64,000 nucleotides of DNA from a virus. Under the pieces are notes generated by a model. The model saw only the letters and a program-made list of their open reading frames with translations. It had not been told where the DNA came from and made no database searches. The position numbers and the translations under genes are program-made. Numbering within the stretch: the first letter of the stretch is position 1; each line of letters opens with the position of its first letter. Location of the stretch: positions 1 through 64,000 of the IMG/VR virus record IMGVR_UViG_3300034283_001962; one strand, given 5' to 3'. Positions 1-64,000 of this stretch are shown piece by piece.

Positions 1-3000
1 AATCCATTCTCTTGCAGTCTCTTTTGTTTTAGTACTGAAGTTTGATCTGTTCAGTACAACTTCACCATTCTTCAGATATCTTTGTTCAAAGAATTCAGGC
101 TTTTGTTTCATTAACGCATTCTCAACTTTGAGAACACCTTTAGCTTGAGCTACTGACTTTCCTATAAATCCAGTATGGAAAGCCAACCTGTTTACAATTC
201 TGTAAACGTTAGCATTCTTTCTGATACGACTGTCTGAAGCTAGATCCAGCAACCTACTATGAATACCTTCAATGCTTGTAGAATTAGCTACGTTATGTAG
301 AATATAGTTAAAGGTTTTGGTATAAAGAGCCAGTCTAGGAAGTTTAAGAATAGACGACCTTCTCTGCTTACGGATATCTGCTTCTTCTTTATCATTACCT
401 AAACCTGCCTTGCCGATAGTCTCTTTCATCTTAGCATGATCCTTCAACGACTCCCATCTTGCTTTGAATATTTCAGTAAATTCACTTTCAGCCACAGTAG
501 CAAACATTAACTTAACATACTTAGATGCTGAGTTTTTAACATCAAGACTGAAAATATCTCTATCATACTCATTCTGATTCTTGTTACTTTCATCTGAATC
601 TAAACCCACATCCAAGTCTGCTATTGTAATAGAGTCTTCTTCTTCAGTTGTTTCAAATTCAATATCAAACTGTCTTAAGAAAGTCTTATGATCTGCAACA
701 AAGTCAGCCCAGTTGTCTTTAACAAATTGCCATCCAAAAGGATTACCGTTCTTACCATCACCTAAGATAATGGCTTTAGCTTCAGCTACTAGAGCTTCTT
801 TAGTCTTTTTATCTTTAGTTCTCTCAGATTGTTTTCTAAAGAAAGCTTTAACGTTTACATTAAATTCAGTATCTAACTGTTCAAAGAGTTGATCGTAAAG
901 TTTAGTTGCTTCTTCATCTTTACCTTTTTCTAAAGCTTCAATTAGTTCAGCATCTTCCTTAAAAGCTCTACTGAACATACTTTCAGTCATAGACTGAATA
1001 ACTTCCTGAACAATAACTTCCGGAGCTTTTTGTACGTTCCTAACACGACTATAGTGTTGCTCAGAGTACTTGTAACTACTTACAGTGTCGGCATTCTTAA
1101 ATCCACCACTATCAATCTTCTTAAATAACTCAATAAGATTAGCAGCATATTGTGGATCAGCTCTTGGTCCCATGACCATTTCCATAATCCAATCTAACAG
1201 TTGACGGAATAGACTTTTGTGAACTTTACCTTCTGGTTCTTTACCAGTCAATATAAATTCTCTCATTTCTTCAGCCATTTGTTCTTTGGCTTCCTGGATA
1301 GAAGCTTGAGCAAATGTTTTAGTGTTACCTTCGTAAGTAACAAAAGTTCCTTTTCTATTACTAAACTCGTTATATAAGTCTAGTTGTTCCTTACCGGAAA
1401 AGTACATGTTCCAAACTACTTCAAATGCTTCATGGTAAGTTGTACCTTCTTCTGCATTTTCATATACATATACAGCTGCGTTATGAAGCATACCCCAAGC
1501 ACGAACACCATCAGTAGATTTAATGACCTCTTTCAATTTATTATAAGGGACATTAAACCTCTGTTTAAACCAACCTTCTTCTTTCTCAATATCTGCAACT
1601 TTATATGGTTGACCATATGTATCTTCAAGAATTCTTCTTGTATTTGTTTCAGTTGGATCAATTCCCTCACCTCTTAAGAAATCATCAACGTCATCATCAC
1701 TAACATCATCACCCTTTTCCTCTATTGATTCATCTTGTTTAACTTCTTGTTTTGGATTAGCAGACGGAGCTTGTCCTTCTGGTGCTACTTGAGGAACTTT
1801 AATTGTTCCATTAGTAATACCTGCAGAAATAGCTCCAGCTATAGTAATTTTTGCAGCTGCTGAATAAGCTAACATATCATCAGTAGTATTCAGCTTCTTC
1901 TTCATGGTCTCTGCATTCTTAGCTATCTCAGAATCATTGACAATTAAGTACTCTAGATGTTCTTTAAATTGATCATTGTCTTCTACAGTAATATTTTTTG
2001 GAGTATATGGACCACCAACAGGGACAGTTAAAGTCAATGTCTTTTTTGAAGACTTTGTAACATATTCAAACTGTTGAGTGTTTCCAGTAACAGTGCTTGT
2101 ACTCTTTCCTTTTTTAGCAGGAGGTTTCTTTTCTGCTTCTTTTTTCTCTTTTACTTCTTCTTTCTTAGCAGCTTTAGCTAGCTTAGTAGTATCTAGAATG
2201 AAAGCTCCTCCAGTAGGCATAGAGTACCTGTTCACAAATACAGTTTCACCTGCTTGTGGTTTATTCATTTTCAGAATAAGCTTAGGTTTTCTTGCTTTAC
2301 CTTTAGAATCTTTCTCACTTAATAAGTAATGATTGTAAGACTTCCATACTTCTTTAACATATTGATTACCTTGAGTATCAATAGCTACTTCAACAAATTC
2401 ACGTTGTTCAGTACCAGGAGCTGTTTTATGTTGCTCTAGTAATAAATGTTGATCAACTTGATGATAAGCTTCTTTTAAGAAGTCTTTAATACTCTCTTCA
2501 TTAGCTTCAATACCTAAAGGACTAAGATTAACAACTTGAATCTTTCCTGTATTAGGATTCTTAAACCTTAATCCTTTCCTGATCCACATTTGAGAGTTAC
2601 CGATTTTATCAGCATCTTCATTCTCTGTTGTTTCAACAGGTGGTTTAAAGAATAGAATTCTATCAAGAAACTTCTTAGTACTCTCGTTAAATACTTCCTC
2701 AGCTGGTTTAGTTGCTAATTGGGCAGCAACATATTTAAGGATGTCATAAATATTGTTTATCTCATCCTCAGTGAACTTTTCATTATACACACCTTCAATA
2801 TGAGCATCCTTGTTTAAGAATACTCCACCCTTATTAACTTTAGCTTCAGAAGACGTAGGAGAAACTCCATTGTTATTCTTGAATGCCATAGTTCCTTGTA
2901 CAGTACCTGTACCAATCTCAATGATTGGATTATCTAAATCTTCTTCAGATACTAAACCAAGGGACATTAAACCAGTTCTAGCTTCAGCATTAAATAAAGC

Positions 3001-6000
3001 TCTGTTTAGTCGACCTGCAGATATACTGAAATCATATACTTCAGCTTTATCTTTATCTTCTAGTATTTGTTTCCTGATAGATCTCCACCAATCCTGTATA
3101 CCTTTCTCATTATAATTATCTTCATTTCTGTATCTAGGATCAGTTTTATCATCTTGTTTTACAATAAGATCAGTGCTTGCCAATTGACCAAATATTAGTT
3201 TGGTATAATCAACAGCTTCACCTACTTTCGGTCCTATCTTGTTACCTTCTTGATCAATATAAAACAGATCATTACCTTCTTTGATTACATAAACAGAAGC
3301 AATAACATCTTGATCATTTTCACTCCCAGCAGCAGGAGTAAATTCAATAAACTTAGGAAGACCAAACTTATCCTGATTGTATTTAGTAATCAGCATAACT
3401 TTAACCTTACTCTTATCTCCTTTAAAAGAACTCTTGGTCATATTATCCAAGAAAGCTTCTTTCCTTTTCTCATGGTTATTATGAGGGGTGGGCATTCCTT
3501 CAGGAGCTACATACTCAGATGCTATTTGAAGCAAGCTCTTCTTAGCTAGTTCTTTAAACTCACCTGGCGTATTTTCACCTTCATTACCACTAGCATTTTT
3601 ACCAGCAGCATCATCTATTTCTTTTTGCTTCTCAACATCTTCTCTTATCTTCTTCTCATCTTCAATCAGTTGCATTGCTTTGTCAATGACAGGAGCGAAC
3701 TCATCAAGAACTTCTTGAGCAAGTTCATTGCCGTTTGAAGCCAAAGTCTGTAACATCTCCAGTCTTTTAACCAGAGGAACTGATGCAAAAGAAATATCTC
3801 TGTTTAACTCAGTTAATGGATCATATCTTACGTTCTGTAAAATTACCCTTAACTTCTCATTGAGTTGTTCAGTGTTAACAGATGCTTCATTGATATTCTT
3901 ATAGTTATCAGGAAGGTCGGTAGCTTGCTGTAAGATGAACTTATCAGCGTACTTATCTCCTTTCCTAATATCTGCAAGCTTGTTGAAACGATTGGTTGTT
4001 TCTCTCATTGCCAGATTTATGCCGGCAAAGTTCTCCATCTCAGATTGCTGCTTTTGTTCCAGAATGATATTTCTTTCAGCATTCTTCGGATCAAACATGT
4101 AACCTTTCTGATCAGTTTTATAAACAGTCAAGAAGTCAGCATTCTCTTTTTGGAAAGTTTCTTTTGCTTTTGTTGCGTCAGCTAACTCTTCCTCAGCTAA
4201 ATTGATGATGTCTTCTTCTATCTTACCTAAAGACTCACTGAGTCTGAATAAACCTTCAACCCTCGTCTTTGCTTGTAGTTCGTTAGCTATCAGCTGATTA
4301 ACTCCAAGCAAAGGATCACCTATAGCAAAAACAGCATCTGTTCTTACTTTAGATTTCTTAGCTTCTTCAATAAGGAACTGTTGACGAGCACCTAGTTCAA
4401 ACAACTTTTTCTTTCTGAAAGCAGTAAGTTCAGGTTGTTTACCGTTATCAACTACATTTCTGTTAATGTCATCATATAAATCCTGAAGCTTTTTAGCTTT
4501 GATTTTAAGTTCATTTACTTTAGAAACAGCTTGTTCTTTGTTAGTACTGTCATAACCTAGAATATTAAGATCCTCTTCTTTAATATTCTGCATGTTATCA
4601 AGCTTCTCCAGTAACCCTTCGGCATTTCCCAACTCAAAATGAGCTAAAGCAAATTGAGAGAACATTTCGTTCTCATACATATTAGCCAAGGTTTGATTAC
4701 CAGCATCTTTAGAGTTATTCATTAACTCTAACAGATGAGTTCTTTCAATAACGCCGGCTTGAAATTCTTCTAATTTCTTTTGATTGAAAATAGGATTACC
4801 TTTTTCGTCACGCTTCAATTGTTTAGTAACGATTTCGTTACCTTCAGCATCCTTAGATTTCAGTTCTTCATATTCATATATATCTTTAAGTCCTTTAAAA
4901 GAAGCTGCGATATTATTATATGTAGATACTTGTTTATTTAATGCTCTGTCTTTAGCTTTATCAGCTCTTGTAGATAGAACTCCTCCTACAATACCTCCAA
5001 GTATAGCACCAAGACCTATAGATGTTGCTGCTTCTTTATCATTTCCTGTTACAGCATTTACACTTTGTTCTAGGAAATTATCCATAACAGAACTTGAGTA
5101 TTTCTTATTCTGATAGTTAGGAGAATACTTAGCTTCGTTAAAACGAGAAATAGCTAACTGCACGTTCTCTTCCCAAAAACCTTCAGCAGCAATACCTTGA
5201 GCTGCCTTCTTTCCAAAAGATTTCAGGTAGTTAGGTTTAACAAATTGAGCAGCATCTGTAAGACCGTCTGCAAACTTGATACTTCCTGCATCTGCTCTAG
5301 ATGTAGAAGGTAAGCGTTTGAATATAAGATTGGCTTCCCATAAGTTGGATAAAGCCAATGCTATCATATTACCTTTAAAAGTTCCAAGAGCAGCTTCAGC
5401 ACCTACTTTAGTTAACTCTTCTTGAGTATATTCAATTCCTGTTGCAGGATTAACCCTTCCTTCCAGAGATTCAATTACTTTCTTTTTAGTCTCTGCAGCT
5501 TCAACCATTGATTCAGAAGCAGTTGATAAGAAGGTTTGAGTACCTACGTCAATGTTTCTAGCTAACTTTGCATTACTAATCCACTTCGCAACTCTCGGTA
5601 AAGTATTAAGAGCATCATATGTTTTATCGGCTGTACTAACAGCTTTTAAACCTTGGTTAATTGCTGTAGCTGTTTCAGCAGTTTGTTCAATCTTTCTTCC
5701 GAGTCCTAAAGCATTAAGACCTTTAATAGCTCTTGCGCCTAAACCAATTTTAGCAATTGCCATTCCCGGAAACATAGAAGAAACCATAAAAGCTGCACCA
5801 TCAGAAAAGTCTTCTGTCCAGAAGTTTAGATCAGTTAAAGCCCTACTCCAAAATCCTTTATCCCTATCTACAGCTTCTTGGTAAATAGGCATCCAATCAT
5901 TCTTGATATCATTTTCAAGACTGTTAAACCAGTTAGACAGTGCATTGTCAGCAGTACGAGCCATCCAAGAATTCAACTTATCTTCAAAAGTTATTCCTTC

Positions 6001-6390
6001 GTTTCCATATAGACTGTTAACAATTCCTGCTCCAAGATAACTAATACCAGCTCCCGTTTTAGTAAGAGCTGTTGTAGCAAATCTACCCATTCCTGATGCA
6101 ATAGAACTTAATGTAGATTGATTACGAGCATAGATATCTTCTTGATCAGCTCTCTCAGGATTAAATCCTAATATAGAATCATCATATCTCTGAGCAGTCT
6201 TTAATGGACTAAAGATATTTTCAGGAGCATACTGAGCATTAGAGGCATTCATAAATCTTAAACCATCAGCAACTGCTGCTGCAGCTAATGATTTAGGTTC
6301 ATTTATTTCTGAAACTCTGTCAAATAAAAGAGAACTAAGACCCTTTGTAGCTGGTCTAGTTATACCTTGTTGTAAAGGTGTGTCTGCCAT
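1..6390 (-). CDS. Giant virion cargo/ejection protein, partial (C-terminus off the left edge)
   Basis: Open frame from ATG at 6390 to the window edge, at least 2130 codons without a stop, starting MADTPLQQGITRP. It is last in the virion operon, 4 nt after the 873-aa gene. Long helical, charged stretches dominate. A glycine-zipper hydrophobic segment (GLGAILGGIVGGVL) lies near residues 450-475 and an Ala/Lys/Pro-rich linker near 1410-1440. Crassvirales encode very large cargo proteins here that leave the virion with the DNA; position and size fit, but I see no catalytic motif. The giant phage RNA polymerase often follows these genes, and a fusion beyond the edge cannot be excluded. Confidence 0.8.
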   Translation of the reverse strand, partial: MADTPLQQGITRPATKGLSSLLFDRVSEINEPKSLAAAAVADGLRFMNASNAQYAPENIFSPLKTAQRYDDSILGFNPERADQEDIYARNQSTLSSIASGMGRFATTALTKTGAGISYLGAGIVNSLYGNEGITFEDKLNSWMARTADNALSNWFNSLENDIKNDWMPIYQEAVDRDKGFWSRALTDLNFWTEDFSDGAAFMVSSMFPGMAIAKIGLGARAIKGLNALGLGRKIEQTAETATAINQGLKAVSTADKTYDALNTLPRVAKWISNAKLARNIDVGTQTFLSTASESMVEAAETKKKVIESLEGRVNPATGIEYTQEELTKVGAEAALGTFKGNMIALALSNLWEANLIFKRLPSTSRADAGSIKFADGLTDAAQFVKPNYLKSFGKKAAQGIAAEGFWEENVQLAISRFNEAKYSPNYQNKKYSSSVMDNFLEQSVNAVTGNDKEAATSIGLGAILGGIVGGVLSTRADKAKDRALNKQVSTYNNIAASFKGLKDIYEYEELKSKDAEGNEIVTKQLKRDEKGNPIFNQKKLEEFQAGVIERTHLLELMNNSKDAGNQTLANMYENEMFSQFALAHFELGNAEGLLEKLDNMQNIKEEDLNILGYDSTNKEQAVSKVNELKIKAKKLQDLYDDINRNVVDNGKQPELTAFRKKKLFELGARQQFLIEEAKKSKVRTDAVFAIGDPLLGVNQLIANELQAKTRVEGLFRLSESLGKIEEDIINLAEEELADATKAKETFQKENADFLTVYKTDQKGYMFDPKNAERNIILEQKQQSEMENFAGINLAMRETTNRFNKLADIRKGDKYADKFILQQATDLPDNYKNINEASVNTEQLNEKLRVILQNVRYDPLTELNRDISFASVPLVKRLEMLQTLASNGNELAQEVLDEFAPVIDKAMQLIEDEKKIREDVEKQKEIDDAAGKNASGNEGENTPGEFKELAKKSLLQIASEYVAPEGMPTPHNNHEKRKEAFLDNMTKSSFKGDKSKVKVMLITKYNQDKFGLPKFIEFTPAAGSENDQDVIASVYVIKEGNDLFYIDQEGNKIGPKVGEAVDYTKLIFGQLASTDLIVKQDDKTDPRYRNEDNYNEKGIQDWWRSIRKQILEDKDKAEVYDFSISAGRLNRALFNAEARTGLMSLGLVSEEDLDNPIIEIGTGTVQGTMAFKNNNGVSPTSSEAKVNKGGVFLNKDAHIEGVYNEKFTEDEINNIYDILKYVAAQLATKPAEEVFNESTKKFLDRILFFKPPVETTENEDADKIGNSQMWIRKGLRFKNPNTGKIQVVNLSPLGIEANEESIKDFLKEAYHQVDQHLLLEQHKTAPGTEQREFVEVAIDTQGNQYVKEVWKSYNHYLLSEKDSKGKARKPKLILKMNKPQAGETVFVNRYSMPTGGAFILDTTKLAKAAKKEEVKEKKEAEKKPPAKKGKSTSTVTGNTQQFEYVTKSSKKTLTLTVPVGGPYTPKNITVEDNDQFKEHLEYLIVNDSEIAKNAETMKKKLNTTDDMLAYSAAAKITIAGAISAGITNGTIKVPQVAPEGQAPSANPKQEVKQDESIEEKGDDVSDDDVDDFLRGEGIDPTETNTRRILEDTYGQPYKVADIEKEEGWFKQRFNVPYNKLKEVIKSTDGVRAWGMLHNAAVYVYENAEEGTTYHEAFEVVWNMYFSGKEQLDLYNEFSNRKGTFVTYEGNTKTFAQASIQEAKEQMAEEMREFILTGKEPEGKVHKSLFRQLLDWIMEMVMGPRADPQYAANLIELFKKIDSGGFKNADTVSSYKYSEQHYSRVRNVQKAPEVIVQEVIQSMTESMFSRAFKEDAELIEALEKGKDEEATKLYDQLFEQLDTEFNVNVKAFFRKQSERTKDKKTKEALVAEAKAIILGDGKNGNPFGWQFVKDNWADFVADHKTFLRQFDIEFETTEEEDSITIADLDVGLDSDESNKNQNEYDRDIFSLDVKNSASKYVKLMFATVAESEFTEIFKARWESLKDHAKMKETIGKAGLGNDKEEADIRKQRRSSILKLPRLALYTKTFNYILHNVANSTSIEGIHSRLLDLASDSRIRKNANVYRIVNRLAFHTGFIGKSVAQAKGVLKVENALMKQKPEFFEQRYLKNGEVVLNRSNFSTKTKETAREWI

Positions 6391-6394
6391 ATTA

Positions 6395-9016
6395 TTATTT
6401 TCCTAGGGTTTTTATCATTTCTGCTTCAAGTTCATTGATAGATATTTTATCAGATACCTTGCTGTAAAAATATTCTACAGCTCTTTTAGCTGCTCCAGCA
6501 TTTGGAAACTCACCAATATCTAAATGTCTAAATCCTACAGTTTTTCCATCTTGAACTTGAGGTATTGCTATTGTTGCAATTAGTGTTCTAGTTTTAGTTG
6601 GATCTACTCTTAATCCATAATTTCTTGCAACTCTATCATTTCCTGTAACAAACATTGATCCTACAAACTGTTGTTTTTCACTATAAGAAGTTCTTCCTCC
6701 AGAACCCTTTCTAAACAATCCTTCAGTTAACTCAGGCATATCATCACCTAAGAAATTTCTATACAACCAAAGATCATCAGCAGGATTTACAGCAGGTTTT
6801 AAACTGTTCTTTAAGTTACTTACATCAACATCTGCAGTTATTGTTTTAGCATCATTACCACTTCCTAGTCTCCAAGATGCTCTCATTTTCACTTTTCCAT
6901 CTAAGTCCAAATATCCACCAATAATTTCTATATCTTTAACGTTGCTAGGAAGGCTTCCTGCATCAACAGTATTACCTGCAATATCAATTACATTTCCCTG
7001 AGCTATATTATTCTGAACCGATTTTTGATATAAATCCCACTCACCTGTTGTCTTTTGTTTATCAGATGCTGATGCATAAAGCATCCGAGGTGTAACAGCT
7101 TCATCCCATTCTTTATATATTTTGTCTTTAAGAGAATTAAGTTCGTTTAAATTAATACCATATTTACCTAAGGTTTCAGTAATTTGTTTTCTATTATCAC
7201 CAAAACTATCTAGAAACTGAGCATATTTGCTACCGCTTTTAACTACATATGTGGGAGTTCCTCCTCCAGCACTAATAGGAAGAGTTGAAGGAGATAGTTC
7301 TATACTCTCATCTCTCATTCTAGCTAATTCACCTAAACTGATCTTTGTTTCTTTACCACTTTTATCCTTAAAAGAAAGTATCTCATTTGGATTAACCATC
7401 TTTCTACCTTCTGTTGCTTTTGCAGTAACATTATCATCAGATTGTTTTAAAAGACCTGCAGCTGTACCTTTAGCTATGTTACTAAGGTGAGCTTCTCTAA
7501 AAGCTTTATTTGACAAAGGAATTGGTCCAGTAAACGTTCCATCTAATGATGCTCTCTTGTAATTTATGGTAGCATCTTGAGCAAGTTTCATTACTCTTTC
7601 TCTGTCTGCTTTACTTTTCCATCTATATCCATCTGGAGAAGTTGGATCAATAATGAGTCCACTTTGATCAGCAGCATCAGGATTAGACATATCCTTTAAA
7701 GTAAAAGCATAAGCTTTTAATGAAGCTTCTTGTGCAACTCCACCTTGAGATAAATTTTCATTTAAACCTGCAATCTTTTCTTGTGTTGCTTTGGTACTAT
7801 ATATATTTTGATACTTTGAACTATTAGGATCAACGTTAATTGCTTCTGCTCCATCAACACTAGAAATTCCTCCACTATCTTTACCATCAGTAAGTGCTTT
7901 TAGTCGAGCAGTTTCAGCTTCTATTCCTCTATATATTAACTCTTGTTCCTTAGCCCATACATTAAAAGCCGGAGAAACTTCAGCATCTTTCTTTTGCTGT
8001 CTGAACTGATATGCACCTGAATAGCTGGTTTCTATTTTCTCTCTCCACATATCTCCTGCAATCTGTTCTCTGTTAAATGCAGGTGTACCGTAGCTTTCTT
8101 TTACTTGAGTAGCAAGATTATTATAAGAACTGGCGTACTGAGCATGTTGATCTGCAATATTTTTATACTTTAGTTTGTCATCATCTGACATACCTTCGGT
8201 TAGTAATGCAACATTATTATAGTAATCTGACATTTGAGTAGCACGGTTTGCAATCTCAGTATAAAGTCCGGTACTTGTATTAACTAGCTCCTCATCAGAT
8301 TTTCCGTAAGTGTTATACCAGCCATCAATACTAATAGCTTTTCTATCGTCAGCTGTAAGACTTGCTTCAATTGCAGCTTTTATTCTGGTTGCATCAAGTA
8401 TCTTATCTTCATTCTTCAACATTACTTTTCCACCAGTAAGACTATAATCAATATCTTCCATTCCTTTTAGAGTACTAATAACATCTTTTATCTTCTTATG
8501 AACATCATCAGCTGTAATATTGTGAATGCTCGTAGGACCACCATAGGTCAATCCTGCTTCCTTATTTGAAGCTGATACGTATTGATTCACATAATCTTTT
8601 ACATAGGCTTCATTAGCAGCTGAGTACCCTTTACCTGATTTCCTAGCTTCATCTATAGATGATTCCAAAACCTGAATCTTTCTAGCTGCTTCTACAGATA
8701 CTGTAATTGCTGGATCTTTAGCTATCTGAGATGCTAAGCTTCCTACTTGCATTTGAAGATTCATTTTACCAAAATCAGCTCCAGTTACTCCTTCTAAAGA
8801 GGTTCTAAGCTTTTCCATCTTTTCGGTAAGTAGAGCTATATTTGCATCTCCAACTACAGGTAAACCACCAATGGTATCTATATATCCTTGTATACGCTGA
8901 ACTCCTTCATCATAACGTTGTTGTTTTAACATACCTGTACGCATATATTCGTCTACGGGTAGTTGCTGAATGTAAGGATTAAATTGTATACCTTGAGTAT
9001 CGGTAAATGAAGCCAT
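6395..9016 (-). CDS. Structural/cargo protein, 873 aa
   Basis: Starts MASFTDTQGIQFNPYIQQLPVDEYMRTG and is mostly helical with no membrane segment or catalytic motif visible. The opening (an aromatic-rich 'fNPYiqqlP' stretch) is the style of crAss-like cargo proteins encoded between the muzzle protein and the giant protein. It follows the 974-aa gene after 31 nt and precedes the giant gene by 4 nt, so it is part of the same late operon. Role inferred from position only. Confidence 0.75.
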   Translation of the reverse strand: MASFTDTQGIQFNPYIQQLPVDEYMRTGMLKQQRYDEGVQRIQGYIDTIGGLPVVGDANIALLTEKMEKLRTSLEGVTGADFGKMNLQMQVGSLASQIAKDPAITVSVEAARKIQVLESSIDEARKSGKGYSAANEAYVKDYVNQYVSASNKEAGLTYGGPTSIHNITADDVHKKIKDVISTLKGMEDIDYSLTGGKVMLKNEDKILDATRIKAAIEASLTADDRKAISIDGWYNTYGKSDEELVNTSTGLYTEIANRATQMSDYYNNVALLTEGMSDDDKLKYKNIADQHAQYASSYNNLATQVKESYGTPAFNREQIAGDMWREKIETSYSGAYQFRQQKKDAEVSPAFNVWAKEQELIYRGIEAETARLKALTDGKDSGGISSVDGAEAINVDPNSSKYQNIYSTKATQEKIAGLNENLSQGGVAQEASLKAYAFTLKDMSNPDAADQSGLIIDPTSPDGYRWKSKADRERVMKLAQDATINYKRASLDGTFTGPIPLSNKAFREAHLSNIAKGTAAGLLKQSDDNVTAKATEGRKMVNPNEILSFKDKSGKETKISLGELARMRDESIELSPSTLPISAGGGTPTYVVKSGSKYAQFLDSFGDNRKQITETLGKYGINLNELNSLKDKIYKEWDEAVTPRMLYASASDKQKTTGEWDLYQKSVQNNIAQGNVIDIAGNTVDAGSLPSNVKDIEIIGGYLDLDGKVKMRASWRLGSGNDAKTITADVDVSNLKNSLKPAVNPADDLWLYRNFLGDDMPELTEGLFRKGSGGRTSYSEKQQFVGSMFVTGNDRVARNYGLRVDPTKTRTLIATIAIPQVQDGKTVGFRHLDIGEFPNAGAAKRAVEYFYSKVSDKISINELEAEMIKTLGK

Positions 9017-9047
9017 ATTACAAAGTTAAATAAAATATTTTAATTAA

Positions 9048-11972
9048 TTATCTTCTTCCTCTAGATTGTCTAGGAAAAAATCCATGCCAATCCCAATTAT
9101 TTCGCTGTATTCTTTGTTTATCTAAAGTTTGTTGATTTTTGCTATCTGTTAATGTAGTTATATTTTTAATATTACCTTGAGCATCTTGCATTGTTCTTAC
9201 TGTAGTAGCATCACTTACTTGATTAGTAGTGTTGGTTGGAGTACCCCATCTAAATGCTGGATCTGCACCTTCATAACCAACTCCAACGATTTGACCTTTA
9301 TTATTTCTTTGGTAACGGAAATCATACAAAGCTTCGTTGGTTATAGTCTTAATGTTCTCCAATTCGTTCTGAAGAACTTTACTACTAATAGAACTAAGAG
9401 CTGTAAACAAGTCACGTTTTGTATTACTGCGAGCTTGTTCTTGACGAACCATTTGTTGGTCAGCCAAACCAAGGTTTCTAAACTGAGCATCGTTTCTAAG
9501 TGAAACATTCTTGTTGATAATATCACTTTCGATACCTTGATTTACTCTAAATTCCTCAGCTCCAATTTTAGTATCTGCCATATATTTTTGTGCAGCTAAA
9601 GTTCCTAGTGCTGCAGGATTAGAAGCCAGAGTACTTTGAATAGCATTAAATGAAGCAGTATTCTCATTCCTCATATCTTGATACGATACTTGATATGGAC
9701 TATACATTTCTGGTTCATACTTTTGAACAGGAACAGGTCTTACCCTGTTTGTACCAATAGCAGCCAACTCTGGTGCTATCTGAGTAATCTTTAATTTGTT
9801 TTGATCTGTAGCACTTGACATGTCCTTGTCCATATTGTGGATACTAGGATTGTAAGGAGTAGACTTTGCACCTTTACCAAAATCAGGAGGATTACGACTG
9901 AATGTTCTTTTACTTTGATCTACACCTAGAGCTTTAGTTAACCCTGTGGTTATAGGAGTAGGTGCTTCAGCTACTGGAGCTGCTGATTTCGGAGGATCAA
10001 CTTGTGTAGTGGAACTACTGGTTGATATACCTGCTCTTTTTACGTATTCTCTTAAAGTTTCTTTTTCTCCAGATACAGATGCCATGATAGGATCATCCCA
10101 ACCAATAGTTCTTTTCTCTCCTTTTGCAGTGGTAATAGTAGCTTTTCCTGTTTTTTGTAAGCTGTTTGCAGCTCCCTCTCCTAATCTATGAGCAGCAAGA
10201 ATAAGATTTACATCTCCTCCATATTTAGAATGTAAAGATTCAATATGCTTATTCATCACAAGTTCTTGTATATTTCCCCTGTTGTTTTTAAAAGCATCCT
10301 CAAACTCTTCTTTATTTTTGATACCAAATTGATCTTCAAATTCTTTTTTATTGGTATTATAATACTTTTGTCTGGTATCTTTGATAAATTGATATTTACC
10401 ATAAGCCGTTCCTCCCATTTTAGTAAGAATGTCATATCCTGATTTTCCTTCTGCTTTCCAGATTGCTTGTTTGATATTTACAAGTAGATCGGGATCAATT
10501 TCTCCACCAGCAGCAAATGACATCTTAGCACCAAACTTAGCTTTGATTTGTTTACCTTCACTCATTGCTTTTGGTTCCAATCCATTGACTTGAGCCATCA
10601 TTAACATTTCGTTTTGTAATGCAGATAGTAACTCTTTTGATTGAGCTATCTGTTGTTTTTTCTTTTCAGCTCCTTCTACTTTCATTTTGCCTGAATTAGA
10701 AGCAAGTCTTTCGAACATATCTTGTGGATCAGACTCGTTTATTAGTTTCATTCCCTTATCCATATTTTTTGAGATATTACTTTCCATCTCACCTAAGTTT
10801 TTAGCAACGGTTTTAAACTTCTTTTTAGTACCGGGAACAATCATATTTCCAAATATATTAAGACTACCTTGACTATCAATAGCTGCTGTTTCGTCACCTT
10901 CAACTTCAGCTTTTACTCCTCCAAAATTTATATCAATTCCACCCTCTTCATGAGAAGGCCCATTGAACATAAATGTTCCACCATCTACTTCATTGTCTCC
11001 AATCTTTTTGATTGAACCACCATATTGCATTTTAGTATATTGATTAACATTTTCATCAATAGATGTTTTTTTAACGTTTTTGAATCTACCTGGTTTATTA
11101 TAAATAGAATTTGGTATCCAATCACCATCTTTATTAAAAGAACCTTGCAATTGTTGTTGTTCTGTAATATATGAGTTTATATCTAAATTAGGATTTTGTT
11201 GCAAGAATTGTTGTTTTTTCATTTCTTGTTGAAAATCATAATCTAGTCTTTTTTGTGTAAGAGGATCAACAACCATAGCATCTCTTGCTCTAGTAGCTTC
11301 AATACTTTCAGAACGAGTAGGCCAATTAATATCTTTATAATTTGAAGACATTAACATTGGTTTTTTCTTAGGTTTAGGATCTTCTACAGTCATGCCAAGA
11401 TTAGCTTTCATTTTTCCTCCGTCCTTCATAATAGCTTGAGATCCTCTACCATACATCTTATTATTAAACGTAGTAGTTGGTCTTACAACTTCTTGGCGTT
11501 TTAAACCTTTTTGAGGAATAAGATAATCTGTAATAGCTAACCCTGTTAGTATATTATCACCCCAGTTAGTTTTATTTTTAGCTGATTGATCAGTAGAAGC
11601 TGGGCGATTAAAGCTAGCTTCAGCTTTAGCTCTAGCTGGAGTAGATACCATCATCTCTTTCCCATCCATTATATTAACTGGTTTCTGTTCAAAAGAATCC
11701 ATGATGATATTCTGTCCGCGAAACTGATTATTTATTTGTTCATCAGCATTACGGTTAGTGTACTTATCAGTAATAGTAGGATTTATTTCTTGATATGTTC
11801 CGTACATATTTTTAGCTGCTATATACTCCATAAGAGTAGAGTAGTCTTCTCTTACAGGAGGTACTCCTGGTTCAATAGGACCACCTGCAGCAAATTTCTT
11901 TCCTGTTATACCAAATAACTCATTAATATGTTTAACAAGTATTGGACTTTTCTTTGTTGTTTTCTTAGCCAT
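9048..11972 (-). CDS. Virion-associated muramidase-like cargo protein, 974 aa
   Basis: Residues about 495-655 resemble a lysozyme-like transglycosylase: LLVNIKQAIWKAEGKSGYDIL supplies a candidate catalytic Glu, followed by GGTAYGKYQF and a long helical lobe with AAHRLGEGAANSL. Residues about 330-410 carry the Gly-rich stretch EEGGIDINFGGVKAEVEGDETAAI, familiar from crAss-like cargo proteins. The likely role is opening peptidoglycan during genome delivery. The ATG overlaps the stop of the 1471-aa gene by one base, indicating coupled translation. Domain call is by eye; confidence is good for virion location and moderate for enzyme activity. Confidence 0.75.
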   Translation of the reverse strand: MAKKTTKKSPILVKHINELFGITGKKFAAGGPIEPGVPPVREDYSTLMEYIAAKNMYGTYQEINPTITDKYTNRNADEQINNQFRGQNIIMDSFEQKPVNIMDGKEMMVSTPARAKAEASFNRPASTDQSAKNKTNWGDNILTGLAITDYLIPQKGLKRQEVVRPTTTFNNKMYGRGSQAIMKDGGKMKANLGMTVEDPKPKKKPMLMSSNYKDINWPTRSESIEATRARDAMVVDPLTQKRLDYDFQQEMKKQQFLQQNPNLDINSYITEQQQLQGSFNKDGDWIPNSIYNKPGRFKNVKKTSIDENVNQYTKMQYGGSIKKIGDNEVDGGTFMFNGPSHEEGGIDINFGGVKAEVEGDETAAIDSQGSLNIFGNMIVPGTKKKFKTVAKNLGEMESNISKNMDKGMKLINESDPQDMFERLASNSGKMKVEGAEKKKQQIAQSKELLSALQNEMLMMAQVNGLEPKAMSEGKQIKAKFGAKMSFAAGGEIDPDLLVNIKQAIWKAEGKSGYDILTKMGGTAYGKYQFIKDTRQKYYNTNKKEFEDQFGIKNKEEFEDAFKNNRGNIQELVMNKHIESLHSKYGGDVNLILAAHRLGEGAANSLQKTGKATITTAKGEKRTIGWDDPIMASVSGEKETLREYVKRAGISTSSSTTQVDPPKSAAPVAEAPTPITTGLTKALGVDQSKRTFSRNPPDFGKGAKSTPYNPSIHNMDKDMSSATDQNKLKITQIAPELAAIGTNRVRPVPVQKYEPEMYSPYQVSYQDMRNENTASFNAIQSTLASNPAALGTLAAQKYMADTKIGAEEFRVNQGIESDIINKNVSLRNDAQFRNLGLADQQMVRQEQARSNTKRDLFTALSSISSKVLQNELENIKTITNEALYDFRYQRNNKGQIVGVGYEGADPAFRWGTPTNTTNQVSDATTVRTMQDAQGNIKNITTLTDSKNQQTLDKQRIQRNNWDWHGFFPRQSRGRR

Positions 11973-14900
11973 TATAATATAGAAGCTTTAGATGAAGTAG
12001 CAATAAATACAGATATGAATTTATGCTCATCATTATTGTTAACAGTATGTCTTACTTTACAATCTTTAGCAATTAAAGGAGACTTATTAAATGATTTAAC
12101 TTGATAAACTATATTTGATTCGTCAATCTGTTTGAAAATCGAATCAGGTTTTACTATATGGAAACTTTTAGTCTTATCTTTAACCATATCAATAATATCA
12201 TTATAGATATATTGACTATCTACTTTACTATATGTAACAGTTCGATCTGTATCTGTAGATTTAGGATAAGTCATATATTGAGATAAACTATTCTTTGGTT
12301 TTTTTACCAATTTTAGAGTAGCACATTGTTGATCATTATATACAACAGATTCATTAAAATATACATCATCTGTTTGTATAAAAGTTTTATCTGGATTGTA
12401 TTTCAGTACTTTAGTATAATCTGAAATATGAGTTAATAACTCATCTTGGATATTAAAAGATAATGGATACTCAATAACGTATGGAGACTTTTGACCATAA
12501 AAGTTACCAAATTTGGTATTCTCAACATTATGTTCCCATACACTATTTCCTTCAGAAGTATAAAAAGTATTTACGTTTCCGATGTAGAGAATGGGCTTAT
12601 AACTATGAAAAGATGTCCAATTTTGTATGTCAAAAGAGAAAGACACAGTAAAAGTGTGATCTTCAAAATAGTCTGTGTTTTTAAGGGAAACTTCTTTACC
12701 ATTTTTGTAAAATTTATTGTTAATATATTGAACTTCTTTATCAAGAAGTTTATAATCTAACTTAGTAATAATTACTCTATTATATCTTGAGTCATATATT
12801 CCATGTAAACCAATACCTTTAAAATGGTTATCTATATTAACTTCAGGAAAGTCTTCTTTAATCTTAAACGTAAGATTATCTATAAAAAATTGTGAAGCAG
12901 TATCTTTAGTAATATCTATTGCTTTTTGACCATTTAATAAAAATATCTGACCTCTTTTAGAATCTACTGTAATGTGACCATACTCTGTTTTTAATAAAAA
13001 CTTATGTTGTGCACCTACATAACCAAAATCTGTTTCGGCAAAATCTAAAGGAGGTACATCTCTATCAAAAATAGATTGACCTAAAAACACTTGACCAGCT
13101 GATGTAGCAGTAGTTAACAATGCATTATACATCATTGATTTATTCTCAAATCTTACAAGAACTACTTTGTTTTCAATACCATCTATAGATGTAAGTCTAC
13201 CATAATTTAATGGAAAATTAAATACTGCAGATGGTCTATATATTAACCAGTTATTTTGTCCTTCCCCTTGTCTTTCAGAAAATATTGCACGATTAGGATA
13301 ATACTGTACACAATTATCGTCAGCATAATTTTCTGGTAGATATGAAAAGAAGTTTTCTTTATTTTGTTTAGAGAATGTTTTATTATACGTATAAGTGTTA
13401 TCATTAATAATAGATACTGTTTTTTCTTGTAACCAATCATTAGGAATATCAGAACTTACTCTTGGAAAGAAATCTCCTTCACGATCATTATAAGCTTGTC
13501 TTGCATCAACATTTATTTCAGACTCACAATAAAAATATTGAATACCATAAGCAAATAAGTAAAACTTACCATTTTGATAAAAAAATGGATTAGTTGGACA
13601 ACTAAAGTTATTAGCTCTTATACCTAAAACTTCTCTTAATTTATTAATAAAACCTTGTCCTTGATCATCTTGTTGTCCGACTACTACATCAGTACTCATC
13701 CAGAACGTAGGATATGCAACATTACCAAGTAAGTCATAAAAAACATCTGATTCATTAGGAAATCCTACTCTATTATCAATAAAAAAAGGAAGTTTTGATT
13801 TATAAGCAAAACGATTAATAAAACAATCACCACCAAATATTACAAGCTCATCATTTAAATTATCTATATTTTGTTGGTAACCTGTATCTATAACTTCTGT
13901 TGAATATAAAGAACCGTATTGACTAGGATTAAACTTTTTTAGTGTTGCATAATAAGTTGAACATACTGCTTGACCATTATATTTACACCCTGTATCATCA
14001 GGTATCCATTTTGTTGTATCTTGAGGAGCACCTATTACTTCATGTACATAAGGAAGAATACCAACTGTTCTAAGATAAACAGAAGACTCTCGTTGATAAT
14101 TATTAATAATATACGTATCTCCAATACCTCTCATTCCTGGTGTTAAGTAAACACCTAGATCAACTCTTCTTTGTTTGTTACCATCAGAAGGTACAGGTAA
14201 ATAACTACTATATTGATTTAAACTATTAAATTGATATGCATAGTTTTTAGTTGGAATTAGTTTTTCAATAATATCTAAAGTCAAAGTAAATCCTGCTACT
14301 GCAGCACCTCCACCATATCCACTAACACCTGTAGATGCAAGACCAAGAGCTACACCAACAGCAATAGCTATAGCATAACTTGCTCCGCTAAGTGTTTTAT
14401 ATCCAGCATGTTCTTTTACTTCAACAAACTCACCTTTAGATATACCATATTCAACTGTTTCTAATTTTAGTACAGAACCTAAATATGGTTGATAAAAAGA
14501 TGTATCAGGTGAATGTAAAGTAAATCTTTTCTTATTATCATCATTTGTAAAAGCATTTAACCTTCTCTCACTATTTACACCACTATCATTTAGAGTTTGC
14601 TGTACTGTAATAAAAGGATCAGGTCTTACATCATTTGCAACATAGTTAGGAAAGAAATAAGTTTCTTCATCTTTTTCATATGTTCCTACATTAGATATAA
14701 GTCCTCTTGCAATAATAGATTTATTATTTGCTCTATTACCTCTTACTATTTTAAATCCAATAATATTATCTTTTTCTTCTTGACTAAGATCTGAATTACG
14801 TATAATTTCCATTACTTGTGAAGCACTTATACGTACACCTAATGGAAAAATAGCACCTTCATTATCATGTATATGACTAATAGAAGAGTCAGGAAAGCGG

Positions 14901-16387
14901 TGATATCTAATAGGTAACCCTGCAAGATCTTCCCAAACATCAGCATCGCAAGGATATAATTCTGTACTTTCATGATAGGCAAATTCACCTGCTTCATATT
15001 TACCAATATAGCAAGGATCATTAACTATTTGTGTTCCTAGTTTATTTATAATTACTTCAATATCTTCAGTTTTAATAGCAGTATTATAAACTTTCCATCT
15101 AGGTTGAGGTTGTCCATCTGTTTCGCATATACCATTAACTGTTTCATCTAATGTATCAGTGTTAGCAATCATTTCGATATCAGATGCTAAAGCAGAACGG
15201 TTTGGTATATGAAATCTGTCTGCTTGATATCCTCCTTTAAGTATTGGTACAAATTCAAATGAGTATACCTCATCTCTAAAATAACCTTTATATTTACCTG
15301 TGTATAAAGGATCTTTATAAGCATCTTTAGGTAATTTAAAAGATTGCCATATAAGTTTTATCTTATTAGCAATTTTTTGATAACTTCTTCTTCTAACAGT
15401 AGTTAAATCACTCCATACAATTATATCAGATATTGTAGTTACATCTCCAGCTTTTTCATAATATGGAAACTTAGCAAATATATCATCTATACTTAAACGT
15501 ATATTTGTTTTACTTGATCCGTTATAAACTATTTCTTCTTGAGAACCTCTTATTAAAAATGTATCAACTAATTCTACTGATGGTATATTATTTACCGTTT
15601 TGATAACAGCAAGATTATAATAATCATATATACCAGAAGTATCAATATTAGAAATAAGTAAGCCGATTGCTTTAGAGGTATTATAGTTATAATCTGGAGT
15701 AATTATATTTGGATCAAATATTGATATCGGATTTGTAACAGAGTAATAACTAGTGTATCCATCACCTAATGCGTTACTATATTGAATAGCAAATTGATAT
15801 GTACCACTAGTAAGTTCTCCTGTATCCTGTATTTCTTTATAAGAAATATCTGGAATTGAAAAATTGGGTTGAATATTTAGTTTATTACAATCTATTTCAG
15901 TAGAAGTCTGCGAATCACAACCTTCAATATTTTCTAAATAAGGAAGGTTTTCCAGATCTAACCATCTTCGTTGATTTCGATTATCTGTCCAATATATTTC
16001 TATACCACAATTAGTAACTTTATGTACTACTTTAAGTATAGGAAAATCACGATGAAAATTTAAACAATTAGCATTTATGATACTAGTGTAAGTACAATTT
16101 ATTACCTTTCCTATTTCTGACTGACCTGTTTCAGGATTGGTTAAAAATAAAATAACTGTATCTCTTTCAAAAATATTATGTTTACCAATAATATAATAAC
16201 CTACTGGAATATCATAACAATGAGTATTAGCTAATTCATTTTGATAGGTAACTTTATTTCCATCAAAGTTAGAAATAACAGCGTTCATAGCATGGGTCAA
16301 CTGACCCTGCTTAACTTGAGAAATCTGGGAATCCAAATTTAATCCTAAGCTAGCTACTGATATCTTTATTTCGTTCTTTTCTGCCAT
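11972..16387 (-). CDS. Tail muzzle/hub-type protein, 1471 aa
   Basis: Starts MAEKNEIKISVASLGLNLDSQISQVKQGQLTHAMNA. It is beta-rich with many Tyr/Asn/Asp residues and one Gly/Ala-rich hydrophobic segment (GASYAIAIAVGVALGLASTGVSGYGGG) near residues 665-695. Length and place between the tail-adaptor gene and the cargo genes match the crAss-like muzzle/tail-stabilisation protein (P22 gp10-like class in published annotations). It overlaps both neighbours by one base. Function rests on position and general character, since I cannot run a profile search. Confidence 0.7.
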   Translation of the reverse strand: MAEKNEIKISVASLGLNLDSQISQVKQGQLTHAMNAVISNFDGNKVTYQNELANTHCYDIPVGYYIIGKHNIFERDTVILFLTNPETGQSEIGKVINCTYTSIINANCLNFHRDFPILKVVHKVTNCGIEIYWTDNRNQRRWLDLENLPYLENIEGCDSQTSTEIDCNKLNIQPNFSIPDISYKEIQDTGELTSGTYQFAIQYSNALGDGYTSYYSVTNPISIFDPNIITPDYNYNTSKAIGLLISNIDTSGIYDYYNLAVIKTVNNIPSVELVDTFLIRGSQEEIVYNGSSKTNIRLSIDDIFAKFPYYEKAGDVTTISDIIVWSDLTTVRRRSYQKIANKIKLIWQSFKLPKDAYKDPLYTGKYKGYFRDEVYSFEFVPILKGGYQADRFHIPNRSALASDIEMIANTDTLDETVNGICETDGQPQPRWKVYNTAIKTEDIEVIINKLGTQIVNDPCYIGKYEAGEFAYHESTELYPCDADVWEDLAGLPIRYHRFPDSSISHIHDNEGAIFPLGVRISASQVMEIIRNSDLSQEEKDNIIGFKIVRGNRANNKSIIARGLISNVGTYEKDEETYFFPNYVANDVRPDPFITVQQTLNDSGVNSERRLNAFTNDDNKKRFTLHSPDTSFYQPYLGSVLKLETVEYGISKGEFVEVKEHAGYKTLSGASYAIAIAVGVALGLASTGVSGYGGGAAVAGFTLTLDIIEKLIPTKNYAYQFNSLNQYSSYLPVPSDGNKQRRVDLGVYLTPGMRGIGDTYIINNYQRESSVYLRTVGILPYVHEVIGAPQDTTKWIPDDTGCKYNGQAVCSTYYATLKKFNPSQYGSLYSTEVIDTGYQQNIDNLNDELVIFGGDCFINRFAYKSKLPFFIDNRVGFPNESDVFYDLLGNVAYPTFWMSTDVVVGQQDDQGQGFINKLREVLGIRANNFSCPTNPFFYQNGKFYLFAYGIQYFYCESEINVDARQAYNDREGDFFPRVSSDIPNDWLQEKTVSIINDNTYTYNKTFSKQNKENFFSYLPENYADDNCVQYYPNRAIFSERQGEGQNNWLIYRPSAVFNFPLNYGRLTSIDGIENKVVLVRFENKSMMYNALLTTATSAGQVFLGQSIFDRDVPPLDFAETDFGYVGAQHKFLLKTEYGHITVDSKRGQIFLLNGQKAIDITKDTASQFFIDNLTFKIKEDFPEVNIDNHFKGIGLHGIYDSRYNRVIITKLDYKLLDKEVQYINNKFYKNGKEVSLKNTDYFEDHTFTVSFSFDIQNWTSFHSYKPILYIGNVNTFYTSEGNSVWEHNVENTKFGNFYGQKSPYVIEYPLSFNIQDELLTHISDYTKVLKYNPDKTFIQTDDVYFNESVVYNDQQCATLKLVKKPKNSLSQYMTYPKSTDTDRTVTYSKVDSQYIYNDIIDMVKDKTKSFHIVKPDSIFKQIDESNIVYQVKSFNKSPLIAKDCKVRHTVNNNDEHKFISVFIATSSKASIL

Positions 16388-17259
16388 TACTTAATATTAT
16401 ACATTGAGAGCCTATTCATATCTCTTTTTATTGCTTTAAACTTCTGGTAAATAGTTTGTTTTTTTGTTTCAATATCAGCCATTACTTTAGACTCATCTGC
16501 AGCTTGTTTATATTCAAGTTTTTTTCTCTCAATCTGATTAAAAGTTTCATCTGTAATCTGATTAGAAAGCATTTCAAATATTTTAAACTTTATATAATTC
16601 TCAATATATTCTTGTACTTCTGTATTATCTGGTATCATTTGATAACCATCATTGTCGTATTCCTCAGAATAATATAACATATATACATCAGCATCACGAA
16701 AGTTAACAATCATTTTATTATCTCTAATATCAAATGTTTCATGAGAATTAGAATAATGATTTAAGCAACTAACAGAACAGTTTTGCTTAACAGAAATATT
16801 ACCTGGTTTTAACAAGGTCATAATCTTTACTGTTTCTACTTCTTCTGAGTTATTAGTCTTATATGTAACTTTTACCTCGTTAGGTAAACATGGATCACAT
16901 GGATCACAACGATTATCTACATTACTATTAAAAGATGTGTAGTAAGGTGTTATATTAGTACTTACTTGTTGATACAGAGAACCTGGAAGCTTTCTTGTCT
17001 GGATTAATCTTGTACAAGTCCAAGCTTCTCTTACAGCATAAAATTCAGGAGGAAGTTTACCTTCAAAATCTTCTATTTTGATAATAGCAGACTTAATTTT
17101 ATACATGGATCTTCCTAACTTTTTTAAACATTTATCTGTCCATTTAGGAAATAATAAATCATCTACAGCTCCAGTATTAAAATATGACTTTAATTCTTCT
17201 TTAACAAGAGCATAAATCTCTTGAGGTGAAATAAAAGTATAATTATAAAAATTACTCAT
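16387..17259 (-). CDS. Tail adaptor/ring-type structural protein, 290 aa
   Basis: Starts MSNFYNYTFISPQEIYALVKEELKSYFNTGAVDD, a pattern seen in tail-adaptor/completion proteins. A Cys cluster (NRCDPCDPC) lies near residues 116-125 and the C-terminus is a charged helix. One-base overlaps with both neighbours place it inside the tail assembly operon. Probably one of the ring proteins between portal and muzzle in crAss-like virions; inference from synteny. Confidence 0.6.
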   Translation of the reverse strand: MSNFYNYTFISPQEIYALVKEELKSYFNTGAVDDLLFPKWTDKCLKKLGRSMYKIKSAIIKIEDFEGKLPPEFYAVREAWTCTRLIQTRKLPGSLYQQVSTNITPYYTSFNSNVDNRCDPCDPCLPNEVKVTYKTNNSEEVETVKIMTLLKPGNISVKQNCSVSCLNHYSNSHETFDIRDNKMIVNFRDADVYMLYYSEEYDNDGYQMIPDNTEVQEYIENYIKFKIFEMLSNQITDETFNQIERKKLEYKQAADESKVMADIETKKQTIYQKFKAIKRDMNRLSMYNIK

Positions 17260-17756
17260 TAAAATCTATTATTTATAAGTTCGTGATACATTTGTAAATA
17301 TTCTGAATTTGGCTTGTTAAGATATTCTGCTAGCAATCTTGAAGTCTTTCTACATGCTTTAAATACTGTATTACTAGATTGATAAAAGCGAGAAGATCCA
17401 ATATGCCAAAACCATCTACATTTAAACCCATCAGTATGAAAATTCATATGATATACTCTCTTTCCTTCTTCTTTACTTGATTTCCAGTCAATAGGGAGGT
17501 TTATATAAGGTTTACCTTGAGGATCTAGGTAATTTTTATGCCTTTTTATTTTCTTTTTTACTACAGTAAAATAACCTAATCCGTAAGGTAACTTACAAAT
17601 ATCTCCAGATTCAAGTATATATAATCTGAATTCATTAGTATAACCATATACAATATCACTAAACTGTTTATAAGTTAGTTGTGATTCTGGAAACTGTAAT
17701 TTGAACCTATTGTAGGTATCTTTACTTGCTGTTCTGTAATCGTATTTTATTCTCAT
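17259..17756 (-). CDS. Conserved structural-operon protein, possibly IHF-like, 165 aa
   Basis: Basic protein; the segment LESGDICKLPYGLGYFTVVKKKIKRHKNY (about residues 48-76) recalls the beta-arm region of HU/IHF proteins (the GfGxF element). Crassvirales late modules are known to carry IHF-like genes. It overlaps the upstream 233-aa gene by 4 nt. The IHF assignment is tentative because the following region with many aromatics (CRWFWHIG) is not HU-like. Confidence 0.5.
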   Translation of the reverse strand: MRIKYDYRTASKDTYNRFKLQFPESQLTYKQFSDIVYGYTNEFRLYILESGDICKLPYGLGYFTVVKKKIKRHKNYLDPQGKPYINLPIDWKSSKEEGKRVYHMNFHTDGFKCRWFWHIGSSRFYQSSNTVFKACRKTSRLLAEYLNKPNSEYLQMYHELINNRF

Positions 17757-18454
17757 ACTTTATTTACCGTGTCATCTTTCTCATCTTGAGTATGATCTAC
17801 AGGTACTCTAAAATATGTATCTAGCAAGGTTTTAATGGTACTAGTAACAATGGTATCTTCTAAATACCCCGGAGCTTTAAACTCTCTGTCTAAAGGATTT
17901 TGACATCTTTCATATTTCTTTAGACCTGGTACGCAATCACATTCAGCTGCGAGTAAATTGTTAGGTACATTTTCTTCAAAGTAGGCTGATAGACTAACTA
18001 GTTTTACATTTGGATCTGATAAATACAGATATTGATTTTGAATCCAATAATAAACATTTTTTGTTTTTAGATTTAACTTTAAAATATTTATTAAACGACT
18101 TGGAGTTACTTCTGTAAGTTTAAATGAAATTTCTGTAGAGAATACTCCTTGTATAAGAAATCCATAATTACCTTCACCTATTTTAGGAAGTTTAATTTTA
18201 CTTTTAGCTATTTTTTTATCAGATATAAAATCACAACATTCTGAAATAGGTACAGTCTCTAATTCCACACAAGGAATAGAGGTAAAAATATTAGAGCTTG
18301 CCCAAAGTTTTCTTCTATCGACTTCACGTTTAATAAAAAAACTAGCTTTAGAATTTAATTCAGAAACAATAACTCTATCTGTAATAAGGTTATCTCCTGA
18401 AATTAATTTATTAAGACTGCGAATTCTAGATACAAGATCTCTATAAGTAGACAT
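17753..18454 (-). CDS. Tail/virion protein of unknown function, 233 aa
   Basis: Starts MSTYRDLVSRIRSLNKLISGDNLITDRVIVSELNSKASFFIKREVDRRKLW. The N-terminal helical pattern resembles structural tail-assembly proteins of crAss-like phages, where a similar gene sits beside the ring proteins. A Cys-containing C-terminal part (CDCVPGLKKYERC) is present. The gene starts 2 nt after the phosphoesterase stop. No enzymatic motif. Confidence 0.55.
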   Translation of the reverse strand: MSTYRDLVSRIRSLNKLISGDNLITDRVIVSELNSKASFFIKREVDRRKLWASSNIFTSIPCVELETVPISECCDFISDKKIAKSKIKLPKIGEGNYGFLIQGVFSTEISFKLTEVTPSRLINILKLNLKTKNVYYWIQNQYLYLSDPNVKLVSLSAYFEENVPNNLLAAECDCVPGLKKYERCQNPLDREFKAPGYLEDTIVTSTIKTLLDTYFRVPVDHTQDEKDDTVNKV

Positions 18455-18455
18455 T

Positions 18456-19754
18456 TTAAACTGCGTTATGATTATAATTGGCTATTTCGCCCTTTTCTTT
18501 ATGATATAAAAATGCTTTGGCTTGTTTTAATGAATGATATCCTTTATCAAAGTGCCATTTATCATCACTTGATATAGAAGGAATTACTTGTACTTGAAAA
18601 GCATGGTCATCTTCTGCACTCCAATATTCCATCTTTTTGTTATGATGAAGGTGTCCAATTTTAGCCCATCTATATTTAGTTGCTGCCCATAATTCTTTTT
18701 CTTGAGATGCAAATAACTTAATCAAATCTCCCCATTTTTCATTATGGCCGTGACAATACATAAATCCATTATCACCGTATTTATAATATTTTCTAGAACG
18801 AGGAGAGTTATTAATTGTTACTCTATTATTATTATGATACCATGCTTCAATTATTTCACCCATCATAAAACAAGCTTGACTATCATGGTTACCTGGAATT
18901 ATTGTAATATCTACAATAGCTATTGTTGAAATAACATCAATTGTTTCTACAAGTATTTTTTTTATTCTTTGTACTAATTTTGCAAACCTGCTATCACTGT
19001 GCATATTAGTTCCTGCAGAAGTAGTATTAGCATCGTTATCAATATGAAATAAATCATTACCAATTGGTAAATGTATACGTCTTACTTTTGTAAGATCTGT
19101 TCTACTTAGTAATTCGTTAATAGATTCTTTAAATCTTTTTTCTGCTATTGAAAGATCATAATTATCTGTTCCTTCTTCTTCCCAAGATAACTTACCAAAA
19201 TGAGGATCAAATACACATAATTCTAGAAGTAAATTATCAATTTCAGCTTGAGGACGATAAATAATATAAGGTCGATCTATTATTTGAGTATTATACTCTT
19301 TTATATTATCAAGAATAATCTTCTTTTGTGCTTCTAGATTATCATCAACTGAATAAGCTTTAAATAAAGCTGAAACTGTCCAAGTATTACTATTGCTAAG
19401 TTTACTCCAGTAACTTGTTAGTTTCCATTTAGTTTTATCAATGTTATGAGCTGCTTCAATTTCCTCTGGACTTTTTGGTTCATTAGTCCATAAAGCTTTG
19501 GTTTCCATTGTTTTACCCTCATTTGAAACTTTTTGTTCTACTAGTTTATAGAATTCTGTAGTAGGGTTTACTTTTTTACTTACCCATGTTTCATTTAATT
19601 CTGAATTTTCTTCTGGTTGATTTCTTAATTCTTTTAATAAATTTTCTATTTCATTTTCACTTATTCCAAGTTTTTCTGCATAGTAAGACTTAGATTGTTT
19701 TCTTCTTAATAATCTTTCTAGCTGTTGTAAAAGAGAGTCTTTATTATCAAACAT
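18456..19754 (-). CDS. Calcineurin-like metallophosphoesterase, 432 aa
   Basis: The two-metal phosphoesterase signature is complete: FDPHFG (about 182-187), GNDLFH (about 230-235), GNHDS (about 287-291), CHGHNEKWGD (about 333-342) and GHLHHNK (about 364-370). Residues 1-50 look like a helix-turn-helix (YYAEKLGISENEIENLLKEL), so it is probably a DNA-associated nuclease or phosphatase. It is first in a tail sub-operon, preceded by a Bacteroidota-type promoter (-33 TTTG at 19820-19823, -7 TAATTTTA at 19792-19799). Why an enzyme sits here is unknown. Confidence 0.8.
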   Translation of the reverse strand: MFDNKDSLLQQLERLLRRKQSKSYYAEKLGISENEIENLLKELRNQPEENSELNETWVSKKVNPTTEFYKLVEQKVSNEGKTMETKALWTNEPKSPEEIEAAHNIDKTKWKLTSYWSKLSNSNTWTVSALFKAYSVDDNLEAQKKIILDNIKEYNTQIIDRPYIIYRPQAEIDNLLLELCVFDPHFGKLSWEEEGTDNYDLSIAEKRFKESINELLSRTDLTKVRRIHLPIGNDLFHIDNDANTTSAGTNMHSDSRFAKLVQRIKKILVETIDVISTIAIVDITIIPGNHDSQACFMMGEIIEAWYHNNNRVTINNSPRSRKYYKYGDNGFMYCHGHNEKWGDLIKLFASQEKELWAATKYRWAKIGHLHHNKKMEYWSAEDDHAFQVQVIPSISSDDKWHFDKGYHSLKQAKAFLYHKEKGEIANYNHNAV

Positions 19755-19791
19755 TCTATTGTTTTTTGTTAAAGAAACAGTTTGTAAAAGG

Positions 19792-19823
19792 TAAAATTAA
19801 TATTTTTTACTAATATTACCAAA
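19792..19823 (-). promoter_or_regulatory. Promoter for the tail sub-operon
   Basis: On the minus strand TTTGGTAATA is followed 20 nt after TTTG by TAATTTTA, one base off TAnnTTTG. It sits 38 nt upstream of the phosphoesterase ATG and just after the terminator-bearing gap. Confidence 0.55.
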
Positions 19824-19867
19824 TTATTTTAACCAAATACATTAGAAAGTTTAATGTAATAGGTTAT

Positions 19868-19901
19868 AAAAAAAACCCCTACTGTAGAAACAGCAGGGGT
19901 T
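19868..19901 (-). terminator. Rho-independent terminator after the 560-aa fibre gene
   Basis: Minus-strand hairpin AACCCCTGCTG / CAGTAGGGGTT with a short loop, then a run of eight T. It begins 37 nt past the fibre stop codon. Confidence 0.8.
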
Positions 19902-19937
19902 ACACAGTGAAAACCAAAAAACACTATGTTTTTAAGT

Positions 19938-21620
19938 TTATGTGTTACATGCACCCGATTCCATTGTAATAGTCATAGTATCAGTAACAGTATAAGTTAC
20001 TGCAGTAAATGTAAATGTATTGGCAACTGTAACGTTAATACATTGTTGCAGTACACCATTTTTATATAGTTTTAAACTACCAGGCACTATTGGAGAACCT
20101 GTAACTGTAACTGACATTGCAGTAGTTGTACCAAGAACTACACCTGTAACAGATTGATTACTACTTATTGGTAAAGAACCATTTGTAATTGAGTATGCTG
20201 ATACGTTTTGAATAGCACTAATTTGAGCACCGCTTAAATTATTTACTACATAAAATATACTACCTCCTGGACCTACTGGAGGATTAGTTATACAATTGTT
20301 AACTAAAGAACAAAATACAGATCTCAAAGCTGTACTATTTGCTATAAAAGATAACTGAGAAGATATAAAAGTTCCCAAATCAAGAACAGGAGTAATTTTT
20401 ACTTTATTTGTAGAAGCATTTAAAGATACGTTTAGAGTAAGACCTGCTGTTATATCAATACCTCCTTCTACTTTATCTATAAGAAATCCTCCAGAAGGAT
20501 CAGATAAATAAGATTTTACTTTTACATCTTCACCATCAGCTGATGTTTTAATAAGAACTTTTCCAGGAACACTTACTAAATCAAAGTTAATACCAGAACC
20601 TGCTTGCACTTTATCAAGAAAGAAACCAGAAACAGCATCACCTGAGTTTAAAGAGAACTTTCTATCTGTAATAGATCCAGCAAAGTTTAGCTGCCATCCT
20701 TGACAAATATCTCCTACATTAAGAGGTGTTAATATAAAATCAGAACTAACTGATACAATAGAACTTTGAGCTACATTAGAAAGTTTTGTAATAACATTCT
20801 GCATTGCATTTTGTAATGTAACTGCGGAAGTTACACAACCCCAAGTAACAGTTGTATTATCAAAAGTAGGTAATGTACACAGTTTATTTTTTATTTTATT
20901 AACTGTATCTACTAAAGTATCTGTAGCTGTAACTGGAGCAGCAAGACAGCTTCCAATATTATTAAATGTAGGCAATATAGCACCACTACCCGTAGCTAAT
21001 GTTTTTACTGAACAGATTTGATCAATAATTAAATCAAAAGCTTGTAAAAGATTAGTAGGAGGAGAACTTACAACAAAACACTGATCCCAATCAACATCTG
21101 CAATATTTAATTTTGTATTAATATTTGAGATTTGTGTACAATACTTATTTAATACAGTATTTAACGAATCTGTATTAAGTACAGAAGCACTAGTACATAC
21201 AATAGCAGGTACTTCAATAGCATCAAATCTTGTATCTACAGTATTCTGATATGTAACAAAGGTAGTTTCTGTAAATGTATTTACTGTTGTTTTAAGTGTA
21301 CAAAACTGTTGAGATATAGATTCAACAAACTGTTGCTCTGTTGTAATAGCTAATGTATCATCTACACAATATTTGTTATACAATGTATAATTTCCTACTA
21401 CTGTACAAAGTTTTTCATCTATTTTTGAAAGAACAGTATTAAGATCATCACATGAATTTACTTGAAGACAGCTAAGATTAGGACCGCTGTAAAATACACA
21501 AGAACTATTAGCTACATTTGAAGGATCACAATCTGTACATCCGCAATTCCCGTTTTGAGAACTAATTTGTGAATAACCAAGAATTGTTATATTATTTTCA
21601 TTACAACTTGAACAAGGCAT
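19938..21620 (-). CDS. Cys-rich fibre protein, 560 aa
   Basis: The N-terminus MPCSSCNENNITILGYSQ is Cys-rich (CGCTDC) and followed by C-xFYSGPNLSCLQVNSCDDLNTVLSKIDEKLCT, close to the N-terminus of the next gene upstream (CIEYTGPDIPALGICTGDTLSQV). The two fibres probably share a virion attachment domain. The middle is repetitive helical 'LNxVLxKxC' units; the C-terminal 150 residues are beta-rich with VTGSPIVPGSLKLYKNGVLQQ, typical of phage receptor-binding or decoration domains. It is followed by a terminator. Head or tail fibre cannot be decided. Confidence 0.7.
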   Translation of the reverse strand: MPCSSCNENNITILGYSQISSQNGNCGCTDCDPSNVANSSCVFYSGPNLSCLQVNSCDDLNTVLSKIDEKLCTVVGNYTLYNKYCVDDTLAITTEQQFVESISQQFCTLKTTVNTFTETTFVTYQNTVDTRFDAIEVPAIVCTSASVLNTDSLNTVLNKYCTQISNINTKLNIADVDWDQCFVVSSPPTNLLQAFDLIIDQICSVKTLATGSGAILPTFNNIGSCLAAPVTATDTLVDTVNKIKNKLCTLPTFDNTTVTWGCVTSAVTLQNAMQNVITKLSNVAQSSIVSVSSDFILTPLNVGDICQGWQLNFAGSITDRKFSLNSGDAVSGFFLDKVQAGSGINFDLVSVPGKVLIKTSADGEDVKVKSYLSDPSGGFLIDKVEGGIDITAGLTLNVSLNASTNKVKITPVLDLGTFISSQLSFIANSTALRSVFCSLVNNCITNPPVGPGGSIFYVVNNLSGAQISAIQNVSAYSITNGSLPISSNQSVTGVVLGTTTAMSVTVTGSPIVPGSLKLYKNGVLQQCINVTVANTFTFTAVTYTVTDTMTITMESGACNT

Positions 21621-21631
21621 TATTAATTATT

Positions 21632-22681
21632 TTAAAGATAAACAATCCACACTGCAGCTACAGATGGGTCACGATTTTCATGAGCAAGACCTCCACCAGA
21701 AGTTCCTACAGTAATACCTGTAGTTGCTTTAGCAGCAATATTATCTGTTATAGGAGTAACTAAAGTAGAATTAGCACCTTGACCTTCTTGTAATACTCTT
21801 GTAGAGTTTTCATTACCATAGTTAATACTTCTTGCCCAAAATTTAGCAATAGGGTGACTATGACCTGCATCTAAAACAGGATGAGTATGAGGAGGAATTT
21901 CTGATGAAAGTAAAGTAACAAACGGTGAACCAAATTTATCACCTGTTCCATAATTTACTCCAGCTCCTTGTACAGATGGATTAACAGCTGTATCTAGTGC
22001 TGCTCCAGGAACGTTACGTACAGCTCCTACTGCTTTTCTACCTCTCCAGTCCTGAGTACCATTTAATCCATTCATCATATACCAACCAAGATATTCTCCA
22101 ATACCTCTTCCGCTATTATCAAAATTTGCTAATGGTCCAGTATATAGTACAGGAACATTTTTTGGAAAATTAACTTTAGTAGGATTAGATTGAATAATCT
22201 GAAGTACAAGACTCTGTAAATCAGTTTGCTTAACGTATGTTGTAGGTAAAGTTGATATTGCAATTTGATGTGTACATAATAAATTTACTGCAGCTTGAAG
22301 TATATCTACAGAAGAAGGATTAGAAGGAAGACCTACAAGACATTTAGCATCAAATACTGTAGGAGCTTGAGCTGTAGCATCTATTAAACTTTTAAGAGTG
22401 CATTGACTATTAATAATTACTTGAAGTAACTGATTAAGTGAAGGATTAGTATTAGGTAGTTGACAAGCAATCCACTCACAATTTTCTAATGTAACTTCTG
22501 TCGGTTTAATAGACGTACCATCAAGAGCTGCTAATAGATTTTCTGCTGTTGCAGCTTCTACTTGACTAAGTGTATCACCTGTACAAATTCCTAATGCAGG
22601 AATATCTGGACCTGTATACTCAATACATCTATCTGAACCATATTTATCACCGCAGTTTTTAAAACAATCTGGACAAGCCAT
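21632..22681 (-). CDS. Fibre/adhesin with tail-collar-like C-terminal domain, 349 aa
   Basis: The Cys-rich N-terminus (MACPDCFKNCGDKYGSDRCIEYTGPDIP) parallels the 560-aa fibre. The C-terminal half has the hallmarks of a phage tail-collar/short-fibre tip: GWYMMNGLNGTQDWRGRKAVGA, then SSEIPPHTHPVLDAGHSHP and a final GGGLAHENRDPSVAAVWIVYL, with several His residues likely to bind metal. This is probably the receptor-contacting end. Its stop lies 11 nt upstream of the 560-aa gene. Confidence 0.75.
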   Translation of the reverse strand: MACPDCFKNCGDKYGSDRCIEYTGPDIPALGICTGDTLSQVEAATAENLLAALDGTSIKPTEVTLENCEWIACQLPNTNPSLNQLLQVIINSQCTLKSLIDATAQAPTVFDAKCLVGLPSNPSSVDILQAAVNLLCTHQIAISTLPTTYVKQTDLQSLVLQIIQSNPTKVNFPKNVPVLYTGPLANFDNSGRGIGEYLGWYMMNGLNGTQDWRGRKAVGAVRNVPGAALDTAVNPSVQGAGVNYGTGDKFGSPFVTLLSSEIPPHTHPVLDAGHSHPIAKFWARSINYGNENSTRVLQEGQGANSTLVTPITDNIAAKATTGITVGTSGGGLAHENRDPSVAAVWIVYL

Positions 22682-22947
22682 TAGTATAATAGTTTTTTAA
22701 TATGAGAAATAATTTGTTTTCTTGTTGCTATAGATTCAAATGTAGCTGAGTTGTAACTCATTTTTTCTAAAATGGACTTGTAATATATAAGACTCTTTAA
22801 AGTATCTTTGCAAATTTTTTTGTCTGCAAGGTAAACAACTTTAAATAGCATACTTTTAGTTATATCGTAAATCTTTTTATTAATATCATCTTTTAGAGAA
22901 TCTATCTCTGAACAATCTTTACAATTTTTTACAAGAAATGCACCCAT
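22681..22947 (-). CDS. Unknown small protein, 88 aa
   Basis: Starts MGAFLVKNCKDCSEIDSLKDDINKKIYDITKSML. It has an N-terminal CKDC pair and a helical Lys-rich remainder with no recognisable domain. It overlaps the fibre ATG by one base and the 40-aa Cys-rich gene by 19 nt, so it is probably co-translated with the fibre and may help its assembly (inference). Confidence 0.5.
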   Translation of the reverse strand: MGAFLVKNCKDCSEIDSLKDDINKKIYDITKSMLFKVVYLADKKICKDTLKSLIYYKSILEKMSYNSATFESIATRKQIISHIKKLLY

Positions 22948-23051
22948 TTAATAAATCTTTTTACACCATTATTAATACAAGCAATACAAAGACCATTTGT
23001 AAGATTACAGGCACATCCAACTTCTTTTGCACAACCTCTACACTTTGCCAT
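22929..23051 (-). CDS. Cys-rich 40-aa mini-protein
   Basis: A short frame from ATG at 23051 to TAA at 22929 encodes six cysteines: KCRGCAKEVGCACN and LCIACI, resembling a small zinc knuckle. It fills the gap exactly between two real genes: its start touches the 182-aa stop and its end overlaps the 88-aa start. That tight fit is the main reason to believe it. Confidence 0.55.
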   Translation of the reverse strand: MAKCRGCAKEVGCACNLTNGLCIACINNGVKRFIKWVHFL

Positions 23052-23600
23052 TTAACATTCATTTTTAGAGTTAAAATTATCAAGTAATGATTTAGCTAAA
23101 TCATATAGTTGAACAGCCCGATTATAATCACACTCATTTGCAGCTGCTATTGCACCCTGCATAAAAATATAAATATCATCTAGTACTAATTTATCATCTC
23201 TTTTTATACTTTGATCACAATTTTTAATATCAGTAGATAAAAGAGCTTTTTGCCATTTATGCATTAAAGAATCAACTCTAAAAAAACTTTTTTCTACAAA
23301 ATATTTATATGCTGGAGAAATAGTAATCTTTACATTCCATAATCCATCTGAAAGCTCTGGTAACAAAGAGTAATCTTCAACACAAGTAATATTAAGAGTA
23401 TTAGTATTAAATACAGATATATTACTAATTACATGAGTATGTAAAGTAACAGGAAAAGAAGGAGGTGTAATTTCAATAGTAGGACTAACTACAGTAAATC
23501 CATCAGGGATTTTAGATATATCAGCTATAGCTAAAAACTTAGGATCGTGTGAATCAAGAACTAAGAAATCTAATATAGGAATATTTGTAGACAATGACAT
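23052..23600 (-). CDS. Unknown virion-operon protein, 182 aa
   Basis: The N-terminal 100 residues are beta-rich (FTVVSPTIEITPPSFPVTLHTHVISNISVFNT), the C-terminal part helical with YDLAKSLLDNFNSKNEC. It lies 5 nt after the M15 peptidase gene and upstream of the fibres. A structural or fibre-assembly role is plausible from position alone. Confidence 0.55.
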   Translation of the reverse strand: MSLSTNIPILDFLVLDSHDPKFLAIADISKIPDGFTVVSPTIEITPPSFPVTLHTHVISNISVFNTNTLNITCVEDYSLLPELSDGLWNVKITISPAYKYFVEKSFFRVDSLMHKWQKALLSTDIKNCDQSIKRDDKLVLDDIYIFMQGAIAAANECDYNRAVQLYDLAKSLLDNFNSKNEC

Positions 23601-23605
23601 TTTTA

Positions 23606-24034
23606 TTAAATTTTAGCTAACTGAAAGTGCATTCCATCTTGTCTTTTCCAATTACCACCCCATTCAAATCCAGCATCAGTAAAACACTTAACAAAGCCTT
23701 TGCTCAATTTTGGGTTCATATTTAATTGGTTCTCAAAAGCATTTACATCTATTGCTATACCCCAACTATGTAGTGATTGACTTGATAATCCCCTTTTTTT
23801 TCTTATATTAAAACAACCATCCCATGTTTTAAGTTCACCTACAAACTTGCGGTCTATTAAATTTTTGAATGCAATTGTTAACGGACCCACCATTGCTTTA
23901 TTACAATATATCTTTTTAGGTATTATACCAATCTCTAAATGTCTTGGAACATCCCATACAATCATATAAGTACCTTCATCATGTGTAGTTAATGGATCTC
24001 CCCACTTATTAAAACATTGCTTACTGGTTACCAT
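23606..24034 (-). CDS. M15-family peptidase, putative endolysin, 142 aa
   Basis: The core is SLHSWGIAIDVNAFEN (about residues 92-107), the HxxxxxxD zinc motif of VanY/M15 D-Ala-D-Ala carboxypeptidases, with the third ligand in DGMHFQ near the C-terminus. GFVKCFTDAGFEWGGNWKRQ is the conserved strand before it. No signal peptide, so release would need a holin. It starts after a terminator that ends the upstream head operon; read-through or an unseen promoter must drive it. Confidence 0.8.
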   Translation of the reverse strand: MVTSKQCFNKWGDPLTTHDEGTYMIVWDVPRHLEIGIIPKKIYCNKAMVGPLTIAFKNLIDRKFVGELKTWDGCFNIRKKRGLSSQSLHSWGIAIDVNAFENQLNMNPKLSKGFVKCFTDAGFEWGGNWKRQDGMHFQLAKI

Positions 24035-24050
24035 TTTTCTTGATTTAATT

Positions 24051-24100
24051 ATAAAAAAAAAAGTCGGAAGGATAAGTTAAGTTAACCTTCCTCCCGACTT
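24051..24100 (-). terminator. Rho-independent terminator after the 370-aa gene
   Basis: Minus-strand stem AAGTCGG-GGAAGG paired with CCTTCC-GACTT, loop of about 14 nt, then a run of ten T. It lies 24 nt after the stop of the 370-aa structural gene. Confidence 0.8.
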
Positions 24101-24123
24101 AGGGTATTTTTATGTGACTACTA

Positions 24124-25236
24124 TTATGGATTCAATTGTGTTGTACTAGTAGTTGAAGTTGAAGTAGTAGAAGTAGTTGTTGTTGTTGTTCTATCAGCTG
24201 CTGATTTATTAGATACTGCTCCAAGATAAGCAACAAGTACTGTTTCGATTGAAGAACCCGCACCTGTAGGTACAGCAATAATTACAGTAAAGTCATGTTC
24301 TTCTCTCATAGTGTAAGCTCCATCAAATATTTCTTCAGCTTTAATCACATAAGTGTCATAAAATGTTCCATCTACTACTAATGATTCGTAAGCTCCATTG
24401 TAACCTGCCTGACGGAATAAATGTTTATAAGTTGATTGATAACTGAAGAAATTGATTTCTAGTTGTTTGATTTCACTGGAAGTACCACGTAGAAAACTAG
24501 CTCTTTGTTTAACTAATACAGTTGCAACAGTATCGCATTTGTCATCAGTAAAAAAGTCTTGAGTTGTTTCTGTACCAGTGTAAACAAATACACGGAAGTA
24601 AAGTCTGTCATATTCTTGTGGATAAGCAGCAACATCACAAGCATTTGCATATCTATCAAGAGTTTTACCAGTTACTCTAAGAATAGAAGAAGTACCAGAA
24701 CCAATTCTTTGAAAAGTAAGATATTTATTTAAATATACATCTTCTTTAGCTTTAGCTATAATTAAATCTACAGTTGCTTGAGGATCAATATCAGTACAAG
24801 GATTACCACCACAATCGCAACAAGCTGTTTTAACAGTAACTGAACGAGTCATACCATTATAAAAACCAGCATCAATATAATTGGCATGAAGTCTGAAGGT
24901 TACTGATACATCTTCTCCACACTGTACTTTGAAATTAGAAACTTCAGATACTTGAGGAAGAATATCAGATTCAGCTACAACTTTGTACCAATCTTTAATT
25001 TTAAGTTTACCAATTTTATCAGACCTTTTAGTAGTAAGAGGTAATACACCTTCTTTTCTACCTTGTGCAAGGTAAATATAAGGTTCGTTAACTACGTTAC
25101 CAGCTGTAGCAGCCAGATAGTCCGATTTAAATATGCCAAACTGAGCGTTGTTTGCACCCAATAATTCAGTTCCACCTGAAGTAGGGATTGTGTTACCACT
25201 AGGAACAACGAACACTGTTGTTAGAGAGAAATCCAT
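24124..25236 (-). CDS. Putative head auxiliary/structural protein, 370 aa
   Basis: Starts MDFSLTTVFVVPSGNTIPTSGGTELLGANNAQFGIF. Beta-rich with a CCDCGGNPC cluster near residue 140 and a C-terminal tail made almost only of Thr and Ser, probably an exposed flexible end. It is the last gene before a strong terminator, in the head part of the operon two genes after the MCP. Likely a capsid auxiliary or decoration protein; not proven by a motif. Confidence 0.6.
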   Translation of the reverse strand: MDFSLTTVFVVPSGNTIPTSGGTELLGANNAQFGIFKSDYLAATAGNVVNEPYIYLAQGRKEGVLPLTTKRSDKIGKLKIKDWYKVVAESDILPQVSEVSNFKVQCGEDVSVTFRLHANYIDAGFYNGMTRSVTVKTACCDCGGNPCTDIDPQATVDLIIAKAKEDVYLNKYLTFQRIGSGTSSILRVTGKTLDRYANACDVAAYPQEYDRLYFRVFVYTGTETTQDFFTDDKCDTVATVLVKQRASFLRGTSSEIKQLEINFFSYQSTYKHLFRQAGYNGAYESLVVDGTFYDTYVIKAEEIFDGAYTMREEHDFTVIIAVPTGAGSSIETVLVAYLGAVSNKSAADRTTTTTTSTTSTSTTSTTQLNP

Positions 25237-25265
25237 TTGTTAGATTTTGTTAATGAAAAATAAAG

Positions 25266-25991
25266 TTATTCAGAATTTTTTATCTTTTCTGCAGCCATTT
25301 GAGCAGCAGGAATATTTTGTGTGTTTATTGCAATTTCCATTTCAGCAATATCTAAAAGTTCATCTTCTAGATATTCTTTTAATTCGCAATCAGAGTTTAT
25401 AGAAGGTGTACCATCAAAGTCTTCGTATCCTTCTAAATCAATTTTTCTAGGATATCTTAGATAAGAGACAAAAAGTTTAGTTGGAGTAAACGTTCCGTCA
25501 GTGTATACTTCAATATCACCTGAAGTTTTAGTTGTAAAAGTATCTTGATATTCAAAAGAAGGTTTGTAATTATTATTTGATAAAAGCGTGTGAACATCTG
25601 CATGTTTCACTAAATCTGAATTAACAGCTATCACTCTATCTTTACAATCTTCTTTATTTGCAAGTAGATAAGAATCTACATAAAACATATAGTCTGGTTT
25701 ACTTATTAAGCTAGCAGACCATTTATTTAGTTTTTTATCTGTTTCCGTAAGAGATAATGGAGTATCTTCAAAAGGAACAACCAGATTTTCTAAGTCCTCA
25801 TATCTTTTTTTGTTACCATCAAATCCAATTCCTAAAGGATTATTAGGATTCATCTTTTTCTTTATTAACTTTAATTGGGCTTCATTTAAAGCTAATATTT
25901 TATTTTCTAATGGTATTCTTTGATGTTGATTAGAAGAAAGTTTATTAAGACGCTGATCTAACTTATATAAAAGTCTTATTGTTGGGATCAT
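25266..25991 (-). CDS. Structural-operon protein, 241 aa
   Basis: Helical N-terminus (IPTIRLLYKLDQRLNKLSSNQHQRIPLENKILALNEAQLKLIKKKMNP), beta-rich middle (EVYTDGTFTPTKLFVSYLRYPRKIDLEGYEDFDGTPSINSDCELKEYLEDELL) and a helical end. This resembles small head-tail adaptor proteins of crAss-like phages. It overlaps the 297-aa gene by 4 nt. Confidence 0.6.
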   Translation of the reverse strand: MIPTIRLLYKLDQRLNKLSSNQHQRIPLENKILALNEAQLKLIKKKMNPNNPLGIGFDGNKKRYEDLENLVVPFEDTPLSLTETDKKLNKWSASLISKPDYMFYVDSYLLANKEDCKDRVIAVNSDLVKHADVHTLLSNNNYKPSFEYQDTFTTKTSGDIEVYTDGTFTPTKLFVSYLRYPRKIDLEGYEDFDGTPSINSDCELKEYLEDELLDIAEMEIAINTQNIPAAQMAAEKIKNSE

Positions 25992-26881
25992 TGTAAGATA
26001 CTTTCTTTAATACCTAGGTCTTGTTCAAGTTGTAACAAATGTTCTTGACCTTTTTTTGACTTTAAAAAATCTATATAATCTTCTTTAGATTTAGCTATCT
26101 CAGCATCACCTTTCATAAGACGACCACCAGAAGCAACTCTAAATATACTATGTTTAATACCTTGTTCAACTAAATCCATCACAGCAATATCTTCATTTTT
26201 CATTTGGGCAAATTGATTAAACTTATTAATGCTATTCATTCCTTTATAAGGACCAAGAACAACAGTACCTTGTTTAATAAATTGGGATAGATCAGTAAAT
26301 ACTTTTTCATATTTAGTAGAATCTGTTACAGGAAATCCAAGCATTCTTGCTACTTTTCTTGACTTTTCTACAGACATACTTCCTAGTATACCTATTGCTT
26401 TATTCTCTTCTAAATCTTTTTTGTATCTTCTATCAACTTCAACTTCTCCATCATTAACATAAAATTCAGTATCCGAAGTAAATACACCTTCTTCAAATTC
26501 TTGAAAAGAAGAAGCAATAGTTGGATGAGCTGATAACCAATAATAAGTTACTGCTAACCAAGGATCTTCTAAGTTAAATATATTATCACCTTCTGTTAGT
26601 TTATAACCATCAGTCTTTGTTTTTGAATTAGACGTAAAGTTATAATAATCAGATTCCGGACTTAAATCAAGCTTTGTTGCTTTCTCTAATCTTTCTCTTT
26701 CTTCAGGTTTATCTTCCAGACCAGTACGATACGCACCATTTGCTAATCTGTATGGAAACTTACGAACTCCTGTTGAAGGAATACGATTCTTATTGTACGT
26801 ATTTGCTAAAGTAGCCTCTACGGTTAAAGTACCTGCTGGATACTTCTTCTTAATTGAAGAAATTTTACCAATTCTGCCCAT
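25988..26881 (-). CDS. Structural-operon protein, 297 aa
   Basis: Basic N-terminus MGRIGKISSIKKKYPAGTLTVEATLANTYNKNRIPSTGVRKFPYR, then LTEGDNIFNLEDPWLAVTYYWLSAHPTIASSFQEFEEG. It begins after a 156-nt gap holding two large hairpins downstream of the MCP. No enzymatic motif. Conserved position directly after the MCP suggests a head protein. Confidence 0.55.
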   Translation of the reverse strand: MGRIGKISSIKKKYPAGTLTVEATLANTYNKNRIPSTGVRKFPYRLANGAYRTGLEDKPEERERLEKATKLDLSPESDYYNFTSNSKTKTDGYKLTEGDNIFNLEDPWLAVTYYWLSAHPTIASSFQEFEEGVFTSDTEFYVNDGEVEVDRRYKKDLEENKAIGILGSMSVEKSRKVARMLGFPVTDSTKYEKVFTDLSQFIKQGTVVLGPYKGMNSINKFNQFAQMKNEDIAVMDLVEQGIKHSIFRVASGGRLMKGDAEIAKSKEDYIDFLKSKKGQEHLLQLEQDLGIKESILQ

Positions 26882-26913
26882 ATGTAGTTGAATTTAAAAT
26901 TTGGTTTATTGTG

Positions 26914-27008
26914 AGGAGTTTAGAAATCAAATTCTTACAGTCAAGCTGAACTCCTAGAGGAGGGAGAGAGTTTCTAATAAGGTGGGAATCTGGCTAGAAA
27001 CTCTCTCC
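26914..27008. other. Two large stem-loops in the gap after the MCP gene
   Basis: GGAGAGAGTTTCTA (26963-26976) pairs perfectly over 14 bp with TAGAAACTCTCTCC (26995-27008). A second stem pairs AGGAGTT (26914-26920) with AACTCCT (26949-26955). Neither is followed by a T run in the direction of transcription, so they look like RNA processing or mRNA-stability elements rather than a classic terminator. Confidence 0.6.
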
Positions 27009-27037
27009 GGAAGGATTTATATAAAAAGCAACGATCC

Positions 27038-28576
27038 TTAGAATTGAGGAACTTCCTCAATGATAACTGTTCTTGACAAGTCTTCGATGAACACATCACA
27101 ACGATCTTCCATCCAGATTGTATATCCAGGCTGCTTACTAGCAGAAGACATACCTTTAGATGCTGCGTGACCAAGGTGATGCTGGCGACCATCAATATAT
27201 CCCCAAGTCATAGAAGGAGCACCCTTCAAACGTACTTCACGAACATTATTTTTTGGTGTACCATCTCCTGTTGGAGATACATCAAATACCATAAACAAAG
27301 GAGCTGATTTCTTATTTTGACCAAACTCAAGGTTAGTTTGAGGAAGATCAAGTTCTTTCAAGTGAATCAGATCAATACGACCTGTTTCTCTTGTAGTCAT
27401 GGCGTTGAAACCATAAGAAACCATCATATTTTGTCCAGAACCTTCGATAAACCTTTGATCAGCAATTACTGTCAAACCAGAGTTTAGAAGGTCTTCTTTA
27501 TTAGCTTGATTGAACAAGTCAAAACCAGCTTCGTTAGTGTAGATTTTAACTCTACGATCTTTAATATCTACTCTTCTATAGAACAAGTCTCCAAAGACAG
27601 TCCTTAAAAGGTTAGTTGTGAATTCACCTCTGTTATACTGTACAAGATTACCATTATCTCTCATCTTGTGATAGATACCTTTAGAAGAACGTTTAACCTC
27701 TTGCTTAGAACCACGAGTTTTAGCAGTACCCTCAACACCCCAAATCATTTTGTTAACCTTCATATCAAGCATCTTCTTTCTCATCAGAGTCTCGATATAT
27801 GGCTCCCAACGTGTTCCTACTACTTCAGATTTACCTATTTCGTTTCTTTGCATTTTAGCAAATACCATTAGATCAAGACCATCACGAATAACTCTTTCGT
27901 CAGCCCATTTTGTGATACTATGCTCAACACCAAATCCACCTGAAAGTGAATCAAATAAAGTTAATTTCTCACCAAGACGAGGAAGACCAGAAAGATCTTG
28001 ATCAAATTCTCCAATAATATTGTACAAAAATTGTAGTTCTGTACCAGGTTGGATAAATTTAGGATGAATAAAATCTGTCTGAGAATTCTCAGCAAGGATA
28101 GTAAAAGTATAAAGGAAACCTGCATTATAAGGAACAGGATCTTTAATTACAAAAAGAGCATTTTTATTATAGCGTCTTTCTGGAGTAATAACATCGTTCA
28201 TTACATACTCAGCAGTATCAAGAACTAGTTGGAACTCTTGACCATCAATACCTGGTTTTGCAAGTTGTGCAGTAGCATCAGGGATTTCAATGATCTTTGG
28301 AAACTTATAAGGAATAGTAATATCCCATTTCCAGTAATCAGTCTGTCCGTCAATATAATACGGAGTAGACTTATTAATCATCTCCATAAAATCATTGGCA
28401 TACAATGAAGTTTGAGTGTACAGAGAAATGATTTTTTTGTCATATTCTGCAGGAGATTCTTGGTGAAGTGATTCTAAGTGATTAGTATCAGTCAATTTTC
28501 CTATTGCTCTTTTGTCCATTGAAGACACTCTAGCGTAGGTATACCCATTAAATCCTGGTACTTGTTGAAAAGCCAT
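27038..28576 (-). CDS. Major capsid protein, 512 aa
   Basis: Starts MAFQQVPGFNGYTYARVSSMDKRAIGKLTD. Length (about 500 aa), position two genes after the portal and the sequence character (ITIPYKFPKIIEIPDATAQLAKPG; KIYTNEAGFDLFNQANKEDLLNSG; IWMEDRCDVFIEDLSRTVIIEE) fit the crAss-like HK97-fold MCP. Codons look optimised relative to neighbours and both flanks carry gaps, as expected for a highly expressed gene. No separate prohead protease is evident nearby. Confidence 0.85.
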   Translation of the reverse strand: MAFQQVPGFNGYTYARVSSMDKRAIGKLTDTNHLESLHQESPAEYDKKIISLYTQTSLYANDFMEMINKSTPYYIDGQTDYWKWDITIPYKFPKIIEIPDATAQLAKPGIDGQEFQLVLDTAEYVMNDVITPERRYNKNALFVIKDPVPYNAGFLYTFTILAENSQTDFIHPKFIQPGTELQFLYNIIGEFDQDLSGLPRLGEKLTLFDSLSGGFGVEHSITKWADERVIRDGLDLMVFAKMQRNEIGKSEVVGTRWEPYIETLMRKKMLDMKVNKMIWGVEGTAKTRGSKQEVKRSSKGIYHKMRDNGNLVQYNRGEFTTNLLRTVFGDLFYRRVDIKDRRVKIYTNEAGFDLFNQANKEDLLNSGLTVIADQRFIEGSGQNMMVSYGFNAMTTRETGRIDLIHLKELDLPQTNLEFGQNKKSAPLFMVFDVSPTGDGTPKNNVREVRLKGAPSMTWGYIDGRQHHLGHAASKGMSSASKQPGYTIWMEDRCDVFIEDLSRTVIIEEVPQF

Positions 28577-28607
28577 CTTATTTTAAATTTTGAAGTTAAA
28601 GTCGTTA

Positions 28608-29900
28608 TTAATCAAAAAATGATTTTGGTTTAGCCTTTACGACAGCGGTTTGTTTTTTAGATTTATGACGTACTACTTCTTGAAATGCTTCACTACTCTC
28701 GTTTGATATTGCTCTCTTTTTAATAGAAGAAAGCGTAGGATCAGTTTTTACTAGTTGCATTAGCATAGCTAATTTAACTTTAAGTTGATGATTTTCTGGA
28801 CGTTTAAATTCTAGAATATCTTTATCAAACTCAGTAAGTAACTCACCTGTTGGAAGTTTGTATTTCTTTGTAGTTAGGAAATCCATAGTTTTTTCAGCAA
28901 ATTGCTTATTAACTGGAATTCCGTCAAAATCTTTACTTTGGTACTTTTCACGAATAACATTATAAACGTTATTCTCGTACTGTTGGTCGATTTCGTCCTG
29001 TCTTTTTAGTTCGGCTTCTTTTGTTTCTGCTAGTTTGGCAAGGGACGCTTCTTCTTTTTTAACTAGACTTTTATGGAATCTTTTAGATACTGGTTCTAAA
29101 TCACCGTAGTTTTTTAATCTAGTGATTTCTTTTTCAATATCATCTTCTTCCAAATCTTGTTGTTGAAGAGCTTTTCTAACTACTGTTTCCTGATTTCTTT
29201 CTTCTTCTAAGTCTAATTCTTTGAAGTTTGAGATTTCAGTAGACTTTGTAAAATATTGTTCTGGACGTACACCTTTAAGAAAAATGGCATCGAATGCATT
29301 TCTGTAATCTTCTCCATGTTTACTTAAAAAGTTATCTACAACATTTTGAGCTTGTATCTTTAATTCAGTTACGAATTTTTCTTTGAATTCTTCTGGAGTT
29401 TTAGCAACAAATGGGAGTTCGTTACCTTCTTCATCTTCATCAATAGTAAAGATACCTAGTTTAGTTAAGTCTTTCGAAAGAGAAGACCATATAGGTTCAT
29501 CAGTTTCATCTTCATTAGTTTTTTCAGTAGTAGATGTAGATGCTTCTAAAGCTTTATCTTCATCTTCTTCTTCTTCTTCAATTCCACTTAAAGATTTTCT
29601 TAGAATCTCAGAATAGTTATCATCTGTAACTTCTTCCTCATCTTCTTCTAATGTAGGTTTTTGCTTTTCTACAGGAGATTTAGGTTGAGGTTTCGGTTTA
29701 CGAGAAGAAGGTTTAGGAGTGTCATTAACAAATGAATCTTCTGATTGTATATCTGCATCAAATACAGAAGATACATCATCAGGATTTGCTGTTATACCTG
29801 GTTCTGGAGCATATAATGCTTCAAGAATTTCGGCTGCACCTGTATCTAAAGTTTCTTCTATTCCAAAACCTAATGAAATAGATTCTCTTTCGTTTGCCAT
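28608..29900 (-). CDS. Acidic pre-MCP protein, scaffold-like, 430 aa
   Basis: Strongly acidic N-terminal half (repeated EEEE/DEDE tracts around residues 80-130) and a charged helical C-terminal half, placed directly before the MCP. This is the usual position and composition of a scaffolding protein. Preceded by a promoter at 29944-29974, so scaffold and MCP can be boosted separately from the packaging genes. Confidence 0.65.
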   Translation of the reverse strand: MANERESISLGFGIEETLDTGAAEILEALYAPEPGITANPDDVSSVFDADIQSEDSFVNDTPKPSSRKPKPQPKSPVEKQKPTLEEDEEEVTDDNYSEILRKSLSGIEEEEEDEDKALEASTSTTEKTNEDETDEPIWSSLSKDLTKLGIFTIDEDEEGNELPFVAKTPEEFKEKFVTELKIQAQNVVDNFLSKHGEDYRNAFDAIFLKGVRPEQYFTKSTEISNFKELDLEEERNQETVVRKALQQQDLEEDDIEKEITRLKNYGDLEPVSKRFHKSLVKKEEASLAKLAETKEAELKRQDEIDQQYENNVYNVIREKYQSKDFDGIPVNKQFAEKTMDFLTTKKYKLPTGELLTEFDKDILEFKRPENHQLKVKLAMLMQLVKTDPTLSSIKKRAISNESSEAFQEVVRHKSKKQTAVVKAKPKSFFD

Positions 29901-29943
29901 AATGTAGTTATTTTAGAACTTGGTTTACTAGCGAATGTGAATG

Positions 29944-29974
29944 TAAAATTATGGTAAAATATAATACTATCAAA
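29944..29974 (-). promoter_or_regulatory. Promoter for scaffold and major capsid genes
   Basis: Minus strand TTTGATAGTA, then 19 nt after TTTG the box TAATTTTA (one base off TAnnTTTG). It lies 44 nt upstream of the 430-aa gene and just after the small HExxH gene. Confidence 0.5.
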
Positions 29975-30004
29975 AAAAAATATTAAGAAAATACATGATT
30001 TTAA

Positions 30005-30022
30005 GCTTAATATAGCATTAAG
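30005..30022. repeat. Copy of the CTTAATGCTATATTAA inverted motif
   Basis: Plus-strand CTTAATATAGCATTAAG is a perfect 6-bp inverted repeat around a 5-nt centre, in the gap between the HExxH gene and the scaffold gene. It is the reverse complement of the copy near 37.05 kb. Confidence 0.45.
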
Positions 30023-30030
30023 TATTTTTG

Positions 30031-30438
30031 TTATTCTACAAGTAGCTTTAAATTTACTTTAAACTTATTTTTTATTAACTTTAGTATATCTTCAAATATA
30101 GAAGTTGAGGTATACGCAAAGAATTCATCAGAATCCATTGTATGAGGTTGACCAATATAATCAAATATATGTGTAGCTATATGAATACTTTCATGATGAA
30201 TGTCAGCAACTGTACTATCAAAATTTAGCAACATAAACATTTTTCCGTTAATAGGAGTAATAGTAAGAGCTGCACAATTTTCTAAATTAATTGTAGTAAA
30301 AATTTCGTTTGTTTCAGGATAAACATTTCCTAAAATCTTATCCATTTCAGTAATAGTAAGTGTTTTACTATACCAAACTTCAAGTTTCATCCGGAGATGA
30401 TTATATTCAAAACAATGTCTCCTGATTTTACGTGTCAT
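30031..30438 (-). CDS. HExxH metallopeptidase-like protein, 135 aa
   Basis: The segment DIHHESIHIATHIFDYIG (about residues 79-96) contains HESIH, a zinc HExxH motif, with a downstream acidic stretch SDEFFAYTSTSIFEDIL that can supply the third ligand. The gene starts 1 nt after the portal stop and before the scaffold gene, so it may process head proteins (inference). The short length leaves the fold uncertain. Confidence 0.65.
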   Translation of the reverse strand: MTRKIRRHCFEYNHLRMKLEVWYSKTLTITEMDKILGNVYPETNEIFTTINLENCAALTITPINGKMFMLLNFDSTVADIHHESIHIATHIFDYIGQPHTMDSDEFFAYTSTSIFEDILKLIKNKFKVNLKLLVE

Positions 30439-30439
30439 T

Positions 30440-33028
30440 TTATTTCTTTTTCTTAGCTGAAGCTAATTTCTGTGCTCTATTCTTAGCATTAATTTGTGCT
30501 ATTTCCTTATCATTCTTCATATTTTCTCTGGCTATCTTAGCATCTTCTATAGATTTTTGCTTATCATTCTCCATTTTTTGTCTCTCTGTTCCTAATTTAG
30601 CCATCTCAATCTCAAACTTTTTGTCTGCACTTTGTTGATCCATAGATAATCTGGTCATTTCTAGTGCATCAGGAATACCTGTATTATCGTTATCAGCCAT
30701 TGCATTCTCATTTCTACCAAATGCTTGAATTAAAGCAATTTCTTTCTTATTGATTCGATCAAGCTCCATGTTGTAGTTATCATTAATCCTATCAATTTCA
30801 GCTTGTTCTGCATTTTGCTGTAACTGCATTTGAACAGCTGACTGCTCTTGTTCAAGTTTAGCTTGCTCAAGTTGTTGTTGTTGTTCAGCAAATGCTTTTT
30901 GTTCTTCTTTTACTTTCTTCATGATATCCTTCATCTTACGCATAGAGTTGGTAGAATAAACTTCAGCTATTTCATAACCCGAAGTACCATTCTGAAGCAT
31001 TGCTTGAGATAAATCTCTGAACATCTTAAGGTTCTGAGTATCTTCTGGACGATCTACTACAAATACCCAAAGATCTCTACTTTTAAGTTCTGAACCTTGA
31101 ACTTGTAAGAAAGCTTGTTCTCCTTCATTAGTTAAATACTTAATAGAAGATACTGGTTTATTACTCTCAATAAACTGAGCTGCATCAAGTAAACCTTGAA
31201 ATACATCATTCATTACATATGAGTGTTGTGCAAAGTAGGGTTCGGTTTGAGCATATGATTGAGCAAGTGCTGTATTAGTACCTGTAGCTGTTTCTGTAGC
31301 TAATACTGAACCAGTACGTTGTCTGCTGATACCTACTAATTCCCAAGCTTCATTCTTAAGTTGTGCAGCAAGGTTATACCTAGCTTGTATTTCATTGTGT
31401 CTAGATAAATCAAGACGAGCGTACTGATTAAAAGTAGATGGCCCCTTTACATTTTCAGGAGAATCATCAATAAACATAATACCTCTTCTTCTTGCTTCCT
31501 CTTCCCACATTTCTAATGCATCCTGAGCATCTCCATCTTTAGGAACAGCAATATGTCTAATAGACATCAACTGTACCACACCCATATCTTTCTCAAGTAA
31601 CTTGAATAGTTGATTCATAGTTACATTATAAAGGGTTTGGAACGGTTTTAATAGATCAATGAATGAACGAGGTTCACCATTTTTAATGTCGTGTATAACA
31701 CCTATAATAGGACAATAAGGTAAAAGTTTAAAAGGTTCACATCTAAATATATCTGATCCTATTCTAAATCCTTTATACCATTGATTAATCCAACCCCATA
31801 TAATATCAATTTCTCCTGGATGATCTCCTAGCTTATAGTTTTCGTCTACAAGCATAGATTGTATCTCTCCCATTTCATCTTGATAAAATACATTACCTAC
31901 TTTCTTTTTAGTAATCCAGTAAGCTTGTACTACTGCATATTTTAATGAATGAGCTGCAGCACCTCCATTTATACCCAGCCAATTACTTAGTTCTTCATGA
32001 CCTTCATTTAAACGTGATTCAGCTAATGCTCTTTCTTGTAAGATAACAGGATCATATACGTCATATTTTACACCTGCGATACCTACTTGAGGATTTGTAA
32101 GATTAGATTCTCTTACATTAAGAAGGTTAAAATTATTTAGGTTGTTTCGCAGGTGATCTATTTCATCTTTATCTAAATCAAACTTATCAATAATTTCAGA
32201 TAATTCCATTACATGTACTGTACCTACAGCATAAGATCCGTGTTCTTTATGTATGTATTTTTTATTAGGCGTAGAAAGATGCCAAAAGTTTGCTGGATTA
32301 ATTACCTCAATACTAAAACCTACTTTTGAATTATCTTCATATATATGAAAGAACTCTCTTGATGAAATAAGAAGATCTCTAAATGCATCTTCGCTTTTTT
32401 CTTTTATATTAAAGTAAGCATCTAATGCTTTTAACATGTGATTAGCCCAACTCTCTGCAAGAGTAGAATAATTAGCTAAGTTTTCCTCAACTTCTTCCAT
32501 AGTAAGTTGTTGCTTTTCTTCTTCTTCTACTTCTATTCCTTTTTCTGCTAGTTGAGCATTAATCTTTTTGGTAGCCATTTGCATAATCAAACCCTCTACC
32601 ATTGAAGTCTTATACTCAGCCTCTTCGCTTTTACTATCGTCATCAAATGCTTTTACAAAACGAGTATTAGGACGATTACTCATTTCTCCTATCATTGTAT
32701 TTAATGGAGGATTCAGAATCGAGTAATGTTTAACATAAGAAGGTAATTCTAAGTCCTCAACCATTAAGTCTACAAAACTACGAACATCTTCTTTTTTAGT
32801 TTGTTCATAGAAGTCTTCAGGTGTAAGAATACCTTTAACAAGATTATAGTTTTTTACAAACTTATCTCTATTCTTTGTATATTGTGAATAAGCAACATTA
32901 GCAAAGTAATCAAGATTTTGTTTAATCCATTCATTCCCTTTCTTTTTCTTATCAGAAACAAATTGGTCAGGATATATATTCATATATGCTGCTCTAATAT
33001 CGTCCTGTTTTGTATATTTAATGATCAT
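30440..33028 (-). CDS. Portal protein, 862 aa
   Basis: Directly downstream of TerL, 2 nt apart, in the universal packaging order. Portal-like features: PVLVSFVDLMVEDLELPSYV-type N-terminus, SILNPPLNTMIGEMSNRPNTRFVKAFDDD, GLLKPFQT-type stem region (LKPFQTLYNVTMNQLFKLLEKDMG) and a long coiled-coil, Gln/Glu/Lys-rich C-terminus (about 690-862) that could form the barrel. Length matches crAss-like portals. Confidence 0.85.
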   Translation of the reverse strand: MIIKYTKQDDIRAAYMNIYPDQFVSDKKKKGNEWIKQNLDYFANVAYSQYTKNRDKFVKNYNLVKGILTPEDFYEQTKKEDVRSFVDLMVEDLELPSYVKHYSILNPPLNTMIGEMSNRPNTRFVKAFDDDSKSEEAEYKTSMVEGLIMQMATKKINAQLAEKGIEVEEEEKQQLTMEEVEENLANYSTLAESWANHMLKALDAYFNIKEKSEDAFRDLLISSREFFHIYEDNSKVGFSIEVINPANFWHLSTPNKKYIHKEHGSYAVGTVHVMELSEIIDKFDLDKDEIDHLRNNLNNFNLLNVRESNLTNPQVGIAGVKYDVYDPVILQERALAESRLNEGHEELSNWLGINGGAAAHSLKYAVVQAYWITKKKVGNVFYQDEMGEIQSMLVDENYKLGDHPGEIDIIWGWINQWYKGFRIGSDIFRCEPFKLLPYCPIIGVIHDIKNGEPRSFIDLLKPFQTLYNVTMNQLFKLLEKDMGVVQLMSIRHIAVPKDGDAQDALEMWEEEARRRGIMFIDDSPENVKGPSTFNQYARLDLSRHNEIQARYNLAAQLKNEAWELVGISRQRTGSVLATETATGTNTALAQSYAQTEPYFAQHSYVMNDVFQGLLDAAQFIESNKPVSSIKYLTNEGEQAFLQVQGSELKSRDLWVFVVDRPEDTQNLKMFRDLSQAMLQNGTSGYEIAEVYSTNSMRKMKDIMKKVKEEQKAFAEQQQQLEQAKLEQEQSAVQMQLQQNAEQAEIDRINDNYNMELDRINKKEIALIQAFGRNENAMADNDNTGIPDALEMTRLSMDQQSADKKFEIEMAKLGTERQKMENDKQKSIEDAKIARENMKNDKEIAQINAKNRAQKLASAKKKK

Positions 33029-33030
33029 GT

Positions 33031-35148
33031 TTATGATAAAATTTTAAGTGTTCTTTTTTTTCTATACTGACTAACAACTCTGGACTTATTATAATCAAGT
33101 ATAGATGATTTAACTCCTCTTTGAGTACCGTATAATGAATCTAATCTGCTATCTCCCCTATTATCAGATACTTTAATTTGAGGAGTCATATGTTCTGCTA
33201 AAGCAAGAGCACACTCTGCTGCAATAATTCGGTCAAAGTTTCCATCTTTATCATAGCGAACAATTTCTTCAAGTAACATAGGATCAAGAATTCGAGATAC
33301 ACCAATTACTTCACGTAATATTTTTCCTTCTTCATCTTTATCTATATATATAACTTCATCCAAATACTTCTTTAATATACCATCTAAGTAATCTCTAGTT
33401 TTACTAGAAGATCTTGAGATACCTTTCTTACGAGTTAGGGTTCTGGTATTGGGAACAATCTCTTTTAACCATCCTGGAGGATCTGCTAAATAGTGACCAT
33501 CTCCTTTATAAATCATGTAATTAATAAAGCTCATTTCATCATTCTCACAGAGTCCGTATGCATTATAATACTTGATAAGGTTTCGAGCGTTTTCATGCCA
33601 AGTATCTATATCTTTTGGTCGAGCTGAATATGAAGCAACAAACATCCATTGATATTTCTCTGCCATAATATCATGCTGTAACTTAAAGATATATACAGAA
33701 CCTAAAGAATCAGAAAAGCCACTATCACCGCTTTGGCGATAAGGATCAATTCCTGCCACGTACAATCCAAATGGAGGATTCTCAATAGGGAATTCGTAAA
33801 TAATAATAGGGGCATCCTTTGATTGTGTTTTTACTGGAAACTCTGTAATAGCTACTTTATCTGTAAATTTATGTGTTAGTTTTTGTCCATCATGGTATAT
33901 TTCAACAGGAGTACCTGTTCTACCTAAACCATTTAGTTTATCTTTTTGTAAACGTGCAGCTTCGATATTGAAATCATTACGAGCTAAACGTAGAAAAGAG
34001 TCAGAAGGTTTTAAAGGCCAGTAAGCTTTAAACTTAAGAATAGCTTTACTATTACCTGATTTTAACGCTTTATCATACTGTGGTTGCCACCATTCTTTAA
34101 GTGCTTTTTCCTCATTAGAAACTAAGATAGTTATCTTACTAAGTTGCTCATATCCTGGTTCATCTTCTTTAACATTCAGATATTCAGATAAAGCAATTGG
34201 CTCTTTATAAGCCATTTTAGCCATAGTAGCTGGGATAAATCTACCAATACGATTAACAGATCCAGGTTCTCTAGTATTCTCAAAGCTCAATAAGTTATAC
34301 GCATCAGCATTAAAGAATACTTCAGCTGCTTCTTCACCTACTTCCATGTCACCACCTGTACCTGCGTACATGGTTAAACAAGAAGGTTTATCACCATCAC
34401 CTGACCACCAACAACCATCAGAGTCTTTAATACATCCAATAAAATTTGGTAGTGCTCCAATTTCATCTATAAGATGAAATCCAGGACGAGTACCATTAGC
34501 AGCCATTGTTTTGTTACCATCTTCATAATTTCTAACTTTAATAGAAGACTTTGAAGACTTTTCGTGAGCAAGACCTGTTTTCTTATCCTTCCAGCCTGCA
34601 ACAATCTCTTTCTTCCAATCACTCATTAAACGCTGCTTTCTAAATGCAGGATGGATGTTAGTTAATCCATCTTCAATTTTATCAGTAGCTAGTTTAATAT
34701 AACTTGCAGCTCCAGCTGAAATAACTGCTTCTGATTGATCATAAAAGGTATATAAATATGCAGCACGAGAAGCTGCAATAATAGATTTACCAAAGTCACG
34801 AGACCCAACTAATCCATAAAATCTACCAAATTCTTCACATTTAAGAAAGTCATCTGATGTAATCCACTCAATATCTCGAAGAAAAGGAACTTTTACAAAC
34901 CTTGCTTTCTTTTTTGTTTTTGGATTTTCTATGTACATAGCAATTTTCCAATATACTGTATGGAAATATAACCATCCAGAAATAAAGATATTACCTATAT
35001 AAAATCCAGTAATACATCTTTCTTTTTCTTTTGCCCAGTATTCTTTAAATACTTCATATAGTACATGATTTTGTGGATCATATATAGGTTCAACCTGAGA
35101 AGGAAACCATATATTAACAGTGTCTTGCCTATATTTATTTGTATCCAT
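33031..35148 (-). CDS. terL: Terminase large subunit, 705 aa
   Basis: ATPase Walker A-type loop GSRDFGKS (about residues 113-120), Walker B GFHLIDEIGAL (about 223-233) and a C-terminal RNase H-like nuclease beginning AGIDPYRQSGDSGFSDS (about 463-479, catalytic Asp) with a later acidic residue in the ILRE/DGILKKYLDE region. It powers DNA packaging at the portal. It overlaps the upstream small gene by one base and precedes the portal by 2 nt. Confidence 0.92.
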   Translation of the reverse strand: MDTNKYRQDTVNIWFPSQVEPIYDPQNHVLYEVFKEYWAKEKERCITGFYIGNIFISGWLYFHTVYWKIAMYIENPKTKKKARFVKVPFLRDIEWITSDDFLKCEEFGRFYGLVGSRDFGKSIIAASRAAYLYTFYDQSEAVISAGAASYIKLATDKIEDGLTNIHPAFRKQRLMSDWKKEIVAGWKDKKTGLAHEKSSKSSIKVRNYEDGNKTMAANGTRPGFHLIDEIGALPNFIGCIKDSDGCWWSGDGDKPSCLTMYAGTGGDMEVGEEAAEVFFNADAYNLLSFENTREPGSVNRIGRFIPATMAKMAYKEPIALSEYLNVKEDEPGYEQLSKITILVSNEEKALKEWWQPQYDKALKSGNSKAILKFKAYWPLKPSDSFLRLARNDFNIEAARLQKDKLNGLGRTGTPVEIYHDGQKLTHKFTDKVAITEFPVKTQSKDAPIIIYEFPIENPPFGLYVAGIDPYRQSGDSGFSDSLGSVYIFKLQHDIMAEKYQWMFVASYSARPKDIDTWHENARNLIKYYNAYGLCENDEMSFINYMIYKGDGHYLADPPGWLKEIVPNTRTLTRKKGISRSSSKTRDYLDGILKKYLDEVIYIDKDEEGKILREVIGVSRILDPMLLEEIVRYDKDGNFDRIIAAECALALAEHMTPQIKVSDNRGDSRLDSLYGTQRGVKSSILDYNKSRVVSQYRKKRTLKILS

Positions 35149-35471
35149 TAGAACTCTCCTTGCTCAAAGGGACTAAGATCTGCGTCACCTCTAGTTAACA
35201 TCTTTTTCTGTTCTTCTTTTTCTCTAAGTTTAGCAATAGCTTCAACGATTAGTGCATAATCTTTTAAGGTATCCCTAATGTTTTTATGCTGTTGTTCAAT
35301 AGTGGCAACTACCATAGGTATTACTCCACCTCCCCTTGTTTCTCTATTCTGAATTCTATCTATTAAAGTAGATAAAGGGTTGCTATCTACATAAGAACGG
35401 AGTTCTTCGGCTTTCATTTCAAGCCACTCCAATTCCATGTCTATGTAGTTGTTTCTTTTACTTACTGCCAT
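35148..35471 (-). CDS. Candidate small terminase subunit, 107 aa
   Basis: A small helical protein (WLEMKAEELRSYVDSNPLSTLIDRIQNRETRGGG, then a coiled-coil-like second half) encoded immediately upstream of terL with a one-base overlap. TerS genes usually lie here and have this size. I see no clear helix-turn-helix, so the call rests on context. Confidence 0.5.
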   Translation of the reverse strand: MAVSKRNNYIDMELEWLEMKAEELRSYVDSNPLSTLIDRIQNRETRGGGVIPMVVATIEQQHKNIRDTLKDYALIVEAIAKLREKEEQKKMLTRGDADLSPFEQGEF

Positions 35472-35776
35472 AAATCATCATCCTCCTCTTCATTATCATT
35501 ATATAAATTAATCTTATCAATATTTTTTCCTTCTTCAATTATTTTCTCAAGTTCAGAATCATGAGTTGGAATAAAGTTTTCAATTTCCATATTAGCTTGA
35601 TATTTTTCTAATGCAAATACCAATTCTTTATTAGATAAACCCCATAGATCTTGTATTTTTCCATAATCAGAAAATGCTGTAGCTAAATGATTAGATATAG
35701 GTTGAGCAGGAAATTGCTTATTAAGTTCCTGTAATAAAGTAATAAATTGATTTAATTGATTTAATTTTTTAGACAT
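35462..35776 (-). CDS. Unknown acidic protein, 104 aa
   Basis: Helical N-terminus (LNQLNQFITLLQELNKQFPAQPISNHLATAF) and an acidic C-terminal tail ending NEEEDDDLWQ. It overlaps the next gene by 10 nt inside the packaging operon. The acidic tail suggests protein-protein contact; no family recognised. Confidence 0.5.
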   Translation of the reverse strand: MSKKLNQLNQFITLLQELNKQFPAQPISNHLATAFSDYGKIQDLWGLSNKELVFALEKYQANMEIENFIPTHDSELEKIIEEGKNIDKINLYNDNEEEDDDLWQ

Positions 35777-35781
35777 AAATC

Positions 35782-35988
35782 TTATATTAGTTCAGAAAGA
35801 TTATTATTTTTATTTACTAATAAGTTATTAGTATTTAATTGTTTAGGATAAGTTTCAATTGGAGGTACACTAATTATTTTTACAGTATTTGTTTTATCAT
35901 CTAAAGTAATATTGATATATTTAGAATGTACTGATAAATCATTCAGCACTTTAAATATTTTATTAATCTCTACGTTATAAACAGTCAT
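35782..35988 (-). CDS. Unknown small protein, 68 aa
   Basis: Starts MTVYNVEINKIFKVLNDLSVHSKYINITLDDKTNTVKIISVPPIETYPKQ. Overlaps its upstream neighbour by 4 nt and has no visible domain. Accepted because it fits the operon tiling. Confidence 0.45.
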   Translation of the reverse strand: MTVYNVEINKIFKVLNDLSVHSKYINITLDDKTNTVKIISVPPIETYPKQLNTNNLLVNKNNNLSELI

Positions 35989-36314
35989 ATATTATTCTTT
36001 TGCTTTAAAGATTCCCATTCAGCATCTTCCATAACTTTTAACCATTTCTTTTGGGGACATTCACAATCCAAACATCTAGTTTTTAAATGAATATTACATC
36101 CACAATCAGTACAATGATTATCAGGTCTATCTGTTAAATATCCTTTTGATATAGCATTAGTAGAAAAAGATGGACACTCTTTACATATTTCTGTTCTTTC
36201 TATTGCAATAGCTTCAACCCATTTTCTAACAAATATTGAGTTATAAGCTCCTTTAATAATACCTTTAACATCAATTTTTTTCCAGTTCATTAATTTTAGT
36301 TTTGGCATTTTCAA
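35985..36314 (-). CDS. Zinc-ribbon-like small protein, 109 aa
   Basis: Eight cysteines in paired form: EICKECPSF, DNHCTDCGCNIHLKTRCLDCECP, resembling a double zinc ribbon. The N-terminus may really start at MNWKKIDVKG (internal Met), which would shorten the 44-nt overlap with the IHF-like gene. Possible nucleic-acid binding; position upstream of the terminase genes. Confidence 0.6.
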   Translation of the reverse strand: MKMPKLKLMNWKKIDVKGIIKGAYNSIFVRKWVEAIAIERTEICKECPSFSTNAISKGYLTDRPDNHCTDCGCNIHLKTRCLDCECPQKKWLKVMEDAEWESLKQKNNI

Positions 36315-36621
36315 TATACATTTGTAAGCTTTTAATAAAATTTAATATATTTTCAGAAGGGTTTTCAATTTTTTGAATCTCTAGTAACTTCTTTTCTTTT
36401 TTACGAATATCTATCTTTAGCTTTCGAACAGAAAATCTAAATACTCCAAACCCAGATAATTCTACAGTGGTACAAGAGTTAAATGCTTTAGTTGCATCTT
36501 TAAATATAAAGTTTATAACTTTATCTATTTCTATAGGTTTAATATCTAACTTAGAAGATAATCTATTAATTAATACTTCCTGAAGTTTATCTTTAGATAT
36601 AAGGTTATTTTCTAGATTCAT
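36271..36621 (-). CDS. IHF/HU-like DNA-binding protein, 116 aa
   Basis: Order of elements matches HU/IHF: helical N-terminus (SKDKLQEVLINRLSSKLDIKPIEIDKVINFIFKDATKAF) followed by VELSGFGVFRFSVRKLK, the beta-strand element with GFGxF. The C-terminal 40 residues form an extra helix. Crassvirales commonly carry IHF-like genes near the packaging module, where DNA bending could aid packaging. Confidence 0.75.
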   Translation of the reverse strand: MNLENNLISKDKLQEVLINRLSSKLDIKPIEIDKVINFIFKDATKAFNSCTTVELSGFGVFRFSVRKLKIDIRKKEKKLLEIQKIENPSENILNFIKSLQMYIENAKTKINELEKN

Positions 36622-36625
36622 TTAA

Positions 36626-36976
36626 TTATAATTTTTTAATTAAACTTATATCTAAAGATATATCTCTATTTATAAAATCTAGGTTGATTTGGTGAACTAT
36701 TCTATATTTACCTTGAAATTTTTCTAATAAACCTATTTCTTTTAATTCAGATATCATATTATTGACAGAGTTAACTGAACTGTTATATTTAACAGAGAAG
36801 TCATTTTTGGCTGACAAAGAAGATATCGTACCTCTAATAGCCGTAAAAGCTAATAATTGAAGTTGTTTATTTGTTACTTTAATATTATTAACTAAACAGA
36901 TTATAGAATAATACTTTAGAGCTATATCTAAAGCTGATTCTTCTTGTTTTTTGATTTTTTGTACGATTAAAGTCAT
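36626..36976 (-). CDS. Winged-helix-like regulator candidate, 116 aa
   Basis: The middle has the pattern of a winged helix: VTNKQLQLLAFTAIRGT, then SSVNSVNNMISELKEIGLLEKFQGKYRIV (recognition helix plus wing). As first gene of the virion operon, 15 nt from the promoter region, it could control late transcription. Fold assignment is by eye. Confidence 0.5.
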   Translation of the reverse strand: MTLIVQKIKKQEESALDIALKYYSIICLVNNIKVTNKQLQLLAFTAIRGTISSLSAKNDFSVKYNSSVNSVNNMISELKEIGLLEKFQGKYRIVHQINLDFINRDISLDISLIKKL

Positions 36977-36992
36977 CGTTCCTAATGTAATT

Positions 36993-37000
36993 AATTATGC
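36993..37000 (-). promoter_or_regulatory. -7 box of the packaging operon promoter
   Basis: Minus strand TATCTTTG matches TAnnTTTG about 20 nt upstream of the first late gene. A clear TTTG at -33 is not present. About 35-50 nt further upstream lies the hairpin motif CTTAATGCTATATTAA, which may be an operator. Confidence 0.4.
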
Positions 37001-37042
37001 AAAGATAGTGAAATTATAATATAAAGATATAGTTATATAATA

Positions 37043-37060
37043 ACTTAATGCTATATTAAA
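37043..37060. repeat. Copy of the CTTAATGCTATATTAA inverted motif
   Basis: Plus-strand CTTAATGCTATATTAA forms a CTTAAT/ATTAA(G) hairpin around GCTAT. Related copies occur at about 30005-30022, 44781-44793 and 45269-45282, always in intergenic DNA next to gene starts. Confidence 0.45.
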
Positions 37061-37061
37061 C

Positions 37062-37090
37062 AAAAAAATCCTCCCTTTTGAGGAGGATTT
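37062..37090 (-). terminator. Terminator at the end of the tRNA cluster
   Basis: Minus strand AAATCCTCC / GGAGGATTT stem (9 bp) with a short loop, continued by seven T. It separates the tRNA cluster from the packaging operon. Confidence 0.85.
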
Positions 37091-37092
37091 AG

Positions 37093-37166
37093 AACACCTA
37101 GAAAGACTCGAACTTTCACTCTTTTGATCCGTAGTCAAAAGCTTTATCCAATTAAGCTATAGGTGC
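37093..37166 (-). tRNA. tRNA-Arg(ACG)
   Basis: Acceptor GCACCTA/TAGGTGT, anticodon loop CTACGGA on a TTTGA/TCAAA stem, T-arm GAAAG-TTCGAGT-CTTTC. CCA is not encoded. Confidence 0.85.
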
Positions 37167-37171
37167 AGATG

Positions 37172-37243
37172 GGTGGAATTGGGATTCGAACCCAATCAAG
37201 TGATTCACAGTCACCCGTCAGAATCCAGTCTGAACGATTCCAC
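37172..37243 (-). tRNA. tRNA-His(GTG)
   Basis: Acceptor GTGGAAT/ATTCCAC with discriminator C, anticodon loop CTGTGAA, T-arm TTGGG-TTCGAAT-CCCAA. C73 is the typical His identity base. Confidence 0.85.
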
Positions 37244-37244
37244 A

Positions 37245-37318
37245 GTTCCCTTATCTAGGCTCGAACTAGAACTACCAGAGTCAAAATCTGATGTGTTAAC
37301 CATTACACTATAAGGGAA
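37245..37318 (-). tRNA. tRNA-Gln(TTG)
   Basis: Acceptor TTCCCTT/AAGGGAA, anticodon loop TTTTGAC on CAGA/TCTG, T-arm CTAG-TTCGAGC-CTAG. Confidence 0.8.
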
Positions 37319-37334
37319 TAGCATACCATAAAAA

Positions 37335-37408
37335 TGGCACAGGTAGAGAGATTCGAACTCCCAACAGCAGTTTTGGAGACTGACATGATACCATTTCACC
37401 ATACCTGT
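37335..37408 (-). tRNA. tRNA-Trp(CCA)
   Basis: Acceptor ACAGGTA/TACCTGT, anticodon loop CTCCAAA on CAGT/ACTG, T-arm GGGAG-TTCGAAT-CTCTC region. The 3' CCA is encoded in DNA (discriminator G). Confidence 0.85.
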
Positions 37409-37413
37409 TTCTG

Positions 37414-37485
37414 TGGTAAGAAAGGGTAACGATCCCTTCTCCAAGGTTTTTCAGACCTTTGCTAATCCATCTCAGCTATCTTACC
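37414..37485 (-). tRNA. tRNA-Phe(GAA)
   Basis: Acceptor GGTAAGA/TCTTACC with A73, anticodon loop CTGAAAA on AAGGT/ACCTT. The T-loop reads ATCGTTA instead of the usual TTCRANT, with stem AAGGG/CCCTT. Confidence 0.8.
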
Positions 37486-37570
37486 GTAATTTAAAGCATG
37501 TTGTACAAATTCTTCGTTTTCACATTGCAGGTGAATTAAGCCTATGTGTGCTGGCTGCGTAACATGTTAA

Positions 37571-37600
37571 AAGCACTAACCAGATTCGAACTGGTGTGAA
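37571..37600 (-). pseudogene. tRNA 3'-half fragment
   Basis: Minus strand ACCAG-TTCGAAT-CTGGT is a perfect T-arm followed by TAGTGC, like an acceptor 3' strand. No matching 5' half lies upstream, where tRNA-Cys ends directly. Confidence 0.55.
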
Positions 37601-37667
37601 TCCAGTATGAGAATCGAACTCATTTCAATAGTTTTGCAGACTATTTGGCTTCCATAACCTCACTGGA
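37600..37667 (-). tRNA. tRNA-Cys(GCA)
   Basis: Acceptor TCCAGTG/TACTGGA, anticodon loop CTGCAAA on ATAGT/ACTAT, T-arm TGAG-TTCGATT-CTCA. Its 5' part overlaps the end of an HNH remnant. Confidence 0.8.
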
Positions 37668-37772
37668 TAATTTATACCAATTAAAATCTTTTGCCGTTTT
37701 TCTTCTATGACAATTTGCGCATCTTACATCACATTTTTCAATTTCATTTTTTACCTGATTTAAATCGGTCAT
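37641..37772 (-). pseudogene. HNH endonuclease C-terminal remnant
   Basis: A 43-codon frame (ATG at 37772) reads MTDLNQVKNEIEKCDVRCAN followed by CHRRKTAKDFNWYKL. 'EIEKCDVRCANCHRRKT' is the typical end of small phage HNH endonucleases; the N-terminal zinc and catalytic part is missing. It overlaps tRNA-Cys. Confidence 0.65.
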
Positions 37773-37783
37773 AGTGCTATTTG

Positions 37784-37855
37784 ATCCTCGTAAGGTACTC
37801 GAAACCTTTTCCCCAGTTTACAAGACTGGTGCATCACCATATATGCTTACAAGGA
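37784..37855 (-). tRNA. tRNA-Thr(TGT)
   Basis: Acceptor TCCTTGT/ACGAGGA, anticodon loop CTTGTAA on CCAGT/ACTGG, T-loop TTCGAGT. Confidence 0.85.
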
Positions 37856-37859
37856 ATAT

Positions 37860-37936
37860 GTCGAGTAAACAGGAGTCGAACCTGCATGATGTCTTCACCC
37901 CAAATGAAGAGGCTTACCAGTTAGCCCATTACTCGA
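37860..37936 (-). tRNA. tRNA-Pro(TGG)
   Basis: Acceptor TCGAGTA/TACTCGA, anticodon loop TTTGGGG on CTTCA/TGAAG, T-arm GCAGG-TTCGACT-CCTGT. Confidence 0.85.
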
Positions 37937-37945
37937 TGCTATAAA

Positions 37946-37976
37946 ATAAAAAACCCCCGATTTTATGTCGGAGGGT
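37946..37976 (-). terminator. Conditional-looking terminator in the tRNA leader
   Basis: Minus strand ACCCTCCGA pairs with TCGGGGGT (8 bp, one bulge), then six T. Its 5' arm can alternatively pair with GAGGGTGAA upstream (38040-38048), giving a terminator/antiterminator pair. Confidence 0.7.
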
Positions 37977-38108
37977 GAATAGACTTTTTTTAGTCCGTTA
38001 TGCACGAATAGTCTAATTTTTTATGACACATGTACATAGTTCACCCTCTCCACAGATACACTGCGGGGTAAAAGTAAACCACGTATGACGTACTATCTTT
38101 TTCATAAC
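37946..38108 (-). ncRNA. Structured leader RNA / attenuator upstream of eight tRNAs
   Basis: A promoter (38110-38141) should start a transcript near 38105. Over about 160 nt it contains the hairpin CCGCAG-TGTAT-CTGTGG, then GAGGGTGAA (38040-38048) complementary over 9 bp to TTCACCCTC (37971-37979), and finally a terminator that needs the same TTCACCCTC-proximal bases. The two structures exclude each other. It could be a regulated leader for the Pro-to-Arg tRNAs or a stand-alone ncRNA. Confidence 0.5.
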
Positions 38109-38109
38109 A

Positions 38110-38141
38110 CAAACATATGAAGAAATTCTGAAACTTCCAAA
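38110..38141 (-). promoter_or_regulatory. Promoter for the proximal tRNA group
   Basis: Minus strand TTTGGAAGTT, 20 nt, TATGTTTG: a perfect match to TTTG-N20-TAnnTTTG. It lies between tRNA-Tyr and the structured leader. Confidence 0.75.
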
Positions 38142-38154
38142 TTTATTTTTTTTG

Positions 38155-38225
38155 TTGGATAGGAGAGAATCGAACTCTCTTGCCTACGTTTTACAGACGT
38201 TGCTGGTTGCCCTGACCTCTACCCA
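38155..38225 (-). tRNA. tRNA-Tyr(GTA), short variable loop
   Basis: Acceptor TGGGTAG/CTATCCA with A73, anticodon loop CTGTAAA, T-arm GAGAG-TTCGATT-CTCTC. The variable loop is about 5-6 nt, although bacterial tRNA-Tyr normally has a long variable arm. Confidence 0.75.
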
Positions 38226-38230
38226 ATATG

Positions 38231-38319
38231 CGGAGAAAGTGAGACTCGAACTCACACTAGAGTTTTATCCCTAGAACAGTTTAGCAAACTGCTGCAGTAC
38301 CATTATGACTTATTCCTCC
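38231..38319 (-). tRNA. tRNA-Ser(GCT)
   Basis: Acceptor GGAGGAA/TTTCTCC with G73, anticodon loop TTGCTAA, long variable arm CTAG..CTAG as expected for class II, T-arm GTGAG-TTCGAGT-CTCAC. Confidence 0.85.
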
Positions 38320-38324
38320 AAATG

Positions 38325-38408
38325 CGGTGGTAACAGGAATCGAACCTGTATGGCTGTTACACCTTCAACGTTTTCAAGACGCATAAGCCCTCTCTATTGC
38401 GTACCACC
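38325..38408 (-). tRNA. tRNA-Ser(TGA)
   Basis: Acceptor GGTGGTA/TACCACC with G73, anticodon loop CTTGAAA, long variable arm, T-arm ACAGG-TTCGATT-CCTGT. Confidence 0.85.
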
Positions 38409-38413
38409 AATTG

Positions 38414-38487
38414 TAGCTCTGATGAGATTCGAACTCACACAAAACAGATTTTAAGTCTGCCGCCGTTACCAATTAGACCACAGAGCT
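38414..38487 (-). tRNA. tRNA-Leu(TAA), short variable loop
   Basis: Acceptor AGCTCTG/CAGAGCT with A73, anticodon loop CTTAAAA on GCAGA/TCTGT. The variable loop (TTTGT) is only 5 nt, class I, whereas bacterial tRNA-Leu is class II. Identity is inferred from the anticodon. Confidence 0.75.
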
Positions 38488-38490
38488 ATG

Positions 38491-38566
38491 TACCCCTAGC
38501 GAGATTCGAACTCGCAAAACTCCTGATTCTAAGTCAGGCGACTTTACCTAATTTGCCCATAGAGGT
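38491..38566 (-). tRNA. tRNA-Leu(TAG), short variable loop
   Basis: Acceptor ACCTCTA/TAGGGGT with A73, anticodon loop CTTAGAA on CCTGA/TCAGG, variable loop of about 6 nt. Like its neighbour it lacks the class II arm. Confidence 0.75.
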
Positions 38567-38570
38567 ATAT

Positions 38571-38606
38571 AAATAAAAAAACCTAGCTCTTTTAGGAACT
38601 AGGCTT
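38571..38606 (-). terminator. Terminator after the 126-aa coiled-coil gene
   Basis: Minus strand CCTAGTTC / GAGCTAGG stem followed by seven T. It lies between the 126-aa gene and tRNA-Leu(TAG), so those tRNAs need read-through. Confidence 0.7.
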
Positions 38607-38711
38607 TAAGAAGTAGGTTAGAAAAAACCTTACTGTATATAATCCCTGTTCCCTTGATGAATCAAGAGCGATAAACTGGAATAATATGACAGTAATAGAT
38701 TTCTCATTGGA

Positions 38712-39092
38712 TTATCCTTCTACAGAAGTTTCAGGTTCAGTTGGTTCTTCAACTGGATCTACTGGGGGTTCTACTACATCAGTAATAGTACCTTTAAGGT
38801 CAGCAATAGCTAGATCTAATTTATCAGCTACAGCTTGAATTTCTTGTGAAGTTACTGAACTAGCTAATTGAGCTTGAAGATCAGCTACTACAGCTTCAAG
38901 ATCAGTAATTACTTTTGCAATTTGTGCTTGTTCAGCATCAAGAGACAATTGAAGTTCATCTACTTTTGCTGAAAGTTCTTGAATAGTTGCCATTGTTTGT
39001 TTATTTTGTGATTGTATTAAAAATATTTTTTTTACTAAATATACAAGAAATCCTATTGTTAGACTTTGTAAGATTATTATAAATAATAGCAT
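38712..39092 (-). CDS. Membrane-anchored coiled-coil protein, 126 aa
   Basis: Residues 1-26 (LLFIIILQSLTIGFLVYLVKKIFLI) form one membrane segment; residues 35-105 are a continuous coiled coil (IQELSAKVDELQLSLDAEQAQIAKVITDLEAVVADLQAQL) and the tail is Pro/Glu-rich. An internal start at Met34 (MATIQELSAK) would give a soluble version. A spanin-like or virion role is possible but unproven. It has its own promoter at 39111-39142 and sits between tRNA groups. Confidence 0.65.
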   Translation of the reverse strand: MLLFIIILQSLTIGFLVYLVKKIFLIQSQNKQTMATIQELSAKVDELQLSLDAEQAQIAKVITDLEAVVADLQAQLASSVTSQEIQAVADKLDLAIADLKGTITDVVEPPVDPVEEPTEPETSVEG

Positions 39093-39110
39093 AGTATATC
39101 TTTTCTACCA

Positions 39111-39142
39111 CAAATATAAACTTATAATTTGAAACTACCAAA
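39111..39142 (-). promoter_or_regulatory. Promoter of the 126-aa gene
   Basis: Minus strand TTTGGTAGTT, 20 nt, TATATTTG: perfect consensus. The predicted start of transcription falls about 15 nt before the ATG at 39092. Confidence 0.8.
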
Positions 39143-39155
39143 TTAATTTAATATG

Positions 39156-39228
39156 TACTCCTTATTAGACTTGAACTAATAACTTCTTCCATGTAAGGGA
39201 AGCACTCTACCAATTGAGTTAAAGGAGC
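39156..39228 (-). tRNA. tRNA-Val(TAC)
   Basis: Acceptor GCTCCTT/AAGGAGT with A73, anticodon loop CTTACAT on a CTTCC/GGAAG stem, T-loop TTCAAGT. Confidence 0.85.
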
Positions 39229-39233
39229 AAAAG

Positions 39234-39307
39234 TGGAAGTCATGGGTATCGAACCCATCTCAGTTTGCTTGCAAAGCAATCTCGCCAGCCAAGGAACATG
39301 CACCCCC
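39234..39307 (-). tRNA. tRNA-Ala(TGC), degenerate
   Basis: Anticodon loop TTTGCAA on TTGC/GCAA and T-arm ATGGG-TTCGATA-CCCAT are clear. The acceptor GGGGGTG/GACTTCC needs two wobble pairs and one mismatch, and the D-arm is poor. Its first bases abut the terminator of the 48-aa gene. May be decaying. Confidence 0.6.
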
Positions 39308-39334
39308 AAAAAATCAGGACTTTACGCCCTGATT
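39307..39334 (-). terminator. Terminator overlapping the stop of the 48-aa gene
   Basis: Minus strand ATCAGG / CCTGAT hairpin followed by six T; the TGA of the small basic gene lies inside the stem, directly before tRNA-Ala. Confidence 0.7.
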
Positions 39335-39460
39335 AGTTAACTTAAAATAATCTGCTGCAGAAATCCGGTCTCGTACAAAAAGAGAAATAGGATTTGTACG
39401 AGCTGCAGCTTTTCTTTTCTTTTTGCCAAACTTACGTTGGCTTTTTACTTTCTGTGCCAT
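39314..39460 (-). CDS. Small basic protein, 48 aa
   Basis: ATG at 39460, TGA at 39314. Starts MAQKVKSQRKFGKKKRKAAA and is strongly Lys/Arg-rich at the N-terminus, followed by RTNPISLFVRDRISAADYF. It has its own terminator. The composition suggests nucleic-acid or ribosome binding; no family recognised. Codon use and the terminator overlapping its stop support a real gene. Confidence 0.6.
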   Translation of the reverse strand: MAQKVKSQRKFGKKKRKAAARTNPISLFVRDRISAADYFKLTNQGVKS

Positions 39461-39536
39461 GTGAATACTTGGCTACTGTTTTGTCAGTAGTTACCGTATT
39501 CGGCTCATAGAATTCTTCATATTCATATTATTTAAG

Positions 39537-39609
39537 TTGGCATACTCAGACTCGAACTGAGGACTTCTGCAGTATCAGTGCAGTACTCTAACCACTGAGT
39601 TATACGCCA
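39537..39609 (-). tRNA. tRNA-Ile(GAT)
   Basis: Acceptor TGGCGTA/TATGCCA with A73, anticodon loop CTGATAC on CTGCA/TGCAG, T-arm CTCAG-TTCGAGT-CTGAG. Confidence 0.85.
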
Positions 39610-39614
39610 GTATG

Positions 39615-39689
39615 TTGACTCTATCGGATTCGAACCGATGACCTTAACGTTATGAGCGTTCTGCTACTAACCAACTGAGCTAAGAGTCA
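39615..39689 (-). tRNA. tRNA with CAT anticodon (elongator Met or Ile2)
   Basis: Acceptor TGACTCT/AGAGTCA with A73, anticodon loop CTCATAA on AACG/CGTT, T-arm ATCGG-TTCGAAT-CCGAT. If position 34 is lysidine-modified it would read AUA (Ile). Confidence 0.8.
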
Positions 39690-39695
39690 AGAAGC

Positions 39696-39766
39696 CGAGA
39701 GTGGGAGGTTCGAACTCCGACCTTCACATCGACAGTGTGACATGCTCGCCATTACACTACACCCTC
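39696..39766 (-). tRNA. tRNA-Asp(GTC)
   Basis: Acceptor GAGGGTG/CACTCTC with G73, anticodon loop CTGTCGA on TCACA/TGTGA, T-loop TTCGAAC. Confidence 0.85.
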
Positions 39767-39780
39767 GTTTAAATTTATTG

Positions 39781-39853
39781 TACTCTCAACGGGGATTGAA
39801 CCCGTATTGACAGATTGAAAGTCTGTTATCCTGACCAATTAGATGATGAGAGC
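39781..39853 (-). tRNA. tRNA-Glu(TTC)
   Basis: Acceptor GCTCTCA/TGAGAGT, anticodon loop CTTTCAA on CAGA/TCTG, T-arm ACGGG-TTCAATC-CCCGT. Confidence 0.85.
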
Positions 39854-39900
39854 AAAGCTCTTCACCCTCTTTTAGTGAATTTCTCATAATACTATTTTTG

Positions 39901-39974
39901 TGCAGTAAACAAGACTCGAACTTGCAACTTCCACCTTGGCAAGGTGGCACTCTAACCAATTGAGCTATTACTGC
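39901..39974 (-). tRNA. tRNA-Gly(GCC)
   Basis: Acceptor GCAGTAA/TTACTGC with A73, anticodon loop TTGCCAA on CCACC/GGTGG, T-loop TTCGAGT. Confidence 0.85.
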
Positions 39975-39975
39975 G

Positions 39976-40049
39976 TGGAGCAGGTAACCGGGATCGAACC
40001 GACATCAGAAGATTGGAAATCTCCTGCACTACCATTGTGCTATACCTGC
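39976..40049 (-). tRNA. tRNA-Gly(TCC)
   Basis: Acceptor GCAGGTA/TACCTGC with T73 and an encoded CCA, anticodon loop TTTCCAA on GGAGA/TCTTC, T-loop TTCGATC. Confidence 0.85.
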
Positions 40050-40127
40050 ATTTCAGTTTTTCATGAGCCTTGTAGAACTGTAACTACCGCCGGACCTACT
40101 TTCTAGAATTTCCTCCGAACCCCTTTG

Positions 40128-40156
40128 CACCAGATTTTATATCTGGTGTGGTGCTA
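40128..40156. other. Hairpin downstream of the YkuK-like gene
   Basis: CACCAGAT (40129-40136) and ATCTGGTG form an inverted repeat around TTTAT. No clear T run follows, so a processing signal is as likely as a terminator. Bases 40050-40127 show no gene I can name. Confidence 0.4.
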
Positions 40157-40165
40157 CTGTTATCT

Positions 40166-40693
40166 TTAACCTACTTTCCTCAGTAATTCACTAAGTCTAA
40201 GTTCTGTGTAATCTTCTAATGGGATGACACTTAAAGCTTTCTTTCTGATAATGTGATCAGCTGCTTTTGTAGCTATCATTTGTCCACTTTTAAAGATCGG
40301 GACTTGGTTGATTCCTTTAGTCCATCCTTTAAAATCTTGTACCAGTTTTGATGACAGGGTTTTTTTGACATCTGCGAAATCAAACTCAAGCCCTTCAATA
40401 GAGATTGGTATCTCTCTACTGATAAGTTCTGATGTTTCGATTGTCTTAACCCCTTCTTCATATAATCTCAGGTACTCTGTTTTGTACCTTTTTTTCTCAT
40501 CATAATTGAATATATAATGAGCACCTCTTAAACCGTAACGGAAAACTACTACTGTAACAAACTTGGTAAGCTTGTAGTCCTGGGAGTCCGTACCTATCCT
40601 AATAGTCAAGTTGTTGTGTTCATTGACTTGTTCTAGAATATGATCTACCAGATTTACTATAGTACCATCCTCTTTTCTGAAGTACTTTTCCAT
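40166..40693 (-). CDS. YkuK/DUF458-type RNase H-like protein, 175 aa
   Basis: Start taken at MEKYFRKEDGTIVNL (40693); a longer frame would run into the tRNA-Met gene upstream. IRIGTDSQ (about residues 29-36) is the conserved acidic motif of the DUF458/YkuK RNase H-like family, followed by VTVVVFRYGLRGAHYIF. The family is found in Firmicutes and many phages and its function is unsettled, possibly RNA or tRNA processing; its place inside a tRNA cluster fits that. Confidence 0.7.
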   Translation of the reverse strand: MEKYFRKEDGTIVNLVDHILEQVNEHNNLTIRIGTDSQDYKLTKFVTVVVFRYGLRGAHYIFNYDEKKRYKTEYLRLYEEGVKTIETSELISREIPISIEGLEFDFADVKKTLSSKLVQDFKGWTKGINQVPIFKSGQMIATKAADHIIRKKALSVIPLEDYTELRLSELLRKVG

Positions 40694-40706
40694 AACGGTT
40701 TTGTTG

Positions 40707-40780
40707 ATGCAGGGGTGGGCCGACGATCCCACGTATTTCTAGGTTATGAGCCTAGCGAGTCACCTCTACTCTACCCTGCA
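40707..40780 (-). tRNA. tRNA with CAT anticodon, probably Met
   Basis: Acceptor TGCAGGG/CCCTGCA, D-stem GAGT/ACTC, anticodon loop CTCATAA on CTAGG/CCTAG. The T-loop is ATCGTCG(G) on GTGGG/CCCAC, unlike the usual TTCRANT. Initiator versus elongator identity is not clear. Confidence 0.75.
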
Positions 40781-40790
40781 GTTTATAATG

Positions 40791-40862
40791 CGTTCCCACC
40801 AAGACTCGAACTTGGATCAAATGATTAACAGTCACCCGTACTAGCCTTTGTACTATAGGAAC
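40791..40862 (-). tRNA. tRNA-Asn(GTT)
   Basis: Acceptor GTTCCTA/TGGGAAC with G73, anticodon loop CTGTTAA on GTGA/TCAT, T-arm CCAAG-TTCGAGT-CTTGG. Confidence 0.85.
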
Positions 40863-40866
40863 ATTT

Positions 40867-40892
40867 AGTTGTAGCCCCAACAAGGATCGAAC
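40867..40892 (-). pseudogene. Possible tRNA 3'-half fragment
   Basis: Minus strand GAG-TTCGATC-CTT followed by GTTGGGGC looks like a T-loop and acceptor 3' strand, but the stem is weak and no 5' half is present; upstream is an HNH remnant. Confidence 0.4.
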
Positions 40893-40942
40893 TCAGCAAT
40901 TGTTTTTTAAATTATAATGTAGTTTTCTATGACAATTACTGC
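40893..40942 (-). pseudogene. HNH endonuclease C-terminal remnant
   Basis: Minus strand codes CSNCHRKLHYNLKNNC then TGA. CxxCHRKLHYN is a typical HNH C-terminus. It starts abruptly at the tRNA-Arg end, so the rest of the gene is gone. Confidence 0.5.
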
Positions 40943-41013
40943 AGGGTTACGCAGAATCGAACTGCGACTGAAAGATTAGAAGTCTCTCGTTCTATCCATT
41001 AAACTATAACCCC
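40942..41013 (-). tRNA. tRNA-Arg(TCT)
   Basis: Acceptor GGGGTTA/TAACCCT with G73, anticodon loop CTTCTAA, T-arm CGCAG-TTCGATT-CTGCG. Confidence 0.85.
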
Positions 41014-41071
41014 ATTATATTTAAATTCTCAATAACCTTTGTAAATACAACACATTATTTAATTAAACAAG

Positions 41072-41144
41072 TTCCCCCGCTGAGATTCGAACTCAGCCCC
41101 ATAGGTTAAAAGCCTATTGCCTACTACCAGTTTGCTACAGGGGA
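41072..41144 (-). tRNA. tRNA-Lys(TTT)
   Basis: Acceptor TCCCCTG/CGGGGGA with A73, anticodon loop CTTTTAA on ATAGG/CCTAT, T-arm CTGAG-TTCGAAT-CTCAG. Confidence 0.85.
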
Positions 41145-41153
41145 TTATAAAAA

Positions 41154-41190
41154 CGAAAAACCCCTGTACCGTTTTACTGGCTCAGGGGTC
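41154..41190 (-). terminator. Conditional-looking terminator before tRNA-Lys
   Basis: Minus strand ACCCCTG / CAGGGGT stem followed by five T. The 5' arm lies within GACCCCTGAGCC, which is complementary to GGCTCAGTGGGTC upstream (41238-41250). Confidence 0.7.
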
Positions 41191-41320
41191 TTAAAATTGC
41201 TATGTTAAAATTAACTTTTCTTAAGTTATAGCAAAAGGACCCACTGAGCCGAACTTCTCATTCGCTCTCCCGATATTATCTACTATAATATATGATGGTC
41301 TTGTTTGCACTTTAAAATTT
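41154..41320 (-). ncRNA. Structured leader RNA / attenuator upstream of the distal tRNA group
   Basis: From the promoter at 41328-41359 a transcript of about 160 nt runs to the terminator at 41154-41190. It contains GGCTCAG-T-GGGTC (41238-41250), which pairs with GACCC-C-TGAGCC (41179-41190) across a nested stem TTGCTAT/ATAGCAA and a small hairpin AACTT/AAGTT. That long hairpin and the terminator compete for the same strand, as in the leader at 37.95-38.11 kb. Confidence 0.5.
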
Positions 41321-41327
41321 TGAATCA

Positions 41328-41359
41328 CAATATTAAGAAATCTTTTTGATACTACCAAA
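41328..41359 (-). promoter_or_regulatory. Promoter for the distal tRNA group
   Basis: Minus strand TTTGGTAGTA, 20 nt, TAATATTG (one base off TAnnTTTG). It sits right after the stop of the 154-aa gene. Confidence 0.65.
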
Positions 41360-41363
41360 TTTT

Positions 41364-41828
41364 TTATTTTATTTCTTTTTCTGGTTCTGTTTTAAGCTGA
41401 TTTATATGAAAAATTTGTTCATAAACTGAGTCTGATCGCAATTTTGATAATTTTTTTACATGTTCATTAATCTTTTCTTTAAACATTTTCCTATTCCAAA
41501 TACACCAATATGTTTGAGCATCTCCTTTTATGTATATTTCAGTAAGATCAAATCCAAATTGTTCAATATCTTGAGCTTCTCTACCAGGTGTGTACCATTC
41601 TCCATAACCTATTATTGATTCATGAGGAAAAGAAACCATTCCTACTACTCTATCTATATCTTCGTCATCTTCTTCCTCATCATTAACTAAACCTAATTCT
41701 CTAAGTTTATTCTTACTTGCATCTTTCTTTTTACTAATAGATATTAATACTGGAAACTCAAATAGGTTATCTGTAAAATTAATATCAGGTTCGACAAGTA
41801 TTCCTTGTGGAGTTTTAGTTATGGACAT
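41364..41828 (-). CDS. Unknown protein, 154 aa
   Basis: Contains an acidic linker (NDEEEDDEDIDRVV) and HESIIGYGEWYTPGREAQDIEQFGFDLTEIYIKGDAQTYWCIWNRK. No family recognised. It overlaps the glycosyltransferase gene by 14 nt and ends the small minus-strand operon 41.4-43.5 kb. Confidence 0.55.
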   Translation of the reverse strand: MSITKTPQGILVEPDINFTDNLFEFPVLISISKKKDASKNKLRELGLVNDEEEDDEDIDRVVGMVSFPHESIIGYGEWYTPGREAQDIEQFGFDLTEIYIKGDAQTYWCIWNRKMFKEKINEHVKKLSKLRSDSVYEQIFHINQLKTEPEKEIK

Positions 41829-42414
41829 ATAAAACTTTTGGTATTTTAATTATATTTTCTTGTGGAAACTTTATTTTAAACTCCTCTACATATTCTCCAT
41901 CTGCTGCATAACTTGTATTTAATACAATCTGTTGAGCCAGATCATTTCTAGTCGCAAATGCTCCCATATCAATCTGATTAAATCCAGGTGAACATTTAAA
42001 GTAACTGTAATCATAATGACTATGTACCATATCCCAATAGATCATTCCTGGCTGTGTATAACTATTAATTGTTTTTTCAAATTCACTTACAAATGTAGGT
42101 ACATAGTAATTATCATCCCCACTCATAATTACATACTTTCCTCTACATTGTTGTTTACCTAATTCTCTAGGTGTATGTCCCCAATCATTATATCGCTTAT
42201 CCAAGTAAAGTACACGTATCCTTTTATCTATACCTTTTACTATATCAAAAAGCATACCTCTAAACTGATCTGAATAATCCAATCCATCCACTACCACCAG
42301 TGCTTCCCAATTCTCATTTGTCTGACATAATAAAGCACATAAAGTACTGCGTAATTCATTTATCCTATTATAAGTAGGTAACACAAAGCTTACCAATGGC
42401 TGATTATTTATCAT
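41815..42414 (-). CDS. GT-A family 2-like glycosyltransferase, 199 aa
   Basis: N-terminus PLVSFVLPTYNRINELRSTLCALLCQTNENWEALVVVDG is the nucleotide-sugar-binding start of family 2 transferases, and VIMSGDDNYYVPTFVSEFE carries the DxD-like metal motif. With about 200 residues it is a minimal catalytic domain. Possible substrates are phage DNA, capsid or host surface glycans; the adjacent methyltransferase-like gene hints at DNA or glycan modification. Confidence 0.8.
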   Translation of the reverse strand: MINNQPLVSFVLPTYNRINELRSTLCALLCQTNENWEALVVVDGLDYSDQFRGMLFDIVKGIDKRIRVLYLDKRYNDWGHTPRELGKQQCRGKYVIMSGDDNYYVPTFVSEFEKTINSYTQPGMIYWDMVHSHYDYSYFKCSPGFNQIDMGAFATRNDLAQQIVLNTSYAADGEYVEEFKIKFPQENIIKIPKVLYVHN

Positions 42415-42686
42415 AGTTCAGTCTTTTTACGATAAATAGTAACTTCTCTATAGTCATTAGTAACATTTGCAGGTGGTACATTTCTCAACATAAAACTAAT
42501 CTTCTTAATTCCCAATGTTTTACTAATAACCCTGTTGGCATCTGATACTTGCATCATATACTTACGTAAGTTCAGAAAGTCCACATCTTTATATGTAACT
42601 TCTCTTAAAGCAGGAGTATTGTCCAGTTTTCTAATAAGAGCCTGATACACCTTTTTACCTTGTTCTCTTGTACCTAAATTATTCAT
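42411..42686 (-). CDS. Unknown protein, 91 aa
   Basis: Starts MNNLGTREQGKKVYQALIRKLDNTPALREVTYKDVDFLNLRKYMMQ. Basic and helical with a beta end (REVTIYRKK). Overlaps both neighbours by 4 nt, so it is translationally coupled to the glycosyltransferase. Confidence 0.5.
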   Translation of the reverse strand: MNNLGTREQGKKVYQALIRKLDNTPALREVTYKDVDFLNLRKYMMQVSDANRVISKTLGIKKISFMLRNVPPANVTNDYREVTIYRKKTEL

Positions 42687-42883
42687 CTTAATGGAATTGA
42701 GGCGTTAAGTATAACTTCAACAGCATGACACATTTCTTCTCTTTTTGTTTCTATTGAAATATTAGAAATATATCCAGTTACTATTACATGTGTATTTTTA
42801 TTTTGGTAATCCTCTACGGCTTTCTTAATCAAAGATTCAAGTATCGCAAGATCATCTTTAGCTTCCCCAACTGTTACTGTCAT
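42683..42883 (-). CDS. Unknown protein, 66 aa
   Basis: Starts MTVTVGEAKDDLAILESLIKKAVEDYQNKNTHVIVTGYISNISIETK, alternating helix and strand. 4-nt overlap with the next gene. No family recognised. Confidence 0.5.
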   Translation of the reverse strand: MTVTVGEAKDDLAILESLIKKAVEDYQNKNTHVIVTGYISNISIETKREEMCHAVEVILNASIPLR

Positions 42884-42886
42884 ATC

Positions 42887-43501
42887 TTAATATTTTGTAA
42901 TAGCAATTAGCTTATCATTACAGTGAAACTCAATTTTCTTAATATCAAAGCAGCCAACCTTCAGATTTTTAAACAAATCTATCGTTTTATGGCAATCTTT
43001 AGCGTGACAGTCCTCAATAAAATATACACCTCCACTATGAATAACTGGAAAAAGTGCAAAGAAACTGTTAATCTGAGCCTCAAATGTGTGAATACCATCA
43101 TCAATAATAAAGTCCCATGCTGGAATCTGATCCAATAATCTTATTAAATCTATCGGCTTTGTCTGATCAGCATAATGTAATGAACATCTTTTTCTATGAG
43201 CACTCTCAATATCCCGTAAGTTTTGATCAATATTAATATCAATTCCTGTATATGTAGATTCTTTACTTAACCATTCCAACCACATCAGCATTCCAGCACC
43301 CGGAAATCTAGGATCATTTATACCAATCTCCATCATATCAAAAACTACCTTATCCTCTCTTCTCATATAAGCTTCATAGACAGGAGTATAATTGTGCTTT
43401 TCATGGTGAAGATTACCTTTATCTGTACCGTACTTATTAGCTATATCAGTTAAGCTTTGTATCATTTTAGCAAATTTAATAGTTTTTTCCGTAATAAACA
43501 A
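42887..43501 (-). CDS. Class I methyltransferase-like protein, 204 aa
   Basis: IANKYGTDKGNLHHEKHNYTPVYEAYM and VFDMMEIGINDPRFPGAGMLMWLEW (SAM-binding glycine region), YTGIDIN (acidic residue for the ribose), WDFIIDDGIHTFEAQINSFFALFPVIHSGGVYFIEDCH. This is the pattern of small SAM-dependent methyltransferases that act on sugars or antibiotics. The start may be the inner Met14. It lies downstream of a perfect promoter at 43618-43650. Confidence 0.7.
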   Translation of the reverse strand: MFITEKTIKFAKMIQSLTDIANKYGTDKGNLHHEKHNYTPVYEAYMRREDKVVFDMMEIGINDPRFPGAGMLMWLEWLSKESTYTGIDINIDQNLRDIESAHRKRCSLHYADQTKPIDLIRLLDQIPAWDFIIDDGIHTFEAQINSFFALFPVIHSGGVYFIEDCHAKDCHKTIDLFKNLKVGCFDIKKIEFHCNDKLIAITKY

Positions 43502-43799
43502 AAAAAGTGAAATTTTCCTATACTAGTAAGTATATATACTAACCTATATTCCTACTAACCTATATCTATATTTACAATATAACCTGCTACCCTTGAACCC
43601 TCCCCTCCCTCCACCCACAAAGTTAGAGGGTTTTATCTATAACTTCCAAATTTCATTTTTAATTTTTTTTCCAAATTTCAAATTTGATGTATATATCTAG
43701 GAGTACTGACCCACCCTTTTGAATACCCCTACCTAAAAATTGCAGTTGGCGGTAGTCCCCGTCAACATTTATTACATACTTTAAACTAAAAACAGTTTT
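43502..43799. other. Divergence region between minus and plus transcription
   Basis: About 300 nt without a gene. It holds AT-rich repeats of the form CCTACTAACCTATAT near 43550, a pyrimidine-rich block (TCCCCTCCCTCC) at 43600-43612 and the minus-strand promoter. I see no second clear promoter for the plus-strand 133-aa gene. Confidence 0.5.
43618..43650 (-). promoter_or_regulatory. Promoter for the methyltransferase/glycosyltransferase operon
   Basis: Minus strand TTTGGAAGTT, 21 nt, TAACTTTG: matches TTTG-N-TAnnTTTG and the same extended -33 box seen upstream of the tRNA groups. Confidence 0.75.
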
Positions 43800-44201
43800 A
43801 TGAACATTCTACAGATTGCATCCCTCAGTGAAAGCGGTAAAGTTGGTTACAACACAGCTAACGAAAGTTTCTTTATTCCGGAAAGGCTCCGTGAAGATAT
43901 TAAACCTTTGTCCTATGCGCTGGTTGTTGACCAGAAAATTAACCTGGTCTACAAAAATGCTGCTGGTGATTACACCGACGCTAATGGTAACGTGCTTGAT
44001 GCTGATGCAGACCCAATCCAAACGGGTGAAACAGACATCAGGAAGACAATCAGCTTCGTCGGCTCATTTGCTGATTGCGTTAAAGCCAAGAATCAGCCTG
44101 CTATTCTTGCTAAAGCAGAAAGTAAGCTTATTGATAAGCTTGCTGATGACGCTATGGCTGAATTCGGCTTGACCGCAGAGCAAATGGATGCAACGATTTA
44201 A
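43800..44201 (+). CDS. Unknown protein, 133 aa, with distinct composition
   Basis: Starts MNILQIASLSESGKVGYNTANESFFIPERLREDIKPLSYALVVDQKINLVYKN; acidic middle (DYTDANGNVLDADADPIQTGETD) and helical end. GC content and codon use differ visibly from the AT-rich genes around it. Single gene between the divergence region and a strong terminator, suggesting high, separate expression. No family recognised. Confidence 0.65.
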   Translation: MNILQIASLSESGKVGYNTANESFFIPERLREDIKPLSYALVVDQKINLVYKNAAGDYTDANGNVLDADADPIQTGETDIRKTISFVGSFADCVKAKNQPAILAKAESKLIDKLADDAMAEFGLTAEQMDATI

Positions 44202-44214
44202 TCGTTGTTTCTTT

Positions 44215-44257
44215 AGGAAGGGTGCATCAATTCGGTGCATCCTTCCTTTTATTTTTT
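44215..44257 (+). terminator. Terminator of the 133-aa gene
   Basis: AGGAAGG-GTGCAT / ATGCACC-type stem closed by CCTTCCT with a TTCG-containing loop, then TTTTATTTTTT. Confidence 0.8.
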
Positions 44258-44430
44258 ACTGGCAGGTGTTAAGGCCAGTGCGTTGCTTAATTGCAGGTCA
44301 CCATGACATCCGAAGTTTTCGGTGTTATCATGAGCATTCAAGATGCTTGTGATTGGGATTTCAGGTAAATCCAGCACCAATACGAATTAGTAATACTGTA
44401 TTAGCTAAACGGCTAATACAGTATTTTTAT
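44258..44430 (+). ncRNA. Candidate structured ncRNA with five hairpins
   Basis: Consecutive stems: ACTGGC/GCCAGT (44258-44279), CATGA + CCGAA / TTCGG + TCATG (44302-44332), AGCAT/ATGCT (44333-44347), GGATTT/AAATCC (44356-44372) and a perfect 13-bp terminator stem ATACTGTATTAGC/GCTAATACAGTAT (44393-44424) followed by TTTTT. No convincing open frame covers it and base composition differs from the flanking AT-rich DNA. Function unknown; the promoter is not identified. Confidence 0.6.
44393..44428 (+). terminator. Strong terminator, 13-bp perfect stem
   Basis: ATACTGTATTAGC pairs with GCTAATACAGTAT around a 6-nt loop, then five T. Ends the candidate ncRNA. Confidence 0.85.
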
Positions 44431-44436
44431 ATGTAT

Positions 44437-44780
44437 GTATGTATATATGTATGTACATTTAGCTTAATTTCAATTGGTTTTCGTTGATTCATCTAATAAA
44501 TCCTCATTATATTAGATAATTTCTAAAGAGTGAAGTGTTTTCTCGGTGGTCAATTAGATAATATCTAATAAATGCTAGTTCTTATTGTAACTATTACCGA
44601 AGCTGGGATATATATGTATAATATATATTAATAAGGCAGGAGAACTAACATTTAGTACCACAACTAATTGATATTCAAGTAAATATATATTTATTTGTGT
44701 ATGCATTTGTGATGAGGTGGTTATACGATACAGAAACTGTCATTTATTGACTAACGATAAATATTTATCTTTTAATATAC
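44437..44780. repeat. AT-rich region with TATG repeats and four ATTAGAT boxes
   Basis: TATG tandem units at 44431-44456. ATCTAAT at 44491-44497 and 44563-44569, ATTAGAT at 44511-44517 and 44553-44559: four copies of one heptamer in alternating orientation within 80 bp, the last two forming a 7-bp palindrome around AAT. No gene is visible. Could be an operator or a replication origin. Confidence 0.5.
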
Positions 44781-44793
44781 TAATATAGCATTA
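44781..44793 (+). repeat. TAATATAGCATTA motif before a mini-gene
   Basis: TAATATAGCATTA runs into ATGG here and again at 45270-45282, forming a shared leader directly before two start codons. Confidence 0.4.
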
Positions 44794-44879
44794 TGGAACT
44801 ATTTATTAGTGATATACCATCTATTTATCACATAGATCCTTCTTTTCTTATTTTGATCCTCCAGATGATTATTAATTAA
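44793..44879 (+). CDS. Possible 28-aa peptide
   Basis: ATG to TAA codes MELFISDIPSIYHIDPSFLI plus LILQMIIN. It has the same AATATAGCATTATGG leader as the 76-aa gene at 45282, the only argument for its reality. Function unknown. Confidence 0.3.
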   Translation: MELFISDIPSIYHIDPSFLILILQMIIN

Positions 44880-44898
44880 TTTATTAAATAGTTTAAAA

Positions 44899-45177
44899 AT
44901 GAAAAAATTATCAGCTATTCTGTTTATTATTGCTATTACTCTGCTTATTTATGGCTTATGTATGATATTCTTTGTTGTTAAAGGAACAGATAAAGAGCTG
45001 TTATTGAGTATAATGGGATCATTCTTTATTGTTTCTTGTGGTCTATTTATTGATTCTTACAGTGATGTGTACCATTCAGCTGAGATGAAATATAAAAGAA
45101 AGATAAGAATAAAAAGTTCTATAATAGCTTGTGTTCTCTCATTTGGTACATTTGTTATAATATGGTTAAAGTATTAG
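44899..45177 (+). CDS. Small membrane protein, 92 aa
   Basis: Three hydrophobic segments: residues 4-28 (LSAILFIIAITLLIYGLCMIFFVV), 34-52 (LLLSIMGSFFIVSCGLFI) and 75-90. A short basic loop (KYKRKIRIK) lies between. No homology recognised. Followed by a hairpin at 45184-45203. Confidence 0.55.
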   Translation: MKKLSAILFIIAITLLIYGLCMIFFVVKGTDKELLLSIMGSFFIVSCGLFIDSYSDVYHSAEMKYKRKIRIKSSIIACVLSFGTFVIIWLKY

Positions 45178-45183
45178 AAAGAT

Positions 45184-45208
45184 AAGAGCCTGAAATAGCT
45201 CTTTCTTT
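45184..45208 (+). terminator. Weak terminator, copy 1
   Basis: AAGAGC-CTGAAATA-GCTCTT then TCTTTC. Nearly the same sequence recurs at 45535-45567 after the next gene, so this is a duplicated terminator cassette. Confidence 0.55.
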
Positions 45209-45281
45209 CGTAGAACTATTGTTCTATCTGATAATGGTGTAATTGAGCACCGAAACAGAAAACCCCAATTAATATAGCATT

Positions 45282-45512
45282 ATGGCTACTAAAGGACTTA
45301 AATCATTGATATTTCCACCATTAGTAGATAATAAATATCATGTATCCTGGGGTACATCTAATGGCGTTGTTGGTGTAGTTGTTTCTATTGATACTGTTAA
45401 TAAGACAGTAGTAATGAAATCTCCACGTACTCATATACATTGGAAAAATCCTGTTAAATGGAGTGATCTTAGATATATTCGTAGAGAAGAACATAAACTA
45501 TTTAAAAAGTAA
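45282..45512 (+). CDS. Unknown protein, 76 aa
   Basis: Starts MATKGLKSLIFPPLVDNKYHVSWGTSNGVVGVVVSIDTVNKTVVMKSPRTHIHWKNPVKW. Beta-rich, SH3-like pattern with a basic C-terminus. Directly preceded by the TAATATAGCATTA motif. Function unknown. Confidence 0.5.
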   Translation: MATKGLKSLIFPPLVDNKYHVSWGTSNGVVGVVVSIDTVNKTVVMKSPRTHIHWKNPVKWSDLRYIRREEHKLFKK

Positions 45513-45534
45513 ATATTCGGATGGTAAGACTATT

Positions 45535-45567
45535 AAAGAGCTTGAAATAGCTCTTTACACTTTTTTT
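45535..45567 (+). terminator. Terminator, copy 2
   Basis: AAAGAGC-TTGAAATA-GCTCTTT followed by ACAC and seven T. Confidence 0.7.
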
Positions 45568-45581
45568 CTAAATAATATATT

Positions 45582-45797
45582 ATGAAAATATTACGTAGAC
45601 TTATACTTTGGGTATCTATTAGTAGTGTACCAACATGTGTAGTAATACTTGTTTGGTTGTTATCTTTTCAATCATTTGAATTGTTAGCTGTAGTAAGAGA
45701 TGAAGTAACTATTAAAATAAGTACCTTTTTTACTTTAGCAGGTTTGATTGCTGCTATAATATTACCTAATGAGATGATTGAAGATATGATATCTTAA
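45582..45797 (+). CDS. Small membrane protein, 71 aa
   Basis: Two membrane segments: LILWVSISSVPTCVVILVWLLSF (about residues 7-29) and FTLAGLIAAIILPNEM (about 50-66). No family recognised; one of several tiny membrane proteins in this early region. Confidence 0.5.
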   Translation: MKILRRLILWVSISSVPTCVVILVWLLSFQSFELLAVVRDEVTIKISTFFTLAGLIAAIILPNEMIEDMIS

Positions 45798-45898
45798 TTA
45801 AATAATATATATTAAAATATAAAAACTAATCTATGTACGGTTATAATTTTAGATATTACAATAGATAGAATAACTGATCTATTAAAATAAAAATTGAT

Positions 45899-46165
45899 AT
45901 GGAATACAAAGTTCAAATAACCGATGAAGCTGGCAATGTTCAGCAATACGTTGTTAGCCGTAGTTCTTCTTCCGAAGATAAAAGTTTAAATGACTTCATT
46001 TTAGAAGCATTACGAATTTCAGAAGATAAACGAAAGCTACCATTAAAAACACAATGTCCAAACGGATTAGAGGTTTATCCTTCAATTAAAATGAAGTTTG
46101 AAAACTATGGCAGTCCGATACTTGGTGATAAGTTAGAAGCAATGTACATCACTTGGCGTGATTAG
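45899..46165 (+). CDS. Unknown protein, 88 aa
   Basis: Starts MEYKVQITDEAGNVQQYVVSRSSSSEDKSLNDFILEALRISEDKRKLP. A strand-rich N-terminus and helical middle; no known domain. Codon use is slightly less AT-biased than its neighbours. Confidence 0.55.
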   Translation: MEYKVQITDEAGNVQQYVVSRSSSSEDKSLNDFILEALRISEDKRKLPLKTQCPNGLEVYPSIKMKFENYGSPILGDKLEAMYITWRD

Positions 46166-46319
46166 AATTACGGCTAACATTGTATAGCTGAAAAATGCTT
46201 CGCAGGTTGAGATGTACATTAGATCTGCGGTTATCTTGAATTAACAAGTATATTTTGGATTAAATAGTAAGTATTCAACTGAGTGCAGAAGAGGTAATAA
46301 TTGTAAAAATAAATAAATT

Positions 46320-47336
46320 ATGAAAAACATATATGTTATATCAACAGATAAACCAAGTAGACTATACAAGACAAGGAATAAATTCTATTTAGAACCGTAC
46401 CCTGATAAATCCGTCATTGCTGGTAATCAAAATATCTACATCAGTAATGATGAAGAAATTAAAGAAGGGGATTATATAGGTTATCCAACTTTAAATAATT
46501 GGGTTCCTATTAAATATTTGGGTGGTGATTTAATAGGTAGTGAGAAAAAAATCATCCTAACAACAGACCAAGACCTTATCAAAGATGGTATTCAAGCTAT
46601 TGATGATGAGTTCTTAGAATGGTTTGCTAAGAATCCAAGTTGTGAATATGTTAAGATTGATAAGTTAGTTTTTTATGAGCATAAAAATTACAAAATCATC
46701 ATTCCAAAAAAAGAAGCTAAACAAGAAAATTGTTGTACTCCAATAGGTCAAATTAAAAGATATGTTGATTGTGTAGGATGTGACAGAAAACCTAAACAAG
46801 AAATAGTAGGATATAGACTAAATTCAAACATAAGTAGGGTAATGGTTGACAGAGTTTTACAATATTCAATGCCTAATTGGAATGATAAAGATAAATCTGT
46901 ATATTTTATTAGAGGTCATGTTGGAGGTTCTTTAGTTGCAAAGATGAAAGAATTAAAAGTTCTTGATTTATGGTTTACTCCTATTTACGAATCAGAAGAA
47001 GTTAAAAGTGATTGGATAAAAGAACATCATATTGACTATTACAAAAAAGAAGGTATGATGGCTGATAAACCTTTACAAGAAACACTTGAAGAAGTTGCTA
47101 AAAGATTATATGAATATCAATCTCAAAACCCACCCTACACAATTATTACACCAAAAGCTAAAATAGAAGGATTTATTGCAGGTGCTAAATGGCAAGCAGA
47201 GAGAAGTTATAGTGAGGAAGATTTAATTAGTTTTGCACACTTTTATTTTAAAGAAGAATTTAATTCAACAATGCAAACTTCTAAATCAACAGATGAAATC
47301 TTTAAAGAATGGTTTGAACAATTTAAAAAGAAATAG
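46320..47336 (+). CDS. Conserved Bacteroidota-phage protein of unknown function, 338 aa
   Basis: The segment KIILTTDQDLIKDGIQAIDDEFLEWFAKNPSCEYVKI (about residues 78-114) is a block I recognise from many hypothetical proteins of Flavobacteriia/Bacteroidetes phages, supporting the host guess. A CxxC region (CCTPIGQIKRYVDCVGCDRKPKQE) follows. The C-terminus (LQETLEEVAKRLYEYQSQNPPYTIITPKAKIEGFIAGAKWQAERSYSEEDLISF) is also common in such proteins, so this may be a mosaic. Function unknown. Confidence 0.65.
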   Translation: MKNIYVISTDKPSRLYKTRNKFYLEPYPDKSVIAGNQNIYISNDEEIKEGDYIGYPTLNNWVPIKYLGGDLIGSEKKIILTTDQDLIKDGIQAIDDEFLEWFAKNPSCEYVKIDKLVFYEHKNYKIIIPKKEAKQENCCTPIGQIKRYVDCVGCDRKPKQEIVGYRLNSNISRVMVDRVLQYSMPNWNDKDKSVYFIRGHVGGSLVAKMKELKVLDLWFTPIYESEEVKSDWIKEHHIDYYKKEGMMADKPLQETLEEVAKRLYEYQSQNPPYTIITPKAKIEGFIAGAKWQAERSYSEEDLISFAHFYFKEEFNSTMQTSKSTDEIFKEWFEQFKKK

Positions 47337-47340
47337 GATT

Positions 47341-47562
47341 ATGAAAGCTTCTATACCGATAGTTGTAAAATTGAAAGAACAAATTAAAGTTCTTAAAAAA
47401 GAAAAAGCTCAATTTGAATCAATTAAACAAGTTTATAAAAAAGCTTATGAAGAATTAAATTGTTATTTTGACTCTATTTCAGATGAAGAACAACCTAAAG
47501 TTGCTAAAAAATTAGATAAAATCTTTAAAAATAATGGAAGCTTAAAGAATGAAAGAACTTAA
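47341..47562 (+). CDS. Coiled-coil protein, 73 aa
   Basis: Start taken at 47341, 4 nt after the previous stop, rather than an earlier frame start inside the 338-aa gene. Starts MKASIPIVVKLKEQIKVLKKEKAQFESIKQVYKKAYEEL; a basic coiled coil. Function unknown. Confidence 0.5.
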   Translation: MKASIPIVVKLKEQIKVLKKEKAQFESIKQVYKKAYEELNCYFDSISDEEQPKVAKKLDKIFKNNGSLKNERT

Positions 47563-47620
47563 ACAAATTAAATGTTATTGTGGTCATACAATATATTGTG
47601 ATTATAGTTCTTTAAAATAA
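47549..47620 (+). CDS. Cys-rich 23-aa peptide, possible N-terminal piece of a broken gene
   Basis: MKELKQIKCYCGHTIYCDYS plus SLK, then TAA. The same frame continues after the stop to 47686 as PQPDVDTSIEEYHGPENYPAP, so this may be a 46-codon gene with one in-frame stop. The NYPA tail recurs downstream at about 48060-48086. Confidence 0.35.
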   Translation: MKELKQIKCYCGHTIYCDYSSLK

Positions 47621-47697
47621 CCTCAACCAGATGTTGATACATCAATTGAGGAGTATCATGGTCCTGAAAATTATCCTGCACCATAAAAGTATTAATC

Positions 47698-48058
47698 ATG
47701 AAAGGTAAAAAAAAGAAATATAAAAAATGAAGAGTTTTTAATTGATAAAGAATTAGAAAAAGAAAAGAAAGAATTAGAAAAAAAAGAGTTTAAAGCACAG
47801 GTCAATCCTCTTAAAATAAAAATATTTACTGAATTATGTAATTCATTACATAAACATACATTTTTACACCAATATCATATTATCGGTTCTTTAATGAAAG
47901 ATCTAGAAGGAAAAATAAGTCCTAGAACAGGAGATGTTGACGATGATTATATAACTGATTTATATAATATTTTAGGTCATATTGATATTGCTTGTCAAGA
48001 TGAAAGTTTCTTTGGTAAGTGGATACAAGATCAATTAGAAATGATATTTGAGCTTTAA
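47698..48058 (+). pseudogene. Frameshifted gene, about 119 aa, A8 homopolymer at the break
   Basis: ATG AAA GGT is followed by eight A. In the starting frame translation stops after ten codons, but with one A fewer the frame continues through NEEFLIDKELEKEKKELEKKEFKAQVNPLKIKIFTELCNSLHKHTFLHQYHIIGSLMKD to a TAA at 48056-48058. Either a sequencing or true frameshift, or slippage on A8. The C-terminal half is clearly protein-like. Confidence 0.55.
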
Positions 48059-48097
48059 TGGTCCTAAGAATTATCCTGCATCATAAAATGATTTAAT

Positions 48098-48586
48098 ATG
48101 AAAGTAGAGATACCTAATAAGATTTGTTCTCATTGTGGTAGTACTACTTGGAATAAAGTAAAAACATATAAAAGTTTATTTAATAAACCTTATAAATATA
48201 AATGTAATACATGTACAAATAGAAAAAGAAGAGAAAAAAGAATACCTATTCCTAGACTTCCTAGACTTAATTATAAAGTTTTAAGTGATGAAAAAACTTC
48301 ATTAAAACATCTATATAAAGATATTTTGACTGAAGAACAATTTAAAACATATATCAAATATAGGAGTGTACATTTTAAAAGATTGTTAGAAAGAAAAAAG
48401 AGAAAAATAGCATATTATAAAGCTTCAACTCAATTAAAAGGTACAGGTTTTCGTAAACTAGTAGCTAGATCATTAGGTATACATAGAACTGAAGTTACTA
48501 TTAATCAAGAAGAAAAATATCGTATTTATTTACAAACTTTAAGACAATGGAAAAAAATAATCAAACAATCACAACAGTCCCAGTAG
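48098..48586 (+). CDS. Zinc-finger protein with basic helices, 162 aa
   Basis: Residues 11-44 hold two CxxC pairs (CSHCGSTTWNKVKTYKSLFNKPYKYKCNTC), a zinc ribbon. The rest is very basic and helical, with TGFRKLVARSLGIHRTEVTINQEEKY, perhaps a helix-turn-helix. DNA- or RNA-binding is likely. It overlaps the next gene by 40 nt. Confidence 0.6.
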   Translation: MKVEIPNKICSHCGSTTWNKVKTYKSLFNKPYKYKCNTCTNRKRREKRIPIPRLPRLNYKVLSDEKTSLKHLYKDILTEEQFKTYIKYRSVHFKRLLERKKRKIAYYKASTQLKGTGFRKLVARSLGIHRTEVTINQEEKYRIYLQTLRQWKKIIKQSQQSQ

Positions 48587-48750
48587 ATAAACTAAAAGTT
48601 ATTGAAGATAAGTCTTTTAATGTAGGTAACAAATGTATGGATATTTGGGAGAAAACTGGTGATAATAATACTTTAAGAATGGCTGTATCTACATTTCGTA
48701 CATCAATGCAAGCTATAAGAGATCAATCCAGATATAAATCAAATAAGTAA
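48547..48750 (+). CDS. Unknown protein, 67 aa
   Basis: Starts MEKNNQTITTVPVDKLKVIEDKSFNVGNKCMDIWEKTGDNNTLRMAVSTFRTSMQAIRDQ. The second half is helical. Overlap with the zinc-finger gene suggests coupling. No family recognised. Confidence 0.5.
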   Translation: MEKNNQTITTVPVDKLKVIEDKSFNVGNKCMDIWEKTGDNNTLRMAVSTFRTSMQAIRDQSRYKSNK

Positions 48751-48752
48751 TT

Positions 48753-48980
48753 ATGAGTGATGTAATATATGCTTCAGGTATGTATGGCAAAGGTCGTGGT
48801 GTGTTAACTAGGTTACGCACCACGATAGCTGGTAATAAGTTCTGGTGGGATATAGCATGTTATAACAAACGATTTAATACCATACAAGAAGCAATATCTG
48901 AGATATCTGTAGACTTTGCACCATTTGAGTTAATATCTGATAAACCTCATCTGTTAATAGATAAAAGAAAAGAATTATGA
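48753..48980 (+). CDS. Unknown protein, 75 aa
   Basis: Starts MSDVIYASGMYGKGRGVLTRLRTTIAGNKFWWDIACYNKRFNTIQEAI. No known motif. Ends in a 4-nt overlap with the phosphoesterase. Confidence 0.5.
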   Translation: MSDVIYASGMYGKGRGVLTRLRTTIAGNKFWWDIACYNKRFNTIQEAISEISVDFAPFELISDKPHLLIDKRKEL

Positions 48981-49600
48981 GATTAGAACTGCCAGCAAAT
49001 AGAACCTTTTTTACCTCAGATCCTCATTTTCACCATACTAATATCTGTAAAGGTATTAGTAAATGGAGTGATAAGGAATCATGCCGTCCATATGCATCAT
49101 TAGATGAAATGAACAATGAATTAGTTAAAATGATGAATGTAGCTGATGTATATGATCATATTGTTTGTTTAGGTGATTGGTCATTTGGTGGTATTGAACA
49201 AATAACTAGGTTTAGAAATCAAATTAGATGTCAGAATATATATCTAGTTTTAGGTAACCATGACCATCATATTGCTAATACATCTAATACTGATATTAGA
49301 CAGCTATTTGCCACTATAGATAAAAGACTACATATAGTATTAGATAAACAAAATATTATATGTGATCATTATCCTATTATTTCTTGGGAAAATATGAATA
49401 AAGGATGGTGGCACTTACATGGTCATGTACATTTACCTCCAAAATATGCTTTAAACAAAGGTAAATCAATGGATGTAGGTGTTGATGGTTCTAGTATGAA
49501 TTTGTATACTTTTAAAATGTTACAAAGCATATTAGATAACCAACCTATTTCAATAAATGTATTAGCTAAAGATCATCATTTAAAAGAGGTAAACTACTAA
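48977..49600 (+). CDS. Calcineurin-like metallophosphoesterase, 207 aa
   Basis: Complete small phosphoesterase signature: SDPHFHHTNIC (about 14-24), CLGDWSFGG (about 64-72), LGNHDHH (about 96-102), CDHYPIISWE (about 131-140) and HGHVHLPP (about 149-156). Family members of this size hydrolyse phosphodiesters such as cyclic nucleotides or act on DNA ends. A role against cyclic-oligonucleotide defence is possible, but the substrate is not visible from sequence. Confidence 0.8.
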   Translation: MRLELPANRTFFTSDPHFHHTNICKGISKWSDKESCRPYASLDEMNNELVKMMNVADVYDHIVCLGDWSFGGIEQITRFRNQIRCQNIYLVLGNHDHHIANTSNTDIRQLFATIDKRLHIVLDKQNIICDHYPIISWENMNKGWWHLHGHVHLPPKYALNKGKSMDVGVDGSSMNLYTFKMLQSILDNQPISINVLAKDHHLKEVNY

Positions 49601-49619
49601 ATCACTAAATAAAGTTATT

Positions 49620-49910
49620 ATGAAACTTTCATCATCTGTCTTTGTAATTCTTTTTGTTATATTTTATATTTGTAGTTTAATTTGTATTTTAAGTAAATCA
49701 ACAACAGATAACTTTCTTTACATAAAAATATTAGAAGTATTAAGTATTATTTTATGTTTTATTACTATTTTTTGTGGATTTCAGTATAGATATGTAAAAA
49801 TGAAAGAAGAAAGAGATTTATATAGAAAAGCATTTATAAAAGAATGGCAAAAAAATTATATTCGTAGTATAATTAATGAAGAGACCGAAGCACATTTATA
49901 TGTAAATTAA
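49620..49910 (+). CDS. Small membrane protein, 96 aa
   Basis: Two membrane segments: SVFVILFVIFYICSLICIL (residues 6-24) and LEVLSIILCFITIFCGF (about 37-53), then a basic/acidic cytoplasmic tail. No family recognised. Confidence 0.5.
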   Translation: MKLSSSVFVILFVIFYICSLICILSKSTTDNFLYIKILEVLSIILCFITIFCGFQYRYVKMKEERDLYRKAFIKEWQKNYIRSIINEETEAHLYVN

Positions 49911-49921
49911 AAGAATTAAAA

Positions 49922-50023
49922 ATGAAAAGTAAAAAATTAGAAGTAATAGCAAGCAGCATATTAATGATTAGCTTTATTTCTATAATATGTTTATTATTAC
50001 ACTTACTTAAAAAATTAAACTAA
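49922..50023 (+). CDS. Single-pass membrane peptide, 33 aa
   Basis: ATG at 49922, TAA at 50021-50023, with the next ATG immediately following. Reads MKSKKLEVIASSILMISFIS then IICLLLHLLKKLN: basic ends around one hydrophobic helix. Could be a tiny toxin, holin-like or regulatory peptide. Confidence 0.4.
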   Translation: MKSKKLEVIASSILMISFISIICLLLHLLKKLN

Positions 50024-50446
50024 ATGGAAAAAAGTATTTCAATTCCAAGAACTGTTCTTGCTAAGTTGTATATGATGGCTAATGTATCAGTACATAATAA
50101 TTATAAGCAATACTGTTTTCGTATTAAAGAAATTATGGCAAATCATTCACCATTTGCAGATTTTTTTAATATACCTGAAAAAGAAATTAAAGAAGTAATG
50201 CTTTCTCCTAATATTTGTGAAGATGCAAAGATTCTTCTTGAAAAGTATATACCAAATAAAACCTTAGATAAGTATCATAGATTTAATGATGGTATATTAA
50301 GTGCAGATTGTGAAGGAATATTTATTGGAAAAGAAGCAGCACCTGTTGGTTTTATTCACAAATGTATTATATTTGAAACTTGTAATTATGAAATGATTGT
50401 TGAAAAAGAAAATAATTATACAATAATTAAGTTTAAAATTATTTAA
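50024..50446 (+). CDS. Unknown protein, 140 aa
   Basis: Starts MEKSISIPRTVLAKLYMMANVSVHNNYKQYCFRIKEIMANHSPFADFFN. Mixed alpha/beta with no motif I recognise. Begins directly at the previous stop codon. Confidence 0.5.
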   Translation: MEKSISIPRTVLAKLYMMANVSVHNNYKQYCFRIKEIMANHSPFADFFNIPEKEIKEVMLSPNICEDAKILLEKYIPNKTLDKYHRFNDGILSADCEGIFIGKEAAPVGFIHKCIIFETCNYEMIVEKENNYTIIKFKII

Positions 50447-50467
50447 TTTTATAAAAATCTAAGTAAA

Positions 50468-50632
50468 ATGAGAGTTTTAGTAGTTAAACAAAAAGAAAAG
50501 AAAGAGAATTTTGAAAAGACAGCTAAAGATCTTAAATTGAAAGACAAAAAGTATAATAAACAAAAAGCAAAAGTATTTAAAGAAACAATAATTAAGAAAG
50601 ATCGTCAAGGAAATCCTATTCTTTGGTATTGA
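50468..50632 (+). CDS. Lys-rich protein, 54 aa
   Basis: ATG at 50468, TGA at 50630-50632. Reads MRVLVVKQKEKKENFEKTAK, then further Lys-rich helix and IIKKDRQGNPILWY. Too short for most gene callers, but codon use is like its neighbours and the gap it fills is otherwise empty. Confidence 0.45.
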   Translation: MRVLVVKQKEKKENFEKTAKDLKLKDKKYNKQKAKVFKETIIKKDRQGNPILWY

Positions 50633-50665
50633 TCTTGTATTTTTTTAAAAAAACATAAGGGAAAA

Positions 50666-50986
50666 ATGGCTGAATTATCAATTAAACAGATTCTAGAATC
50701 AGAGAGTTATAAACACCAAAAAGATATAGTAAAACGTGCTATCAATAAAAATGTTACACCTTTAAAAATAGATAATGGTTTATTTGCACCAGCAAGGTTG
50801 GCAGATTTAAGAAGAGTATTAAGTGTAGATTATAATACATTTAAGAAAACAGATAGCGAAAAAGCAGAATTAAGTACTTTAAAAGACAGTTATATTAAAA
50901 AAATGAAGAAAAGTTTTCCTGATTGGACTCAAAAAACGTCAGGTAAAATTAAATTCTTACAGTTTCATACTAAAAGTATATGGTAG
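50666..50986 (+). CDS. Unknown basic protein, 106 aa
   Basis: Starts MAELSIKQILESESYKHQKDIVKRAINKNVTPLKIDNGLFAPARLADLRRVLSVDYNTFKK. Helical, basic, possibly nucleic-acid binding. Overlaps the next gene by 7 nt. Confidence 0.5.
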   Translation: MAELSIKQILESESYKHQKDIVKRAINKNVTPLKIDNGLFAPARLADLRRVLSVDYNTFKKTDSEKAELSTLKDSYIKKMKKSFPDWTQKTSGKIKFLQFHTKSIW

Positions 50987-51294
50987 TAAAAATAGAATTT
51001 GTTCCTAACAGAGATGGTATAACAACAACTATGTTAGTTAATAAAAATATAATTGATGAAGAAATTCCTTTTGTTCCACTTAAACTTATAGATTCAAGAG
51101 GAATTGCTTTATGGAAATTATGTAATGAAATGAATATAAAGTTTGAAACTGATATAGAATTTATTAACGAAACTTGGGATGAAAAAAGAGAATTGAAACG
51201 TTTATTTGATTACATGCTAAATCCTATTTATGTTCAGAGCTATATGCAACAAGTTGTTCAACCAAAAATTATCAAAAGATTTAATTTTGCTTGA
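50980..51294 (+). CDS. Unknown protein, 104 aa
   Basis: Starts MVVKIEFVPNRDGITTTMLVNKNIIDEEIPFVPLKLIDSRGIALWKLCNEMNIKFETDIEF. Alpha/beta, no motif recognised. Confidence 0.5.
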   Translation: MVVKIEFVPNRDGITTTMLVNKNIIDEEIPFVPLKLIDSRGIALWKLCNEMNIKFETDIEFINETWDEKRELKRLFDYMLNPIYVQSYMQQVVQPKIIKRFNFA

Positions 51295-51484
51295 TAAGTT
51301 AGCAAATGGTAATTTAATTCAAATTATTAAAAAAAAGAATAAAAAAGGTATTAATGTTTATTTTATTCGAGTTAAATCAATAATTTACTGGCATGATGTA
51401 TCAGAACATAGTAATATTGAAGAAGCTTATGATGAAGTAAAAAGCATTGAACAAATTATTGCAGAATCATTTAATCAAAAATAA
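51230..51484 (+). CDS. Unknown protein, 84 aa or shorter
   Basis: ATG at 51230 overlaps the previous gene by 65 nt; a TTG at 51288 (LLDKLANGNLIQIIKKKNKKGINVYFIRV) would remove most of the overlap. The conserved-looking part is after residue 20, so the shorter form is plausible. Confidence 0.45.
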   Translation: MFRAICNKLFNQKLSKDLILLDKLANGNLIQIIKKKNKKGINVYFIRVKSIIYWHDVSEHSNIEEAYDEVKSIEQIIAESFNQK

Positions 51485-51486
51485 AA

Positions 51487-51645
51487 ATGAAAAGACAACA
51501 TACAAAGTTTTTTAAAGTAGCTAATAGTTATCTTGGAACATTTACTCACCGATTGTATAATAAGTTTCGTAGCAGGTATGTAATTTTACAATCTTGGTTT
51601 AGTTTAGGTGGTTTATATAAATATATGGAAATTTTATTTTGGTAA
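51487..51645 (+). CDS. Unknown basic/aromatic protein, 52 aa
   Basis: ATG at 51487, TAA at 51643-51645. Reads MKRQHTKFFKVANSYLGTFT, ending YKYMEILFW. Starts 2 nt after the previous stop and is followed 20 nt later by a strong terminator, closing the operon. Confidence 0.45.
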   Translation: MKRQHTKFFKVANSYLGTFTHRLYNKFRSRYVILQSWFSLGGLYKYMEILFW

Positions 51646-51659
51646 TTTTTAAATGAAAG

Positions 51660-51688
51660 AAAAAGGGGGAGTAAAATCCCCCTTTTTT
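51660..51688 (+). terminator. Terminator ending the early small-gene operon
   Basis: GGGGGA-GTAAAA-TCCCCC with flanking A/T pairing and six T. Confidence 0.9.
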
Positions 51689-51777
51689 AATCTAAACTTG
51701 TACAAAATGTGTTTATTAGTCACTTTAACAAAGAATAAGTTAAATGAAAGAACAAAATCGTTAAAATTAGTTAAATA

Positions 51778-52662
51778 ATGGAATATATTATAAATCTTAT
51801 TCAAAACAGTCTTATTCCTTCAAGTTTAAATGTTGTTATATCTAAATTTCCAGATGGACAACAGAATGTATCTATTGATAACATTCCAATGAACTTATCA
51901 GCTAATGATAGTGTTATTATTCGCTCCAGATTAAATTCTTGGAAAGACTTGGAGCTAATTGTAGCTACTAATGCTGCAATTCGTAAATTTACTAAGAAAG
52001 TAACATTATATATTCCCTATCTATTAGGTGCACGTTCAGATAGACAATTTTCTAAATATGGTAATTCATATCTTGTTGATGTTTTAGCTCCACATATAAA
52101 TCTATGTGAATTTCAACAAGTAACTGTAGTGGATGTACATAGTGATGTAGCTGCAGCTTGCATTAAGAATCTTGATATTATTTCTAATAACTTCTTTGTT
52201 CAAGAAGCTATAGAAGATATATTTAGGAAGCCTATAAGTGACTTACAAGATGAAATTGTATTTGTTGCTCCTGATGCAGGTGCTGCAAAAAAGGTCTATA
52301 AGTTAGCTAAAGAAATAGGTTTTAAAGGTGATATAGTAGTGTGTTCTAAATATCGTGATGAGGAAGGAGAATTGTCTAATCTATCTATAAATTTAGATAT
52401 TCTTTCTAATTTACATAAAATGTTTATAATTATTGATGATATATGTGATGGAGGTCGTACCTTTATCAATATTTCTGAATATCTAAAAAAAGAATATGGT
52501 ATAGGATTATTTAATAAAGTATTGTTTGTAACACATGGTATATTCTCACAAGGATTTGATCAGTTGTTACAAGAATTTTCAACGATAGCCACTACTAATT
52601 CTTATCAAGACTTTCCTGAAATGGAAGAAAGCCCAAAATTTACACTAATTAATGTAATATAA
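51778..52662 (+). CDS. PRPP-synthetase-like enzyme, candidate ADP-ribose pyrophosphate synthetase, 294 aa
   Basis: Ribose-phosphate pyrophosphokinase fold: YIPYLLGARSDRQF (about 78-91), VVDVHSDVAA (about 117-126), VAPDAGAAKKV (about 163-173) and PRPP-loop IIIDDICDGGRTF (about 217-229). The neighbours, a macro-domain gene and a NAMPT-like gene, are those expected of the phage NAD+ reconstitution pathway NARP1, in which a PRPP-synthetase homologue (Adps) pyrophosphorylates ADP-ribose. Ordinary PRPP synthesis feeding NAMPT is the alternative. Overlaps the macro gene by one base. Confidence 0.85.
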   Translation: MEYIINLIQNSLIPSSLNVVISKFPDGQQNVSIDNIPMNLSANDSVIIRSRLNSWKDLELIVATNAAIRKFTKKVTLYIPYLLGARSDRQFSKYGNSYLVDVLAPHINLCEFQQVTVVDVHSDVAAACIKNLDIISNNFFVQEAIEDIFRKPISDLQDEIVFVAPDAGAAKKVYKLAKEIGFKGDIVVCSKYRDEEGELSNLSINLDILSNLHKMFIIIDDICDGGRTFINISEYLKKEYGIGLFNKVLFVTHGIFSQGFDQLLQEFSTIATTNSYQDFPEMEESPKFTLINVI

Positions 52663-53210
52663 TGCTTGAAAAACAATCATTCATAAATAAAAATCCATTA
52701 ATGAATTATGATGAAATTGATGGTGATTTAATTGAACTAACAAAAGAAGGTAGATTTCAAATTATTGCACATGGATGTAATTGTTTCTGTCGTATGAAAA
52801 GAGGAATTGCTCCTCAAATGGCAGAAGCTTTTAAGTGTGATTATTTTGAATTAGAAGCTGATATGTATGAAGGAGATCCTAATAAATTGGGTCAAATTGA
52901 TTGGGAAACATTACATATTCGTGAAGATGGTTATGTAATTAGAACAAATAAAAGTTACCCTGATACATTAAAAATAGTTGTAATTAATGCCTATACACAA
53001 TATGAATATGATACTACAAAAAAACCATTTGATTACGAAGCATTTACATTATGTATGCGTAAGATAGCTCTTACATTTCCAGGTGGTCATATAGGATTAC
53101 CTAAAATAGGTTCTCATCTTGCTGGTGGTGATTGGAATCAAATCAAACAAATCATACAGAGAGAATTATGTCCTAAAATGCTAGTAACTGTAGTAAATTA
53201 TATATCATGA
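52662..53210 (+). CDS. Macro-domain protein, ADP-ribose-1''-phosphatase-like, 182 aa
   Basis: Macro fold signature: EIDGDLIELTKEGRFQIIAHGCNCFCRMKRGIAPQMAEAF (about 17-56), VINAYTQYEY (about 107-116), and the phosphate-loop GLPKIGSHLAGGDWNQIKQII (about 146-166). This is the Poa1p-like phage subgroup that acts on ADP-ribose phosphates. Between a PRPP-synthetase-like and a NAMPT-like gene it points to ADP-ribose metabolism, perhaps cleaning ADP-ribose 1''-phosphate for re-use. Confidence 0.85.
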   Translation: MLEKQSFINKNPLMNYDEIDGDLIELTKEGRFQIIAHGCNCFCRMKRGIAPQMAEAFKCDYFELEADMYEGDPNKLGQIDWETLHIREDGYVIRTNKSYPDTLKIVVINAYTQYEYDTTKKPFDYEAFTLCMRKIALTFPGGHIGLPKIGSHLAGGDWNQIKQIIQRELCPKMLVTVVNYIS

Positions 53211-53240
53211 ATTATTTAAATTTAAAATAATTTAAAACAA

Positions 53241-53577
53241 ATGAGAATCAATCCTCTTTTACAAACAGACTTTTATAAGGTAAATCATTATAACATGTAC
53301 CCAAAAAGTACAACTAAGATTTATTCTAATTTAACTCCTCGTAAATCGAGAGTTTCAGGAATAAATAAAATAGTTGTATTTGGTATCCAAGCTTTTATCT
53401 TAGATACATTAATAGAGCAATGGAGAGATAATTTCTTTCTAAGGCGTGAATCTATTACTGAGTATAAGCGTATGATGGATGCTACACTTGGTAAAGATGC
53501 TGTTAAAATTGATCATATAGAAGATCTTTGGGATTTAGGGTATCTTCCTTTGCATATCAAAGCTTTACCTGAAGGGT
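53241..53577 (+). CDS. NAMPT/Namat-like gene, exon 1 (N-terminus)
   Basis: Starts MRINPLLQTDFYKVNHYNMYPKSTTKIYSNLTPRKSR, the conserved N-terminus of nicotinamide phosphoribosyltransferases, through GIQAFILDTLIEQW and LPLHIKALPEG. Without splicing the frame ends three codons later. Joining 53577 to 54416 gives LPEG-S-LCPIGVPCLTITNT, as in family members, which fixes the splice sites. The 5' exon ends in T, pairing as U-G with the intron guide GCTCTTT. Confidence 0.85.
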
Positions 53578-53650
53578 TAAAATAATGGCTCTTTTAAAAT
53601 CTATTTAATTGCTGGAACGTCTTAAAAATTAAGAAAATCAGCAGCTAAGA

Positions 53651-53682
53651 TTTGTTTATTTAAATAATATATCTTATATTTG
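53651..53682 (+). promoter_or_regulatory. Promoter of the intronic HNH gene
   Basis: TTTG, 20 nt, TATATTTG, perfect consensus, 19 nt upstream of ATG 53701. It argues against the TTG start inside the -7 box. Confidence 0.7.
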
Positions 53683-53700
53683 TATTATAAAATACTTTAT

Positions 53701-54294
53701 ATGGGATATAATATAGGAAAAAATCATCCGAAATTTATTGATTTAACAGGAAGAAAATTTGGAAAACTTACAGTTTTAGAATATACAGAAATCCAAGAAA
53801 AACATAGTAAAGTTTGGAAATGGAAATGTCAATGTGAATGTGGTAAAATTACATTCACAAGAACTAAAGAATTTCTAAAATTGAAGCCTGTACAGTCTTG
53901 TGCATCTTGTGGTAGAAAAAGAATGGGAATAAAAAGAACTCTTCCAGATAATTTAAGTTTAAAAAATAGAGTTTTTAGAGTTTACAAAAAAGGTGCTAGA
54001 AATAGAGGATATGATTTTAGTTTAACTTTTGAACAAGTTATGAATATTATAAATCAAAAATGTCATTATTGTAATAAATCTCCAGAAAATATTGAAGGAG
54101 AATTTACAAGAAATGGTATAGACAGAAAGGATAATAAACTTGGATACAGTATCGAAAATACAGTTCCTTGCTGCAAAACTTGTAACAAAATGAAAATGGA
54201 TATGGATTATAATGAATTTATAAAACATATTTCCGAAATTTATAAACAAATAAAGTTCAACGACTATCTCGAAAGAGAGTACACTATAAGCTAA
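53701..54294 (+). CDS. Intron-encoded HNH homing endonuclease, 197 aa
   Basis: Starts MGYNIGKNHPKFIDLTGRKFGKLTVLEYTE. Zinc pairs CQCECGK and SCASCGRK lie near residues 43-80, typical of the N-terminal part of this group. The HNH core is CHYCNKSPENIEGEFTRNGIDRKDNKLGYSIENTVPCCKTCNKMKMD (about 121-167) with catalytic region DRKDN. It has its own promoter and would cut intron-less alleles. Confidence 0.85.
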   Translation: MGYNIGKNHPKFIDLTGRKFGKLTVLEYTEIQEKHSKVWKWKCQCECGKITFTRTKEFLKLKPVQSCASCGRKRMGIKRTLPDNLSLKNRVFRVYKKGARNRGYDFSLTFEQVMNIINQKCHYCNKSPENIEGEFTRNGIDRKDNKLGYSIENTVPCCKTCNKMKMDMDYNEFIKHISEIYKQIKFNDYLEREYTIS

Positions 54295-54415
54295 TGATAG
54301 TGGAAAAGGTAGACATCTTTTAAAAGATGAAGATATAGTCTAATCTACATAGTAATATGTAGCAGTTCATAAGAGAACGTGTATAAAAGTTGCGTTTTAT
54401 ACAGAATATAAATTG

Positions 54416-54897
54416 CATTATGTCCTATTGGTGTACCATGTTTAACAATTACCAATACTGTAGATCATGCATATTGGCTTGTAAACTATTTAGAAACTAT
54501 TATTTCAGCTTCAGTATGGCAACCGATAACAAGTGCTACTATAGCATTTGAGTACCGTAAATTGCTTAATAAGTACGCTCTGGAGACTACTGGTACAACA
54601 GATGGTGTACAATGGCAGGGTCATGATTTCTCAATGAGAGGTATGTCTTCTTTACAATCAGCATGTTCTAGTGGTGCAGGTCATTTACTTTCATTTACTG
54701 GAAGTGACACTGTACCTGCTATTTCATTTCTGGAAGAATTCTATAATGCTGATGTTGAGAAAGAATTGATAGGTGCTTCTATACCGGCAACAGAACACAG
54801 TGTAGCTTGTATGAGTAGTAATATAAATCAATATTCACAAGTTGAAGAAGAATTTGATGAATCAATAAATCAATGGAAAATTATCCGTTATTTTTAG
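54416..54897 (+). CDS. NAMPT/Namat-like gene, exon 2 (middle part)
   Basis: From CATTATGTCC it codes SLCPIGVPCLTITNTVDHAYWLVNYLETIISASVWQPITSATIAFEYRKLL, GTTDGVQWQGHDFSMRGMSSLQSACSSGAGHLLSF and IPATEHSVACMSS, with the His equivalent to the phosphorylated active-site His of NAMPT. The tail IIRYF before the TAA is read from the inserted HNH gene, so the true exon is cut off near 54880. Confidence 0.8.
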
Positions 54898-55510
54898 TTC
54901 TTGATAAATTATCTTTTGCCCAAAGAGGTCGTTGATTTGTATAATGAAAACATTTCTTTTGTTCTTCTGGATTAGTTAAATCAAAAGTAAAACACGGTTT
55001 AATATGGTCTATATGCCATTTACCATAGTTTTCCCAAGACATATCTTTATCCATGAGCTTAGAAATATAATCCTTAAAAAAATTAGGAGTACATCCAATA
55101 AGATTAAAGGTTTTATCAGCTTTTCTGTTTCCTTTTAAAGCATGATGAACTCTTCTTCTAAGATTTCTTTTAATTTTAAAAGTAGGATCATTTTTATGTA
55201 AACGTTCCCAATTTTTCTTATACTCTTTAATTTTCAAATTGTTAATATTACGATAATCTTTATCATAATTAGACTTTTCAGATTTATGAGATTTATAATA
55301 AGTTCTTTTAGCTAATCTGTGTTTTTCAATATTTTTTTGATAATGAGATTTGCGAGTTTTATTGAACAAATCAGTGTTATTCTCTCTGTAATTTTTATTA
55401 ATTAAATTAATACAAACTTTACAGATAGAATTATAACCTGATTTAAATCTTTTATTTTTAGGAAAATTATCTAATTCTTTTTCAATATGACATTTTGTAC
55501 ATAATTTCAT
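54881..55510 (-). CDS. Free-standing HNH endonuclease inserted antisense in the NAMPT-like gene, 209 aa
   Basis: Start at MKLCTKCHIEKELDNFPKNKRFKSGYNSICKVCINL, with two CxxC pairs of the usual N-terminal zinc domain. After a very basic middle comes the HNH core MSWENYGKWHIDHIKPCFTFDLTNPEEQKKCFHYTNQRPLWAKDNLSR. No group I intron elements flank it. Its promoter (55515-55546) places the start of transcription almost on the ATG, so the mRNA may be leaderless. Confidence 0.85.
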   Translation of the reverse strand: MKLCTKCHIEKELDNFPKNKRFKSGYNSICKVCINLINKNYRENNTDLFNKTRKSHYQKNIEKHRLAKRTYYKSHKSEKSNYDKDYRNINNLKIKEYKKNWERLHKNDPTFKIKRNLRRRVHHALKGNRKADKTFNLIGCTPNFFKDYISKLMDKDMSWENYGKWHIDHIKPCFTFDLTNPEEQKKCFHYTNQRPLWAKDNLSRTKNNG

Positions 55511-55514
55511 TGTA

Positions 55515-55546
55515 CAAAAATACACAATGTACACATAACTACCAAA
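55515..55546 (-). promoter_or_regulatory. Promoter of the antisense HNH gene
   Basis: Minus strand TTTGGTAGTT, 20 nt, TATTTTTG: perfect, with the same extended -33 box as the tRNA promoters. Confidence 0.75.
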
Positions 55547-55554
55547 TTATTTTT

Positions 55555-56547
55555 ATGGTAAATTCAAAAAAAGTAAGAACTAGATCTATAACAAAAACAG
55601 AACAGTTATTTAAAGGTCAAAAAGATATGTTATTAAGACATTTTCAATTATATCCATCAGGTATTCTTGCTGAAGTTATGGATACTTGGAATCTTTGGCA
55701 AGTTCTTACAGAACTTCTTCCTGATCCTGAAATTAAAGCAGCAATTCTAGCTAGAGATGGTAAGTTAGTTATACGTCCTGATTCTGGTGATCCTGTTGAT
55801 ATTATTTGTGGTAAACCTATTCCAGAATTTAATACATTAGAAGAAGCAGAAAAACATTTTTATAAAAATGTTTTTGTAAATGGGAATATTCTTTTCAGGT
55901 TAAATGGAGAATTAAGACAAGTTATTACTCATTCTGGAAATACATTTATGAGTCAACTTCTTAAGCAATTTCCTCAAGATAAAGGTGTTATTGAATTGCT
56001 TTGGGATGTATTTGGTGGTACAGTAAACGAACAAGGTTATAAAGTACTTGATCCACACATAGGAGCTATTTACGGAGATTCAATTACATTAGGTAGAGCT
56101 ACTGAAATCTGTGAACGTTTAAAAGCTAAAGGGTTTGCAAGTACTAATATTGTATTAGGTATAGGTTCATTTACCTACCAGTACAATACTCGTGATACTT
56201 TTGGGTTTGCTGTTAAAGCTACTTATGGTGAAGTACTTCAAGAAACAGGTGTGATATTAACAACATATCCTTCTAAAAAAGAGATGAAACCTGTAGGTCG
56301 TGAAATCTTTAAAAATCCTATTACTGATGATGGTACTAAGAAATCAGCCAAAGGGTTACTTCGTGTAGATCATGTTGTAAAAGTTGATTCTTTAGGTGAT
56401 GTAGTAAGTCATGAGTATAAACTTGTTGACCAAGTATCTAAAGAAGAGGAAAAGCAAGGAGCATTAGAAACAGTATTTCTTAATGGAAAACTTGTTAAAT
56501 TGCAAAGTTTATCAGAAATTCGCAAAAGATTATCTAAAAACTTATAA
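55555..56547 (+). CDS. NAMPT/Namat-like gene, C-terminal fragment, 330 aa
   Basis: Own ATG at 55555 (MVNSKKVRTRSITKTEQLF), then family sequence: FQLYPSGILAEVMDTWNLWQVLTELLP, KLVIRPDSGDPVDII (phosphate/ribose-binding RPDSG), AIYGDSITLGRATEICERLKAKGFASTNIVLGIGSFTYQYNTRDTFGFAVKATYGEV and FKNPITDDGTKKSAKGLL. N- and C-terminal parts sit on separate polypeptides, both with active-site residues, so a split enzyme may assemble. The upstream DNA is the HNH promoter, not family sequence. Confidence 0.85.
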   Translation: MVNSKKVRTRSITKTEQLFKGQKDMLLRHFQLYPSGILAEVMDTWNLWQVLTELLPDPEIKAAILARDGKLVIRPDSGDPVDIICGKPIPEFNTLEEAEKHFYKNVFVNGNILFRLNGELRQVITHSGNTFMSQLLKQFPQDKGVIELLWDVFGGTVNEQGYKVLDPHIGAIYGDSITLGRATEICERLKAKGFASTNIVLGIGSFTYQYNTRDTFGFAVKATYGEVLQETGVILTTYPSKKEMKPVGREIFKNPITDDGTKKSAKGLLRVDHVVKVDSLGDVVSHEYKLVDQVSKEEEKQGALETVFLNGKLVKLQSLSEIRKRLSKNL

Positions 56548-56549
56548 TT

Positions 56550-57194
56550 ATGGTTCCAGGAACAGTAACAATGTCATTGGCTGATATAGATAAACTTAGA
56601 AATGATGTCAAAGAAGCTCAAAATCAATTAAAAACAGTTGAAAAAGAAAAAGAAGAAATTAAAGCTGAGAAAAGAGTTTTAAAGATAACTATAACTAAGC
56701 ATTATAGTCAAAGTAATAAATATCTTATTGAAGAATTTATTAGATATGCTAGTGCAGAACATAGATTTGATAGTTTACAGTATGTTAAAGATTCTTTTTT
56801 TGCTCGTCACTTTAGATATTATAATAACTTTGGTTATGATTCAGCTAAAAATGCAGAAGATAAAACAGAAGAGTATATCAACTTTGATGATGCAATCTCT
56901 GATCTTCGTAAAGATGTGGAATACAAAGTGTTTACAGAGCTAGAAACTTTAAGAAAAGCTGAACAAACTTATTCACTAAAGTATGAAACATTAAAAGAGC
57001 AGTACAATAGTGATATAGTAGCCTTCATTAAAGAACATAATGATAGGTATTGTAAATTAATGAAGGAATATACTGATCTAAAAGAAGACAAGGATACTCG
57101 TAAAACTGAGGAAATTCTTAAAGAAAAGATCGCTAAACTCGAAAAAGATTTGTCTGAAGAAAAAGCAAAGAAATGGTATCATAAACTATTCTAA
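56550..57194 (+). CDS. Coiled-coil protein, 214 aa
   Basis: Residues 10-50 (ADIDKLRNDVKEAQNQLKTVEKEKEEIKAEKRVL) and 140-205 are long coiled coils; the middle is mixed. Starts 2 nt after the NAMPT-like gene. No enzymatic motif. Could be a scaffold for the neighbouring Ro60-like protein (inference). Confidence 0.55.
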   Translation: MVPGTVTMSLADIDKLRNDVKEAQNQLKTVEKEKEEIKAEKRVLKITITKHYSQSNKYLIEEFIRYASAEHRFDSLQYVKDSFFARHFRYYNNFGYDSAKNAEDKTEEYINFDDAISDLRKDVEYKVFTELETLRKAEQTYSLKYETLKEQYNSDIVAFIKEHNDRYCKLMKEYTDLKEDKDTRKTEEILKEKIAKLEKDLSEEKAKKWYHKLF

Positions 57195-57227
57195 AAATCT
57201 TTAAAAATCAAGTAAAAGAAACTAACA

Positions 57228-58916
57228 ATGTTTAAAACTAAGCAAAGTAACTTAATCGAAAAGAAAGAAAGTACTACCATTAAAGGTAAAAAGAATGCAT
57301 TTGTTGCAGCAGCTAATGAAAAAGCTGCAGTTACTATTAGTGGTAATGGTGCAATGAAGTACAGTACTACTGGTAATGATTTTGTTGATCAGTTTGGTAA
57401 ATGCTCTAATTACAAAGCTCCTCGTAGTTACAATGAAGTAAGTAAAGATATGAGTACGTTATGGGCGATTGATCCACAACAAGCATTTGCTTTTGCATTG
57501 TATATTAGAATGATTACCAGAACAGTATCTTTAATCAATGGTGTAAAAACAACCAGTGTACAAAGAGGACAAGGTTTAAAGCACGAAGGAATCATGAGAA
57601 TGATCTGGATTGCTGTAAATTATCCTAATGTATTCTGGAAAAATGCTCACTTGATTGTAGCAGTTGGTTCATGGAAAGATATCATTCAAATGCTCTCTTA
57701 TGATCTTCAGTATAATGGTTGGAAAGACCGTTTAATGAACTGGAATTATTTTGGAGATATGATTTTAGCTGGTCTGGAAAATCCAGCTCAGTCTAATTTA
57801 TTAAAGAAATACCTTCCTCAGATCAAAGCCAATTCTCGTTGTAAGACTATTGAGGCTCAAGCTGATAACCTAATTAGCAAGTGGATATGTTCACTACTTT
57901 TTGGTAGCAAAGAGAGTACATATAACTATAAGAAATACCGTCAATTAAAAACTAGCGGTACTGCACATGAATGGCAGAAGTTAATTTCAACAAAGAACTT
58001 AGTAAATATTAACTTTAGCACTATTCATGGTCGTGCATTAGCTATGATGGTATCTTCTAAGTTCTTGAAAAACAATGGTTTAGAAGCACGTTATGATCAA
58101 TGGCTGACTACACAACCTCTGGTGAAATATACAGGATTTGTGTATGAATTATGTGCAAAGATCAGTGCTATCAAAAAACCATATGAAGAACAAACAATCA
58201 ATAAGCAGTTCATGTCTTTGGTTGAAACAGCTAAAAAAGGAGCTAAGAAAGAAACTTCATTGATTGTAGTACGTGATACAAGTGGCTCTATGAGTTCAAA
58301 TGCAACAGGTACAAAAATATCATGTGGAGATGTAGCTAAATCTTTAGCTCTGTTCTTTAGTTACATGTTACCAGAAGGAGCATTTAACGATTCTTGGATC
58401 GAATTCCATAGCACAGCTCAAATGCGTACTTGGAAAGGTAAAACTCCAGTTGAACGTTGGAAGAATGATCATTCTTCGTATGTAGGAGATACAAATTTTG
58501 AAGGAGTAATTGACCTAATTTGTAATATTAAAAGAAAAGGAATTAGTGAAGAAGAGTTTCCAACAGGAATTCTTTGTGTATCCGATGGTGAATTTAATCC
58601 TGCTCAATTAGGTAAAACTAACGTTGAATCAGCTCGTATAAAGCTTAAAAAAGCTGGTTTCTCTGCTGAATATGTAAAGAATTTCCAGATAATTCTATGG
58701 AATTTAGGTAATTCTTACTACGGTAGAGGTAACTCTGGTAATAAGTTTGAAACTCATGGAGAAACTGAGAACGTGTTTTATTTCTCAGGTCTTGATGGAT
58801 CAGTTATAGCATTTCTTACAGGTTTAGAAGGTCAGAAAGCTGGTGTTCCTAAAACTGATGTAGAATTAATGCAAGCTGCATTAAATCAAGAGATCTTTGG
58901 AATGATCCAGATCTAA
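57228..58916 (+). CDS. Ro60/TROVE-like protein with vWA domain (DUF2828-like), 562 aa
   Basis: The N-terminal about 320 residues are HEAT-like helices of the TROVE type (QQAFAFALYIRMITRTVSLINGV, LKHEGIMRMIWIAVNYPNVFWKNAHLIVAVGSWKDIIQML). The C-terminus is a vWA domain with MIDAS DTSGSMSS (about 349-356), the Thr in VGDTNFEGVIDLI and VSDGEF. Ro60 homologues bind misfolded RNAs and Y RNAs, which in bacteria are usually encoded beside the gene. Directly downstream lies a tandem Y-RNA-like array with its own promoter. Confidence 0.8.
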   Translation: MFKTKQSNLIEKKESTTIKGKKNAFVAAANEKAAVTISGNGAMKYSTTGNDFVDQFGKCSNYKAPRSYNEVSKDMSTLWAIDPQQAFAFALYIRMITRTVSLINGVKTTSVQRGQGLKHEGIMRMIWIAVNYPNVFWKNAHLIVAVGSWKDIIQMLSYDLQYNGWKDRLMNWNYFGDMILAGLENPAQSNLLKKYLPQIKANSRCKTIEAQADNLISKWICSLLFGSKESTYNYKKYRQLKTSGTAHEWQKLISTKNLVNINFSTIHGRALAMMVSSKFLKNNGLEARYDQWLTTQPLVKYTGFVYELCAKISAIKKPYEEQTINKQFMSLVETAKKGAKKETSLIVVRDTSGSMSSNATGTKISCGDVAKSLALFFSYMLPEGAFNDSWIEFHSTAQMRTWKGKTPVERWKNDHSSYVGDTNFEGVIDLICNIKRKGISEEEFPTGILCVSDGEFNPAQLGKTNVESARIKLKKAGFSAEYVKNFQIILWNLGNSYYGRGNSGNKFETHGETENVFYFSGLDGSVIAFLTGLEGQKAGVPKTDVELMQAALNQEIFGMIQI

Positions 58917-58922
58917 AAATAT

Positions 58923-58969
58923 ACAAAGGTAAATTTGGATATTTCGATATCCTTATTTACCTTTGTTTT
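58923..58969 (+). terminator. Terminator-like hairpin that overlaps a promoter
   Basis: ACAAAGGTAAAT/ATTTACCTTTGT plus GGATAT/ATATCC around a TTCG tetraloop, then TTTT. It ends the Ro60-like gene and contains the promoter boxes of the RNA array on its two arms. Confidence 0.75.
58934..58965 (+). promoter_or_regulatory. Promoter of the Y-RNA-like array
   Basis: TTTG (58934-58937), 20 nt, TACCTTTG (58958-58965): perfect TAnnTTTG consensus. The predicted transcript start falls at about 58970, the first base of module 1. Confidence 0.75.
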
Positions 58970-58972
58970 ACA

Positions 58973-59085
58973 AGACTACAAACAGCAACACAAAAACAAA
59001 AATTCAAACTTGAAACTTGAACAAGGAAGTTCGAATCTTCCACCGTTATACCGAGGTAGTTGGTCTGGAAAATCGGTAGTAGTCT
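58973..59085 (+). ncRNA. Y-RNA-like module 1 (with T-arm)
   Basis: Closing stem AGACTAC (58973-58979) / GTAGTCT (59079-59085), 7 bp. ACAGCAAC follows the 5' strand. Inside is a perfect T-arm GGAAG-TTCGAAT-CTTCC (59025-59041) and a degenerate D-arm-like AGTTGGT. Confidence 0.6.
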
Positions 59086-59090
59086 GAACA

Positions 59091-59149
59091 AAGTCGCTTA
59101 CAGCAACTAAAGCAATCCCTTTGTAATGGAAAAAAGCAAAAAGCGACTT
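59091..59149 (+). ncRNA. Y-RNA-like module 2
   Basis: Perfect 9-bp closing stem AAGTCGCTT / AAGCGACTT. The loop starts ACAGCAAC and ends GGAAAAAAGCAAA. No tRNA-like part. Confidence 0.6.
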
Positions 59150-59155
59150 GAAATA

Positions 59156-59269
59156 AGAACTCTAACAGCAATATATAATGATTGAGGATCAACTGGTCAG
59201 TGGTTCGAGTCCACTCATTAGAGAAATCTAATGTAGCTCAGCTGGTAGAGCAGTTTAAAAATGAGTTCT
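59156..59269 (+). ncRNA. Y-RNA-like module 3 with circularly permuted tRNA-like domain
   Basis: Closing stem AGAACTC / GAGTTCT, then ACAGCAA on the 5' side. Inside: T-arm AGTGG-TTCGAGT-CCACT (59199-59215), acceptor-like stem CATTAGA/TCTAATG capped by a GAAA tetraloop (59216-59233), D-arm GCTC-AGCTGGTA-GAGC (59236-59251). T-arm, acceptor and D-arm come in permuted order and there is no anticodon arm; its place is taken by the closing stem. This is the architecture of bacterial YrlA Y RNAs. Confidence 0.75.
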
Positions 59270-59274
59270 GAAAA

Positions 59275-59333
59275 GGTTATCAACCGCAAACCATAATAAT
59301 TTTCACTTTTACTGAAAAAAACAAATGGTAACC
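59275..59333 (+). ncRNA. Y-RNA-like module 4
   Basis: Closing stem GGTTATC / GGTAACC (7 bp, one G-U). The loop starts AACCGCAA and ends GAAAAAAACAAA. Confidence 0.6.
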
Positions 59334-59339
59334 TGTATA

Positions 59340-59397
59340 AGAATAGCAACAGCAACTAATAAAATTTCAATTGGTGAAAAAAAACAAATGCTATTCT
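59340..59397 (+). ncRNA. Y-RNA-like module 5
   Basis: Perfect 9-bp closing stem AGAATAGCA / TGCTATTCT. The loop starts ACAGCAAC and ends GAAAAAAAACAAA. Followed by a run of seven T (59400-59406), possibly a weak terminator before the tmRNA. Confidence 0.6.
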
Positions 59398-59483
59398 GAT
59401 TTTTTTAAATGGGGCAGACCGGATTTGACAGCGAAGGATCGGTAATTACACATGTAGGCAAAGCAAGAACGCCTTAAAACACT

Positions 59484-59579
59484 TGCAAAACAACAAACGA
59501 CACTTCTAAAGAAGCACGTATTGCAGAAGGTGGAGCGGTTATCCGTTCAATCTTCAACAAGGTAGCAGTAGCTGCCTAA
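59484..59579 (+). other. tmRNA tag-peptide reading frame
   Basis: In-frame codons up to TAA at 59577: about 27-30 residues, TNDTSKEARIAEGGAVIRSI then FNKVAVAA. The 'AND/TND' start resembles the tag start of other bacteria (ANDE in E. coli). The resume codon is not certain, probably near 59493-59499. The tag is longer than the usual 10-15 residues. Confidence 0.6.
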
Positions 59580-59991
59580 GCAATTGGGGGAGTTATCCCT
59601 TATTACCCAAAATAGCAATTGTTTTCTTTGTTTTCTCAAAACAAAGTGGTGGTAGCTCTAACCTTGGTTAGTTCCCTTTACGGTGCAGAAAGTAATTGAA
59701 TGGGTAAACCAGATAATGAAATTAGTACTAAACATGTGAAACGTTGTAATTATTGAAATTTTGTTTGGACGTGGGTTTAAAGTCGGACCCGCTATATAGG
59801 AATATATAGGCAATAATTGGGAGAATTGCTGGAACGCTAAGGATTTATATCTATGCTAATCAGCAGCCGAGCTTCAAGGAAGTTTGAAGAAGGTTCAGAG
59901 ACTAGGGATACTACGGTAAGCCCATAGCACCCAACATCCAGAACGGATGATGATATAGTCCAACATCTATTGAAAAATAGAGAGTTAAAAG

Positions 59992-60023
59992 TTTGGAGAT
60001 GTAGTATATTTACCCTATCTTCG
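59992..60023 (+). promoter_or_regulatory. Promoter of the intronic LAGLIDADG gene
   Basis: TTTGGAGATG, 20 nt after TTTG, TATCTTCG (one base off), 15 nt upstream of the ATG. Confidence 0.5.
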
Positions 60024-60038
60024 TATTAAATAATACGT

Positions 60039-60440
60039 ATGAACTGGGATTATATTACAGGTTTTTTTGATGCAGATGGTTCTATTAGTTTAGTTCGACA
60101 GAACAAAAATAGAGAACGTGCACCTCAAATTTCATTTCATAATAATGAACTGAATATTCTAGAAAATATTCAAAGTTTTATTAAAAAAGAATTGAATATT
60201 ATAGGTCATATTTCTAAGAAAAAGAAAGCTAAAGAACATCATGGTCAACAATATGATTTAAAGTATCACGGTTTTCCAAAATGTATTGTAATTGGAAGTA
60301 AATTAAGAAGTATTCATCAAAAGAAAATTAAAAGAATACTTTTAAGTGAACTTATTCATAAGATAACTCCTAGAAACGGTAAATATAGTGAACAAACACT
60401 TAAAACCAGATCAGAGTTAGAACTCAAATTTTTAAATTAA
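60039..60440 (+). CDS. LAGLIDADG homing endonuclease, 133 aa
   Basis: Starts MNWDYITGFFDADGSISLVRQ; ITGFFDADGS is the LAGLIDADG motif with catalytic Asp. One motif only, so it should act as a homodimer. It lies 3' of the intron core, ends at the last intron base but one, and has its own promoter. It would spread the intron into tmRNA genes. Confidence 0.85.
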   Translation: MNWDYITGFFDADGSISLVRQNKNRERAPQISFHNNELNILENIQSFIKKELNIIGHISKKKKAKEHHGQQYDLKYHGFPKCIVIGSKLRSIHQKKIKRILLSELIHKITPRNGKYSEQTLKTRSELELKFLN

Positions 60441-60483
60441 GCGACTCCCACCTGCTCCACTTTTTTTAATGCGTAAAAAAGTC

Positions 60484-60513
60484 GCCCGGTATTTTCTAAT
60501 ACTGGGCTTTTTT
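60484..60513 (+). terminator. Terminator after the tmRNA
   Basis: GCCCGGTATT-TTCT-AATACTGGGC then six T. Confidence 0.9.
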
Positions 60514-60516
60514 ATT

Positions 60517-60524
60517 TAAATTTG
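60517..60524 (+). promoter_or_regulatory. Possible -7 box of the DNA polymerase gene
   Basis: TAAATTTG fits TAnnTTTG and would start transcription at or beside the ATG (60530), implying a leaderless or very short leader. No TTTG at the right distance, so weak. Confidence 0.35.
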
Positions 60525-60529
60525 TTCCT

Positions 60530-62560
60530 ATGTATAATGTTAGAATATATGACATTGAGACTCTGAAAGAGTATTTTCTGGTGTGTGTTTATGACCCTAA
60601 TACAAATGAATGGATAGATTTTTCTATTAACAAAAATGTTGATGAGGGGTATAAAATGATTAATTACTTTGAATCACTTAAATGTGATTTTGTAGTTGGT
60701 TATAACAATGTAAACTTTGATGGTCAGATTATAGAATATGTCATCAGAAATTACCACAAATGGACAGATTTAAATAGGCTTGAAATATGTTACAAAATAT
60801 GGCAATATGCTCAAGATGTAATTGATGATATTAATAATGGTTTATTTGCTCCATTCAGAGAAGAACACTTAACAAACCGACAATTAGATCTTTTAAGAGT
60901 TCATCACTTTGACAATGAAGCTAAGAGAACAAGTCTTAAGTGGCTTGAGTTCATGATGGATCTGGAAAATATTCAAGATATGCCAATAGCTCATGATGCA
61001 ACTAATCTTACAGATAAAGATTTAGAAGAGGTTATTATTTATTGTAGAAATGACGTATTAGCTACACATAAGTTTTATAAATATACTATTGGTAATGTTG
61101 AAGATGATTGGGTATTTGCTAATTTATATCAAGGAAAGAATAAAATTCAAGATAGATTAGACTTAATTGAAGAATTTACATTTCCTGCAATAGCTATTAA
61201 CTGGTCAGATGTACGAATAGGTGATGAGATTAATTTAAAAGGGTACTCCTTACGTACAGGTAGAGATAGAAGTGAAGTATATAAGCTCAAGAAACAGCGC
61301 AAACCTACCCGTAAAATCACATTTGGAGAATGTATTCCTGATTACGTACAGTTTGAAACTCCTGAGTTTAAAGCATTTTATAATAGTATTAAGAATGTCA
61401 GGCTTACCTACATGGATAAACAAGAGTTTTTGTTTACTTATAATGGAACAAGATATAATATTGCTAAGGGAGGAATACACTCAACTGAAAAGAAAAGAGC
61501 AATTACTGTTACAGAAAATGAGATACTTAGAGATGCAGATGTAGGTTCACAATACCCTAATGCCATCAAAAAGCGTAAACTGTTTCCTTCTCACTTAGGA
61601 AAAGAATGGTTAGTTAACTACGAAAATACCATTACAAAAAGGATTGAATATAAACATATTGGTACAGCTAAATATAAAGGTTTATCTGATATGCTTAAGC
61701 TTGCTCTAAATGGTGGTGGTTTTGGTAAAACTAATGAAAATACATCTTGGCAATATGATCCTGTAGTTACATTTTATTGTACTATTGGTAATCAGTTTGA
61801 GATTTTAATGCTTATTGAAAGGCTTGAAATGGTTGGAATACATTGTGTATCTGCTAATACAGACGGTATTGTATGTAAATTTCATAAAGAACAGGAAGAA
61901 AAATACAATGAAGTATGTAAATGGTGGGAAGAAACAGTAGGTAATTCTGATCAAGGTAAGCTTGAATATGCTGATTTTAAAGCAATTTATCAAACATCTG
62001 TTAATCATTATATTGCTATTAAAGCTGATGGTTCAACTAAAAAGAAAGGTCAATTTGCTACTGATTTTGAATTTAACAAGAATAAATCAGGAAGAGTTAT
62101 ACCTTTAGCACTTGAAACATATTATAAAGATGGAACAGATCCTATAGAATATTTAAAGAATCATACTAATATTTTTGATTTCTGTATTGGTGTAAAAGGT
62201 AACAAAAAGTATTATTATCGTACTCAAAATTCTGATAATCATCAAACTCTAGATTACTTTGATAAAGTACTTAGATATATTATTACTACAAAAGGTGAAA
62301 TATTATTTAAAGTAAAGAAAAAAGTATATGAATGGGATGGAGGTAATGATATTATGCATTGTGAAGCTCCAGATTCATTTACTGGTAAACAACCTTTAGT
62401 AACAATCTGTAATACAATTGATAAATCTAAAAGTATTAATGAATATAACATTGATTATGATTATTATTTAAAAGAAATAAATACTTTAATCGAACAGATT
62501 AATCGTCAAGGATCTAAGAAAAAAGGTTATAATAATCCTAATCAAATAACTTTATTTTAA
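60530..62560 (+). CDS. Family B DNA polymerase, 676 aa
   Basis: Exonuclease motifs: Exo I YDIETLKEY (D8, E10), Exo II VGYNNVNFDG (about 56-65), Exo III YCRNDVLAT (Y171, D175). Polymerase motifs: A DADVGSQYPNAI (about 335-346), B KLALNGGGFGKTNENT (about 390-404), C SANTDGIVCKF (about 441-451). Palm and exonuclease are complete while the total length is small, similar to protein-primed or reduced crAss-like PolB. Replicates the phage genome. Confidence 0.9.
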   Translation: MYNVRIYDIETLKEYFLVCVYDPNTNEWIDFSINKNVDEGYKMINYFESLKCDFVVGYNNVNFDGQIIEYVIRNYHKWTDLNRLEICYKIWQYAQDVIDDINNGLFAPFREEHLTNRQLDLLRVHHFDNEAKRTSLKWLEFMMDLENIQDMPIAHDATNLTDKDLEEVIIYCRNDVLATHKFYKYTIGNVEDDWVFANLYQGKNKIQDRLDLIEEFTFPAIAINWSDVRIGDEINLKGYSLRTGRDRSEVYKLKKQRKPTRKITFGECIPDYVQFETPEFKAFYNSIKNVRLTYMDKQEFLFTYNGTRYNIAKGGIHSTEKKRAITVTENEILRDADVGSQYPNAIKKRKLFPSHLGKEWLVNYENTITKRIEYKHIGTAKYKGLSDMLKLALNGGGFGKTNENTSWQYDPVVTFYCTIGNQFEILMLIERLEMVGIHCVSANTDGIVCKFHKEQEEKYNEVCKWWEETVGNSDQGKLEYADFKAIYQTSVNHYIAIKADGSTKKKGQFATDFEFNKNKSGRVIPLALETYYKDGTDPIEYLKNHTNIFDFCIGVKGNKKYYYRTQNSDNHQTLDYFDKVLRYIITTKGEILFKVKKKVYEWDGGNDIMHCEAPDSFTGKQPLVTICNTIDKSKSINEYNIDYDYYLKEINTLIEQINRQGSKKKGYNNPNQITLF

Positions 62561-62573
62561 AAATTAAGGAAAT

Positions 62574-62822
62574 ATGAAAACAGCAATGCAGGAACTGATA
62601 GAATTATTGGAAGACTTTAAAGGTGAACTAAAAGATACGTACGATGGTAACCCTTGGATAACCCGTGGAGTACTTATCTCTATTGCCGAGGCTAAGAAAC
62701 TATTGCGTAAAGAACGCGAACAGATCGAGAAGGCGTTTTTTGATGGGGACGAAGACGGAAGATCGGAATATTATAAAAAATTTGTAGGCTCACAAGATTA
62801 CTACAATAAAACATACAGCTAA
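62574..62822 (+). CDS. Unknown protein, 82 aa
   Basis: Starts MKTAMQELIELLEDFKGELKDTYDGNPWITRGVLISIAEAKKLLRKEREQIEKAFFDGDEDGR. The 'LLxxEREQIxxAFxxG' helix is frequent in small Bacteroidota-phage proteins. Overlaps the next gene by one base. Confidence 0.55.
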   Translation: MKTAMQELIELLEDFKGELKDTYDGNPWITRGVLISIAEAKKLLRKEREQIEKAFFDGDEDGRSEYYKKFVGSQDYYNKTYS

Positions 62823-63280
62823 TGAACAACTTACAAACCAAACTCAAAGAATTAGAAGCCTGTGATGGCCCTGATGGTGCTATTGAATGGGCCAAAGACT
62901 ACGACACCCTTCAAGATGCTTGGGATAATTGCCAAAGAGGGGATTGGATGATTTGGCTCATTGATAAGATGGGCTGGAGCAATGATAAGGATCTAAGACT
63001 GATGTCTGTTGCGTTTGCAAGGCAAGTGCAGCATCTCATGAAAGATCAGAGGTCAATCAATGCCCTTGATGTTGCGGAAAGATACGCAAATGGGGAGGCT
63101 ACTGTTGACGAATTACGGGAGGCAAGGGCGGCAGCAAGGGCGGCAGATACGGCATGGGCGGCAGCATGGGCGGCAGATGCGGCAGATGCGGCAGAGGCGG
63201 CAGCAGATGCGGCAGGGGGGGCAGTAAGGGCTGATCAGGCTAATATAATTAGACAGTATTTGCCAACGGTAACATTCTAA
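62822..63280 (+). CDS. Ala-rich repeat protein, 152 aa
   Basis: The N-terminal 85 residues (GAIEWAKDYDTLQDAWDNCQRGDWMIWLIDKMG) match a block common in hypothetical phage proteins, some annotated as immunity-like. Residues 98-140 are short repeats of the type AARAAD/AWAAD/AADAA, encoded by repeated GCGGCAG units. GC content is much higher than the phage average, which suggests transfer. Confidence 0.6.
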   Translation: MNNLQTKLKELEACDGPDGAIEWAKDYDTLQDAWDNCQRGDWMIWLIDKMGWSNDKDLRLMSVAFARQVQHLMKDQRSINALDVAERYANGEATVDELREARAAARAADTAWAAAWAADAADAAEAAADAAGGAVRADQANIIRQYLPTVTF

Positions 63281-63292
63281 AACATACAGCCA

Positions 63293-63832
63293 ATGAACAC
63301 TGAAAAAATAAAAGCAGCACGATCTGCCTATACCGCAGGAATTAATTACGCAGCTGCCAATTTACTAAAATTTGATAAATACGGGTGGGAGTGGGGAGGT
63401 CGGTGGACCAACTTCAAGGATATGCCACACTTCCAGAAAACATTCGGCAAGACAACAAAAACAGCAAAGATGAAACTAAAACAAATCGACTTTAACGCGG
63501 AACTAATCGGCAAGGATGGCATCGTAGTGAAAACAATGGATGGCATAGAAGTCAAGCAGCTTACTTTTTTTAAGTGCGATGTTTCCTACAAAGTTGTAGG
63601 AACTATGGATGGAGTGCTACAAACTTGGAATAGTATTGGAAATTATATTTTTTCAATTACTTCGGATGGTAATTGTGTAATTGCCAGACACTCCACATTA
63701 AACCTAATAATGTACAAAGAAGTCAAGGTTATGACGGTGGACGAGTTTTATCAACGTTATTATAGTACAATAGGTGCTTACGACTTCGCCCACAAACTTG
63801 CCGCTGCTGTAAAGGCTGGGGAGGTGGAGTAA
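63293..63832 (+). CDS. Unknown protein, 179 aa
   Basis: Starts MNTEKIKAARSAYTAGINYAAANLLKFDKYGWEWGGRW. A beta-rich middle (VVKTMDGIEVKQLTFFKCDVSYKVVGTMDGVLQTWNSIGNYIFSITSDGNCVIARHSTL) and helical end (EFYQRYYSTIGAYDFAHKLAAAVKAGEVE). No family recognised; composition like the previous gene. Confidence 0.55.
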   Translation: MNTEKIKAARSAYTAGINYAAANLLKFDKYGWEWGGRWTNFKDMPHFQKTFGKTTKTAKMKLKQIDFNAELIGKDGIVVKTMDGIEVKQLTFFKCDVSYKVVGTMDGVLQTWNSIGNYIFSITSDGNCVIARHSTLNLIMYKEVKVMTVDEFYQRYYSTIGAYDFAHKLAAAVKAGEVE

Positions 63833-63877
63833 GATCATAATATGAAACATTAAGGCGGGAAAATATCTTTGAAATAG

Positions 63878-63908
63878 TTTGCATAATCAAAATAAGGTTG
63901 TATATTTG
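63878..63908 (+). promoter_or_regulatory. Promoter of the last gene
   Basis: TTTG, 19 nt, TATATTTG, then ATG 20 nt later. Confidence 0.7.
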
Positions 63909-63927
63909 TAAGACAAAAGCAAACAAA

Positions 63928-64000
63928 ATGACACTAACCGAAAAAATCAACAGCAATCCTTACTTAAAAGTAAGCAACTGCACAGACATTGCAGACCTTG
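63928..64000 (+). CDS. Gene start, truncated by the window edge
   Basis: ATG codes MTLTEKINSNPYLKVSNCTD followed by IADL. Behind a perfect promoter. Too short for identification. Confidence 0.55.
   Translation, partial: MTLTEKINSNPYLKVSNCTDIADL

What the first reader, a model, noticed from the sequence alone, without database searches (positions are those of the whole stretch)
44258..44430. Strongly structured candidate ncRNA near the divergence point
Five consecutive hairpins end in a 13-bp perfect terminator stem, between two terminators and outside any gene. GC is higher than in the flanks, as expected of a folded RNA.
Basis: seen in the sequence. Interest (0 to 1): 0.6.

Follow-up and report, generated by a model that had tools for sequence, protein, structure and literature searches.

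The report
Trimmed pistol ribozyme in crAss-like phage
The stretch holds a short RNA that very probably cuts itself: a slimmed-down relative of the known pistol ribozyme that lacks one of its three stems, found here just in front of a tiny reading frame in a crAss-like phage and also between genes of several unrelated phages, where it probably trims the phage messages.

Summary
The 118-kb genome is crAss-like. Window 44258-44302, the first two hairpins of the finding, is a compact pistol-type ribozyme core: pseudoknot helix PK ACUGGC/GCCAGU, P2 GGUG/CACC, catalytic UUAAG and GCG, P3, and the G|U cleavage step at 44297|44298. An ATG follows at 44303. It lacks stem P1 and the AUAAA linker of the Rfam pistol model, which scores it far below cut-off (17.6 vs 34.5 bits).

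The same P1-less form occurs in at least 7 crAss-like records and a dozen unrelated phage contigs, up to five copies per genome. PK, P2 and P3 covary strongly (12 of 14 pairs changed on both sides). In 23 of 23 elements found without constraining PK, it is fully paired. A model built without crAss-like members finds the window element at E = 5e-7.

Most likely it self-cleaves and leaves a 5'-OH message with a short leader. Cleavage is untested. The downstream hairpins lie in a possible 21-codon ORF and a terminator. Verdict: new variant of a known kind; no P1-less pistol was found in the papers I could search.

The parts
44258..44263 (+). 5' strand of the pseudoknot helix PK (ACUGGC), in canonical pistols the P1 loop
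   Evidence: pairs with 44274-44279; G-C here for A-U in most relatives; PK covaries at 5 of 6 pairs
44265..44268 (+). P2 5' strand (GGUG), one nucleotide after PK, which leaves no room for P1
   Evidence: pairs with 44299-44302; GGUG/CACC, GGGC/GCCC, AGGG/CCCU, GGGG/CCCC and GGGA/UCCC in relatives
44269..44273 (+). UUAAG, counterpart of pistol positions 29-33 with purine 32 (44272) and G33 (44273)
   Evidence: UUA-R-G invariant in alignment A6; aligned to pistol by the Rfam model
44274..44279 (+). 3' strand of PK (GCCAGU)
44280..44282 (+). GCG, counterpart of pistol G40, C41, G42 (G40 is the general base)
   Evidence: invariant in all aligned members; Rfam alignment; roles from PMC6154101 and PMC10946891
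44283..44296 (+). P3 stem-loop (UUGC-UUAAUU-GCAG), shortest form; 14 to 175 nt in relatives
   Evidence: all 4 basal pairs covary
44297..44298 (+). predicted cleavage site G|U
   Evidence: GU in 14 of 14 elements although not required by the test; pistol cleaves at this junction (PMC4604425)
44299..44302 (+). P2 3' strand (CACC)
44303..44368 (+). possible 21-codon ORF MTSEVFGVIMSIQDACDWDFR, start codon 5 nt after the predicted cut
   Evidence: sequence; no homologue sought, coding status unproven
44215..44247 (+). intrinsic terminator of the upstream gene; its T tract runs up to the ribozyme
44392..44425 (+). second intrinsic terminator
43800..44201 (+). first gene of the rightward (early) strand, 133 aa, GC-rich, no detectable homologue

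Best explanation
Window 44258-44302 encodes a P1-less pistol-type self-cleaving ribozyme. When RNA polymerase reads past the first terminator, or starts near it, the transcript folds into PK, P2 and P3. PK is a plain 6-bp hairpin here, because the stem P1 that normally closes over its 5' strand is absent; P2 then makes the pseudoknot. G44280 (G40), A44272 (position 32) and G44273 (G33) line up around G44297-U44298, which is cut by 2'-OH attack. The 3' product starts with a 5'-OH at UCACC-AUG, a message with a 5-nt leader for a possible 21-codon frame that ends before the second terminator. The most likely role is processing of a phage early transcript, separating upstream RNA from the next reading frame. 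Shown: conservation, covariation of all three helices, presence of the catalytic nucleotides, absence of P1, position before reading frames. Inferred: cleavage, the cut site, transcription and the processing role.
For: Rfam's Pistol model, although below cut-off, aligns window 44263-44302 to its positions 22-68, with UUARG, GCG and GGU in register; 14 of 38 hits to a pattern that leaves P2 and everything 3' free pass a combined P3+P2 geometry test (shuffled mean 0.28, maximum 3 in 200), and all 14 have GU at the junction. (19 sequences): 99.2% of cells paired, 12 of 14 pairs changed on both sides, covariation score 0.764 against 0.205 shuffled and 0.06-0.14 slid. PK fully paired in 23 of 23 elements found without constraining either PK strand (re-dealt mean 4.9, maximum 11). 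Held-out test: model R2, built without crAss-like members, finds the window at 38.1 bits, E = 5.3e-7, among 225 kb searched. Related phages carry canonical pistols whose linker holds the same AGGUGUUAGG (L033) or close to it (L127), also just 5' of genes. Seven TerL-positive crAss-like records besides the window's carry the P1-less form.
Against: No cleavage or transcription data. In a canonical pistol, disrupting P1 strongly lowers activity (PMC4604425), so the variant must compensate. P3 in the window is minimal (4 pairs, one of them U-G). An alternative fold pairs GGUGUU (44265-44270) with AGCACC further 3' and is the MFE structure. The downstream ORF is tiny and may not be real. The element lies behind a strong terminator, so its transcription is uncertain; no convincing promoter was found.
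Confidence: 0.77

Rival explanations
1. A conserved pseudoknot that does not cut but controls translation or stability of the next gene, for example by binding a protein or ligand.
For: It sits just 5' of reading frames in most members, as a translational control element would.
Against: The invariant positions are exactly the pistol catalytic ones, including the GU junction and purine 32. The genes that follow are unrelated to one another by eye, and P3 ranges from 14 to 175 nt, which fits a ribozyme better than a specific sensor.
Confidence: 0.1
2. A ribozyme relic in this genome: the family is active elsewhere, but this copy has lost activity.
For: Shortest P3 of the crAss-like set, single copy in the genome, only a 21-codon frame behind it.
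Against: Every conserved nucleotide and pair is intact, and PK even shows a compensatory change (G-C for A-U); held-out model score 38.1 bits, the best of the crAss-like set.
Confidence: 0.09
3. A stand-alone small regulatory RNA of about 170 nt ending at 44425.
For: Strong 3' terminator and many hairpins.
Against: Conservation was seen only in 44257-44306; the 3' hairpins have no counterpart in the relatives inspected and modest folding significance. The 3' cleavage product could still act as a small RNA; this is not excluded.
Confidence: 0.04

Closest known systems
Pistol ribozyme (Rfam RF02679; Harris et al. 2015, PMC4604425)
   Same: Helices PK, P2 and P3 in the same relative arrangement; UUA-purine-G, GCG and GU in register; phage context; canonical copies in related phages stand at the same kind of site (L127:1100-1164, G016:3479-3536).
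   Different: No P1 and no AUAAA linker: PK 5' strand and P2 5' strand are one nucleotide apart. PK is a hairpin rather than a loop-junction contact; 17.6 bits against a cut-off of 34.5.
Pseudoknot hammerhead ribozyme (PMC11300833)
   Same: Pistol-like connectivity, including a 6-bp pseudoknot helix.
   Different: The window element has no CUGANGA core, and the pseudoknot hammerhead retains the stem equivalent to P1.
Theta (HDV-like) ribozymes of gut phages (PMC10879173)
   Same: Small self-cleaving ribozymes in gut phage genomes with a proposed RNA-processing role.
   Different: Unrelated fold; per title and abstract linked to tRNA-based recoding, not to the 5' side of protein-coding genes.

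Membership tests
Pistol ribozyme (RF02679) | G40-C41-G42 directly 3' of the PK strand | tested here: met
   44280-44282 GCG; invariant in all aligned members; in register in the Rfam alignment
Pistol ribozyme (RF02679) | purine at 32 followed by G33 | tested here: met
   A44272-G44273; A or G in all 14 elements that pass the geometry test although the pattern allowed any base at 32
Pistol ribozyme (RF02679) | two-nucleotide cleavage junction (usually GU) linking P3 and P2 | tested here: met
   G44297-U44298; GU in 14 of 14
Pistol ribozyme (RF02679) | six-pair PK helix with the P2/P3 junction | tested here: met
   6 of 6 pairs; covariation
Pistol ribozyme (RF02679) | P2 and P3 helices | tested here: met
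Pistol ribozyme (RF02679) | P1 stem closing over the PK 5' strand | tested here: not met
   one nucleotide (A44264) between PK and P2; the same one-nucleotide spacing in the relatives
Pistol ribozyme (RF02679) | AUAAA linker between P1 and P2 | tested here: not met
   absent in the window; present in the canonical copies in L127 and L033
Pistol ribozyme (RF02679) | score at or above the Rfam gathering threshold | tested here: not met
   17.6 against 34.5 bits; P1-less elements also missed at that threshold
Pistol ribozyme (RF02679) | Mg2+-dependent self-cleavage giving 5'-OH and 2',3'-cyclic phosphate ends | not testable with these tools
   needs an in vitro cleavage assay
Hammerhead ribozyme (including the pseudoknot form) | CUGANGA core | tested here: not met
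   no CUGANGA in 44257-44306; no Rfam hammerhead hit at the gathering threshold

The most novel reading that the evidence does not exclude
A distinct P1-less pistol subclass is used by crAss-like phages and unrelated phages as a repeated intercistronic cutting device: up to five copies per genome, often starting right at the stop codon of one gene and cutting shortly before the next, so that polycistronic RNA is turned into separate 5'-OH short-leader messages without a protein nuclease.
Probability: 0.45. Interest if true: 0.82.

Novelty: new variant of a known kind. Interest (0 to 1): 0.68.

Why it matters
P1 is reported as very important for pistol activity, yet a whole set of natural sequences does without it while keeping the catalytic nucleotides. 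That gives a smaller pistol core to test and shows that a standard library search misses this form. The biological role of most small phage ribozymes is unknown; repeated copies between genes, shortly before start codons, make an mRNA-processing role directly testable.

Tried and rejected
Rfam at gathering threshold: nothing at the site. Other sub-threshold Rfam hits (microRNA, ctRNA, tracrRNA): no counterpart in relatives, treated as chance. BLAST of the element against phages and plasmids: only a 27-nt chance match. Relatives of the 133-aa gene: none. The L039 17-mer match lies in unrelated sequence and was dropped. A minus-strand frame of 45 codons (44249-44386) looked protein-like but has no ATG near its start and no support. 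MFE folding as main evidence: rejected because the pseudoknot is invisible to it and the terminator dominates the z-score. Genome-wide z-score scan timed out and was replaced by a GC-corrected energy ranking. Pattern hits L121, L125, L130, L131, L140-L147, L154-L175 and L177: no P2/P3/PK geometry, chance. Clostridia genomes (391): no match, but the search had no positive control.

Full report
What was checked first. The interval lies between two good intrinsic terminators (44215-44247 and 44392-44425), just downstream of the first rightward gene (43800-44201, 133 aa) near the point where the leftward tRNA and late block meets the rightward early block. The genome is a 118,407-base virus record with a Crassvirus major capsid protein and matching terminase and portal proteins. 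The 173-nt stretch folds better than all 200 shuffles (z -5.5), but without the terminator z is -2.1, and its GC-corrected energy ranks 42nd of 2366 sampled genome windows. Folding alone would have left the case weak.

Relatives. The upstream protein has no detectable homologue. Terminase-based relatives gave the break: a BLAST of the region against those loci hit L068 and L056/L059 with ACTAGC-AGGTGTTARG-GCTAGT-GCG, a compensatory change of the first hairpin and a conserved loop. A pattern scan returned about ten independent copies in viral contigs. Nearly all are followed by a variable stem, then GGTCACC, then usually a start codon 10-40 nt on. Seven of the records carry a crAss-like terminase.

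What it is. One related contig, L127, holds both this element and a curated Rfam Pistol ribozyme (47.3 bits), and a second canonical pistol lies in G016/L033 (44.6 bits). Side by side the linker of the canonical copies, AUAAAC-AGGUGUUAGG in L033, contains the loop of our element. In ours the first hairpin is the pistol pseudoknot helix, with the P1 stem and the AUAAA stretch missing. Rfam's own model aligns window 44263-44302 to its positions 22-68, far below cut-off because the first third is absent. Published roles fit: purine 32, G33, G40, C41 and G42 around a GU cleavage step (PMC6154101, PMC10946891), with three stems and a pseudoknot in the canonical form (PMC4604425).

Unbiased tests. 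(1) A second pattern left P2 and everything downstream free. Of 38 distinct hits (the window included), 14 had a P3 starting right after GCG, a two-base junction and a strand complementary to P2; shuffling gave 0.28 on average and 3 at most. All 14 had GU at the junction, which the test did not ask for. (2) Pair counts on 13 sequences and on a wider set of 19 give 99% pairing and covariation far above shuffled and slid controls; all three helices covary. The rows in those alignments had the middle of P3 cut out to a common length, so only the four basal P3 pairs were counted. (3) Model R1 found further copies in the same genomes with other PK sequences. A third pattern with a free PK gave 23 elements, 14 distinct PK pairs, all fully paired. 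(4) A model built only from non-crAss-like members (R2) finds the window at 38.1 bits, E = 5.3e-7. The aligned members carry a single nucleotide between PK and P2, so P1 cannot form.

Context. In the crAss-like phages whose neighbourhood was read, the element stands a short way into the rightward strand, behind the first few genes; in the window, L117, L120, L123, L124 and L126 a T tract, in most of them that of a terminator-like hairpin, runs up to it. In the other phages it often begins within a few bases of an upstream stop codon (17 of 40 elements within 12 nt), and a reading frame of 20 codons or more begins within 80 nt after the predicted cut in 38 of 40. That last figure used permissive start codons and had no control, so it is descriptive only. 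Copy numbers reach five in one 68-kb record. The window genome has one copy.

How it probably works. Inferred from the pistol family: the RNA folds, G|U at 44297|44298 is cut, and the 3' product begins UCACC-AUG. A processing role in separating early transcripts is the simplest reading of the repeated intergenic placement. Regulation by the alternative pairing seen in the MFE fold (GGUGUU with AGCACC) is possible but has no comparative support.

Known or new. I searched the held open-access papers and found no pistol without P1; the original 2015 discovery paper was not read and most subscription papers are not held, so prior description cannot be excluded. In a canonical pistol, P1 disruption causes substantial loss of activity (PMC4604425). 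Because defining features (P1, AUAAA linker, Rfam score) were tested and not met, I call it a pistol-type, P1-less variant and not a canonical pistol.

Noticed in passing
window 51778-56547: A Prs-like phosphoribosyl gene (51778-52662) next to a nicotinamide phosphoribosyltransferase gene split in three (53241-53585 NAMPT_N, 54562-54897, 55495-56547 NAPRTase), with ORFs that by eye look like homing endonucleases between the pieces: an NAD+ salvage pair with apparent intron or endonuclease insertions.
   Followed up: partly
window 59767-60440: Group I intron (Rfam, 91.9 bits) followed by a LAGLIDADG endonuclease ORF, just before the DNA polymerase gene at 60530.
   Followed up: no
window 37092-41144: Cluster of 23 tRNA genes on the minus strand.
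   Followed up: no
window 43800-44201; L021:10678-11163; L117:6215-6616: The first rightward gene near the divergence point is a small protein of about 130 aa in each genome; it is GC-rich in the window and in G005, and the window and G005 proteins show no similarity.
   Followed up: partly
L206:5324-5405: A type-P5 twister ribozyme about 0.4 kb upstream of a P1-less pistol element on the same strand: two ribozyme classes in one phage region.
   Followed up: no
L118 and L120, P3 of the element: P3 carries a conserved internal loop (AGAAA opposite GAGUAA) that is not seen in the other members.
   Followed up: no
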